A DNA stretch of 36,817 nt from a virus. The stretch is from the IMG/VR virus record IMGVR_UViG_3300043411_000811, positions 1-36,817 of that record; one strand, written 5' to 3'. The notes beneath the pieces were generated by a model, which saw only the letters and a list, made by a program, of their open reading frames with translations, did no database searches and was not told where the DNA came from. Shown one piece after another: positions 1 through 36,817 of this stretch. Both the position numbers and the translations under genes were made by a program. Every line of letters begins with the position of its first letter. The first letter of the stretch is position 1.

Positions 1-212
1 GGATGGAAACGTTTCATTGTGTCTGTGAGCAGGAGACGGTCAAGAATATCACCTTGAACGATAGTCGCCCCTCGAGAGCCCAGGAAGGATACGTTCCTCC
101 TCCCAGCGTTCGACAGGTTGTCATAGATCAAGACAGAGTGACCTGTGACAATCGCGGAGAGAGCAATGTGGGAGCCGATGTATCCGGCTCCCCCTGTGAT
201 GAGTATATCCAT
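1..212 (-). CDS. NAD-dependent epimerase, GalE-like, N-terminal fragment
   Basis: This is the first 70 codons of a gene that runs off the left edge. The protein opens with MDILITGGAGYIGSHI, which is the glycine-rich NAD-binding motif (TGGAGYIG) of extended short-chain dehydrogenases such as UDP-glucose 4-epimerase. A D-N-L-S segment follows at about residue 33, where the family contacts the adenosine ribose, and a GD-type turn (QGDILD) lies near residue 57. The catalytic Tyr-Lys pair is outside the window. The ATG lies 2 nt after the stop of the upstream gene, so the two are probably co-translated. GalE, a nucleotide-sugar dehydratase and a reductase are equally possible from the N-terminus alone. 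Its place beside a thymine-hypermodification-type protein suggests, by inference only, a role in making a sugar donor for DNA or for surface glycans. Confidence 0.85.
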   Translation of the reverse strand, partial: MDILITGGAGYIGSHIALSAIVTGHSVLIYDNLSNAGRRNVSFLGSRGATIVQGDILDRLLLTDTMKRFH

Positions 213-214
213 GA

Positions 215-1123
215 TCATCTCGGACGATATTTGGAACGAGGACGACCCTGTCCCAGCTTGACGCGTTGATATTTGTCGAACTCACAAAGCTGGAATTGGA
301 TGTCAGTTGGATACAGCTTGCCATATTCCGACGGCCAATGTTCCGCTTGAACTTCAGTGAGCTTAAGGATCACCTCGAGCGCCTTGGCTGGCCGGATGGT
401 GTTATGCTCCGGATAGTCATAGCCAAGCAGCCGAGCAGCCCCTCTGAGGCCTCCAGGGCCAATCGGAGTCCATTGCTCATAGTCGCCGGGGAACACTAGA
501 CCATATCCGTCAAGATAGGTCTTCGGACCCTCCCAGAAGTCGGTCATCATCGTGTCAAGGAGGATCTCCTTAGACATGAAGCCTGTTCCTCCGAAGCCAC
601 CGATCTTGGACATCGCCTCGGAAACTTTCTGCCAGCTTCTTGTCATTTGCACGATTTTAAGAAGCTCAGGAGTTGCCTTGTGAAGATCTCTCAGGAAGTA
701 ATCGACGACCACTTCTTGCTTTGGAGCACTGATCCCTTGATTGGTGATCACGTAAGCACCAGTGAAGACCCTCTGCCCAGAGGAGAGGCGACGAGCAGCC
801 GTGTCGATGATCTCCTCAAAATCGAAAGAGTCGTATGCCTGCCATCCGACGGCTTCCATGAACTCAAAGGTTCCGAAGTAACGGGCAAGAGCACAGTTCA
901 TCAGGATTGCACGACGATCATCGTCGAAGTGTTCTTGGTAGAATGTCTCGCGAAGTTTCGTCGTTGTCCAATCATAATGGCGACGAACGTTGGTGAACTT
1001 GAACTCTTGGAGGATGGGATCATCAGTCCAAGGACGAGGCAAACCCGCCGCCTTGTTGAGGCGGATTTGCTCGCGTTCCAGCATGAAAGCGAAGAACGCG
1101 CCGGTGTGAACCGGCGCATCCAT
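215..1123 (-). CDS. 5-hmdU DNA kinase helical-domain / aGPT-pyrophosphorylase family protein
   Basis: The 302-residue protein matches the superfamily that contains the helical domain of 5-hydroxymethyl-dU DNA kinases and the alpha-glutamyl/putrescinyl-thymine pyrophosphorylases of phages with hypermodified thymine. The visible signature is an N-terminal block with a basic patch, then PWTDDPIL (31-38) and FKFTNVRRHYD (41-51), a GFGGTGFMSKEIL block (176-188) and a GPGGLRGAARLLG block (222-234). No P-loop is visible, so it lacks the kinase half and fits the pyrophosphorylase-type clade better. By family knowledge such enzymes act on pyrophosphorylated 5-hydroxymethyl-uracil in DNA and replace the pyrophosphate with another group. 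The start overlaps the upstream stop by 1 nt (TGATG), and the epimerase gene follows 2 nt downstream. The hydroxymethylase and kinase expected for a full pathway are not in this window. Family membership is fairly sure, and the exact reaction is inference. Confidence 0.75.
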   Translation of the reverse strand: MDAPVHTGAFFAFMLEREQIRLNKAAGLPRPWTDDPILQEFKFTNVRRHYDWTTTKLRETFYQEHFDDDRRAILMNCALARYFGTFEFMEAVGWQAYDSFDFEEIIDTAARRLSSGQRVFTGAYVITNQGISAPKQEVVVDYFLRDLHKATPELLKIVQMTRSWQKVSEAMSKIGGFGGTGFMSKEILLDTMMTDFWEGPKTYLDGYGLVFPGDYEQWTPIGPGGLRGAARLLGYDYPEHNTIRPAKALEVILKLTEVQAEHWPSEYGKLYPTDIQFQLCEFDKYQRVKLGQGRPRSKYRPR

Positions 1124-1860
1124 CAGGCGGACTTCTTCGCTTCAGCAGCAGCCTTGTCGGCCTTGGCCTTCGCAGCAGCTTCCTTCTCGGCAGCCTTGGC
1201 GGCGTCCTTCTCGGCCTTGGCCTTGGCCTTCGCAGCAGCTTCTTCTGCCTTGGCGGCGTCCTTCTCGGCCTTGGCCTTGGCGCGTTCTTCTTCACGCTTC
1301 TTCTTGGCGGCGGCAGGATTGTCGAGGCCATTGCGCTGATACCATGCAGCGACGCCAGCCTGGAATTCTTCGTCGGTCGGATCGATCAGCTTGACGAAGC
1401 CCTGGGATGCATACCAGTAGATGTCGAGCGGCGTCATGTTGTCGCCTTCGATGGTTTCGAGAACGGTCATGCCATCCTTGTAGTTCGCCCAACGTTCCTT
1501 GACGCGATCAGGATCCTTGATCTTCTGGATCTTGCGGAACATTGCCCGAGTCGGCCGCTTGACAGTCGCAGCTTCGGCGCCCTTGACGTGACGCGGTTCC
1601 TTCGGTTCCTTCGGCGCCGCTGCCTTCTTGCCGGGCTTGGTTTCGTTCGAAGCGAGGTCGCCGTCGGGGGTCTCTGCGAATTTGACCAGCGCTTTCCAGG
1701 TGGCGTCGCGGGCCTGTTCGACGTCCTTGAAGCTCTTGATCTTGGCGACGCCAAGATTCTCGGCGACGAGGTTGCGCAGCGAGAGCAGGTCGGCCTCAGT
1801 CTGCTTTGACAGGGAGTCAACCGTGTAGGTCTTGCCCTGGAATTCCACTTTGTCAGTCAT
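1123..1860 (-). CDS. Hypothetical protein with Ala/Lys-rich coiled tail and a domain duplicated at 36 kb
   Basis: This 245-residue protein has no recognised function. It has three visible parts. The first is an N-terminal helical module (about 1-65). The second is a globular domain (about 101-178) centred on MFRKIQKIKDP and YKDGMTVLE. The third is a highly repetitive Ala/Lys/Glu tail (about 181-245) of AKAKAEKDAAKA-type repeats, probably a long charged helix. The middle domain aligns with residues 75-152 of the protein at 35623-36117: both have R-x-M-(F/L)-R-x-I-x-KI, GMT(V/L)L, a G(F/Y) turn and a V-x-AW end. I chose the second of two adjacent ATGs because GGAG lies 7 nt before it; a start 3 nt upstream is possible. 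Its stop overlaps the next gene's start. The repetitive tail accounts for the alternating pattern in the DNA at 1130-1300. Confidence 0.8.
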   Translation of the reverse strand: MTDKVEFQGKTYTVDSLSKQTEADLLSLRNLVAENLGVAKIKSFKDVEQARDATWKALVKFAETPDGDLASNETKPGKKAAAPKEPKEPRHVKGAEAATVKRPTRAMFRKIQKIKDPDRVKERWANYKDGMTVLETIEGDNMTPLDIYWYASQGFVKLIDPTDEEFQAGVAAWYQRNGLDNPAAAKKKREEERAKAKAEKDAAKAEEAAAKAKAKAEKDAAKAAEKEAAAKAKADKAAAEAKKSA

Positions 1861-1969
1861 CATTCTTCTCCGTTGATGAACCATGAAGCAGCGGTTTGCT
1901 GCAATTAACTCAATAATACTTGCACATCGCTATGCAAAGAGCAACACTTATTATTCTGCCGATGACGAT

Positions 1970-3769
1970 CTAGTCTGCACAATCTCCAGTGCGTTGTCCA
2001 GTCACAGGATCGAAAGAACAAGCCTCGCCCTCTTTGATATCTGCAATTTCAACTTTGTCAACAGATTTGACGACTTCGTCGTAATTGCCGTTCGGCCTGT
2101 ATGTCGTGCAGCCTTTAGCTCCACCTTCGTAGGCGTTGATGTAGATCTGCTTGAAGTCTTTGTAAGGAAAGTTGGTCGGGACGTTGCATGTCTTGCTGAC
2201 AGCAGAATCAACATGCTTCTGGGCAGCGCAGAGAACTGCGATATGCTCATCAGCAGTCACGTCCTGCGTTCTCTTTCCTTTGACTTGAAGTCTGTTGACA
2301 CCATAGTCTGGGACATCGACCACGATTGGCCCTTCTGGCATAATGATCCTGCGCTGTTGACTATAGCCGAAAACGGGCTCAATACCAGAAGACACGTTAT
2401 CAGCGCAGAACGAAATAGTTCCAGTAGGAGCGATCGATGTCAAATGAGAATTCCGAATCCCATACATCTTGATCTGATCTTGAACGTCATCGTCGAGTGT
2501 CTTGATGAATTTGCTCTTTCCGTAGAGTTCAGCGTCGAACAACGGAAACGGCCCCTTCAGCTTGGCGAGATTAACGCTTGCGAGATAGCAGTGACGAGTA
2601 ATGAAAGCAAGAATTGTGCTTTCAATTTCGACGAAGTCAGCTGACCCATAGCTTGCGCCCATCGCTTCAATGCAATTGGCGAGACCAGTCACGCCGAGCC
2701 CCATTCGTCTCTTCCCTTGGGCTTCGATCATTTGCTCTGGGAGAGGGTAACGCGCACGATCAACGACATTGTCCATAGCACGGACAACCTGAGGAATATC
2801 CATACGAAGCTGGTCCCAGTCGAAATCCCACTGGTTGCTCATCGATTTCGGACGGAGATACTGCGGAAGGTTGAACGAGCCCAAGAGACAGGCTCCGTAG
2901 GGAGGCAACGGCTGCTCGCCACATGGATTCGTTGCTGCGATAGTTTCGCAATAGTAGAGATTGTTCATGCGATTGATCGTATCGATGAACAGCACTCCAG
3001 GCTCTGCCCAATCGTAGGTTCCGCGCATGATCATTTCCCACAAGGCGACAGGGTCGACTTCTCTGTAGACCTGACCGTTAAATGTGAGCGGGAACGGTTT
3101 GCCAGATTGCAGACACTCCATGAGCTTGTCGGTCACTGCGACGCTCATATTGAATCCGCGTAACGGGCGATATTCATATGGAACTTCAGCAGTTGATTGT
3201 TTGGCGCGGATGAAGGTTTCAATGTCAGGATGATCACATCGCATGACCATCATCTGAGCTCCACGACGATTGCCAGCCGACGATGTCGCTTGACAATAAG
3301 CGTCAAAGATTGCAGCAAAAGCCAGAGGGCCATCAGTCGTTGACTGAACACCGCGAATGAGATCTCCACGCGGTCTGAGAGTGCTGAAATCATAGCCGAC
3401 GCCGCCACCTTGTCGCATCGTCATTGCAGCGAGTTTTCCCATATCAGCGATGCTGACAGGAGCATGCTCACCGGGTTTGAGATCTGCCAGCTCATCTTCT
3501 GTCGGACCATCAGTGAAAGAGTCATGGAATGTCGGCATGACAAAGCAATTGTATGGAGTGACATTCTTGAGACTCCCCATCGCTGATTGAACACGCCCAG
3601 GAGGCATGAACCGCATGTTCAGGAGAATATTTCTGAATGACATGTAGTGCTCATGATCATCTTGAAGCGATGCCGCTATACGATTCATCGCTTCACGGAA
3701 GCTTTCACCTTTTCCACGATACTTCTCTGCATGAATTGCGTCACAACCAAGAATGCTGGGTCCAATCAT
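1970..3769 (-). CDS. nrdJ: Ribonucleotide reductase, class II, adenosylcobalamin-dependent
   Basis: The 599-residue enzyme reduces ribonucleotides to deoxyribonucleotides for phage DNA synthesis. It is class II because it is a single chain that carries the NPCGE motif (281-285, with Cys283 as the likely thiyl-radical residue) followed by LPPYGAC. Cys294 lies 11 residues later and can pair with Cys75 (TPYNCF) as the redox couple. A GCTTYRPNGN-like motif precedes a C-terminal tail with two cysteines, which would be re-reduced by thioredoxin-like donors. The N-terminus is short with no ATP-cone, and the protein is about half the size of many alphaproteobacterial NrdJ proteins, as is usual for phage versions. 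GGAG lies 7 nt before the ATG. No NrdB-like partner is needed, and none is seen. B12 supply would come from the host. Confidence 0.93.
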   Translation of the reverse strand: MIGPSILGCDAIHAEKYRGKGESFREAMNRIAASLQDDHEHYMSFRNILLNMRFMPPGRVQSAMGSLKNVTPYNCFVMPTFHDSFTDGPTEDELADLKPGEHAPVSIADMGKLAAMTMRQGGGVGYDFSTLRPRGDLIRGVQSTTDGPLAFAAIFDAYCQATSSAGNRRGAQMMVMRCDHPDIETFIRAKQSTAEVPYEYRPLRGFNMSVAVTDKLMECLQSGKPFPLTFNGQVYREVDPVALWEMIMRGTYDWAEPGVLFIDTINRMNNLYYCETIAATNPCGEQPLPPYGACLLGSFNLPQYLRPKSMSNQWDFDWDQLRMDIPQVVRAMDNVVDRARYPLPEQMIEAQGKRRMGLGVTGLANCIEAMGASYGSADFVEIESTILAFITRHCYLASVNLAKLKGPFPLFDAELYGKSKFIKTLDDDVQDQIKMYGIRNSHLTSIAPTGTISFCADNVSSGIEPVFGYSQQRRIIMPEGPIVVDVPDYGVNRLQVKGKRTQDVTADEHIAVLCAAQKHVDSAVSKTCNVPTNFPYKDFKQIYINAYEGGAKGCTTYRPNGNYDEVVKSVDKVEIADIKEGEACSFDPVTGQRTGDCAD

Positions 3770-3791
3770 TTCATCACTCCGTTTGATTAAG

Positions 3792-3926
3792 TTAACTGAC
3801 GAATAGAATGGCGATCTGCAAAATCATAGCCATCGCCATCGTCAATGACACTACCATCATGAAAAGAAGAACAAATTTCTCTTTTGTATTGTCATGTTTC
3901 CTTTTTGCAGGAAACAGATAAATCAC
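3792..3926 (-). CDS. Small single-span membrane protein
   Basis: A 44-residue protein is likely here. It starts with GTG, which overlaps the helicase stop by 4 nt (GTGA). It has a short basic N-terminus (AKRKHDNTKEK) followed by one long hydrophobic run, FVLLFMMVVSLTMAMAMILQIAILFV without charged residues, that fits a membrane helix ending at the C-terminus. A longer reading from a TTG at 3986 is open, but it would overlap the helicase by 64 nt. No strong ribosome site is visible, so the reading depends on coupling to the helicase gene. Function is unknown; a membrane regulator or a superinfection protein is conceivable. The case rests on the junction geometry and the hydrophobic segment. Confidence 0.5.
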   Translation of the reverse strand: MIYLFPAKRKHDNTKEKFVLLFMMVVSLTMAMAMILQIAILFVS

Positions 3927-5158
3927 ATTTTCACAACGGTCAGCTTTTCCGCTGCCCTCGTTATTCCCGTGTAGAGCCATCTCCAACGATCCTTTCTGAA
4001 AACACCTGATTCATCAAACAGGAGAACGCTATCCCACTGACTGCCCTGAGCCTTGTGGACTGTGAGAGCATAGCCGTAGTCGAACTCCTGAGCATCCTTC
4101 CTCTCGAACCAAGGAAGGTCGTCACCCTTCCCGAGGAAGTAATGTTCGTGAGCCATCACGCTCTGGGCGAATGGCGATCCCTCTGGAACGATGTCGAGGA
4201 TCACCTTGTGGTCCATGACACCGCCGACGCTGTTGACGTTGAAGAGCGCTCCGTTCAGGAGACCAGCATCGTGATCGTTGCGGAGGCAGACGAGCCTATC
4301 GCCGATGACTGGATAGGGATCATCAATCCCCTTGAGAGTCCGCACCCGCTTGTTCGTTGCGAACCGTGTCTTGTTCTTGCCGACCAATATCTGGTCGAAC
4401 GACAACGCCAGTTCAGGAGCGATCCTCTCACCGGCCAGCACTCGGCAGTCATTGCCGAAGTCCCCGAGGGCGAGCGGCTGCTCCTTCCTCACTTGGGTTG
4501 CCATACGGATGATTGGGGATTCCTCAGCCTGACGGTGGATCTCTTCCAGCATGACATCAGGCGTAACGTTCTCGGTGAAGTAGCCTGCTCCACCAACAGG
4601 AGGCAGCTGAGCCGGGTCGCCCAAGACGAGGACCTTGACTCCAAACGAGAGTAGGTCCGCACCCATCCTCGCGTCTACCATAGAACATTCATCTATGATG
4701 ACTAATTCAGCTTGGCGAACTTCACTCTCCATGTTCAATACGAAGAATGGCTGCTTTACAGAGTCACGCTCTTGATCGATCATCCTCTTTAGATCTTTCA
4801 CACGAGAATGTTTCTCAATGTCTTCAGGCAACATTCCTTCTGCAGTGAGTTCGTTGAGGAGAATCTGTAACTGCTTTTCCATTTCAACGAGTTGGGATTT
4901 ACCCTTGTCACGGGAATGATAAATCAGTGAATGAATGGTAGTCGCTCCAGCGCAACCTTTGGACTGGAGAACGTAAGCCGCTTTCCCCGTGAAAGCGGCA
5001 AACAGAACTTTTCCGTTGACACCCTCAGCAAGATGCTTGGCGAGAGTCGTCTTGCCGGTTCCGGCGTAACCGAACAGATGGAACACCTGCTCGTCGCTGT
5101 TGTGCAGCCAGTCACGAACGGCTGACAACGCCTGATCTTGCTGAGGGGACCATCTCAT
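3923..5158 (-). CDS. SF1 DNA helicase, RecD/Dda-like
   Basis: The 411-residue protein is an ATP-dependent DNA helicase of superfamily 1B. Walker A is GYAGTGKTT (30-38), Walker B is LVIIDECSM (152-160), motif III is GDPAQLPPV (180-188), and the C-terminal UvrD_C_2-type part carries YALTVHKAQGSQW (about 365-377) and LYTGITRA near the end. Phage enzymes of this type (T4 Dda, RecD2-like) act in replication restart, recombination and removal of bound proteins. The region between Walker A and B contains a charged helical insert (about 88-140). The start overlaps the upstream small gene by 4 nt (ATGA). It belongs with the SNF2-like helicase and the possible ssDNA-binding protein in the replication/recombination region. 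Confidence 0.92.
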   Translation of the reverse strand: MRWSPQQDQALSAVRDWLHNSDEQVFHLFGYAGTGKTTLAKHLAEGVNGKVLFAAFTGKAAYVLQSKGCAGATTIHSLIYHSRDKGKSQLVEMEKQLQILLNELTAEGMLPEDIEKHSRVKDLKRMIDQERDSVKQPFFVLNMESEVRQAELVIIDECSMVDARMGADLLSFGVKVLVLGDPAQLPPVGGAGYFTENVTPDVMLEEIHRQAEESPIIRMATQVRKEQPLALGDFGNDCRVLAGERIAPELALSFDQILVGKNKTRFATNKRVRTLKGIDDPYPVIGDRLVCLRNDHDAGLLNGALFNVNSVGGVMDHKVILDIVPEGSPFAQSVMAHEHYFLGKGDDLPWFERKDAQEFDYGYALTVHKAQGSQWDSVLLFDESGVFRKDRWRWLYTGITRAAEKLTVVKM

Positions 5159-5349
5159 ACCCGACGTGTCCTCCAGCCCTTCGTCGCGTGGAGGTAGTGT
5201 TCACGACCATCCTTGACGAAACGCCGAATGACATGGCGGTCCGGAGTGCCCTTCTTGGACTTCCGGCTTTGAGCCATCTGCTTGAGGGAGCCGAACTGTC
5301 CAAGCTCAATCAAACCTGACGACAATAATTGGACACCATATTTTTCCAT
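5155..5349 (-). CDS. Small basic protein of unknown function
   Basis: A 64-residue, basic protein lies directly before the helicase, and its stop overlaps the helicase start by 4 nt. It has a hydrophobic first third, a K/R-rich centre (QSRKSKKGTPDRH) and a C-terminus with YLHATKGWRTRRV. The basic character and the R-D-x-V-I-R-R-F turn would suit nucleic-acid binding, but I do not recognise a family. It is the first gene after the hairpin at 5382-5414, so it may be translated from a separate transcript or from read-through. Confidence 0.6.
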   Translation of the reverse strand: MEKYGVQLLSSGLIELGQFGSLKQMAQSRKSKKGTPDRHVIRRFVKDGREHYLHATKGWRTRRV

Positions 5350-5381
5350 GTTATATCTCTACCTCAATAGAGTGAAAAGGC

Positions 5382-5414
5382 GACCAGGAAAAAGGGGAGG
5401 GCTTTTTCCTGGTC
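5382..5414 (-). terminator. Strong hairpin, probable rho-independent terminator
   Basis: A perfect 13-bp stem (GACCAGGAAAAAG paired with CTTTTTCCTGGTC) closes a 7-nt loop. On the minus strand it is followed by CGCCTTTTCAC, a short interrupted U-tract. It sits just after the gene ending at 5443 and before the gene starting at 5349, where a transcript end or attenuator makes sense. It may work in both directions because of the A/T runs within the stem. Confidence 0.6.
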
Positions 5415-5442
5415 TAGACTCCGTTCCTATGGGAGGAGGGGG

Positions 5443-6285
5443 TTAGAACGGAGCCTTTTCCCCTTCACCACCAGCACCGTCGCCGCCAGCGGCAGCGTTC
5501 TGCTGATGGTTGAAGTCCGCACGTGCGACACCGTTCAACACCATGTCACGGAAGGAGATCGCCTCATCGAGAAGAGCCTTCTCGGCCGCCGGATCGATGA
5601 GCGACTTCGCCCATGTTTCCTTGAGCGGGCCGATCGCGAAGTTGGCATATGTGCCAGACTCGTTCTTCTGCTTGACCGACTTCAGACGAGCACGGTTCGC
5701 GAACATCGGCGGCTTTCCCTTGATGAGATACATCGAGGTCAACCAGTCACGATACGGCTTGATCTTCGTCGAGCTGAATGAAATGACCGCGAAAGACTCG
5801 ACTTCAGTGCCTTCCTGGTTCAGCAGAAGACCATAGACATAGTAGGTCTCGATGACTTCGTTGCCGCCGTGCTTGAACGAAATTCGTTTCCCATCCGTTC
5901 CTTTCGGAGGGATACGAGAGCCACCGTTCGCCTTGATCAGTTCCAGAACCAGTTCCCCATTGGGGTCATGCATTCCGACGAAACCGCCGCCCTTCACACG
6001 AGGAATCCATTCGACCCATGCTTCTTCCTTGTGAACAGGAAGGAACACAAATCCTTCATCGCCTTTGATGAGTTCGCCGGTGACAGTGTTGAGCATGTCG
6101 CCGGTCTTGGCACCTGGAACCAACTCTTCCTCGACTTCAGGCGAATTTGACTGAAGAAGGTTGATGAAAGGAACAGAAAGGTCGGAGCCCTTCGTGCCTT
6201 CAAAGCCGACGCCTGAATGTGAACCATAATCATAACTTGCGACAGCGCCGCTTGATTCCTGCTTGATAACTTCCTTGCCAGCCAT
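5443..6285 (-). CDS. Phage protein with SSB-like C-terminal tip, possible ssDNA-binding protein
   Basis: The 280-residue protein has a structured core (about 35-245) and a flexible Gly/Ala/Asp/Glu-rich tail (about 255-280) that ends in EGEKAPF. A low-complexity, partly acidic tail ending in Pro-Phe is the hallmark by which bacterial SSB and several phage ssDNA-binding proteins recruit partners. The core is rich in beta-type segments (WVEWIPRVKGGGF, EVIETYYVYGLLL, VESFAVISFSSTKIKPYRDWL) with scattered aromatics. I do not recognise an OB-fold signature with certainty. The gene lies between a recombination-type coiled-coil protein and a helicase, which fits an early DNA role. The SD-like AAGGAG lies 7 nt before the ATG. 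ssDNA binding is inference from the tail and the neighbourhood. Confidence 0.7.
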   Translation of the reverse strand: MAGKEVIKQESSGAVASYDYGSHSGVGFEGTKGSDLSVPFINLLQSNSPEVEEELVPGAKTGDMLNTVTGELIKGDEGFVFLPVHKEEAWVEWIPRVKGGGFVGMHDPNGELVLELIKANGGSRIPPKGTDGKRISFKHGGNEVIETYYVYGLLLNQEGTEVESFAVISFSSTKIKPYRDWLTSMYLIKGKPPMFANRARLKSVKQKNESGTYANFAIGPLKETWAKSLIDPAAEKALLDEAISFRDMVLNGVARADFNHQQNAAAGGDGAGGEGEKAPF

Positions 6286-6492
6286 GACTGGACTCCTTTG
6301 TCAGTTGCTTGTTGATGCCTCTTGATGAGACAACAGGACCGAGGCTCCGCCCTGCCGAATTTCTTTGAAGGAAGTCAGAACACCATTCTACGTTCATCCT
6401 GGCGGCAGGGCAAAGCCCACTCGGTCGGTTCCGCTTATTCCAGTCATTGTGTCTCCGGGTCTTTGTCATTGAACTCCGGACTTCCATAATTA
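6286..6492 (-). other. Non-coding spacer with 9-bp inverted repeat
   Basis: About 207 bases separate two genes here. The spacer contains GCCCTGCCG (6349-6357) and its exact reverse complement CGGCAGGGC (6403-6411), plus a small GGGC-AAA-GCCC hairpin (6408-6418) that shares bases with the second arm, so two alternative folds are possible. No U-tract follows. A leader or attenuator is conceivable. The open frame that crosses it does not look like a protein. Confidence 0.35.
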
Positions 6493-7059
6493 TTAATTCG
6501 CTCCCTTGATCTCGGCGAACCTCTGGCGGAACACACCAAAGAGCTCGAGCGGTAATTCCTCGCCGTTCTCCAATTGCTGCCGCACGAAGGCGTCCAGCGT
6601 TTGCCAATGAACGTTCTGTTCCTGCTTGACATTGAGCGGAGTCTTGCTCTTGGCAAGATCAGCCTCAAACTTCTTCGCCCATTCTTCCTGGTCGCGACCG
6701 AATTCAATAATGAACCGGCGCTTGATGAGGCCACCATGATCGTTGTCGTCAAGCCACTTGAAGGCAACCGGCTTCTTTTCGCTTGTGATGCTGGCCCTGA
6801 TCTTTTCGGAAATAGTGACGACACGTCCATCCGGCAGATTGAGCTTGCCGTCGATGCCGTCCATCAACTTGGGGATTTCGTGTTCGCTGATGCGCTGGAA
6901 GTTCTTCTTGGCTTCATCAAGGAGCATCTCAAGACGCTCAACTTCTGCTTGTGCAGCTTCCTGCTGGTCAGCAAGGCTGATAAGAGCTGACATCAGGTTT
7001 CCACCAACCTGATCTGGCTCCTGCTTGAACGCAGAATAGTCGTGGATCTCTTCAGTCAT
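6493..7059 (-). CDS. Coiled-coil phage protein of the DNA-metabolism region
   Basis: The 188-residue protein has a heptad-like helix at about 25-60 (QEAAQAEVERLEMLLDEAKK), then a compact domain with DGIDGKLNLPDGRVVTISEKI, and a C-terminal part with WAKKFEADLAKSK and LPLELFGVFRQRFAEIK. A good ribosome site (GGAGG) lies 9 nt before the ATG, and a 25-codon frame overlaps its start. The length and the N-terminal coiled coil recall Gam-like and other recombination helper proteins next to ssDNA-binding proteins, but I cannot assign it to that family. It is probably in one unit with the gene at 5443-6285. Confidence 0.75.
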   Translation of the reverse strand: MTEEIHDYSAFKQEPDQVGGNLMSALISLADQQEAAQAEVERLEMLLDEAKKNFQRISEHEIPKLMDGIDGKLNLPDGRVVTISEKIRASITSEKKPVAFKWLDDNDHGGLIKRRFIIEFGRDQEEWAKKFEADLAKSKTPLNVKQEQNVHWQTLDAFVRQQLENGEELPLELFGVFRQRFAEIKGAN

Positions 7060-7133
7060 GTGGCCGGACCTCCGTTACCGAGGGCCGACACCACGCCGCC
7101 CCTTAGAGTAATGTGTAGCACTTGCCGATTCAT
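7056..7133 (-). CDS. 25-residue small protein coupled to the downstream gene
   Basis: A short frame encodes MNRQVLHITLRGGVVSALGNGGPAT (quoted parts: MNRQVLHITL and RGGVVSALGN). It has AGAGG 7 nt before its ATG, and its TGA overlaps the next ATG by 4 nt (ATGA), as elsewhere in this genome. The pattern of a short beta strand followed by GGVV resembles very small phage proteins that begin with a strand-turn motif. It may be a real microprotein or a leader that couples translation. Evidence is the signal and junction only. Confidence 0.45.
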   Translation of the reverse strand: MNRQVLHITLRGGVVSALGNGGPAT

Positions 7134-7154
7134 CTGACAACCTCTTTTATTCGT

Positions 7155-7568
7155 TTAAGACTTAAGACCTCTCTTGAGCCTCGATTGTCTCATCGCCTCT
7201 TTGTGTTTCTCTGAAAGCGGTTTTCCTCTTTTACCGTTCCCTAATTTCTTTCTAACTTCTGCAGAATGTCTAAAGCCGAATCCTCTTCCTTCGCCGCCAT
7301 CAGTCAAATTTAATAGACAACCAGTCCCGTTGTCTCTTCTTCCGTATTTGTTTATTTCCTGAATTTCCAAACAATGGGCTTGTTCCTCAGTTAGTTCAAC
7401 ATGAAGAAATTCAACTATTGGCTCGAAACCCTCGTCTCTCATTTTACGAAGAAAGTTCTTATAAAAGTTATTTCTGTAATTAAATTCATAAGCACGTTTG
7501 CCCTGTCCCTTTCCGACATAGAAAAGGACAGAGAGCCTAGGGTCTATATGAGCATAAACGTAGAACAT
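7155..7568 (-). CDS. GIY-YIG homing endonuclease
   Basis: The 137-residue protein is a free-standing GIY-YIG nuclease. The N-terminus shows YVYAHIDP (3-10), the GIY-like strand, and FYVGKGQGKRAYEF (from 16), which includes the YVG strand and the catalytic-type Arg. The conserved Glu lies in CLEIQEI (about 84-90), and LNLTDGGEG closes the nuclease domain. The C-terminus has SAEVRKKLGNGKRGKPLSEKHKEAM, a NUMOD3-type DNA-binding segment as in I-TevI relatives (only parts quoted: SAEVRKKLGN). I chose the ATG at 7568 because it overlaps the upstream stop by 1 nt (TGATG) and sits right at the start of the domain. These genes spread by cutting cognate sites lacking them; no intron is evident. Confidence 0.9.
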   Translation of the reverse strand: MFYVYAHIDPRLSVLFYVGKGQGKRAYEFNYRNNFYKNFLRKMRDEGFEPIVEFLHVELTEEQAHCLEIQEINKYGRRDNGTGCLLNLTDGGEGRGFGFRHSAEVRKKLGNGKRGKPLSEKHKEAMRQSRLKRGLKS

Positions 7569-7906
7569 CAGAACATTCGCACAGAAATTTCGGCGTAGTC
7601 TCCCTGACGGCCGGACCACTGAAGCAGCTTCAGAACTCCGCCGTTATAGTGACCAGCGACAGCCGCCGCCATGCCGATCAACGCAGGGTTGCCGATGAGG
7701 AGCAGGAAGTCCTCGTCGGTGAACCCTTTCAGCTTTTCGTGGAGATCACCGATGATGTGTTCCGGGTTGAACGGGTGAGCGCTCGGGCTCAAGAGATACT
7801 CGAGCGGGCCGAAACGTTCAGCTTTCTCCAGGGTCCGGAACCGTGGAACAAGCTCACCGGTCTCTTCATCAAACCGCATTTGTTTCTGGACGACGAATAC
7901 AGTCAT
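7568..7906 (-). CDS. Conserved hypothetical phage protein
   Basis: A 112-residue protein follows the SNF2-like helicase. I take the second ATG (7906): it overlaps the helicase stop by 4 nt (ATGA), and AAGGA lies 6 nt before it; the ATG 6 nt upstream is the alternative. It opens with MTVFVVQKQMRFDEETGELVPRF-type sequence (quoted: MTVFVVQKQMRF), a beta strand and turn, with an FGPLEYLLSPSAHPFNPEHI stretch and a C-terminal hydrophobic block (LLLIGNPALIGMAAAVAGHYNG). I recall this type of opening from small phage proteins near helicases, without a known function. The helicase-coupled position suggests a DNA-metabolism accessory. Confidence 0.75.
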   Translation of the reverse strand: MTVFVVQKQMRFDEETGELVPRFRTLEKAERFGPLEYLLSPSAHPFNPEHIIGDLHEKLKGFTDEDFLLLIGNPALIGMAAAVAGHYNGGVLKLLQWSGRQGDYAEISVRMF

Positions 7907-9378
7907 ATCCATTCCTTCAATTCGTCGCCGAGGATCGTGCTGGCGATGTCACGTTTGTTGCGAAGATTGTCCACGATCCTCTCGTCCACTGTTCCTGGAC
8001 AAACGATGTCAATGTAGCTCACAGGATTATTATCCATACCAGCACGATGAGCTCTGTCCTCTGATTGAAGACGATCGATCAAACGAAAACTGTTCGAGTA
8101 GTAGACCATCGTCTTGGCCTGATGGAGAGTCAAACCTGGACCTCCCTTTTGGGCTGTGCCGACGAACCACTGGACATCTCCAGCTTGGAACGCGAGCTTG
8201 TTCCGTTCGGCCTGATCGTCGTCCACCGAGCCATCATAGCGAACGGCCTTGTCGCCCAAGAGGGCCATGATCTGGTCTACGTCATGACGGAACCTTGCCC
8301 ATACGATCGCAGGATGAAACGTCTGATCACGAATGTCTTCCATGGCCTCAAGGCGAGGGTTCTGGTTGCCCAAGATGCGGACAGGTTCATCATCACCAGT
8401 CGGGACGTAATTGCAAAGGATCTGCTGTAGACGCAGCAACCGGACGATTGGCAACTCGCCATCAAGGATGTCCCCGTCGTCGAAGTCATACAGGAACTCT
8501 TCCTTCAGTTCGTTGTAGATCGCTTTCTGCGTGGAAGTCATTTCCACATACTTCTTGGAATACAGTTTCGGCGGAAGATCGAGGACATCGTCCTTCAGCA
8601 CCCGGTCAGTGATTTCTGCCAGCCACTCCTCGAGCAGCTGAAGGTTCTTGTAGCCGAGAAGCTTGTCGAAGCCAGGATCGTAACCAAGCTGACGCTTGCA
8701 TTCCTCAGCTGTGAACCACTCGCCGAAGAATTGTCGGAACTCGACTGCACCACCGATACCCTTCCTCTTCCAGAAGTTCTCATCAAGGAACCGCACCTGA
8801 GCATAGACGTCGAATGGGCCGATTGCGATCGGGGTTCCGGTGAGGATACGACGGTGCGTCGCATATTTACCACTGGCGATGATCGACTTCGTCCGCTTGG
8901 CACCTGGAGCCTTTATGTTGTGAGCCTCGTCAAGGACATAGAGGCAGCGGCGACGGCGAAGGAACTTCCAGACGGTGTCCTTGCCCTTCTGGGTCATGAA
9001 CGCATTGTAGGAGATCAGCATGACAGCGAGGCCGCGATGCTTCATCAGCATCTCCATCGCTCGAGCATGATCCTTGGTATCCTTCTTGGCAGTCAGGAAC
9101 ACCTGGACCATTGTGTCCAGTGCGACGTGTGGTGGCATATGCTTCGGGATCTCGTCGGTGTTCCAGTTTCGCTCAACTCCAGGAGGAGCGACGACGAGCA
9201 GACCATCGATCTCACCATTCATATATAGGAAGCAAGCGGTGTCAACGACTGGCTTGGTCTTGGCAGTTCCTTGTTCCCAGAACAAGCCCCATGCTGTAGC
9301 ACGAACGTGTTTTTCGAGATGTTCCTTCTGGTGATTGAACGGATCAATAACGTGAGGATACTGCGATAGATCTATCAT
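7903..9378 (-). CDS. SNF2-like DEAD/DEAH DNA helicase
   Basis: The 491-residue protein is a superfamily-2 helicase with SNF2-type organisation. Motifs in order are a Q-like HQKEHL segment (16-21), a P-loop EQGTAKTK (35-42), LDEAHN (148-153), LTGTPI (about 179-184), and in the second RecA domain GGPGLTLHQA and RAHRAGM (motifs V and VI). The second-domain motifs with RAHR are typical of SNF2/Rad54-type translocases. The P-loop is odd: GTAKT replaces the canonical GxGKT, so a Gly before the Lys is Ala. The Lys and Thr remain, so ATP binding may survive. Start: the ATG at 9378 has AAAGGAG about 7 nt before it; a longer frame to 9414 overlaps the HNH gene's end and lacks such a site. It is flanked by HNH and GIY-YIG homing genes. 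Confidence 0.9.
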   Translation of the reverse strand: MIDLSQYPHVIDPFNHQKEHLEKHVRATAWGLFWEQGTAKTKPVVDTACFLYMNGEIDGLLVVAPPGVERNWNTDEIPKHMPPHVALDTMVQVFLTAKKDTKDHARAMEMLMKHRGLAVMLISYNAFMTQKGKDTVWKFLRRRRCLYVLDEAHNIKAPGAKRTKSIIASGKYATHRRILTGTPIAIGPFDVYAQVRFLDENFWKRKGIGGAVEFRQFFGEWFTAEECKRQLGYDPGFDKLLGYKNLQLLEEWLAEITDRVLKDDVLDLPPKLYSKKYVEMTSTQKAIYNELKEEFLYDFDDGDILDGELPIVRLLRLQQILCNYVPTGDDEPVRILGNQNPRLEAMEDIRDQTFHPAIVWARFRHDVDQIMALLGDKAVRYDGSVDDDQAERNKLAFQAGDVQWFVGTAQKGGPGLTLHQAKTMVYYSNSFRLIDRLQSEDRAHRAGMDNNPVSYIDIVCPGTVDERIVDNLRNKRDIASTILGDELKEWI

Positions 9379-9400
9379 GTGGTTTCTCCTTTTCTGAATG

Positions 9401-9847
9401 CTAGTATAGCCCAAGAAAAGTAAGAACAGCTTTCACAGCAGCCCTCTTTTCTCCAACTGTATCGTAGTCACCAATGAATTTCTCACTGCCATTAATTTCT
9501 AGGAAAACTTCTCTCGAACTTGTTATTCTATCTGAACGATCTGAGTTTTTCACGTTTCCAGAATTACTCAATTCTCTCAGATTATCTATACGATCATCAC
9601 TCGGTATTCTATTGCGATGATCAAGTCTCTTGTCTTTGTCAGGGAGCCTGCCTTTATGAAGAAGCCACACTACATGAGATGTGTAGTATCTCTCCCCATC
9701 AATAGACATCTGCCGCCTTCCATTAGAGTTCTCTGTGCCTGCATATGACCCAGGAAGAACTGTAGATCCTCTCTGAATTTTCCAGACAAGCCTGCCAGTT
9801 TCTTCTTCATACTTAAGAAGTTCCTCTGCTCTTTCTTTAATTAGCAT
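9401..9847 (-). CDS. HNH homing endonuclease
   Basis: The 148-residue protein matches phage HNH nucleases. It starts with a helix (LIKERAEELLKYEEETG) and a strand pair (RLVWKIQ, GRRQMSIDGERYY). The body has SHVVWLLHKGRLP (about 57-69), the nuclease core with LDHRNRIPSDDRIDNLREL (75-93), and asparagines after it (NVKNSD). The DH..N..DNRI-type core is the HNH ββα metal site. A C-terminal part with IGDYDTVGEKRAAVKAV resembles AP2-like DNA-contact strands. The SD AAGG lies a few nt before the ATG, and a promoter candidate lies 39 nt upstream. It sits at the border between the repeat-dense spacer and the replication genes, where such mobile genes often settle. Confidence 0.88.
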   Translation of the reverse strand: MLIKERAEELLKYEEETGRLVWKIQRGSTVLPGSYAGTENSNGRRQMSIDGERYYTSHVVWLLHKGRLPDKDKRLDHRNRIPSDDRIDNLRELSNSGNVKNSDRSDRITSSREVFLEINGSEKFIGDYDTVGEKRAAVKAVLTFLGLY

Positions 9848-9848
9848 T

Positions 9849-10055
9849 GACTCTACCTTGCTTTACTGTAGAAGCTGTCAAAGCCATAGTAAAGCCAAGC
9901 TAAACCCTTGTAAACCAACAAAACTCGCTTTGCTGCCTTTACTACCTTCACTTACTTTACTAAATAATAAGTGGAGCTTCAGAAGGCCGCTAGCCGCCTT
10001 GGGCTGCTCAGCCTGTGGTTTGCCAGCATGTGGAGGCAGTAAAGCAAGTGGAGTC
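9849..10055. repeat. Cluster of AGTAAAG repeats bounded by 19-20 bp inverted repeats
   Basis: The heptamer AGTAAAG or its complement occurs five times in this 273-base spacer: 9861-9867, 9888-9894, 9937-9943, 9955-9961 and 10038-10044. The outer copies lie in a near-perfect inverted repeat: GACTCTACCTTGCTTTACTG (9849-9868) faces a 19-base counterpart (10037-10055) that differs by one short gap and one substitution. Five copies of a given 7-mer in about 200 bases are far more than expected by chance. Regulator-binding, origin or recombination-site functions are possible. No gene is evident in 9848-10120. Confidence 0.6.
9886..9914 (-). promoter_or_regulatory. Promoter candidate, sigma70-type, leftward
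   Basis: On the minus strand TTTACA (9914-9909) is followed, after exactly 17 bases, by TACTAT (9891-9886). This is 5/6 and 4/6 to the -35 and -10 consensus. Transcription would start near 9879, upstream of the HNH gene and the helicase operon. Strength and host preference cannot be judged from sequence. Confidence 0.4.
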
Positions 10056-10100
10056 AGCAGAATGTTTATAGAGCAATTGCAAACACTTAGCTGACTTTCT

Positions 10101-10120
10101 CTGGCTCCACCTGGCTCTAC
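10101..10120. repeat. Tandem 10-bp repeat CTGGCTCYAC
   Basis: Two adjacent copies, CTGGCTCCAC and CTGGCTCTAC, lie immediately downstream of the last lysis gene. Together with GTGGA-GTCAGC (10048-10058) and GCTGAC (10090-10095) / TCCAC (10106-10110), they can fold into a nested stem, which may mark a transcript end. Confidence 0.4.
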
Positions 10121-10393
10121 TTATTTTCCTGTGAGAGCTTTGAAGCCGGTCCACGTTGCCAGCAGAATTCCAGATAACATTGCCATGATTACGGCCATGC
10201 CGATTTTTGATGCCACACCGTCCGTTGACCGGCGCAATGACCGCAAGAAGGCGAAGTCTCGGCGAGCTTCCATGACGTGTTCCTCCTCCGCTAGCGTCAA
10301 GCCAGCGTCAAAAAATGCCTTGTGAACAGCGCTCTCGACAGCGCTCTCGATGAGCTTTTTCATCTCGTCTCTGCCGATGAATTCGCTGTGCAT
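10121..10393 (-). CDS. DUF6127-like membrane protein of the lysis cassette
   Basis: The 90-residue protein has a helical cytoplasmic part (MKKLIESAVESAVHKAFFDAGL, then a charged EARRDFAFLRSLRRS) and a C-terminal membrane helix (about 65-84, IGMAVIMAMLSGILLATW). This matches the layout of DUF6127-type proteins found beside endolysins in alphaproteobacterial phages. It is the last gene of the lysis block, 3 nt after the stop of the probable holin. A holin accessory or antiholin role is plausible but unproven. The low charge at the far C-terminus (GFKALTGK) suits a tail-anchored protein. Confidence 0.75.
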   Translation of the reverse strand: MHSEFIGRDEMKKLIESAVESAVHKAFFDAGLTLAEEEHVMEARRDFAFLRSLRRSTDGVASKIGMAVIMAMLSGILLATWTGFKALTGK

Positions 10394-10396
10394 GAA

Positions 10397-10633
10397 TTAC
10401 CAGCCGATCTTCTTTGTTGCGCGCAGCCGACCGGCCCATGACAGGACGCCGCCGAGCACAGTTCCGCCGCTTGTCAGCCCGATCACCCAAGTGGTTGCGC
10501 CGGTCAGGTTGATGCACAAATCGTTTGTGGAGGCGTCATAAGCCAGCCATGAAATGCCACCAAACGCTGAGATCAGCGTCAGAGCAGCACCGATGATCGT
10601 CATCGACTTGAGTTGGGATTTTGTTCCGGTCAT
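10397..10633 (-). CDS. Probable holin, two membrane helices
   Basis: The 78-residue protein has two predicted membrane helices: about 11-31 (MTIIGAALTLISAFGGISWLA) and about 47-66 (TTWVIGLTSGGTVLGGVLSW). A short loop with a DLCIN segment lies between them, and the C-terminus is basic (RLRATKKIGW). Size, topology and position next to the endolysin fit a class II holin, the pore that lets the endolysin reach the cell wall or collapses the membrane. GGAG lies 9 nt before the ATG. No sequence family is certain, so the call rests on topology and context. Confidence 0.7.
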   Translation of the reverse strand: MTGTKSQLKSMTIIGAALTLISAFGGISWLAYDASTNDLCINLTGATTWVIGLTSGGTVLGGVLSWAGRLRATKKIGW

Positions 10634-10634
10634 T

Positions 10635-10985
10635 TCAGTTCACTCCTGTTAAAGCTGTTTTGATGGTGCCCTTAACGACGATGGCGACTGCCTTATCACG
10701 TTCAGCGACGCTAACGAAACTTTGGGCATAGATATCGGCGATTTGCTTCGCCGCTTCCGCCGCCATGGCACGCGGATCTTCAGGTGACAGCGCCCGCTGC
10801 ATTTTCTGCATGGCAGACTCGGCAGTGGCAGCCTTGTCTTTTTCGGATGCAATTTCGTCTCGCAGATTGCAGCGCTCCTGGTAGACAGCCCAATAGGCAG
10901 TCTCCGCGGCATCAGCTTCATCGCGCAGCCGATTAATCGTTGCGACCTGTGCTGCGACCTCTTTTGAGAACAAACGGCCAAGCAT
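10635..10985 (-). CDS. Coiled-coil protein of the lysis cassette
   Basis: The 116-residue protein is mostly helical, with a heptad pattern over about 10-70 (EVAAQVATINRLRDEADAAE; EIASEKDKAATAESAMQKM) and a second helix with AAEAAKQIADIYAQ. There is no membrane helix and no lipobox, so it is not a typical Rz or Rz1 spanin. I choose the ATG at 10985, which overlaps the endolysin stop by 1 nt (TGATG); a GTG 3 nt upstream is open. It may be a regulator or a cytoplasmic partner of the lysis proteins. I do not recognise the family. Confidence 0.7.
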   Translation of the reverse strand: MLGRLFSKEVAAQVATINRLRDEADAAETAYWAVYQERCNLRDEIASEKDKAATAESAMQKMQRALSPEDPRAMAAEAAKQIADIYAQSFVSVAERDKAVAIVVKGTIKTALTGVN

Positions 10986-11767
10986 CACATAAGACCTTGC
11001 CAGATGGCGAGACAGATCACTGCCAACAAAAACAACACGATCCAGCGTCCCAGCTTCACGCTCTTGCGTTCAGCAGCGTTTGCGCTTTCGGCAACCGGAT
11101 CGGCAAGATCATCCGGCAGATCGACCGGCAGCGGCCCGTCCGCAGGCTTCGCCGCCACGTCCGGCATGGATGGCGCATCCAGCGGCCAATCCGCGTCCTT
11201 GGCCTTGCCAGCCGGTTTGTAGCCCGCTTTTTCCAGCGCCCGTTGAAAGGTCAAGGCATTGGCGGCAATCTCGCTGGCATGGTCCATGCCGTTGATGATC
11301 CGCCTTGCATTGCGGTAATCGGTCAGGTCCGTGCCGATGTAATCCGCCAGCTTTTTGCCGGTGAACCAGCCTTCCGTCATGCCGGAAAACAGGATGGCGA
11401 CGGAAACTTTCGGATCAAGCGCCTTGTCTGGATATTTCAACAGGTCAACGCCCAGCGCCTTGCCTGCCTTGGCATAGTTGTAATCCCAGGTCAGCTGCAC
11501 ATGGCCGCGCCCGTAATAGACATGATGGTAAATCCCGGCAGGCTGGCCATATTTCTTGCCCTTGCCGCGCCCTATTTCGCGGACCGGCTGCATCTTGCGC
11601 CCGGTCTCCCAATGGCTTGTGTCCAGGATATAGGCCAGGTGATTGAGCGGCGTTGCCCGCCGTTCCGCTTCATCAAGGATGGCGTCGATCCCCGCCACCT
11701 GCGAGCCGGAGAGAGAGCCGCCGAACAGCGGCTTGCGGATCGCGTCAAAGAAGGTCTTGCGGTCCAT
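10985..11767 (-). CDS. Endolysin, GH19-type muramidase/chitinase fold, with C-terminal membrane anchor
   Basis: The 260-residue protein cleaves peptidoglycan glycan strands. The GH19 signature is clear: HWETGRKMQPVRE (52-64) carries the catalytic-type Glu54, a second Glu lies near residue 64, and YYGRGHVQLTWDYNYAKAG follows (about 84-103; quoted in part: GRGHVQLTW). The catalytic domain ends near 190. A Pro/Asp/Ala-rich linker (about 195-230) leads to one C-terminal membrane helix (WIVLFLLAVICLAIW). A C-terminal anchor is unusual, because most Gram-negative endolysins are soluble or carry an N-terminal signal-anchor. The start is one of three in-frame codons (TTG 11773, ATG 11770, ATG 11767); the last has GGAGG 7 nt before it. 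It overlaps or abuts the fibre gene's stop. Confidence 0.9.
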   Translation of the reverse strand: MDRKTFFDAIRKPLFGGSLSGSQVAGIDAILDEAERRATPLNHLAYILDTSHWETGRKMQPVREIGRGKGKKYGQPAGIYHHVYYGRGHVQLTWDYNYAKAGKALGVDLLKYPDKALDPKVSVAILFSGMTEGWFTGKKLADYIGTDLTDYRNARRIINGMDHASEIAANALTFQRALEKAGYKPAGKAKDADWPLDAPSMPDVAAKPADGPLPVDLPDDLADPVAESANAAERKSVKLGRWIVLFLLAVICLAIWQGLM

Positions 11768-11769
11768 CA

Positions 11770-14154
11770 TCAATCCTCCAGCCAGCCGTAATCGGCCAGA
11801 TCGATAAAGAACCCGTTCAGCGCACGGCTGAATTTCAGCGCGCCGCTGGCGTCGTAGTGGAGCAGGTCCGATGTGTTCTCGTCCGCGTCGAGCATCGACA
11901 GGTTGAACGCGTTCGGATCGAAAACCGGGCGACCCACGAGCTGCCCCATTTCACGCGCCGCCTGTTGATATTGCAGCAGCGTGAACCCCGCCGCATTTGC
12001 GCCGTTGGCGTGGCTGTGGCTGGCGTGTCCAGGTCCTGCCGAAGTAGGCACCACGAATATCAGTTTGGCATTGGGCCGGTTGGTGTTGAGCCATTCCGAC
12101 GCATTGCGCAGCGCGCCGTATTCGGTTGCCGTTGTCGTGTCGGTAATGACGCCGAGCGGCACGCATGACGCGCCGAAATCGTTCACCGGCTGGTCAATGA
12201 TGACGATTTGCGCATCGGCGCGCACGTCTGCCAAATGCGCCGTCATTACGCCGGAACCATAGTGCGGGCTTGGCCGCGCATCGAGGCCGAGAGACGCCCC
12301 GCCCGTCGCATGCACGGCGATGTCAGCCCCGGACAGCCCGGCAAACACTGCTGGCCACAGCCCCGCTGCAAGGCTGTTGCCGATAATATCCACCTTCATG
12401 CCTTGCAGCACGGCAGCCGCCGCCGCCGCTGGCTGGGTCGAGCCGAGCACACCGAGATATTGCGCCGCGTTGGCGGTCAGCGTCAGGCTGGAGCCTGTCC
12501 ATGGCGCGGTCGAAAACAGGTCAGCGTCACCGAGCCACAGCGCTGCACCATCCTTGTAGGCTTGCAGTGAATGGGCATAGATATCCGACACGCCGTCGCC
12601 TGTGCGCGCGGCGGCGGGCAGGCTCGTGTCGTTCAGCACGTAGAGCTGGATATTGGTTGTCGCCGCAGAGGTGGCGACGGTCTCAACCGTCCATTCCACA
12701 GTGCCGTTGACCAGATGGCGGATTGTCAGGGTTGCCGTTCCAGAATGCAGAACCGAAGTCAGCAAGTCGAGATTGAACGAGGCCGAGACAACGACACCGA
12801 CATTCGAGTAAAAGCCAATCCGCTTGCGCGTTCCGGGCTTGCCGCGAAACACAAAGCGGTAGGTCGCGGCGTTGACTGTGGTCAATGTCCGGTAACGGCG
12901 AATTTGCAGTCCCGCTCCAGCCGCCTCCACCCAGCGCCACAGATCCATTGATCCAAACATGGCGTCATTGAGCGCGGCAACCGACAGTTCAGCCGTCCCG
13001 ACATGCGCCGCCGTCCGGTCCTCTGGCGACGTAGCCGCCGCCACTGTCAGCAATGGCTTGGTGAACGAGGCGTCTGCCGGGTCGCTGGACGGCCAGATAT
13101 TGGCCCCGCCAACTTCCCGAAACTGGAAACTGTCCACCATCACGCCCTTGGACGTGTCTCCAGTGAAGGGGAAAGTTCCCGCGATGGATGGCCGCAATTG
13201 GCCAGCGCCGCCCGAGCTTGTCGCCGTTGCCGTGAATTGTGCGCGGCATTCATACCAGCCGCCGCCCAAAGCTGTCATGACGGCCAGTCCGGCCGTAATT
13301 GTCGCCACGCCAAGCGTCAGGTTGAAGTCGATGTTTGCCGACACGCCGGTCCCCAAAATGTAGAGGTTGATCCGGTCGCGCCCCTCATAGGCCCGCGCCA
13401 CGGCAACCAACTCATAGGTCACGCCATTGGTCCAAGAGCAGATGCGGTAAAGCGACGGCGTGATGGAGCCGGACGTATCCAGCAGTCGCTTGGAAGCAAC
13501 AGGCAAGCCAGCAGTAAGGTTCAGCGCTCGCACGGAAGTTGATATGGCCGCACTTGCATAATTTGTGACAAACGTCGCTACAGGCCCAGAGTCAACCCGG
13601 TAAAGATTGGCCGCCGTTTCTGACCCGGTCACTGGCACTGAAAAATAGCCGTTGACAGCCGTATTGACGGCATTGGTCATGGCATAGGTGAACCCGGTCA
13701 GAGCACCTGCCCCAGTGATGGCGATGGCAGTCGGAGCAACCGTATAAAGGCCATGTTGATTGACGTTGACAGCTACAACCGCGCCGCCCACAATTGTCAC
13801 GGTGCCAGTAGCGCCGATAACAGCCGTGCCACCCGTGGTCGCCCACGGCCATGTTCCGTTCGTGCCACCACTACCAGCCGCAGTGATAGCGATTGAACGG
13901 ACGCCGAGGCCGATGCCTTGCGCCGTCGAGGCATAAAGTCCACTTGACAGAAGTGAAGCGTCTCGCGCTGCTTCTGCTCTGTCAGCGTCAATGTCAATAT
14001 CGCTTGCAATGCTAACAACATCACTGAGTATTTCTTGTGCTTCTAACAAAGCTGTGGAAGACAAGAACGCAGAACCGCTGCTCACTTTCACAGTCTTATC
14101 TGGTATTAAGACTTTGAATGGTCCATTTTGAGAAATAAATTTAGCGCTTGTCAT
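11770..14154 (-). CDS. Tail fibre with C-terminal SGNH hydrolase
   Basis: The 794-residue protein is a probable receptor-binding fibre. The N-terminus (about 1-90) is the likely virion-attachment part, with a helical DADRAEAARDASL segment. The middle (about 90-560) is rich in Gly, Thr and Val with repeated beta-type segments. The C-terminus (about 586-794) is an SGNH/GDSL esterase: block I GNSLA (592-596), the block II Gly pair (618-619), block III N658 in PVND, and the DxxH pair D763/H766. Such domains deacylate host surface polysaccharide. The codons and base content change near 13.95 kb: the N-terminal part matches the AT-richer genes upstream, while the rest matches the GC-richer lysis block. 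It overlaps its neighbours by 4 nt and 0-1 nt. Confidence 0.87.
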   Translation of the reverse strand: MTSAKFISQNGPFKVLIPDKTVKVSSGSAFLSSTALLEAQEILSDVVSIASDIDIDADRAEAARDASLLSSGLYASTAQGIGLGVRSIAITAAGSGGTNGTWPWATTGGTAVIGATGTVTIVGGAVVAVNVNQHGLYTVAPTAIAITGAGALTGFTYAMTNAVNTAVNGYFSVPVTGSETAANLYRVDSGPVATFVTNYASAAISTSVRALNLTAGLPVASKRLLDTSGSITPSLYRICSWTNGVTYELVAVARAYEGRDRINLYILGTGVSANIDFNLTLGVATITAGLAVMTALGGGWYECRAQFTATATSSGGAGQLRPSIAGTFPFTGDTSKGVMVDSFQFREVGGANIWPSSDPADASFTKPLLTVAAATSPEDRTAAHVGTAELSVAALNDAMFGSMDLWRWVEAAGAGLQIRRYRTLTTVNAATYRFVFRGKPGTRKRIGFYSNVGVVVSASFNLDLLTSVLHSGTATLTIRHLVNGTVEWTVETVATSAATTNIQLYVLNDTSLPAAARTGDGVSDIYAHSLQAYKDGAALWLGDADLFSTAPWTGSSLTLTANAAQYLGVLGSTQPAAAAAAVLQGMKVDIIGNSLAAGLWPAVFAGLSGADIAVHATGGASLGLDARPSPHYGSGVMTAHLADVRADAQIVIIDQPVNDFGASCVPLGVITDTTTATEYGALRNASEWLNTNRPNAKLIFVVPTSAGPGHASHSHANGANAAGFTLLQYQQAAREMGQLVGRPVFDPNAFNLSMLDADENTSDLLHYDASGALKFSRALNGFFIDLADYGWLED

Positions 14155-14486
14155 AGTCCAGTGACCCCTTGAACGACGGTCAGAGGCCCAAAGAAGAGAG
14201 CTGATCTGCTGCTTCCATTTATTTCGACCAAGTCATAGACATACTCTCCTGGAGAAAGAGCATAGTCACTGAATTTTATTGATATCAGCCCATTGGTGAG
14301 ATCAACATGTTCTATTCCTGAGCCACTCGTAAGACTGATGATTGCTGAAGCATCAGTGACTCTTGATTTGACATCAAGACGAAAAGTGCTCCCAGTGAAA
14401 TTCCTTGGGACTTCGTTTTGATCAGTGAACGACAACGGGATCGTTGTATCCACATTATCATGAATTTCTAATGCTATCTTCGGCAT
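14151..14486 (-). CDS. Baseplate/fibre-associated structural protein
   Basis: The 111-residue protein is all-beta by appearance (IALEIHDNVDTTIPLSF, FRLDVKSRVTDASAIISLTS). It ends with PGEYVYDLVEINGSSRSALFFGPLTVVQGVT. The pattern of an Ig-like strand set followed by a GxLTVxxGVT ending recurs in phage proteins encoded beside tail fibres and related to baseplate upper proteins. It overlaps the fibre gene start by 4 nt. A fibre connector or domain partner is the best guess; the family is not identified with certainty. Confidence 0.75.
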   Translation of the reverse strand: MPKIALEIHDNVDTTIPLSFTDQNEVPRNFTGSTFRLDVKSRVTDASAIISLTSGSGIEHVDLTNGLISIKFSDYALSPGEYVYDLVEINGSSRSALFFGPLTVVQGVTGL

Positions 14487-14490
14487 TGCA

Positions 14491-15594
14491 TTATCCTATA
14501 GTCCGGACGCGGCATTCACCTCGACCACCAGATGCATTTGCTCCGCCACCACCGCCTGGAGCTTGTCCAGCGGCACCAGCGTTTCCACCATTTCCAGCGT
14601 AAAGGCTATCACCACCAGTGCCTTCAGCTGCATAATAGCTCGCGCCGCCACCGCCACCACCGCCATTTCGTGAGCGACCACCGTTACCAGCATTTGTCGC
14701 TGCTATGAGAACTCCCATCCCACCACCGCCGCCGCCATCAAATCCGTCAAGACCATGCACAGTCGCTCCGCCACCTGCACCAGCGTCTGGTCCTCCACCG
14801 ATTGGAGCAGCAAGAGGAGGCATTGATCCATAAGCAATGCCGTCACCGCCAGGACCATACATACCGCCGCCACCGCCACCCGTAGATGATGATCCAGAAC
14901 CACTTGAAGTGTTTCCTTTGCCACCGCCGAACGCTGTTACATGTGATCCAAATGAACAGGAACCCCCAGCATTGCTGACTGCTCCACCGGCCGGAACAGT
15001 GACAGCGACAGTGCTGGCTAATTCAGATGCTCGCATTATACGAACCATGTAACCGCCGCCACCACCACCGGACCCACGATCCGCTGTTTCACCACCGCCA
15101 CCACCGGACCCAATGCATTCAATTATGACAAGAGCGTTAGCAGGAGTTCCGGCTGGCTTAGTCCATGTTCCGGATGCTGTGAAAATTTGATAATCAGTGA
15201 CTTTTTGGATATTTGAAGAACCTACAATCCTGAAATCTGTTGCTCCAGAAATCAAAAGATACGTTGTCCCAGCAATCATTTGTGATGGCGAAAGAGCACT
15301 TCCAGAATCTGAATGGACTGCTTTCGGAGTCGAGCCATCGATAGAAAGAGTTACGCCGCCAGTATTGTTCGCAGTTGGAACGAGCGTGAAGATCATTCCT
15401 GACTTCACTGTGCCACCTATAAGAGCTGGCGCCGCTGATGCAGATATAGCATTTGCTGTTCCACCGATAGAACTCAGCGGAACGACAGCAAAATCCCACA
15501 ATCCAGATATCTCCTCCTGAGTAGCGTCCATAAAATCTGAACCGCTCACAGGTGGTGATGAAAGAGAAGTTGGGATCAGACGATCTGCGCTCAT
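14491..15594 (-). CDS. Polyglycine tail adhesin
   Basis: The 367-residue protein has an N-terminal region (about 1-145) with beta repeats, including a segment like those of tail-fibre attachment parts (TGGVTLSIDG). The C-terminal region (about 150-367) is dominated by Gly runs (GSGGGGGETADRGSGGGGGG and others) that alternate with short aromatic or Ser-rich segments. This is the glycine-rich sandwich architecture of phage receptor adhesins (T4-type gp38 and relatives), in which surface loops between polyglycine layers bind the receptor. The start is the ATG that overlaps the J gene's stop by 4 nt; a start 9 nt upstream is open. It probably cooperates with the SGNH fibre in host recognition. 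Confidence 0.85.
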   Translation of the reverse strand: MSADRLIPTSLSSPPVSGSDFMDATQEEISGLWDFAVVPLSSIGGTANAISASAAPALIGGTVKSGMIFTLVPTANNTGGVTLSIDGSTPKAVHSDSGSALSPSQMIAGTTYLLISGATDFRIVGSSNIQKVTDYQIFTASGTWTKPAGTPANALVIIECIGSGGGGGETADRGSGGGGGGYMVRIMRASELASTVAVTVPAGGAVSNAGGSCSFGSHVTAFGGGKGNTSSGSGSSSTGGGGGGMYGPGGDGIAYGSMPPLAAPIGGGPDAGAGGGATVHGLDGFDGGGGGGMGVLIAATNAGNGGRSRNGGGGGGGASYYAAEGTGGDSLYAGNGGNAGAAGQAPGGGGGANASGGRGECRVRTIG

Positions 15595-18269
15595 GTGTTC
15601 CACAATTCCGGTGCTTCAGGGACACAAGTCAAGTTGAATGTTACATCGTCATTTGACTCAATCTCGACAACAATAAGTCGTCTTGATATTTCACCCCATG
15701 GTCCTGACGAAACCAGACAGCCAGCCTCTATATTCGGGATGCCATCAACAATTGTTAAAGGCACAGGCGATGATAGCACAATTTTTGTTCTGTTGGCAAC
15801 TCCGGCTGGCATACTAACTTCATGGACTGAAATAGTTCCATCAGTCTGTCTTATAGATACCCCTGTTTTAATTCCGACATTCGTCATGTCAGAAACTGTA
15901 AACATGTCATTAAGTTCTATCATGTCACTATAAAAACAAGTGATCATTGGTGAATCTAATGAAATAGAAACAACCATCCCGTTGATAACTTCAATACTTG
16001 AAATTCTTGAAGAGCTCATAAAATTTGAGAAGATTGGATTGTTGACTAAGATGAGATCTCCTCTTTCAACTCTCAAAGCTTCAGCAGGAGCATTGAAATT
16101 CCAAAAAGATGATCGCAGCTCACCCTGTAAGAGATCGAATAGACCTCTTTTCGTTGCTGCTTCTTCTAATACGATCCCTTCGTAACGGATCTCTTCTATC
16201 AGTGGTGAGGAGACAGACTCCCTTCCTGGGCGGAATATCATCTTCTCCTTGTCTACATAATCTTCAGTAGCCTCTTTCCAGATTATCCGAAATGCATCTG
16301 GAAGTCTCATAACAGCTTTTGACAGAGTCAAGCCATTAGAGTTTCTTTGTGAAAAGACTTGTGACGGAGACTCAGCGCTTCTGTCTCGATCTCTTGTCAC
16401 TCCCCACGTATTCGAAGCTTTCAATCTGGCATAGCCACAACTTGAAACTCTTTCAAGAACTTGTTCGAGGCTTGCCCCTTCAGCAATAAGATCGCAATTC
16501 CAATTATTGTCATCGCAATCTTCTCTCCATCCAAGGATCTCTTCTTCATCAAGCAGAGAAATAGGTATCGGATTACTATTCAAGTCGCCCAAGAGAATGT
16601 CCCTGAAGTGAGGCGCAGGATTTGAAGTGGTCTTCCACTCATTCCAAGAGGAACCATTCCAATCTTTGACATAACCAGAGGCCTTCACAGAAAGAGCTTC
16701 AAGCTGCCTCCCCTTTGCCTTGATGGCTATAATCGCAAAACCTTTTTCAGCAATTGGATGACTATTCCATACTGAAGAAAACCTGAGCATATACAAACGA
16801 TCAGATATAGAATCAAGAGCGCGAGGAGCCTCGAACCCTTCTGATCCAATCTTATACCAAAACCAGTCGTAATATGCCCCACCAGAGTAAAGGCTTAAAT
16901 CAACACTTGAAGAATAATATGAGCACCCTCTCTTTATCTCTATCAGCCATTCTTCTTTGTCAAAGACACTTTGGTCAAGATATATTTCTGCTCTATCAGA
17001 AAACAAAAATACGTTCTTCACATGGCTTTGGCCCTCTACGCCTGAATACAGGCTGTCATACCCAGAGCCGAGCGAGAAGGATGAATGGGCAGAAAATGAC
17101 TCTGACGGAGGTGAAACCTGAGCAGCAACTTCTTTGAAAGCTGCTATGAAACCTTCTCCCTTTGGGCAACCCGGTATCGTTTCGCTTGGCTCTCTTGAAG
17201 CTAGAAGAACTGACAGTCTAATTTCGCCAGCTTTCTTTGAGGAGAAATGCAGTTCGGGAAGATATTTCCAAGTATCAGAGAAGTTCTTCCTGAGACGAAT
17301 ACGAATCGGGATTACTTGTTTTCTTGTTTCATTGCTGCGATCATAAAGACCCTCAGGAAGTGTCATATGAAACCAGCATTCATCTGCTAGTTTTGCGGAA
17401 AAAGAATGCCAGCTAGGAAGATTATTCTGAGGATGAATCTGGTTATTCAATTTTAATGAATCTTCTGAATCTTTGTCAATCTGGTGTTTACTAAATTCCA
17501 ATTGAGTATTTCTAACTGCTGCATATCTATTCATCAAAGTTATTGGCAGGTCATCTTCCCAGCCTTCTCTGACTTCGAATTCAACGTCTTCAGATTCTTC
17601 AATCAGCGTATCGCCGATCCTTATTTCTTCCAGCTTGTGTGGCCCAGCCAGAACATAGATCGCCTCTACGACTTCTTCATCGCTTATTCGTTCTACGAGA
17701 GGCTGAGAAGCCAACGGAGGATATATCTTTCTTGTCCCAATGACTCTTGGAACTGAACCACCCCTACTAAGAATGTTTCCTGAAGCAGAAGCAGGTCCCT
17801 TTTGCTGATCTTGGTTCTGTGACTCTGGTGATGGCGGTTTAGAAAGAGCAGTTGCAGCCAACCCCCCAGCCAAAGAAATCGCTGTAGCAAGAACTTTTGC
17901 AGCAATTGTTCCAGCACCGAAAATGCCACCAAGACCACCGGCTGCAACCCACATTGATGCACCGGCCGTGACAACTGAAAGAACAAGACCTATCAGGAGA
18001 GCACCCTTTTGAGCGTCTTTTCCCTGACCGCTGCCATGCAGTTCATAAGAAATAATAACTGTCGTCCCAGATTTTGGTCTAACGACATGCCATTTTTCTG
18101 GAAAGATTTCACAGCTTTCTTCATTTATTATAGCGACAGAACCATATGAAGGGAAATCTTCTGGTATCTCCAAATAGTCGCATATCTCCTTCAGGCTAGG
18201 CCCAGGAAGGAAATACTCAATGTCGCATTTACCAAATGCAGAAAATGAACAAACTGTTATGCTATCCAT
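15591..18269 (-). CDS. Tail tip protein, lambda J-like
   Basis: The 892-residue protein is the central tail-tip (host specificity) protein. After an N-terminal part (about 1-85) there is a hydrophobic stretch (about 90-142, with LIGLVLSVVTAGASMWVAAG and LATAISLAGGLAATALS) and a Gln-rich linker, as in J-family proteins. Then comes the RGGSVPRVIGTRKIYP segment (about 169-184), the site of the tip assembly domain, and a long beta-rich body. It overlaps the NlpC gene by 8 nt, and the order of chaperones, tape measure, DUF2460-like protein, DUF1833, NlpC, then J is classical for siphoviruses and gene transfer agents. SD: GGAG 7 nt before the ATG. Confidence 0.87.
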   Translation of the reverse strand: MDSITVCSFSAFGKCDIEYFLPGPSLKEICDYLEIPEDFPSYGSVAIINEESCEIFPEKWHVVRPKSGTTVIISYELHGSGQGKDAQKGALLIGLVLSVVTAGASMWVAAGGLGGIFGAGTIAAKVLATAISLAGGLAATALSKPPSPESQNQDQQKGPASASGNILSRGGSVPRVIGTRKIYPPLASQPLVERISDEEVVEAIYVLAGPHKLEEIRIGDTLIEESEDVEFEVREGWEDDLPITLMNRYAAVRNTQLEFSKHQIDKDSEDSLKLNNQIHPQNNLPSWHSFSAKLADECWFHMTLPEGLYDRSNETRKQVIPIRIRLRKNFSDTWKYLPELHFSSKKAGEIRLSVLLASREPSETIPGCPKGEGFIAAFKEVAAQVSPPSESFSAHSSFSLGSGYDSLYSGVEGQSHVKNVFLFSDRAEIYLDQSVFDKEEWLIEIKRGCSYYSSSVDLSLYSGGAYYDWFWYKIGSEGFEAPRALDSISDRLYMLRFSSVWNSHPIAEKGFAIIAIKAKGRQLEALSVKASGYVKDWNGSSWNEWKTTSNPAPHFRDILLGDLNSNPIPISLLDEEEILGWREDCDDNNWNCDLIAEGASLEQVLERVSSCGYARLKASNTWGVTRDRDRSAESPSQVFSQRNSNGLTLSKAVMRLPDAFRIIWKEATEDYVDKEKMIFRPGRESVSSPLIEEIRYEGIVLEEAATKRGLFDLLQGELRSSFWNFNAPAEALRVERGDLILVNNPIFSNFMSSSRISSIEVINGMVVSISLDSPMITCFYSDMIELNDMFTVSDMTNVGIKTGVSIRQTDGTISVHEVSMPAGVANRTKIVLSSPVPLTIVDGIPNIEAGCLVSSGPWGEISRRLIVVEIESNDDVTFNLTCVPEAPELWNT

Positions 18270-18675
18270 TTATCTTCTCCATGAGATTCGGGAATCTCAC
18301 AAGCCGTATTATCCTGTTCGCTATTGAAGGACTGCCAGGATGAACAAGATGGCTATCTGGACCTTTCTCAGTGTGAAGTATTTTCAAATCGTCGAACACT
18401 ATCCCAACATGGCATGGCAGTGTCGGCCTATAACCATGCGACATTATAACTATATCATATTTCTTTCTATCTTGCAAGTCTACTTCTTCAAGAGTCCTGG
18501 AGACAGAAATTATTGTCTGGCTCGACAACCTGAAATTATTCGGGTCAGCTGACTGTCTTTCTGGAAGATCAATGTTGGTATTTTCTTTAAGAACAAGTCT
18601 CACAAGACCATAGCAATCACAGCCGGTTTCGTCCCGACCAAGATCTACATATGGGATGCCAATATAGCCTTTCAC
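18262..18675 (-). CDS. NlpC/P60 tail-tip peptidoglycan hydrolase
   Basis: The 137-residue protein is a cysteine peptidase of the NlpC/P60 type, carried in the tail tip. The catalytic Cys lies in GCDCYGLVR (near 18-26; Cys21), the His in PCHVGIVF (His89), and the third polar position in ILHTEKG (His101). The domain is short but complete. I choose the GTG at 18675, because GGAG lies 7 nt before it and the GTGA overlaps the stop of the DUF1833-type gene; a TTG 6 nt upstream is also open. It opens the peptidoglycan locally during DNA delivery. Position between DUF1833 and J agrees with gene transfer agent order. Confidence 0.88.
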   Translation of the reverse strand: MKGYIGIPYVDLGRDETGCDCYGLVRLVLKENTNIDLPERQSADPNNFRLSSQTIISVSRTLEEVDLQDRKKYDIVIMSHGYRPTLPCHVGIVFDDLKILHTEKGPDSHLVHPGSPSIANRIIRLVRFPNLMEKING

Positions 18676-19184
18676 GCCCAAACTCCTGGAAGACGAGAAT
18701 AGGTTGATCTTGTTTCAGGCCATTGCTCAATCTTGTAATCTCTGATCCTCAGAGTTCCTTCCACAAACTCTTGTGTTATTGTCAAATCATATAATTGAAA
18801 ATATTCAAACACATAGCCTGGAACAGCAGTTACACCAGATTTTTCAATCCTCGGTGAAACCTTTGTATTGAAATAGACGCTTGAAATTAAATCCAGTCTG
18901 CAAAGAACTGGTTCAGTCAAATATTCTAATCTGAATACTTTCACAGGATCGCTATTTGGGAATTTCAACTTTGCAGAAGGCTGTGCGTCAGTGTTTGTGA
19001 CCAGCGATACTTCAAATCCTGCACCAGTGAATAAAAAGCCATCGTAAATCCAGTCATGATAATCAGAAACAATCCTTATCACTCCATCAATCTTTGGATG
19101 TGACAGAGTAAGAAAAGGAATAATCGCTTCTCCAGAAGTTTCTGTTTCGATCTCTCTTCTGGTTATAAGAGGGATATTTCTCAT
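18672..19184 (-). CDS. Tail protein, DUF1833-like
   Basis: The 170-residue protein has the DUF1833 layout: a short N-terminus, then FLTLSHPKIDGVIRIVSDYHDW (about 24-45; quoted in part: LTLSHPKID), FTGAGFEVSL, and a long pattern of alternating strands with a Cys (EPVLCRLDLI). It ends in YSRLPGVWA. These proteins form a ring or adaptor in the distal tail, comparable in role to lambda gpL. Overlap by 4 nt upstream and by 4 nt downstream shows coupling. Confidence 0.75.
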   Translation of the reverse strand: MRNIPLITRREIETETSGEAIIPFLTLSHPKIDGVIRIVSDYHDWIYDGFLFTGAGFEVSLVTNTDAQPSAKLKFPNSDPVKVFRLEYLTEPVLCRLDLISSVYFNTKVSPRIEKSGVTAVPGYVFEYFQLYDLTITQEFVEGTLRIRDYKIEQWPETRSTYSRLPGVWA

Positions 19185-19540
19185 TCTGGCAATCCAAGAA
19201 GTTCAGCTGAAACTACCCAATACTTCCAACCGATATTTTTCAGTTTATACGGAGTATTTCCTTGAAAGCGAAACTTTGCGAATTCAGCCTTCCTTGGGTG
19301 TTTCATGACAAAAACTTTTGATCCAAGTGACAGATCCCTTATAACGAATTCTTCAAACAGGCTAAGCTGATCTTCATCAAAAAGCCATTGAACAGAAAAC
19401 AAAGAAGTCACTGTCGTCGATTGCAGTCTCTCCATCGCTGGCCCAGATTCAGTTTCAAAAGAAACCTTCTTCGATATGAGAGATTCGTCATACCCATCTC
19501 TCAAAATAAAACTCGGAAGCCCTTCAGGGAAATTTATCAT
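19181..19540 (-). CDS. Minor tail protein below the tape measure
   Basis: The 119-residue protein is all-beta with MINFPEGLPSFILRDGY at the start, LFSVQWLFDEDQLSLFEEFV in the middle (quoted in part: LFSVQWLFDEDQ) and KHPRKAEFAKFRF and YWVVSAELLGLP near the end. This is the size and shape of the distal tail or tail-tip adaptor proteins encoded directly after the tape measure (HK97 gp17-type, lambda gpM-type). It overlaps both neighbours by 4 nt. The family name is inferred from position and general pattern. Confidence 0.72.
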   Translation of the reverse strand: MINFPEGLPSFILRDGYDESLISKKVSFETESGPAMERLQSTTVTSLFSVQWLFDEDQLSLFEEFVIRDLSLGSKVFVMKHPRKAEFAKFRFQGNTPYKLKNIGWKYWVVSAELLGLPE

Positions 19541-22500
19541 CGATTAACCTTCCCCGGACGAAGACCAAATCTGCTTCCAGCAGAACCGTCAAACTTTCCT
19601 GAGCTGAATCCCTTGTCAACTTCAGAAATCACAAGATTTACTATCTCATCACCATTTGGCGATTTGCTTCTTTCTTCAGTCTTCTTCACCCCAACATTGT
19701 CGATGATATTGAAAGTGATGTTCGCTCCTCCACCCCTGCCATTTGTCTGAACACCGAGCTTACCATCTTTGGTTCTGCTCAGAGGGACGACCGCCTCTGG
19801 GCCTTTTTCTCCCATCACACCAAGCCCAAGAGAGCTTTGGAACGCAGCCGGAGAAGAAACGATACTGTTGGTGAATACCCCGCCTTTCGCAAATGGAAGA
19901 GGCGCAGGAGGGTAGATATTTCCCATTGAACTGAATTTTCCAAGGACAGTGCTAAACACCATCTGGAAGGCTTGAGAAAGAGCCAACTGAACAAGCTGCT
20001 TCGATATCGATCTTATCAGCGAAGAAAAATCAGCTTCACCATCGACGATGAAGTCTGCCAAAGCAGAAGACATTCCATCGAACGCAGACGTTATGATATC
20101 TTCAACTTGCGACGCATAGTCACCAGTCTTTTGTAGAAGTTTCAAAAGACCTCTTTCCATCCCAGAGACCGCGTCAGTCTGAGTTTCCAGGAATGTGATT
20201 CTAGCGCTCACGACTGATTTTGTGAATTCGGGTTGATTTATCTTACCTTGCTTCAGCAATTCGTTCAGTGCAGTAAGCGAAATTTTATAGTCTTCAGCAG
20301 GACCTTTTATGTCCTGGAAGATAGATTGCATTTTCTTCAAGGCCTCATTCTCAAGAACGAGCTGCCCTATGAGAACTTTTTCATCTGCTGTGAGGGCTCT
20401 TTTAAGAGCTCTTTGTATCTCAGCTATTTTTTGATTTTCTTTTGTCAGAGATATGTTCTCACGAAGAACTTCATTTTCAAGAGTGAGATCGCGAACATAA
20501 TCGGCGAAAGTTTTCGATTTGTTCTTTGAACCATCCGAGCCAGAACCGAGTTTTCCCGGTATTCCTTTTGAATCCAAATCAACTGAAGAATTCGCAAGAC
20601 GCTCGTTGGCTTTTTGTCTCGCTCTCTCAAGAATAGCATTCATAGCATTACCGACATAATCGGTGCTGAGAGATTTGCCAAATTCTTCACTGAAGATTTT
20701 GCCGACTTCAGATGCAGCACCAGACAATTCCTGACGATACTGGCTGAGATCAACTTTTCCAAACATATCAGAGAACGGGTTCTCTTGACCAATGGCGACG
20801 GCAGCTTGACCGATGAGATCCAATATACTTTGGATCGCTGCAAGGATTCCATTTACACCATTTTCGACAACTGTGAGAAGACCATTTATAGCAATCTTTC
20901 CAATGTCCATGAGAGCGGCTGGGAAGATGCCCCATGCTCTGATCACAGCATTTATTTCACCGACCCACAGGCCGATGAACAGATTGACATGTGTCTTCGT
21001 TACGGTTAGAATCAAAGCGAGACCAGCAGTTATATTGTTCCACAACTGCGAAAAGACGCTATTGACAAATTCAACGGCTGGTCCGAAGGTGCTGACAAGG
21101 AATGCACCAATTGGAGCTATCGCTTCCATGATCAATTGGAACGTCGCAACACCAATATCTCGTAAAGTCACCATGCCGTCTTCAGTGACAGATATTTTGT
21201 TGGAGAAGAACACAAGAGTAGAGACAGCAGCAACGATAAGAGCTATTAGTGCTCCAATTGGATTAGCGACTATGATCGCCCACAGACCGGAGAAGGCAGC
21301 AGCAACACCACGAACGATTGCTGCGAGGCCTGGGAAGGCCGTGCTGAGCCGTGCGAGTATGCCTCCGGCTGCGGCATTGGCAGTTGCTGAACGCGTCTGA
21401 GCGGCGCTCAGAGCCGCCGTGGCAGTGGTCTGAGCAGCAGTGGCGGCTGTCAGCTGGCTTTTTGTCGCCAGCAAAGCTGTCTCGGTTCTCTGAAGAGCTA
21501 TATTGCTCCTGATGTTCTGAGCGACCGCTGCATTATATGCGATGAACCTACCAGTGAGAGCGTCACGAGCGATCCTTCTGCTATTGTCAAGAACTATTGA
21601 GGCTTTTTGTTGAAGAAGCAAAGCTCTTTGGGACTGTAGCTGAACAGCTTCTACTTGCAGAGACCAAACTTTTGCTCTCACTAAAGCTGACTCAGCAGAA
21701 GCAGCCTGAAGCGAAGAAGCAGCCTTTGCCTGTTCAATGCCGACAGCGGTAAGCATCGTTGCATTGCCTGAAGCGACAGCAGAAGAGATCTGCCGTTGAA
21801 CAGAAAGCCATGAAATTAATGAAGAGACTATTGATCCGATTTTCCAACCAGCGAAAGCTGTAGTCGCAGCTATAACTGATCCTATGAGAATATTGAGAGA
21901 ATACGCAAGCAAAATTATCGCATTAGCGACGGCAGCGCTAGCGCCTGTGACATCATCAAACGAATCTAGAACTCTTAACAATTCATTTCGAAAGGGTTGA
22001 AATGACTGTCCAATAGTGGGAATGGTTTTGCCAAATTTCTCTGCTACTTCTTCTCTTGCATTTTTGAAAGAGTTGACAATCAATTCTGCCGTCAACTTTC
22101 CTTCTTTACCCATTCCTCTCAATGAGGATCTTGAATTGAAGAGCGCGCCAGTTATGAGTTCTATGGGTTCTTTTGCGCTGTTCAAAGCTGTGCCAGAAAT
22201 TTTGCCTGTTCTCACAAGCTCTTTTCCGATCAAGTCAGCGACATACGGGAGCTGTTCCAGAATTGAACGTAATTCATCACCAGCCAAACGGCCAGAGGAC
22301 AAGCCCTGAGAAAGCTGAATAAGAGCAGCCCCGGCTTCACGACTGCTAGCGCCTGAAAGAATAGTCGCCTTGTTCAATGTTTCTGTGACACCAAGAGTCT
22401 CTCTTTGAGAAAGACCGAGCTGTCTTACAGAAAGAGCAAGTCTTGTATAGAGCTCTGCTGTTGACTCAAAACTAGAACGAGTCCTGCTTGCGATATTGAA

Positions 22501-22758
22501 CAACTCTTCTTGAACAGCGTTTAGCTCGGCAGTGGACTTTGTTACCAAGACCAAACGATTTTCAAAATTTGTCAAAGTATCGAGCATTCTGGTTAAGCCA
22601 GAAAGAAGTCCAGCGCCACCAAGAACAAACAAAGAATTCTGCAATAGCCGAAGACCATGAACAGAACGTTCAGCAACAGAACCTATCTCCTCGAGGCTGC
22701 GCTTTACAACCCGAGAACCGTTCTCTCTGACGATGATGTCAATGGTTTCTCTTGTCAT
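19537..22758 (-). CDS. Tape measure protein
   Basis: The 1073-residue protein sets tail length. The N-terminal domain (about 55-260) has the tape-measure signature: TRSSFESTAELYTRLALSVR, TLNKATILSGASSREAGAALIQLSQGLSSGRLAGDELRSILEQLP (only short parts: ATILSGASSREAGAALIQ), and the KISGTALNSAKEP type segment. Then come long helical and Ala-rich regions, hydrophobic segments near 490-525 (ANPIGALIALIVAAVSTLVFF) that can insert in the membrane during ejection, and a C-terminal part with NIYPPAPLPFAKGGVF. The C-terminus is followed by the tail-tip genes. From its length, the tail would be roughly 160 nm at 0.15 nm per residue (family rule, not measured). It starts with an ATGA overlap. Confidence 0.93.
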   Translation of the reverse strand: MTRETIDIIVRENGSRVVKRSLEEIGSVAERSVHGLRLLQNSLFVLGGAGLLSGLTRMLDTLTNFENRLVLVTKSTAELNAVQEELFNIASRTRSSFESTAELYTRLALSVRQLGLSQRETLGVTETLNKATILSGASSREAGAALIQLSQGLSSGRLAGDELRSILEQLPYVADLIGKELVRTGKISGTALNSAKEPIELITGALFNSRSSLRGMGKEGKLTAELIVNSFKNAREEVAEKFGKTIPTIGQSFQPFRNELLRVLDSFDDVTGASAAVANAIILLAYSLNILIGSVIAATTAFAGWKIGSIVSSLISWLSVQRQISSAVASGNATMLTAVGIEQAKAASSLQAASAESALVRAKVWSLQVEAVQLQSQRALLLQQKASIVLDNSRRIARDALTGRFIAYNAAVAQNIRSNIALQRTETALLATKSQLTAATAAQTTATAALSAAQTRSATANAAAGGILARLSTAFPGLAAIVRGVAAAFSGLWAIIVANPIGALIALIVAAVSTLVFFSNKISVTEDGMVTLRDIGVATFQLIMEAIAPIGAFLVSTFGPAVEFVNSVFSQLWNNITAGLALILTVTKTHVNLFIGLWVGEINAVIRAWGIFPAALMDIGKIAINGLLTVVENGVNGILAAIQSILDLIGQAAVAIGQENPFSDMFGKVDLSQYRQELSGAASEVGKIFSEEFGKSLSTDYVGNAMNAILERARQKANERLANSSVDLDSKGIPGKLGSGSDGSKNKSKTFADYVRDLTLENEVLRENISLTKENQKIAEIQRALKRALTADEKVLIGQLVLENEALKKMQSIFQDIKGPAEDYKISLTALNELLKQGKINQPEFTKSVVSARITFLETQTDAVSGMERGLLKLLQKTGDYASQVEDIITSAFDGMSSALADFIVDGEADFSSLIRSISKQLVQLALSQAFQMVFSTVLGKFSSMGNIYPPAPLPFAKGGVFTNSIVSSPAAFQSSLGLGVMGEKGPEAVVPLSRTKDGKLGVQTNGRGGGANITFNIIDNVGVKKTEERSKSPNGDEIVNLVISEVDKGFSSGKFDGSAGSRFGLRPGKVNR

Positions 22759-23237
22759 TCTTCAGAGCTCGCTGTCCTGTCTAAGAGACGTGCCTGAGCT
22801 ATCTCCACTTGGGCTTCCATGAGAGCTGCTTGAACCCAATCATTTGGCTGTTGAGATGAATAACCATCACGCAAACGACCAAGATAAGGTATGGCATTCG
22901 TTATGAATAGAGCAACGCCAGCTTGTCCAGTTCCTCTTTTCATACTAACTGAAAGTCTGTTTATAACTGCGAAACCAGCCTGGATCGCGGCACGAGCATT
23001 CTGCCGTTCACCAATCCCAAGCTTCTTCCCAGGAACATATGCTGGGATAACCGCACTAGTCGGATTGCCCAAGGAGACGCGCCAGTTCGATCTGGCGTCG
23101 CCTTTATCAACTGGAGTCCCCTCAACAAGAGAAGAAAGAGTTCGTTTCGCAACACGCTTTGTCAAGCTGACGGAATTGTTCTCGATCCTAGAACCGAGTT
23201 TCCGTATATTGCGAGAGAACTGTATGAGAGACGCCAC
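22755..23237 (-). CDS. HK97 gp10-like tail/neck protein
   Basis: The 160-residue protein starts with GTG, which overlaps the frameshifted chaperone's stop by 1 nt (TAGTG). It has a helical N-terminus with SIRK-type residues (FSRNIRKLGSRIENNSVSLTKRVAKR), then the key motif GTPVDKGDARSNWRVSLG (about 59-76; quoted: TPVDKGDARSNW). A short NAIPYLGRLRDGYSSQ segment follows. This motif (PVDTGRAR-NW) marks the HK97 gp10 / tail completion family. In many phages these lie near the connector; here it sits between the chaperones and the tape measure. The C-terminal helix has MEAQVEIAQARLLD. Function: a tail-neck or tail assembly component. Confidence 0.75.
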   Translation of the reverse strand: MASLIQFSRNIRKLGSRIENNSVSLTKRVAKRTLSSLVEGTPVDKGDARSNWRVSLGNPTSAVIPAYVPGKKLGIGERQNARAAIQAGFAVINRLSVSMKRGTGQAGVALFITNAIPYLGRLRDGYSSQQPNDWVQAALMEAQVEIAQARLLDRTASSEE

Positions 23238-24003
23238 TACTTCTTTTTCCTTCTATGCTCAAGATAGGCGGAGTCGAGCTCCTTTATGTGATGGTGCATC
23301 TCTTCAATTTGGTCATCGCTGAGTCCATATGCCATGCAATAATCATAAATGACTTTCCACGGTATAGGACCCAGCTCCATCCCTATCTGTCGACTGTCAG
23401 AGAGCTCAAGGAACGCTAGATAGTAAAGTTCCAGCCCTGTTATGAGCTCAGGAGCATTTGCAATACGATCTGGGAACGGAAGATTTTCCCTCAGGCATTG
23501 ATGAATGATCTTTTGCTCGACAGCCCCCTGCTCCAGGAAATAGAGCAGGACCTCTACAAGTTTTTTGCGTCGGCCTCCATTTCTGCCTTGCGGAACAGAC
23601 TGATCCCTTCGGCGGCCTGCTGAAGATCAACAAAGATGGCCGGAAGAACCTTGAACGTGAGCATGATGTTTTCCGGTGTGACCTCGAGGATGCCGCCACC
23701 CTTCTTGTGGATTCCGTTCTTCCACTTGGTATTGCCATCCTTGTCTTCACCGTCGGCGACCTGCCAGTTGAAGATGACAGTCTTGGCGTAGATGTCATAG
23801 AGCAGTGCTCGCGAGCGATCTTCCGGCATTGTCCCAGCCTGAATTGCACGGCGAAACGGCTTTGTCTTCGCCTCGGCGTAGGACAGATACTTCTTGTTCG
23901 CGCCACCGGCACGACCAATCTGGACACGGAAGTCACCATAGTCAATCCAAATCCCATCAGACTCGAGGACTGGATCGGTTTCAAACTGGTCGAACATGCT
24001 CAT
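23237..24003 (-). CDS. Tail assembly chaperone, long form made by -1 frameshift
   Basis: A -1 slip at A AAA AAC joins the 148 zero-frame codons to a second frame that runs, without stop, from 23560 to the TAG at 23239-23237. The product is 255 residues. The second frame has no suitable start codon of its own, and reads as protein: LVEVLLYFLEQG, IIHQCLRENLPFPDR, ELITGLELYYLAFLELSD, PWKVIYDYCMAYG and DDQIEEMHHHIKELD. This is a helical, hydrophobic-acidic T-type domain as in GT chaperones. Its stop overlaps the GTG of the next gene by 1 nt. The split is thus not a broken gene but programmed recoding. It binds the tape measure and recruits tail tube subunits. Confidence 0.85.
23554..24003 (-). 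CDS. Tail assembly chaperone, short form (zero frame)
   Basis: The 149-residue protein is the unshifted product of a lambda G/GT-type gene. It has a compact N-terminus (DQFETDPVLESDGIWIDYGDFRVQIGRAGG) and a RSRALLYDIYAKTVIFNWQVADGED middle; the family carries related patterns. It is read in the zero frame to a TAG at 23556-23554, shortly after the slippery site at 23566-23560. The ATG has AAAGGAG before it. It lies between the tail tube and the tape measure, the required position. The short form helps fold and coat the tape measure; it is normally made in excess over the extended form. Confidence 0.85.
   Translation of the reverse strand: MSMFDQFETDPVLESDGIWIDYGDFRVQIGRAGGANKKYLSYAEAKTKPFRRAIQAGTMPEDRSRALLYDIYAKTVIFNWQVADGEDKDGNTKWKNGIHKKGGGILEVTPENIMLTFKVLPAIFVDLQQAAEGISLFRKAEMEADAKNL
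23560..23566 (-). promoter_or_regulatory. Slippery site A AAA AAC for -1 ribosomal frameshift
   Basis: The minus strand reads GCA AAA AAC TTG TAG in the zero frame, so the heptamer A AAA AAC has the right phase for a -1 slip. The zero-frame stop lies 3 bases after it, and the -1 frame then stays open for 107 codons. Slips on A AAA AAC are well known in phage and IS elements. A downstream stimulatory stem was not verified. Confidence 0.85.
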
Positions 24004-24037
24004 GTAAGTTCTCCTTTTCTGAGATGCGTTGTCAGTA

Positions 24038-25576
24038 TTATTCGGCAGCGGTCGGAAGGTAGCCGAAGAATGTGAGAAGCATGGTGTGATCCATGCCGGT
24101 TGCGATGTCCTCGCCGGTCGCAGCTTCCATGTTGAGGGGAAGAGTGATCGGCTGATCTTTCTCGACGTTCAAACGACCATCACCAAGCGAGACAAGAGGA
24201 ACGTCGATGACGATACCCTGATTGTCCTTGACAATCGCCATGTCGAGAGTGATGTCAGCATTGTTGCGAACAGCTTGAACAGCAGCGACATTGCTGAAGT
24301 AAGCAGTAACGCTGCCACTGACCTGGAAGGTTCCAGCGGTCACGTCGAAGGAGCCAAGAACGCCGACGGCCTTGTTCGGTGACAAATTGTTGTTCAAGAC
24401 AATGCTTGCCTCGGTGATGAAGGCGAACAGAGCAGTCGGGGCCTCGTCAGTGCTTGAGACTGTCGACATCTTGACTCGCGAGAAATCACTCGACGTATTG
24501 AAGGTGTCTGCTTTCTGCGGAGTGACAACTGAAGACTGGAGCGGGCCTTCAGATGACAGACGCTGAAGATGATCGATTGCAACGAAGCTCATATCAATGT
24601 TGACCAGATTGGAAGTCGGGACATTGATCGTGAACTCGTTCGGTATTGCACCCTTCAGATACTCAGACTGAATTTCCGAAGGATTGGAGTCGTCGGAAGC
24701 TCCAAGCGTCCGTTCCAGGTGATACGAACGACGCTTGATGGCCGATCCTGTTTCGTTGCGGAGAACGTCGCCGAAATAGATGTCGACCAACTTCGTTGTA
24801 TTGGCCTCGGTGACCATCGCCAGGACAGACTTGTCAAGTGTCAAGGCATTGGCTGCGATCGCACGAACACGCTTGAAGCCGTTGTTTGCAGCCGTGGAGA
24901 ATTGATTCGCAGTGAGATCTCCACCAAGGAAAATCCACTGGCCGACGACCAGACCGAGTGTGGTGAAATTAAGAGTTGTTGACGTCAACTTGGGAAGATC
25001 ACCTGATGCATCCACGTCGATATCGCCAGAGGCCGATCGATGTCCGACAACCTGGATATAAGCTTTCGCCGGAGGAGATGCCTCAGCAACGAGTTGACCA
25101 GTAGCGACTTCCACAGAAGTATTGGCGACGACAGCCGTGACGACGTTGAGGCCATTGTTCGCAGAATTGGTGAAGTTCCAGCCCTTGATCAGCGAACCGG
25201 CGAGAAAGCCAGCAGTGGAGGCAACCTCATATTCATCGGGATTGATCGTGTCAAGATCGACGGCAGTGACGAGCTCATATCCATTCTTTCGCGTATCGGC
25301 GAAGAAGACACCCTGGAGAAGATCCTGGATGTTGTAGAAGCTCAAATTGTGATTGAACCCGCCGGAAGCGTCAAGATCAGTGACGACACCCTTTTTGCGT
25401 TGACGAGAAGGATTGATGGGATCAGGCGAAACCGTCGTCACGTCACCGCCGAAATCGTCATAGCTGTTCGGTTCCAAACGATTCCAGACAGGTGAACCAC
25501 CAAGAGTTCCAAGGCTGGCTTCTTCAGCATAGGCCAGTCCAGTGATATTTGAATCGATCTTATTGACCTGAGCCAC
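24038..25576 (-). CDS. Major tail tube protein with internal duplication
   Basis: The 512-residue protein is the tube subunit. The core N- and C-terminal parts (about 1-110 and 280-512) have the order of beta-tube proteins of long-tailed phages: ITGLAYAEEASLGTLGGSPVW near the start, with a C-terminal pattern of strands containing VLGSFDVTAGTFQVSGSVTAYF and LDMAIVKDNQGIVIDVPLVS. An inserted block (about 115-275) contains two related units: residues 116-170 and 200-257 both show G-x(2)-G, then (S/A)ANNG followed by a V-x-A-x-x-AN core. The duplicated units probably decorate the tube. Start: GTG, with AAAGGAGG 5 nt before it. It follows the tail terminator gene, as expected. Confidence 0.85.
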   Translation of the reverse strand: MAQVNKIDSNITGLAYAEEASLGTLGGSPVWNRLEPNSYDDFGGDVTTVSPDPINPSRQRKKGVVTDLDASGGFNHNLSFYNIQDLLQGVFFADTRKNGYELVTAVDLDTINPDEYEVASTAGFLAGSLIKGWNFTNSANNGLNVVTAVVANTSVEVATGQLVAEASPPAKAYIQVVGHRSASGDIDVDASGDLPKLTSTTLNFTTLGLVVGQWIFLGGDLTANQFSTAANNGFKRVRAIAANALTLDKSVLAMVTEANTTKLVDIYFGDVLRNETGSAIKRRSYHLERTLGASDDSNPSEIQSEYLKGAIPNEFTINVPTSNLVNIDMSFVAIDHLQRLSSEGPLQSSVVTPQKADTFNTSSDFSRVKMSTVSSTDEAPTALFAFITEASIVLNNNLSPNKAVGVLGSFDVTAGTFQVSGSVTAYFSNVAAVQAVRNNADITLDMAIVKDNQGIVIDVPLVSLGDGRLNVEKDQPITLPLNMEAATGEDIATGMDHTMLLTFFGYLPTAAE

Positions 25577-25587
25577 ATTGGCCTCCT

Positions 25588-26007
25588 TTATTTGACTTCA
25601 TCGTAGCGAAACTCGATGATGACGTTCAGTTGAAAGAATTCACCGTCACGTCCGATTTCGTTCAACCTCACGTTACGGAACCATACTCCACCAGGAGTGC
25701 TGATACCTTCGAAGGCGTCAGACACCACCTTAGCCAAATCGTAAGCCTCTTGCAAGCCCTTTCCGTTTGGCGTAAATATCTGAACCGTAATAAATCCAAT
25801 TCTTGCGAATGTCATACTTCCCTCAGCACCACTGAGAGTTGCTTGGAATCCACTCACATGTTTAAGAGTTACTGTGGCCCATGGTTCTTCATCTTTTGAT
25901 CTTTCCTCACGAACATCTTCATAATGCACAGGATAGCCAGTCGTGTCCCATGCCGCCTTAAAGACGTCAAGGATTTCATCACGAGCCTCCTGATGCGTAA
26001 GGCTCAT
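25588..26007 (-). CDS. Tail terminator, DUF4128-like
   Basis: The 139-residue protein matches the tail terminator class that closes the tube. It has MSLTHQEARDEILDVFKAAW (1-20), followed by a strand set with WATVTLKHVSGFQATLSG, RIGFITVQIFTPNGKGLQEAYDLAKVVSDAFEG (quoted in part: ARIGFITVQIFTPNGKG) and a C-terminal FFQLNVIIEFRYDEV. The IFTPxGxG and AxxLA patterns are typical. The ATG at 26007 overlaps the upstream stop by 4 nt (ATGA); a longer frame exists but has no such support. Position just before the tail tube supports the call. Confidence 0.82.
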   Translation of the reverse strand: MSLTHQEARDEILDVFKAAWDTTGYPVHYEDVREERSKDEEPWATVTLKHVSGFQATLSGAEGSMTFARIGFITVQIFTPNGKGLQEAYDLAKVVSDAFEGISTPGGVWFRNVRLNEIGRDGEFFQLNVIIEFRYDEVK

Positions 26008-26399
26008 CGACGAACTCCAACAAAAGCGAGAAGAGTTGTCGAACCAGGTTTCAATACCTGAAGGCCAATGATGCCCCATCGATCACCATTGTCAACAACG
26101 CTTGTGAATTCTCGCAGATCATTGTCTCCTTGGGCAGTGATTATTATCTGCTCACTGAAAGTTACAAGATCTTTGAATTCTGTTCCCTCTCCAAGAGCAG
26201 TCAATCCAAATTGTCTTACAGTGTTCGGTGGAACAAAAACACCATTCAAAGCAAGAGTGGTTTCTCCACCGCTTGCTGGTCCTTTCCATGGACGACTTGG
26301 ATTCGCAGGAGTCGTATTGAGCTTAACGAAACTGATGCTCCTGCCATTGTTCCTGACAAGACGCTCTGCCATTTCTGCAAGACGAGTGTAATCAACCAC
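26004..26399 (-). CDS. Head-tail joining or neck protein
   Basis: The 131-residue protein is placed between the connector and the tail terminator. It begins with a helix (YTRLAEMAERLVRNNGRSISF), then a strand-rich body with PWKGPASGGETTLALNGVFVPP, TEFKDLVTFSEQIIITAQGDN, and a C-terminus of GIIGLQVLKPGSTTLLAFVGVRR. I choose the GTG at 26399, which overlaps the upstream gene by 8 nt; the longer frame from 26528 would overlap the connector gene by 137 nt and is rejected. The order connector, this protein, tail terminator suggests a neck protein (HK97 gp9-like). The sequence family is not certain. Confidence 0.72.
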   Translation of the reverse strand: MVDYTRLAEMAERLVRNNGRSISFVKLNTTPANPSRPWKGPASGGETTLALNGVFVPPNTVRQFGLTALGEGTEFKDLVTFSEQIIITAQGDNDLREFTSVVDNGDRWGIIGLQVLKPGSTTLLAFVGVRR

Positions 26400-27297
26400 G
26401 GATGACCCCGCCGTTTCCGGAGCCCAAGAGGAGAGGCCGAAGGAGCTTGTCAGCAGAAGGATACGGAGTGAACGTAATTGAGCCGACAGTTCCAGAATCA
26501 TATTCCCATGATTCTGAAATTGGACCAACTGATTCAGTTCGTGAATTCACACGTCCACCGTATGCATCTGTCGTTGGATCAGGCAGAAGAACCTTCGCAA
26601 CTGCCCTAACTGCATACTCTGATACTGCCTGTTTCAAACGATCTGGGATACCAAGTATCTCCATGCCGTTCTGATCGTATGCACCATCAGCTGGAAAATG
26701 AAGAGGCTGAATGCCACCATCGCGACCACCACTGAATCCAGTAATTGTAACGTTTGTGACAGGGCCTTGGAGGACGCTCAGAGCCCCGCTAGCGCCCGGC
26801 GCAAGGCTGGTAATGGTTAGCACAGCCCCGGCTGCAAAAGCGCTAGCGTGGCGGCTCTGAGGGGTCTCTGAGCCATATGTGACACCCGCCCCGGCTGCGC
26901 CGTTAATGGCAGCTTCAAGGTTTGCGGCAGTGAGCGTTGCAGAAGCAGCAATGAGAACTTCATACTGACTACCGCTGAGTGAACTGACAAATGTATATGT
27001 GTCATCACCCAATGTCAATTCGTCTGCAGGATCAGGAAGTCCGGAGAATGACAATTCAGCTTCAGCATAAGATTCATCAAAGACAGTTTTTGGGACACCT
27101 TTGAATTTATGACCGAAACGCTTTTCAACGTAATCAGTAGCTGCGATTATCGCAGCCTCTTGAGCCGCAGTCACAGCAGTTGACCATAAATTTTCAGCCT
27201 GCCTATTGCGAGCAGTGAGATAAGAAGTCACATAGGCAATATTCACATATGAATTTGCCCCACGAACTCCAACACCTGTTTCGATTACAAGAGCCAT
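26392..27297 (-). CDS. Head-tail connector, DnaT_2 family, with inserted domain
   Basis: The 301-residue protein starts with MALVIETGVGVRGANSYVN, a pattern typical of the so-called DnaT-like ssDNA-binding family, whose members are head-tail adaptors in phages. Helices with ATDYVEKRFGHKFKG follow, and the C-terminal IPDRLKQAVSEYAVRAVA and GGRVNSRTESVGPISESWEYD belong to the same fold. Between about 85 and 195 lies an insert (LTLGDDTYTFVS... ATLTAANLEAAINGAAGAGVTYG...ITGFSGGRDGG) of beta-Ala type, seen in many phage structural proteins; it splits the adaptor. It probably projects outside the neck. It follows genes for head proteins, as expected. The name DnaT is misleading here. Confidence 0.8.
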   Translation of the reverse strand: MALVIETGVGVRGANSYVNIAYVTSYLTARNRQAENLWSTAVTAAQEAAIIAATDYVEKRFGHKFKGVPKTVFDESYAEAELSFSGLPDPADELTLGDDTYTFVSSLSGSQYEVLIAASATLTAANLEAAINGAAGAGVTYGSETPQSRHASAFAAGAVLTITSLAPGASGALSVLQGPVTNVTITGFSGGRDGGIQPLHFPADGAYDQNGMEILGIPDRLKQAVSEYAVRAVAKVLLPDPTTDAYGGRVNSRTESVGPISESWEYDSGTVGSITFTPYPSADKLLRPLLLGSGNGGVIRG

Positions 27298-27298
27298 A

Positions 27299-27649
27299 TT
27301 ATATCTCAGCTCCTTGCCAGCGAATGGAGACGGAATTTGCTCCTTGGCTGAGTGTTGCTATCCCACTTGTCGAAGTGAATACACCAGAGGTCAATTCCCA
27401 ATGGTCTGTGATCCACGTAAACGAAGCAGTGTTTGTGTCTTCAAATTCAAGCACAAAATTCGCCTGATTGAACCATGAAGGAGCATTGCGAATGCCAGCA
27501 ATTGAGATGTCATTGCCAGCAGAAATTGTCAAAGAAAAAACTTGAGTGAAGATCGGAGGTCTTTTCTTCTTTCGGGAATAATACAGGGTTGCCTGTAGAA
27601 TCCCTGCAATACGGGGATCAGGATCGTTCAGACGTGCGTAACGAGCCAT
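27299..27649 (-). CDS. Structural protein of the head/neck block
   Basis: The 116-residue protein begins with a basic helix (MARYARLNDPDPRIAGILQATLYYSRKKKR) and then has strand-rich sequence (FTQVFSLTISAGNDISIAGI, WFNQANFVLEFEDTNTASFTW) ending in SQGANSVSIRWQGAEI. I do not recognise the family. It sits between the capsid genes and the connector. It ends 2 nt before the connector's start. A minor head or head-decoration role is plausible from position. Confidence 0.65.
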   Translation of the reverse strand: MARYARLNDPDPRIAGILQATLYYSRKKKRPPIFTQVFSLTISAGNDISIAGIRNAPSWFNQANFVLEFEDTNTASFTWITDHWELTSGVFTSTSGIATLSQGANSVSIRWQGAEI

Positions 27650-27671
27650 GACCCCTGATCCTCGTGTTGAA

Positions 27672-28358
27672 TTACTTCATGATGGTGCGAACAGGACGCT
27701 GAGCACCACGTTTGGTCTTTCGTGCCATGGCCGAATCGAGCGGAGAACGAGGGTCGAGCTCATCGGGGCGAATCCCTTTGAGGATGGTATTTCGGCGATC
27801 AGCGCGTTCAGCACGAGAAGCTGCCTGAGACTCGATGAACTCGCGAATGGCATTCTGGTTGGGAGAGTTAGGGAACATCTCCTTGATGCGATTGCGAGTG
27901 ATCGAAACTGCCTGCGAAATTCGCTTCTGCAGATAACGGAGTTTCTCGATTTCGGCGCCGATTTCGTCGTTCTGCTGCTTCAGCGAGACCTCAATGTTTT
28001 CGAGCTGATCACGCGGAACTTTACGAATCCATTCCATGAATTCGCTGGCGCTCATTTCACGGTTGGCAGGTTCGAAGTCGGTGTCCTCGTCGTCTTCTTG
28101 GGCTTCGTCGTCAACGACCTTCGCTTGTTCCTCGACAGTGGGACCGTTGTCCTTCAGCTGCTCCTCAGGGTCATCACCCTTGGAAGCTTTTTCACGGTTG
28201 AAGTCAGGAGCGGCATTCACGATGTCCTGCCGCTTGACTGCTTCTCCAACGAGAGCCGACACGATTTCAACCTTGGCTGAACCATCGGTGGTCCACTGGT
28301 CATCATCAAGCGGATCAAGCTGTGAGAGAGCGAAAAGAATCTTCTCTTTGTCGGCCAT
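27672..28358 (-). CDS. Acidic-to-basic helical protein of the head block
   Basis: The 228-residue protein has an N-terminal domain with LFALSQLDPLDDDQWTTDGSAKVEIVSALVG (quoted in part: LFALSQLDPLDDDQW), an acidic linker (DDEAQEDDEDTDFEP), a predicted coiled coil (about 118-165, DQLENIEVSLKQQNDEIGAEIEKLRYLQKR, quoted in part: LKQQNDEIGAEIEKLR) and a basic C-terminus (ARKTKRGAQRPVRTIMK). I recall this N-terminal pattern from phage head regions without a defined function. The charge split could let it bridge the basic and acidic partners of the head, or act as a scaffold-like assembly factor. SD AAGGAG before the ATG. Confidence 0.7.
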   Translation of the reverse strand: MADKEKILFALSQLDPLDDDQWTTDGSAKVEIVSALVGEAVKRQDIVNAAPDFNREKASKGDDPEEQLKDNGPTVEEQAKVVDDEAQEDDEDTDFEPANREMSASEFMEWIRKVPRDQLENIEVSLKQQNDEIGAEIEKLRYLQKRISQAVSITRNRIKEMFPNSPNQNAIREFIESQAASRAERADRRNTILKGIRPDELDPRSPLDSAMARKTKRGAQRPVRTIMK

Positions 28359-28369
28359 GTGAGTTCTCC

Positions 28370-28897
28370 TTAGTCGTCGCCGAGGACGATGTAAGCCAAG
28401 TGAAGGACACCAGTCGCGGTCATAGCGACAGTCACATCATCACTGATGTCGGCGGCATCGACCAGGACATTGAGGTTGATCTCGAGCGAGCCATCGGTAT
28501 TGTCGTAGACTGTTCCAGCGACTGCGGCAGCATGTGACGCTCGAGTTGTCGGAGAAACTTCTGCGACAGCGACAGTGGTGGAAGTCGAAGGAATGAGATC
28601 GACTTCTGCGCCGCTCAAAGTGACATCAGCAGTCGGCGCGGTGCCGAAAGCGAAATCGCCATTCCAGGTGTCAACAAGATTCGCGCTGCCACCAGGACCA
28701 GCAAGCGACAGATAGGCAACAGCGCCCAAGAAGAGGATATTGCCTTCAGGAAAGCCACCGACGGCGACAGTGCCGAAGCCGACAGCAGTGGAAACAGAAG
28801 TCACAGATACTGCGACAGCGTTCATGTTGATTGTTTGTTTGATGATTTCCTGACGCTGAGCAGCGCCACGAGCCATCGAGCGAGGAAGTCCCTTCAT
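28370..28897 (-). CDS. Probable head decoration or minor structural protein
   Basis: The 175-residue protein starts with a basic segment (KGLPRSMARGAAQRQEIIKQ) and continues with Val/Ala/Thr-rich strands (AVAVSVTSVSTAVGFGTVAVGGFPEG) and a long beta-rich body (SLEINLNVLVDAADISDDVTVAM; LHLAYIVLGDD). This is the look of phage surface structural proteins. It follows the major capsid gene, with a hairpin in between. Function by position only. SD AAAGGGG before the ATG. Confidence 0.7.
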   Translation of the reverse strand: MKGLPRSMARGAAQRQEIIKQTINMNAVAVSVTSVSTAVGFGTVAVGGFPEGNILFLGAVAYLSLAGPGGSANLVDTWNGDFAFGTAPTADVTLSGAEVDLIPSTSTTVAVAEVSPTTRASHAAAVAGTVYDNTDGSLEINLNVLVDAADISDDVTVAMTATGVLHLAYIVLGDD

Positions 28898-28920
28898 GAT
28901 GAAGCCCCTTTCGTGAGCTT

Positions 28921-28951
28921 TGACGGAGATCCTTTGTGAGAATCTCCGTCA
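28921..28951 (-). other. Hairpin downstream of the major capsid gene
   Basis: TGACGGAGAT (28921-28930) and its reverse complement (28942-28951) form a 10-bp stem with an 11-nt loop, 18 nt after the capsid stop on the minus strand. There is no U-run after it, so it is a weak terminator candidate; mRNA protection or partial attenuation is equally likely. Confidence 0.55.
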
Positions 28952-28968
28952 GGTTACAGGAGCTTGGC

Positions 28969-30030
28969 TTATGCCTCGCGGGTGACGAGACGAGCGAACT
29001 TGATCTGCTTCCGCTCGGGGAACACGCGGTTCCAAGAGGTCGCATCATCGAGATCGCTGTTCGCCGGGCCGCCGTTGGGGATGCTCGACATCACGAAGGC
29101 ATGGCCGACCGGGTGGATGGCCCATTCGACGCGATTGTAAAGGATCTCCTGGCCGCCGCCATTGCCGCCGCCTGCACGACGCTCGACTTCGGTCGGCACC
29201 TTGGGATCGCTGATGCCGAGTCGGGTTGAACCGCCGCCGAAGAGCCACGTGTCATAGACGTTGCCGGTGCGAGGCATATTGTCATCGACAATGACTTCCC
29301 GGCCGAGGAAAGTCGGAATCCGGACGCGCCCTTCGGCATCAGGAATGAAATCGATGAGGTTGTTCTTCTGCATCCGGTTGTAGACAACAGAATGAACCAT
29401 CGCGCCAGTCAGATCTTCCATGGAGTCGCCCATGGTGAGCGATGCATCAAGGAAGGCTTCAGCCGAGAAGTTGGTGACACCGTCGGCAAACGAGGAACCA
29501 GAGATGTTGTTCACATAATCGCCTGAATCATTGGCGACATTGTCGGCGATCACGCCGTTCCAGGCAGCGACGAAAGCAGCTTGAAGGCGCCGAGTCCAAT
29601 AAAAGGCGATACGATCAGCGATCGAAGCCATCGGATCCTTGCCTGCGAGAGCAGCAGCGAGATCCATGCTGGACCAGGAGTTGTTGCGGCTCAGACGAAC
29701 CAGAACTTCGGTGGCGGTGCCGATCTTCTTCGGATCAGGGTCACGTTCAGGGGAAGTGCCGGAACCAGCAGCATTCGCTGCAGAATCGGCCGTATTGAAA
29801 ACAGACGAGGAATCGTTGGAGACGCGTTCGGCGTCGTCGTCGAGATCCTTGAAGGACGGAGCGTTGAAGGTCAAACCGCCGCCAGCCAGAAGAAGATCGA
29901 TCGACGGGTCACGAACAGCGAGGCCGGACTGGATGATGCGAGCCTTGCTTTCGGTGATCTGCTGAACATACGGAGTGAAAATTTCGGGAACGACAATGTC
30001 GCTGATGCGAGTCGCGGGACCTGCGGCCAT
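28969..30030 (-). CDS. Major capsid protein
   Basis: The 353-residue protein is the coat subunit of the head. It shows PEIFTPYVQQITESKARIIQSGLAV (about 15-40; quoted in part: FTPYVQQITESKARI), SWSSMDLAAALAGKDPMASIADRIAFYW (quoted in part: SSMDLAAALAGKDPM), and a C-terminal fold with TFLGREVIVDDNMPRTG (quoted in part: FLGREVIVDDNMP) and WAIHPVGHAFV. The VDDNMP turn and LGREV motif are typical of the SPP1 gp13/P22-like coat set. It lies after the scaffold gene, as in most tailed phages. A strong AAAGGAG is placed 7-8 nt before the ATG. High expression is suggested by this site and by the flanking hairpins. Confidence 0.87.
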   Translation of the reverse strand: MAAGPATRISDIVVPEIFTPYVQQITESKARIIQSGLAVRDPSIDLLLAGGGLTFNAPSFKDLDDDAERVSNDSSSVFNTADSAANAAGSGTSPERDPDPKKIGTATEVLVRLSRNNSWSSMDLAAALAGKDPMASIADRIAFYWTRRLQAAFVAAWNGVIADNVANDSGDYVNNISGSSFADGVTNFSAEAFLDASLTMGDSMEDLTGAMVHSVVYNRMQKNNLIDFIPDAEGRVRIPTFLGREVIVDDNMPRTGNVYDTWLFGGGSTRLGISDPKVPTEVERRAGGGNGGGQEILYNRVEWAIHPVGHAFVMSSIPNGGPANSDLDDATSWNRVFPERKQIKFARLVTREA

Positions 30031-30125
30031 GTGATTTCTCCTTTGGAATGGCTCAGTTCAGGGAAAAACCGACAATAGAACCCATGTCCCGGTCGGGTGA
30101 CTGGCATCACGCCAGTTGAGAGAGC

Positions 30126-30156
30126 TGCACCATACCCCATTTTTGAGTATGGTGCA
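30126..30156 (-). other. Hairpin upstream of the major capsid gene
   Basis: TGCACCATAC (30126-30135) and GTATGGTGCA (30147-30156) form a 10-bp stem with an 11-nt loop between the scaffold stop and the capsid start. Size is identical to the hairpin at 28921-28951. A second small stem (ACTGGC-ATCAC-GCCAGT, 30100-30116) lies next to it. No U-tract. Confidence 0.55.
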
Positions 30157-30171
30157 AGCGATATTTTCAAA

Positions 30172-31017
30172 CTACTTTTTGGGAGCAGGCTTCATGCCAC
30201 CAATCGTCGTTCCAGCCGCCTTGGCGAGCTTTTCAGTGGTGTCACGACCATTGGCAGTGAGAAATTTACCCTGTTCAGTGAGAGACCAATGCTCGTTGGA
30301 GAACGGGTTGTTTCCAGTGAAACCACCACCACCGCCGCCGCCACGAGCACCACCACCTTCGCTCTCAGGCCACCAATGCGGACGAAGCTTCTGCATTTCC
30401 TTCGCCCATTCCTTGATGGAGAGCCCAGGAGTGAGACCATTGATCCCAGACTTCGTGATCAGGTTGCCGTCGGCATCCTTCTCGAGCATGGCAGAAGCTG
30501 CCATTTCCATGTCGGGAATGGCTGTGGCGAGGACCTTGGACTCGATGGCGACAGCGCGGACAGCGTCGTTGCGATCACGAGATTCAAGCTGAGTCTTGAG
30601 AGCGTCCCGCTCCTGTTCGGCCTTGGTCTTCTCGCCTGTGATGGTTTCGATCTGCCGCTGGAGAGGGCCGGTCTTCTGGGACAGACGACCTTCGACCATC
30701 TCGGCGAGCTTGGCTTCGTCGAGCTTCCCACCGGCAGCAATTTCGAGTTCTTTGATTCGGTCGAGCTGAGCAAGAGTCTCCTCAGCATTGAGTGAACCCC
30801 ACGGTTTCAGCGCTTCCTTGGTCTTGCCGTGGTCTTCGCGTTCCTTGCGAAGAGCTTCCTGCACAGTCAAGACATCCTTCTGAGTCTTCATGCCGGTCAC
30901 GCCGGAAAGAATGACCTTGCCATCAGCACCAACGGTGAAAATCTCATTGAAAACTGCATCGCTACGAAAAGCTTCAGGAAGCGCGTCCCTGTTGTCATAC
31001 TGGAGTTCGATCGGCAT
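30172..31017 (-). CDS. Scaffolding protein
   Basis: The 281-residue protein has a helical, charged body with a coiled coil (about 95-150: EGRLSQKTGPLQRQIETITG, EKTKAEQERDALKTQLESRD). The N-terminus is a compact module (ELQYDNRDALPEAFRSDA), and a Gly-run (GGGARGGGGGGGFTGNNPFS, about 222-242) precedes a C-terminal helix ending in GGMKPAPKK. Small basic C-termini contact coat proteins in phage scaffolds. It lies directly between portal and capsid, the normal scaffold place. SD GAGGA 8 nt before the ATG. Confidence 0.82.
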   Translation of the reverse strand: MPIELQYDNRDALPEAFRSDAVFNEIFTVGADGKVILSGVTGMKTQKDVLTVQEALRKEREDHGKTKEALKPWGSLNAEETLAQLDRIKELEIAAGGKLDEAKLAEMVEGRLSQKTGPLQRQIETITGEKTKAEQERDALKTQLESRDRNDAVRAVAIESKVLATAIPDMEMAASAMLEKDADGNLITKSGINGLTPGLSIKEWAKEMQKLRPHWWPESEGGGARGGGGGGGFTGNNPFSNEHWSLTEQGKFLTANGRDTTEKLAKAAGTTIGGMKPAPKK

Positions 31018-31028
31018 TTAGGCATTCC

Positions 31029-32513
31029 TCATTTTGTCGGATCACCCGACTTCTTTTTGGGACCATTCCCATTTACTTGTTCAGGAGTCCGGTCACCAGT
31101 CTCGCTTCGCTTGAATGGGCCGTCTTCCTCCTTCTTCGCTTGGGCCATTTCCTCCTCAAACGTCAGCTTCGTAAGGCCACGATCATACGTAACCTGATGG
31201 AGCGACTTCGCAGAGATTGGATACCCAAGGTTCCGGGAAGTTTGCATCTCGACCATGTTCTGGCCGGTCAGCTGGTGATCACCAAACTCGAGGTTTGGCT
31301 CGACCTTGACTTCCTCGGGGTTTGCACCGATCCACTCGGCGCAAGTCTTCAGCAACTGTTCCAGTCCAGCAGCTCCTGTGAGCGCGACTTGGTTCAGGTC
31401 AGCTGTTCGTGCTGCGATACGAATATTCAGGCTCGTGCCTGACTCGCGCTCGCGTGATACTGTGTCGAGTGACTGAGCACCCATTGAACCAGCTCGTTTG
31501 CGATCGTTCTCAAGAGCTTCACGCTGCTCTTGCAGTCCATCGCTTTCGACACCGATGTATTTCGCGTCACCACCGATCGGGACATCGATGCGAGAACCAG
31601 CACCTGTCCGAACTGCCTCGTCCTCATCCACTGTGCCACCAATGATGACCAGCGTGTCCTGCCCCTGCATGAACAGGTTCTGGCGATAGTCAGCCTCGCC
31701 GCGATAAATCGTCATGCAGAGGTTGCCGAGATCCATCAAAGGCGGTTCATCACTGTCGGAAATCAGATCACAGGAATTGATGATCACAAAAGGAATCTTG
31801 TTCAGTGCTTTTCCACGAACAGTGGCTTCCTTCAGGGAACCTTCCGAGATGTCCGGATCTTTGGTATCGAAAACACCAAATCGGTAAATCCCTGCGCTCT
31901 CATTCCCTTCAATCGTGCCAAGGGCGAGCACACGATACTTCTCTGCCATTTTCCAGCCGAAACTGGTTGTGTCACGCTCGTATTCTGCTTCATCGAGCAC
32001 AACAAAATTCAACACCTGAGGGACAAGTCCTTCAACCGAGCCATCGTCCCAGTTGATTAATCTCTCAGTTGCATAAGTGGCGATGTATGGAAGAGGATCG
32101 CTCGTCCTGGTTGGAATATCAGCGAGCAAGCCAATACGACCGGTGAGGAGTTGCTCCTCATTGATCCGACGTAGAAGTTGAGGGAGAGTCTCACCACGAG
32201 CCGAACGAATATTCTCGAGCTCTTTCGGCAACTTGATCTTCGGCGGCTGCGAGTGCATCATCCCGATAGCAGTTTGGACCGCTTCCCGAACAAAGTTGGG
32301 GAAACGCGCTCTCTTCAAATATGCCTGATAAGCTTTGAAGCCGGGCTGGGCCGATTTGTCCATGCCATCGATGATCTGACCAGCAGTCGCTGGGAGATAA
32401 GTCTGGCCCTTTGACTTGACTTGGCTCTCTCCACGATATGCGTCGCGCATCAACACCCAATTTTCCAATTGGAGAGTATATTGCGGATGCTTCTCGGAAA
32501 GATTCACTGGCAT
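31029..32513 (-). CDS. Portal protein
   Basis: The 494-residue protein is the portal (DUF4055-like). I use the ATG at 32513 (MPVNLSEKHPQY), with AAGG 8 nt before it; a frame 17 codons longer exists. Visible patterns: WVLMRDAYRGESQVKSKGQTYLPATAGQI near 20-45 (quoted in part: MRDAYRGESQVKSKG), FVREAVQTAIGMMHSQPPKIKLP (quoted in part: REAVQTAIGMMHSQPP), LTGRIGLLADIP, and NRKRAGSMGAQSLDTVSRERESG-type clip/wing residues. The protein forms the dodecameric DNA gate. It follows TerL and precedes the scaffold, as in most siphoviruses. Confidence 0.9.
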   Translation of the reverse strand: MPVNLSEKHPQYTLQLENWVLMRDAYRGESQVKSKGQTYLPATAGQIIDGMDKSAQPGFKAYQAYLKRARFPNFVREAVQTAIGMMHSQPPKIKLPKELENIRSARGETLPQLLRRINEEQLLTGRIGLLADIPTRTSDPLPYIATYATERLINWDDGSVEGLVPQVLNFVVLDEAEYERDTTSFGWKMAEKYRVLALGTIEGNESAGIYRFGVFDTKDPDISEGSLKEATVRGKALNKIPFVIINSCDLISDSDEPPLMDLGNLCMTIYRGEADYRQNLFMQGQDTLVIIGGTVDEDEAVRTGAGSRIDVPIGGDAKYIGVESDGLQEQREALENDRKRAGSMGAQSLDTVSRERESGTSLNIRIAARTADLNQVALTGAAGLEQLLKTCAEWIGANPEEVKVEPNLEFGDHQLTGQNMVEMQTSRNLGYPISAKSLHQVTYDRGLTKLTFEEEMAQAKKEEDGPFKRSETGDRTPEQVNGNGPKKKSGDPTK

Positions 32514-32602
32514 ACAAATGGCCTTGATTTGCAATGTGACAAACACTACTCCGCTCGCTGACAAATAGCAAGCGCAAATATTCTTCTATTTATTTTGACA
32601 GA

Positions 32603-34105
32603 TCAGTGCGAACCACTTGTGGTTCCGCTTCCAATTTTCATTCCTGTGAAACGAACTCGATACCTAGTTTCATCTGCGCAATGATCTTCGGCTTCAGTAT
32701 TGACATCGTCTGGATCATCCTCGTCTCTTGGCAGAACAGGCACTGTCCTGACCCAATTGTCACAGTTGTCAAAGATGAACAATCCTGGCTTCTCACGAGG
32801 CCCAAGAGGAGAAGGGTGAGCATTCTTGAGCATCCGGCGCATCTGATCCCAGCCAGTTACGCGAGAACCAGCTCTCTTGTCAGCAGGAGCCCATCTTATT
32901 CCCTTATAAACAAGCCCATCATCCATACGGACACGATTCGACATGTCAGTGGCGATGCAGTTGCCGTTCTCAGCCGCAAAGATTTGACTGTCAGCAACGC
33001 CGGTCTTCACACGTGTCCACTTCGGGTCTCGAGGGTCCCTCCAGCCCCATTTGAGCTCCCTCTCCACAATGCCACGCGATATATCTGTAGCGAGTATTCT
33101 CTGCCCTTCGTTGGGCTTTCCTGTCCACCCATACCATTCATGAATTCGGAACAGATCACCCTTCACAGTTGAGCGCCAGCTTCCATTCGGCAATTGAACA
33201 TCTTCGCCATTGGATGTTGCCCACCAGCCGACTGAGAATGGTCGGCTCGAGCCCCAGTCAAACGAACGGTCGATCTTCCAACGATCTGGTATGATAAACG
33301 GCCGAATGACATTGTAGTCTGAATCGAACACATCGTCGAACATACCGCCGGAGACAATGTCCCAGCGTCCTTCAAGCCATGCCGCTTTCTCAGCTGCATT
33401 TCGAGCTGAAGCAGCAAGTTTCGTGATATACTCTGGATCGTTCTCCAGCAGGATCTTGTTCTCTTCCAGACGGGAGAAGATCGAGAGGCGAGCAGGCTCG
33501 GAACGGCCTTCCTCATCCATGAGATCCTTACGGACCTTCATGTTCATTCGGTCAGGGAGAAATCTTGCTTTGACCCAATTGTGTCCTGGGCCATACGGGT
33601 TCGTCGTTGCGCGAACCATACGAGGCATTCCTGGAGTCGAAGAACGACAGCAGGAGAACATTCTCTTGTAACCAGCGTCTGTCGACCAATTGCAGAGCTC
33701 TTCCCACCCTATCCATGGATATTCGTGACCATGGTAGTTCCAGTAATCGTCTTCCTTCTTGAATTGGCGCAGTAGAAGCTGCTCTCCTCCAGGCCAAGTC
33801 CACACATGCTCTGAGTGGTTGAACTTTGCCTGAGGCCAAATCAATGGGAACCATTTCTTCGTCTTCGTAATGACATCGGTCAGCTGCTTATAGGTCTGTC
33901 GAAACAGAATTCCCTTCCAGCCGCTGCCGTATCCTCGTCCCGTGAACATTCCGAAGGACATGAGAAGGCAGTCAGTCTTCCCACCACCACGGGTCCCTTG
34001 ATATAGAACCTCAAAAATCGGAGTTGAAGACAGGAACGCTTCCTGGCTACCAGATTGTGGGCGCCAGATCACATTATCCGGATATCTCGGAGTGTGAATG
34101 CTCAT
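32603..34105 (-). CDS. Terminase large subunit
   Basis: The 500-residue motor-nuclease packages DNA. The Walker A is GTRGGGKTD (37-45), Walker B WIGWEEL (131-137), and a motif III-like ATTNPYG follows near 180. The C-terminal nuclease domain starts with SFDWGSSRPFSVGWW (about 280-294), with an acidic DxG-type metal ligand, then VADSQIFAAENG (quoted in part: GVADSQIFA) and an FDNCDNWVRTVP motif, which fits P22/T4-like terminases. The start overlaps the small gene upstream by 4 nt (ATGA). The partial gene at 36578-36817 is the likely small subunit, but three or more genes lie between. Confidence 0.93.
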   Translation of the reverse strand: MSIHTPRYPDNVIWRPQSGSQEAFLSSTPIFEVLYQGTRGGGKTDCLLMSFGMFTGRGYGSGWKGILFRQTYKQLTDVITKTKKWFPLIWPQAKFNHSEHVWTWPGGEQLLLRQFKKEDDYWNYHGHEYPWIGWEELCNWSTDAGYKRMFSCCRSSTPGMPRMVRATTNPYGPGHNWVKARFLPDRMNMKVRKDLMDEEGRSEPARLSIFSRLEENKILLENDPEYITKLAASARNAAEKAAWLEGRWDIVSGGMFDDVFDSDYNVIRPFIIPDRWKIDRSFDWGSSRPFSVGWWATSNGEDVQLPNGSWRSTVKGDLFRIHEWYGWTGKPNEGQRILATDISRGIVERELKWGWRDPRDPKWTRVKTGVADSQIFAAENGNCIATDMSNRVRMDDGLVYKGIRWAPADKRAGSRVTGWDQMRRMLKNAHPSPLGPREKPGLFIFDNCDNWVRTVPVLPRDEDDPDDVNTEAEDHCADETRYRVRFTGMKIGSGTTSGSH

Positions 34106-34476
34106 TCAACGTAGCTTACGAAGAACGGAAGCACGTAGAAGTGTCCTGGCGCTGCTAGATTGACACGCTTCTCATTGAGAAGCTTAACGAACTTGGTCCG
34201 TCCCTCTTTGCTCAGATGCTGAAAGTAGAACTTGCCAGCGCCGTGGACCTTCACGTCCACATAAACCTTATAGTTCTTGTCAGTCGGCGCCAATTTCACG
34301 CCCTCTTCGATAGCTTGGAAGAAGCTTTCTTCAGAGAGCGACCCACAATAGGAACAGGTGTGATCTTCACGCCACGTCATCTCCCCATTCAGTGGAGGCG
34401 TGAAGGGCGAGTCCGGTCCACCACCGTTCTCGATCGCTCTTGGGCAGAACAGCTTGTCACTCGTCTTCGTCGTCAT
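34102..34476 (-). CDS. Small protein with CxxC-type motif before the large terminase
   Basis: The 124-residue protein has a C-P-R (Cys12-type) and a CSYCG element (about 42-46), compatible with a zinc-bound ribbon of Cys residues. A body with VKLAPTDKNYKVYVDVKVHG and YFQHLSKEGRTKFVKLLNEKRV (quoted in part) follows. I use the ATG at 34476, with GGAG 6 nt upstream; the ATG 12 nt further lacks such a site. It overlaps the upstream gene by 20 nt and TerL by 4 nt. Function is unknown; a packaging accessory is conceivable. Confidence 0.7.
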   Translation of the reverse strand: MTTKTSDKLFCPRAIENGGGPDSPFTPPLNGEMTWREDHTCSYCGSLSEESFFQAIEEGVKLAPTDKNYKVYVDVKVHGAGKFYFQHLSKEGRTKFVKLLNEKRVNLAAPGHFYVLPFFVSYVE

Positions 34477-34693
34477 CGAAGTCTCCATTCATGATGAGTG
34501 ACCTACCGCATTCGATAAGCCACAGCGCATCTTTGTTCGACATCGCTGAGCTACGGATACCGATCTTCTCATCAGCTCCCATGAACAGGATAAGAACAGA
34601 TTTCGGTTCTTCCCTCTGCATCAATCCGAGGGCCTGCCCCGGAGTCATCCTCGTGTGCGCTCCGAGTTCGATGATTTTGTCTGTGGCGCTCAT
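34457..34693 (-). CDS. Small hypothetical protein
   Basis: The 78-residue protein has a helical N-terminus (TDKIIELGAHTRMTPGQALGLMQRE), a strand with KSVLILFMGADEKIGI and a helix with KDALWLIECGRSLIM. It ends in an acidic tail (GDFDDDEDE). No family recognised. The promoter candidate at 34726-34754 lies 33 nt upstream, so it may be the first gene of the packaging operon. The stop lies 20 nt inside the next gene. Confidence 0.7.
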   Translation of the reverse strand: MSATDKIIELGAHTRMTPGQALGLMQREEPKSVLILFMGADEKIGIRSSAMSNKDALWLIECGRSLIMNGDFDDDEDE

Positions 34694-34725
34694 GCAATCA
34701 AATCCTCAATAGAACTTGAGAACGG

Positions 34726-34754
34726 AGCATATGCTAAACGGAGGATTCTTGCAA
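34726..34754 (-). promoter_or_regulatory. Promoter candidate before the packaging operon
   Basis: On the minus strand TTGCAA (34754-34749) and TATGCT (34731-34726) are separated by exactly 17 bases: 4/6 and 4/6 matches to sigma70 consensus. It lies in the 110-base spacer before the gene starting at 34693. Expected start near 34719. Confidence 0.35.
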
Positions 34755-34804
34755 GCGTTGTTTTTCAACCCAGCCCAGAGGAGAGCGGGCGCGCACCATG
34801 GTTC

Positions 34805-35188
34805 TCAAAAAGGATCATCACCTTCATGATGCTCGTCCCATGACGGTGCCCATTCAACATTCGCTGGAGTTCCCTTGAACAGTTGCCTCATTGTGTATTG
34901 ACTGTATCCGCTGAGGCCGGTCCCTACAGGAGTCAAGTAGAATATTTCCTGTGGATTCGCTCGAGCATATTCAAGGAACAAGTCAACCTCGCCCTTGATC
35001 ATCTCCCTGTCGAGGACCCTCAGGTGCTCGTCTTTGGTCGGGATCGCATATGCGTTCCCGGTCCTACCCCTCCCGACACCTCTCTGGGCTCCATGGTGCG
35101 TCGCCGCATGAAGTGCAGCGCCCTTCCCATGCCTTCCGGCCAAGTTTGATCCAAAAACAAAGATCTTGCCTTGTTCCATCGCTCTCAT
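34805..35188 (-). CDS. Conserved phage protein with FGSNLAGRHGKGAA motif
   Basis: The 127-residue protein opens with IFVFGSNLAGRHGKGAALHA (about 8-27), followed by GNAYAIPTKDEHLRVL, a helix (VDLFLEYARANPQEIFYL) and LTPVGTGLSGY. This is a Rossmann-like or macro-like pattern seen in a conserved phage protein family (A1S_2505-type). Glycines and the FGSN turn suggest nucleotide or ADP-ribose contact, which is inference. I use the ATG at 35188, one base after the DUF4326 stop, with GAGG upstream; the ATG at 35179 is the alternative. DUF4326 plus this gene may act together. Confidence 0.78.
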   Translation of the reverse strand: MRAMEQGKIFVFGSNLAGRHGKGAALHAATHHGAQRGVGRGRTGNAYAIPTKDEHLRVLDREMIKGEVDLFLEYARANPQEIFYLTPVGTGLSGYSQYTMRQLFKGTPANVEWAPSWDEHHEGDDPF

Positions 35189-35189
35189 C

Positions 35190-35462
35190 TCAGATTTCCT
35201 CGTTCGCAATGCGGATCAGCACATCGCCGTGACAGGGGGAGGGGTGACACCAGCAAATGAGATCTTTCCCTCGAAGATCTCGTTTGATTTCCTCACAAAA
35301 CCGTTTGGTAGACATTACGAGATCTTCGTATTTACGGATGACCTCGCTCCTATCTCCGTCTTCACCTATCACAAATGGGTTGCCCCATTTGCTTGGACGA
35401 CCGATATAGACTGCGCCCTCTTGGTGACGGCCGACTTTCTTGGCATTGAGAACAACTGGCAT
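35190..35462 (-). CDS. DUF4326 family protein
   Basis: The 90-residue protein has the whole DUF4326 pattern: a short strand (VVLNAKKVG), VYIGRPSKWGNPFVIG (about 19-34), a charged helix (DRSEVIRKYEDL), and the ending LRGKDLICWCHPSPCHGDVLIRIAN with a CxC...C...H cluster (quoted in part: CWCHPSPCHGDVL) that could bind a metal. I chose the second ATG (35462) for its fit with the family N-terminus; ATG 35480 is open but lacks a ribosome site. DUF4326 proteins are widespread in phages, with unknown function. It ends 1 nt before the FGSN-motif gene. Confidence 0.85.
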   Translation of the reverse strand: MPVVLNAKKVGRHQEGAVYIGRPSKWGNPFVIGEDGDRSEVIRKYEDLVMSTKRFCEEIKRDLRGKDLICWCHPSPCHGDVLIRIANEEI

Positions 35463-35545
35463 TGCTGGATCTTCTTTCATTAGATTGGGATTGCTGGTCT
35501 GTCAAGGTTGAGGTCCAGAGTCGGGGGCACGGGACCACTCCCGGT

Positions 35546-35611
35546 GGCCGTCTGTCGACGGCCGTTGATGGGGGGAGGTGGGGGAGGGACCCGATCAGGT
35601 GACCGAGTCCC
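35546..35611 (-). other. Two stacked hairpins after the gene at 35623
   Basis: GGGAC-C-CG (35586-35593) pairs with CG-A-GTCCC (35604-35611), one mismatch, and GGCCGTC (35546-35552) pairs with GACGGCC (35557-35563). Both lie immediately downstream of the gene that ends at 35623 and are separated by a C-rich tract on the minus strand. No U-run. A terminator or transcript-protecting structure is possible. Confidence 0.4.
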
Positions 35612-35622
35612 TCGTGTCCTGC

Positions 35623-36117
35623 TCAGGCCGCCTGAGTGCTGACCTCGGTGGTCTTGGCCTTGGCTTCCCATGCCTTGACTGCATCAGCATACTCAGCGTC
35701 GGTCGCCTCCCGGAGGGTGAGGTAGCCAAGCTCAGCGAAGAAGGTCACGTCGCTGACGATCAGGCCCTCGGCCACCTTGCAGTGGAGGAGAGTCATCCCC
35801 TCGCGGTAGAGGTGGAACCGCTTGATGCAGTTTCCCTTGCCCGGATGGCCGATGATCTTGTCGATGACCCGGAGCATCTTGCGCTGAGGCTTGGCCACGA
35901 CCGGCTCAGCGGCCAATCCCTTAATGGGCCTGCCACTGGTATGCAGCGTGACGCCGATGCCGGACTCGGCTTTGGCCGCCACGTTGGCACGGGCGATATC
36001 AATGGTGGTGAGCTGGAAGACCGGCACAGGTGCTGGTGTTTGTACGACTGGTGCGTTGGAGGCAGGAGCCTTGGCAGCGCGGACAGTGGACTTGGCATTT
36101 GCGTTGGACTTGGACAT
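35623..36117 (-). CDS. Hypothetical protein sharing a domain with the protein at 1123-1860
   Basis: The 164-residue protein has a low-complexity, Ala/Pro-rich N-terminus (about 1-35) and a globular domain (about 75-152). The domain includes RKMLRVIDKI, YREGMTLLHCKV, GYLTLREATDAEY and DAVKAWEAKAK. It aligns with residues 101-178 of the protein at 1123-1860 at nearly every motif. No function is known. A promoter candidate lies 51 nt upstream, and hairpins lie downstream, so it may be a single-gene unit. AAGGG lies 8 nt before the ATG. The paralogy suggests one ancestral gene that was duplicated within the phage, or gained twice. Confidence 0.75.
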   Translation of the reverse strand: MSKSNANAKSTVRAAKAPASNAPVVQTPAPVPVFQLTTIDIARANVAAKAESGIGVTLHTSGRPIKGLAAEPVVAKPQRKMLRVIDKIIGHPGKGNCIKRFHLYREGMTLLHCKVAEGLIVSDVTFFAELGYLTLREATDAEYADAVKAWEAKAKTTEVSTQAA

Positions 36118-36167
36118 GGTTTTGGCCCTTGTTAAGCGGCGGGCTTAATTGCCCTTACCGTGAAACA

Positions 36168-36196
36168 GTTATGCGCCATCCTGGTGCAAATGTAAA
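36168..36196 (-). promoter_or_regulatory. Promoter candidate for the gene at 35623-36117
   Basis: Minus-strand TTTACA (36196-36191) and CATAAC (36173-36168) are separated by 17 bases: 5/6 and 4/6 matches. It shares the -35 element of the candidate at 9886-9914, which may reflect the host or phage sigma preference. Confidence 0.4.
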
Positions 36197-36212
36197 GCGC
36201 TATTTTTCAGTT

Positions 36213-36348
36213 GGACGCATTATTTTTTGGGACTCCATTCTGGCAGGCGATCGGGCGCGCGATTAGCACGATCCGGACCAGAACGCAAGTGGAAAATGGG
36301 ACTTGAAAAAATAAATGCGGAATCTGCAAAATAGGACTTGCATTCTGG
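36213..36348. repeat. Iteron-like repeats in the spacer next to the small terminase
   Basis: A motif around GGAC-x(2)-CATT occurs in GGACGCATT (36213-36221), GGGACTCCATTCTGG (36229-36243), AAAATGGGACTTG (36293-36305) and AAAATAGGACTTG plus CATTCTGG (36328-36348). CCAGAACGCAAGT (36278-36290) and ACTTGCATTCTGG (36336-36348) form an inverted repeat with one mismatch around the last two copies. This spacer (36118-36577) is otherwise non-coding. Origin, operator or packaging signal are possible. Confidence 0.5.
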
Positions 36349-36458
36349 ATCGGGAAATGCAATCATTCTCTCACAGCAGGGGTTGGGGAACGGACAGGCT
36401 GGACAGATTTGAAATGTGGCAGAATTAAGGCAGAGACTATCTTTCTGCCGAGAGCCAC

Positions 36459-36554
36459 CGATCGTGCGAGAATGTTTGAAGATGACCTACCGAAGCTGTC
36501 ACCCGAGGAGGCGACGATCGGCCGAGAATGTTTGAAGATGACCTACCGAAGCTG
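36459..36554. repeat. 40-bp direct repeat, period 56, after the small terminase gene
   Basis: Bases 36459-36498 and 36515-36554 are 38/40 identical; the last 31 bases of each copy are identical, with only two differences near the start, after a shared CGATCG. They lie 24 nt beyond the stop of the small terminase. Repeats near terS often serve as packaging sites; that role is inference. Confidence 0.75.
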
Positions 36555-36577
36555 CCCTCTGCCCAAGAGAAGGAGGA

Positions 36578-36817
36578 TCAGTCCTCTGGGTTGGTTCCGT
36601 CGTCGTCACCATCACCGTGGAATGACTCTTTGACTTCGCCCTCGATAATTGGTCCGCCAGAGAAGCGAGCCTCCCAGTCGTCGATGCTGGTCACGTCGGC
36701 AGGTGCGACCAGAACTCCACCGCTGACTTTCACATCAACTTCGCGCTTATCCCGATATCCTTCGTCGTGCTTCTTCAACTCCAGCTCGATGAGTCGGATC
36801 GGATAGATCTTTTCCTC
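36578..36817 (-). CDS. Probable terminase small subunit, C-terminal fragment
   Basis: The gene enters from the right edge and ends at 36578; the visible part is 79 residues, in frame over the whole stretch. Its start (KIYPIRLIELELKKHDEGYRDKREVDVKVSGGVLVAPAD, quoted in part: ELELKKHDEGYRDKREV) is a helix followed by a strand pair with VDVKVSGGVLVAPAD. This resembles the C-termini of small terminases (KxD-V-x-V-SGGVLV ending). It ends with an acidic tail (DGDDDGTNPED). No Walker motif or HTH is visible here, since those would be upstream. The position agrees with small terminases upstream of TerL, though several genes intervene. The identity of the family is likely but not certain. Confidence 0.65.
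   Translation of the reverse strand, partial: EEKIYPIRLIELELKKHDEGYRDKREVDVKVSGGVLVAPADVTSIDDWEARFSGGPIIEGEVKESFHGDGDDDGTNPED

Follow-up and report, generated by a model that had tools for sequence, protein, structure and literature searches.

A very probable programmed -1 ribosomal frameshift joining the G and T tail assembly chaperone frames of a phage contig and its relatives

The lambda tail assembly chaperones gpG and gpGT are reportedly produced by way of a ribosomal frameshift (Levin 1993; Xu 2004). The lambda slip site is GGGAAAG, unlike the AAAAAAC described below. In the model for lambda, the tape measure protein is the binding partner of G and G-T, and the tube protein that of T; the 30:1 ratio of G to G-T matters, and both proteins leave before the tail is completed (PMC5009743). 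Phage tail assembly chaperone constructs of HK97 type gave 6-7% frameshifting (PMC3711429), and joined -1 chaperone frames have been treated as the usual state (PMC8601537). Two described systems are closer to the locus studied here. In Burkholderia phage KL1, gp18/gp19 have GGGAAAC by the stop, a stem-loop predicted in the next 35 bases, and an intervening gene (PMC3483164). In Acinetobacter phage vB_AbaS_Loki, gp12/gp13 have AAAAAAC adjoining the gp12 stop, and a gp10-like gene lies ahead of the tape measure gene (PMC5313236).

We analyzed a 36.8-kb IMG/VR virus contig (the window, to which all positions refer unless stated), whose minus strand carries the feature. Judged from the sequence, ribosomes very probably pass from the G to the T tail assembly chaperone frame here by programmed -1 frameshifting of the lambda G/GT kind. 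These frames sit between the tail tube and tape measure genes, with one gp10-like gene (22755-23237) separating them from the latter. The order is the same in relatives. Among the phages related to this contig are Yuavirus, Nipunavirus, Rhodobacter, and Bordetella phages. The features of the locus are as follows.

25588..26079, minus strand: tail terminator (phrog_179, E = 3.3e-32; PF13554)
24038..25576, minus strand: tail tube protein (PF18906 Phage_tube_2, E = 4.4e-34)
23554..24003, minus strand: zero frame, tail assembly chaperone G, 149 aa, ATG 24003 to TAG 23556-23554 (phrog_313, E = 8.8e-19; phrog_8233, E = 4.3e-8)
23560..23566, minus strand: slippery heptamer A AAA AAC in the -1 register (from the sequence; AAAAAAC or GGGAAAC in 132/139 distinct relatives)
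23554..23556, minus strand: zero-frame TAG, one codon past the heptamer (from the sequence)
23526..23550, minus strand: probable downstream RNA hairpin, 10 bp with a 5-nt loop, arms 23550-23541 and 23535-23526 (synonymous recoding, pair counts)
23237..23560, minus strand: -1 frame T extension, 107 codons, CTT 23560-23558 to TAG 23239-23237 (PF23812 Phage_TAC_18, E = 1.8e-19; phrog_3817, E = 1.5e-30; phrog_8233, E = 1.1e-17; dN/dS about 0.08)
22755..23237, minus strand: HK97-gp10/Neck1-like tail completion protein, GTG start (phrog_169, E = 4.1e-23; PF04883)
19537..22758, minus strand: tape measure protein (phrog_3336, E = 1.3e-123; PF20155, PF09718)

An HK97-gp10/Neck1-like gene between the chaperone and tape measure genes is part of the shared order in YuA, RcTitan, NP1, KL1, and Loki. 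Elsewhere in the window, a minus-strand gene at 215-1123 matches the 5-hmdU DNA kinase helical domain (PF18723, E = 8e-34), and from this match the phage DNA probably carries hypermodified thymine. An HNH_3 endonuclease gene (9401-9847, minus strand) and an ORF without a Pfam match that by eye resembles GIY-YIG (7155-7619, minus strand) flank an SNF2-type helicase gene (7903-9414); the products of both might be homing endonucleases. A further minus-strand ORF, cut by the contig end (3-218), resembles by eye the start of a UDP-glucose 4-epimerase. No tRNA genes were found in the 36.8-kb stretch.

Slip site and the -1 extension

The initial annotation had placed the end of the zero frame at 23554, just past A AAA AAC, and all of its coordinates held when the sequence was re-read. 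The zero frame ends GAC GCA AAA AAC TTG TAG, with A AAA AAC in the X XXY YYZ register and a single sense codon (TTG) between the heptamer and the TAG. AAAAAAC is found only once in the whole stretch, at 23566-23560. Past a stop at 23629, nothing interrupts the -1 frame until TAG 23239-23237. Counting from the heptamer to that TAG confirmed the 107 -1 codons and the 255-residue fusion that had been proposed. The -1 frame also ends 1 nt inside the next start, as claimed, since base 23237 is also the first letter of the GTG that starts the next gene.

Both halves match known tail assembly chaperone families. G matches phrog_313 and phrog_8233. The extension had been read as a plausible chaperone T domain, and its matches (phrog_3817, phrog_8233, and PF23812 Phage_TAC_18) are all tail assembly chaperones. 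One PHROG model, phrog_8233, covers both halves. AlphaFold2 modeled G as a mixed alpha/beta protein (pLDDT 90) and T as a helical one (pLDDT 86). Despite these confident models, nothing relevant matched when G and T were compared with the PDB by sequence and by fold.

Comparison of the extension with close relatives in the -1 frame gave a pN of 0.06-0.08 and a pS of 0.47-0.56 (dN/dS about 0.08), versus a dN/dS of mostly 1 to 2.4 for other readings of the same region. Conservation in the -1 frame begins at the heptamer itself, where K-L is invariant. These comparisons indicate that the extension evolves as a protein, under purifying selection in the -1 frame.

The junction in relatives

Relatives came from annotated phages and a single bacterial contig as well as from IMG/VR. 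A first IMG/VR scan with the zero frame found 44 relatives, and there were 139 distinct junctions in all. A junction was counted if it had an in-register X XXY YYZ heptamer and a -1 frame that was at least 60 codons long or ran off the contig. This was the case for 136 of the 139. The heptamer was AAAAAAC in 69 of these and GGGAAAC in 63, with one each of AAAAAAT, GGGAAAT, AAAAAAA, and GGGAAAG; 132 of the 136 end in C, and one ends in G. Most heptamers lie 0-1 codons ahead of the zero-frame stop. Fifteen lie 46 nt ahead of it, a placing seen in Yuavirus and Vojvodinavirus records. A canonical heptamer adjoining the stop occurred in none of 1,138 other ORFs of at least 100 codons from the relatives' loci.

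Three junctions fell outside the 136. L139 keeps the -1 T frame with the junction GCA AAA TCC TAG, without a canonical heptamer (T domain at L139:1025-1120). L026 has a frame break within G, yet ends ...EEEAKN. L072 has GGGAAAC, with a -1 frame of just 47 codons.

The two common heptamers have been exchanged repeatedly. Parsimony placed 25 changes between AAAAAAC and GGGAAAC on a G tree, at least five of them forced by well-supported branches, although this tree was built from G minus its last residues and is weak because it has few columns. The near relatives L128 and L133 have GGGAAAC and AAAAAAC, respectively, within very similar flanks (a three-base swap). Swapping AAAAAAC for GGGAAAC preserves slipperiness and not the residue (Gly versus Lys). 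Therefore, the exchanges point to selection for slipperiness rather than for the encoded residue.

It had been predicted that about 100 codons here would escape a plain gene caller, and the records of relatives agree with this. Among 14 annotated relative records, three join the frames, nine have T as an ORF of its own that begins at an internal start, and two omit T, so that the T half is lost or shortened in 11 of the 14. Because T is so often lost or shortened, annotation pipelines should join these frames. In the YuA record (L048), a strong -24/-12-type promoter is annotated at 2690-2850, within the unannotated T region.

We considered whether something other than ribosomal frameshifting might explain the junction. 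The many records that annotate T as its own ORF from an internal start, and the TTG found a few codons past the junction in some relatives, would fit a separate T protein, made without a frameshift by reinitiation or from an internal start past the G stop (translational coupling). However, T has no start of its own here, as the initial annotation had stated. No ATG, GTG, or TTG precedes ATG 23380, which follows some 60 codons of the extension and is inside the conserved domain, and a start there would yield only about 47 aa of it (CTG codons occur in the extension at 23548 and 23536). Moreover, 82 of the 136 relatives have no start before the junction or within 10 codons of it, conservation starts right at the heptamer, and the heptamer is explained by nothing except slippage. 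We consider a separate T very unlikely.

A shift by RNA polymerase rather than the ribosome is less likely still. AAAAAA is a homopolymer run on which polymerase could slip, but it is a short one, and six A residues are few for transcriptional slippage. About half of the relatives instead have GGGAAAC, without a long run, which fits tandem tRNA slippage. Sequencing error or gene decay would be conceivable for a single IMG/VR virus contig that is possibly a fragment. Yet isolated phages and distinct contigs, more than 130 in all, share the same -1 junction under purifying selection, and this recurrence refutes an error or a decayed gene, leaving it a negligible probability. Programmed -1 ribosomal frameshifting is thus by far the best account of the junction.

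Downstream hairpin

The sequence after the slip site can form a 10-bp stem (23550-23526) that is separated from the heptamer by a 9-nt spacer, and the spacing in the family is about 9-10 nt. Because the hairpin region is coding, we used as a null synonymous recodings in which the -1 protein is unchanged and codon usage stays that of the phage. In this contig, the hairpin was more stable than the recodings (z of -3.25 to -3.5 in two runs). For 31 representatives, the Fisher p value was 1e-17. Among 94 representatives, the mean z was -2.4 for the AAAAAAC set (p = 1.8e-28) and -1.8 for the GGGAAAC set (p = 2e-18), although all of these Fisher values are too small because related representatives are not fully independent. 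Individually, 62% of the AAAAAAC and 48% of the GGGAAAC representatives had p < 0.05. The 31 representatives had hinted that the hairpin was limited to AAAAAAC sites, a difference that was gone in the 94 (Mann-Whitney p = 0.13).

Pair counts were made on 53 junctions that were partly chosen for the standard hairpin register. In these, pairing was 81%, versus 76% when shuffled and 34-57% when slid, and there were 29 double changes versus 12. Because of how the 53 had been chosen, the count was redone on all 90 junctions, which gave 68% pairing versus 63% shuffled and at most 53% slid. Double changes in the 90 exceeded the shuffles but not every slid control. RNAalifold found no consensus pairs in the 53 junctions, and an Rfam search found no match. 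The initial annotation had suggested folding the RNA after the site as a check. The hairpin exceeds the synonymous null, but dinucleotide shuffling of the 70 nt past the slip site of this contig gave a z of only -0.35, which is not significant. The case for the hairpin therefore comes from the synonymous-codon test and the pair counts, and these suggest that it is probably real and selected.

We also considered GGAGG upstream of the heptamer as a Shine-Dalgarno-like stimulator. It was within the synonymous null (Fisher p = 0.75 in 31 representatives; p = 0.45 for this contig), and its presence is accounted for by the encoded amino acids.

Proposed mechanism and comparison with known systems

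In the proposed mechanism, the majority of ribosomes would terminate at TAG 23554 and release the 149-aa G. A minority would slip one base back with tRNA-Lys and tRNA-Asn on AAA AAC, re-pair on AAA AAA, and continue for 107 codons to make the 255-aa G-T fusion. The hairpin about 9-10 nt past the heptamer would probably pause the ribosome and increase slipping. Such a boost would matter because A AAA AAC shifts weakly in E. coli, where AAG-type sites slip better. We infer that a weak heptamer with a hairpin suits a low, tuned proportion of G-T. As in lambda, the tape measure protein might be coated with many copies of G, and the few G-T molecules might bring tube subunits to it via T.

A broader rule is quite possible, although we would not yet call it probable. 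The G:G-T ratio of the family may be set by a modular signal that consists of a C-ending heptamer, swapped repeatedly, with the stop usually at most one codon away and a hairpin under selection that lies about 9-10 nt past the heptamer. A deliberately weak site plus a structure would then be the rule. One more copy of a textbook phage device is of little consequence for the field. Even so, the family amounts to a natural experiment on the tuning of a chaperone ratio, with some 140 homologous sites, two heptamers that replace each other, and a probably selected hairpin. We did not find the hairpin-selection test or the heptamer-swap count described for this chaperone family, and they are mildly new.

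Compared with dnaX-type full bacterial -1 signals, this locus shares the slip site and, probably, the 3' hairpin, whereas the GGAGG in the place of the 5' SD-like element carries no sign of selection. The Rhodobacter phages RcThunderbird, RcRudolph, and RcSimone-Hastad have the same gene order and are annotated with joined -1 frames but differ in having a GGGAAAC heptamer. A standard hairpin in the same register was not found at the RcThunderbird/RcTitan and RcRudolph sites. Lambda gpG/gpGT are alike in how they work: a short chaperone and a rarer -1 fusion are encoded between the tail tube and tape measure genes. KL1 (JF939047), which has a joined CDS, is homologous in both G (hhalign 99.9%) and T (HMM E = 4.3e-46) and differs in that GGGAAAC is directly ahead of TGA. 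Loki (LN890663), with its frames joined in the record, is also homologous in G (hhalign probability 99.9%) and T (HMM E = 3.6e-40). It shares with this locus AAAAAAC near the G stop and the placing of an HK97-gp10-like gene after the chaperones and before the tape measure gene. However, G is only about 30% identical, and the Loki heptamer abuts TAA, versus one intervening codon here. The frameshift is therefore an ordinary, textbook phage device, and the same arrangement has been published for the homologous KL1 and Loki.
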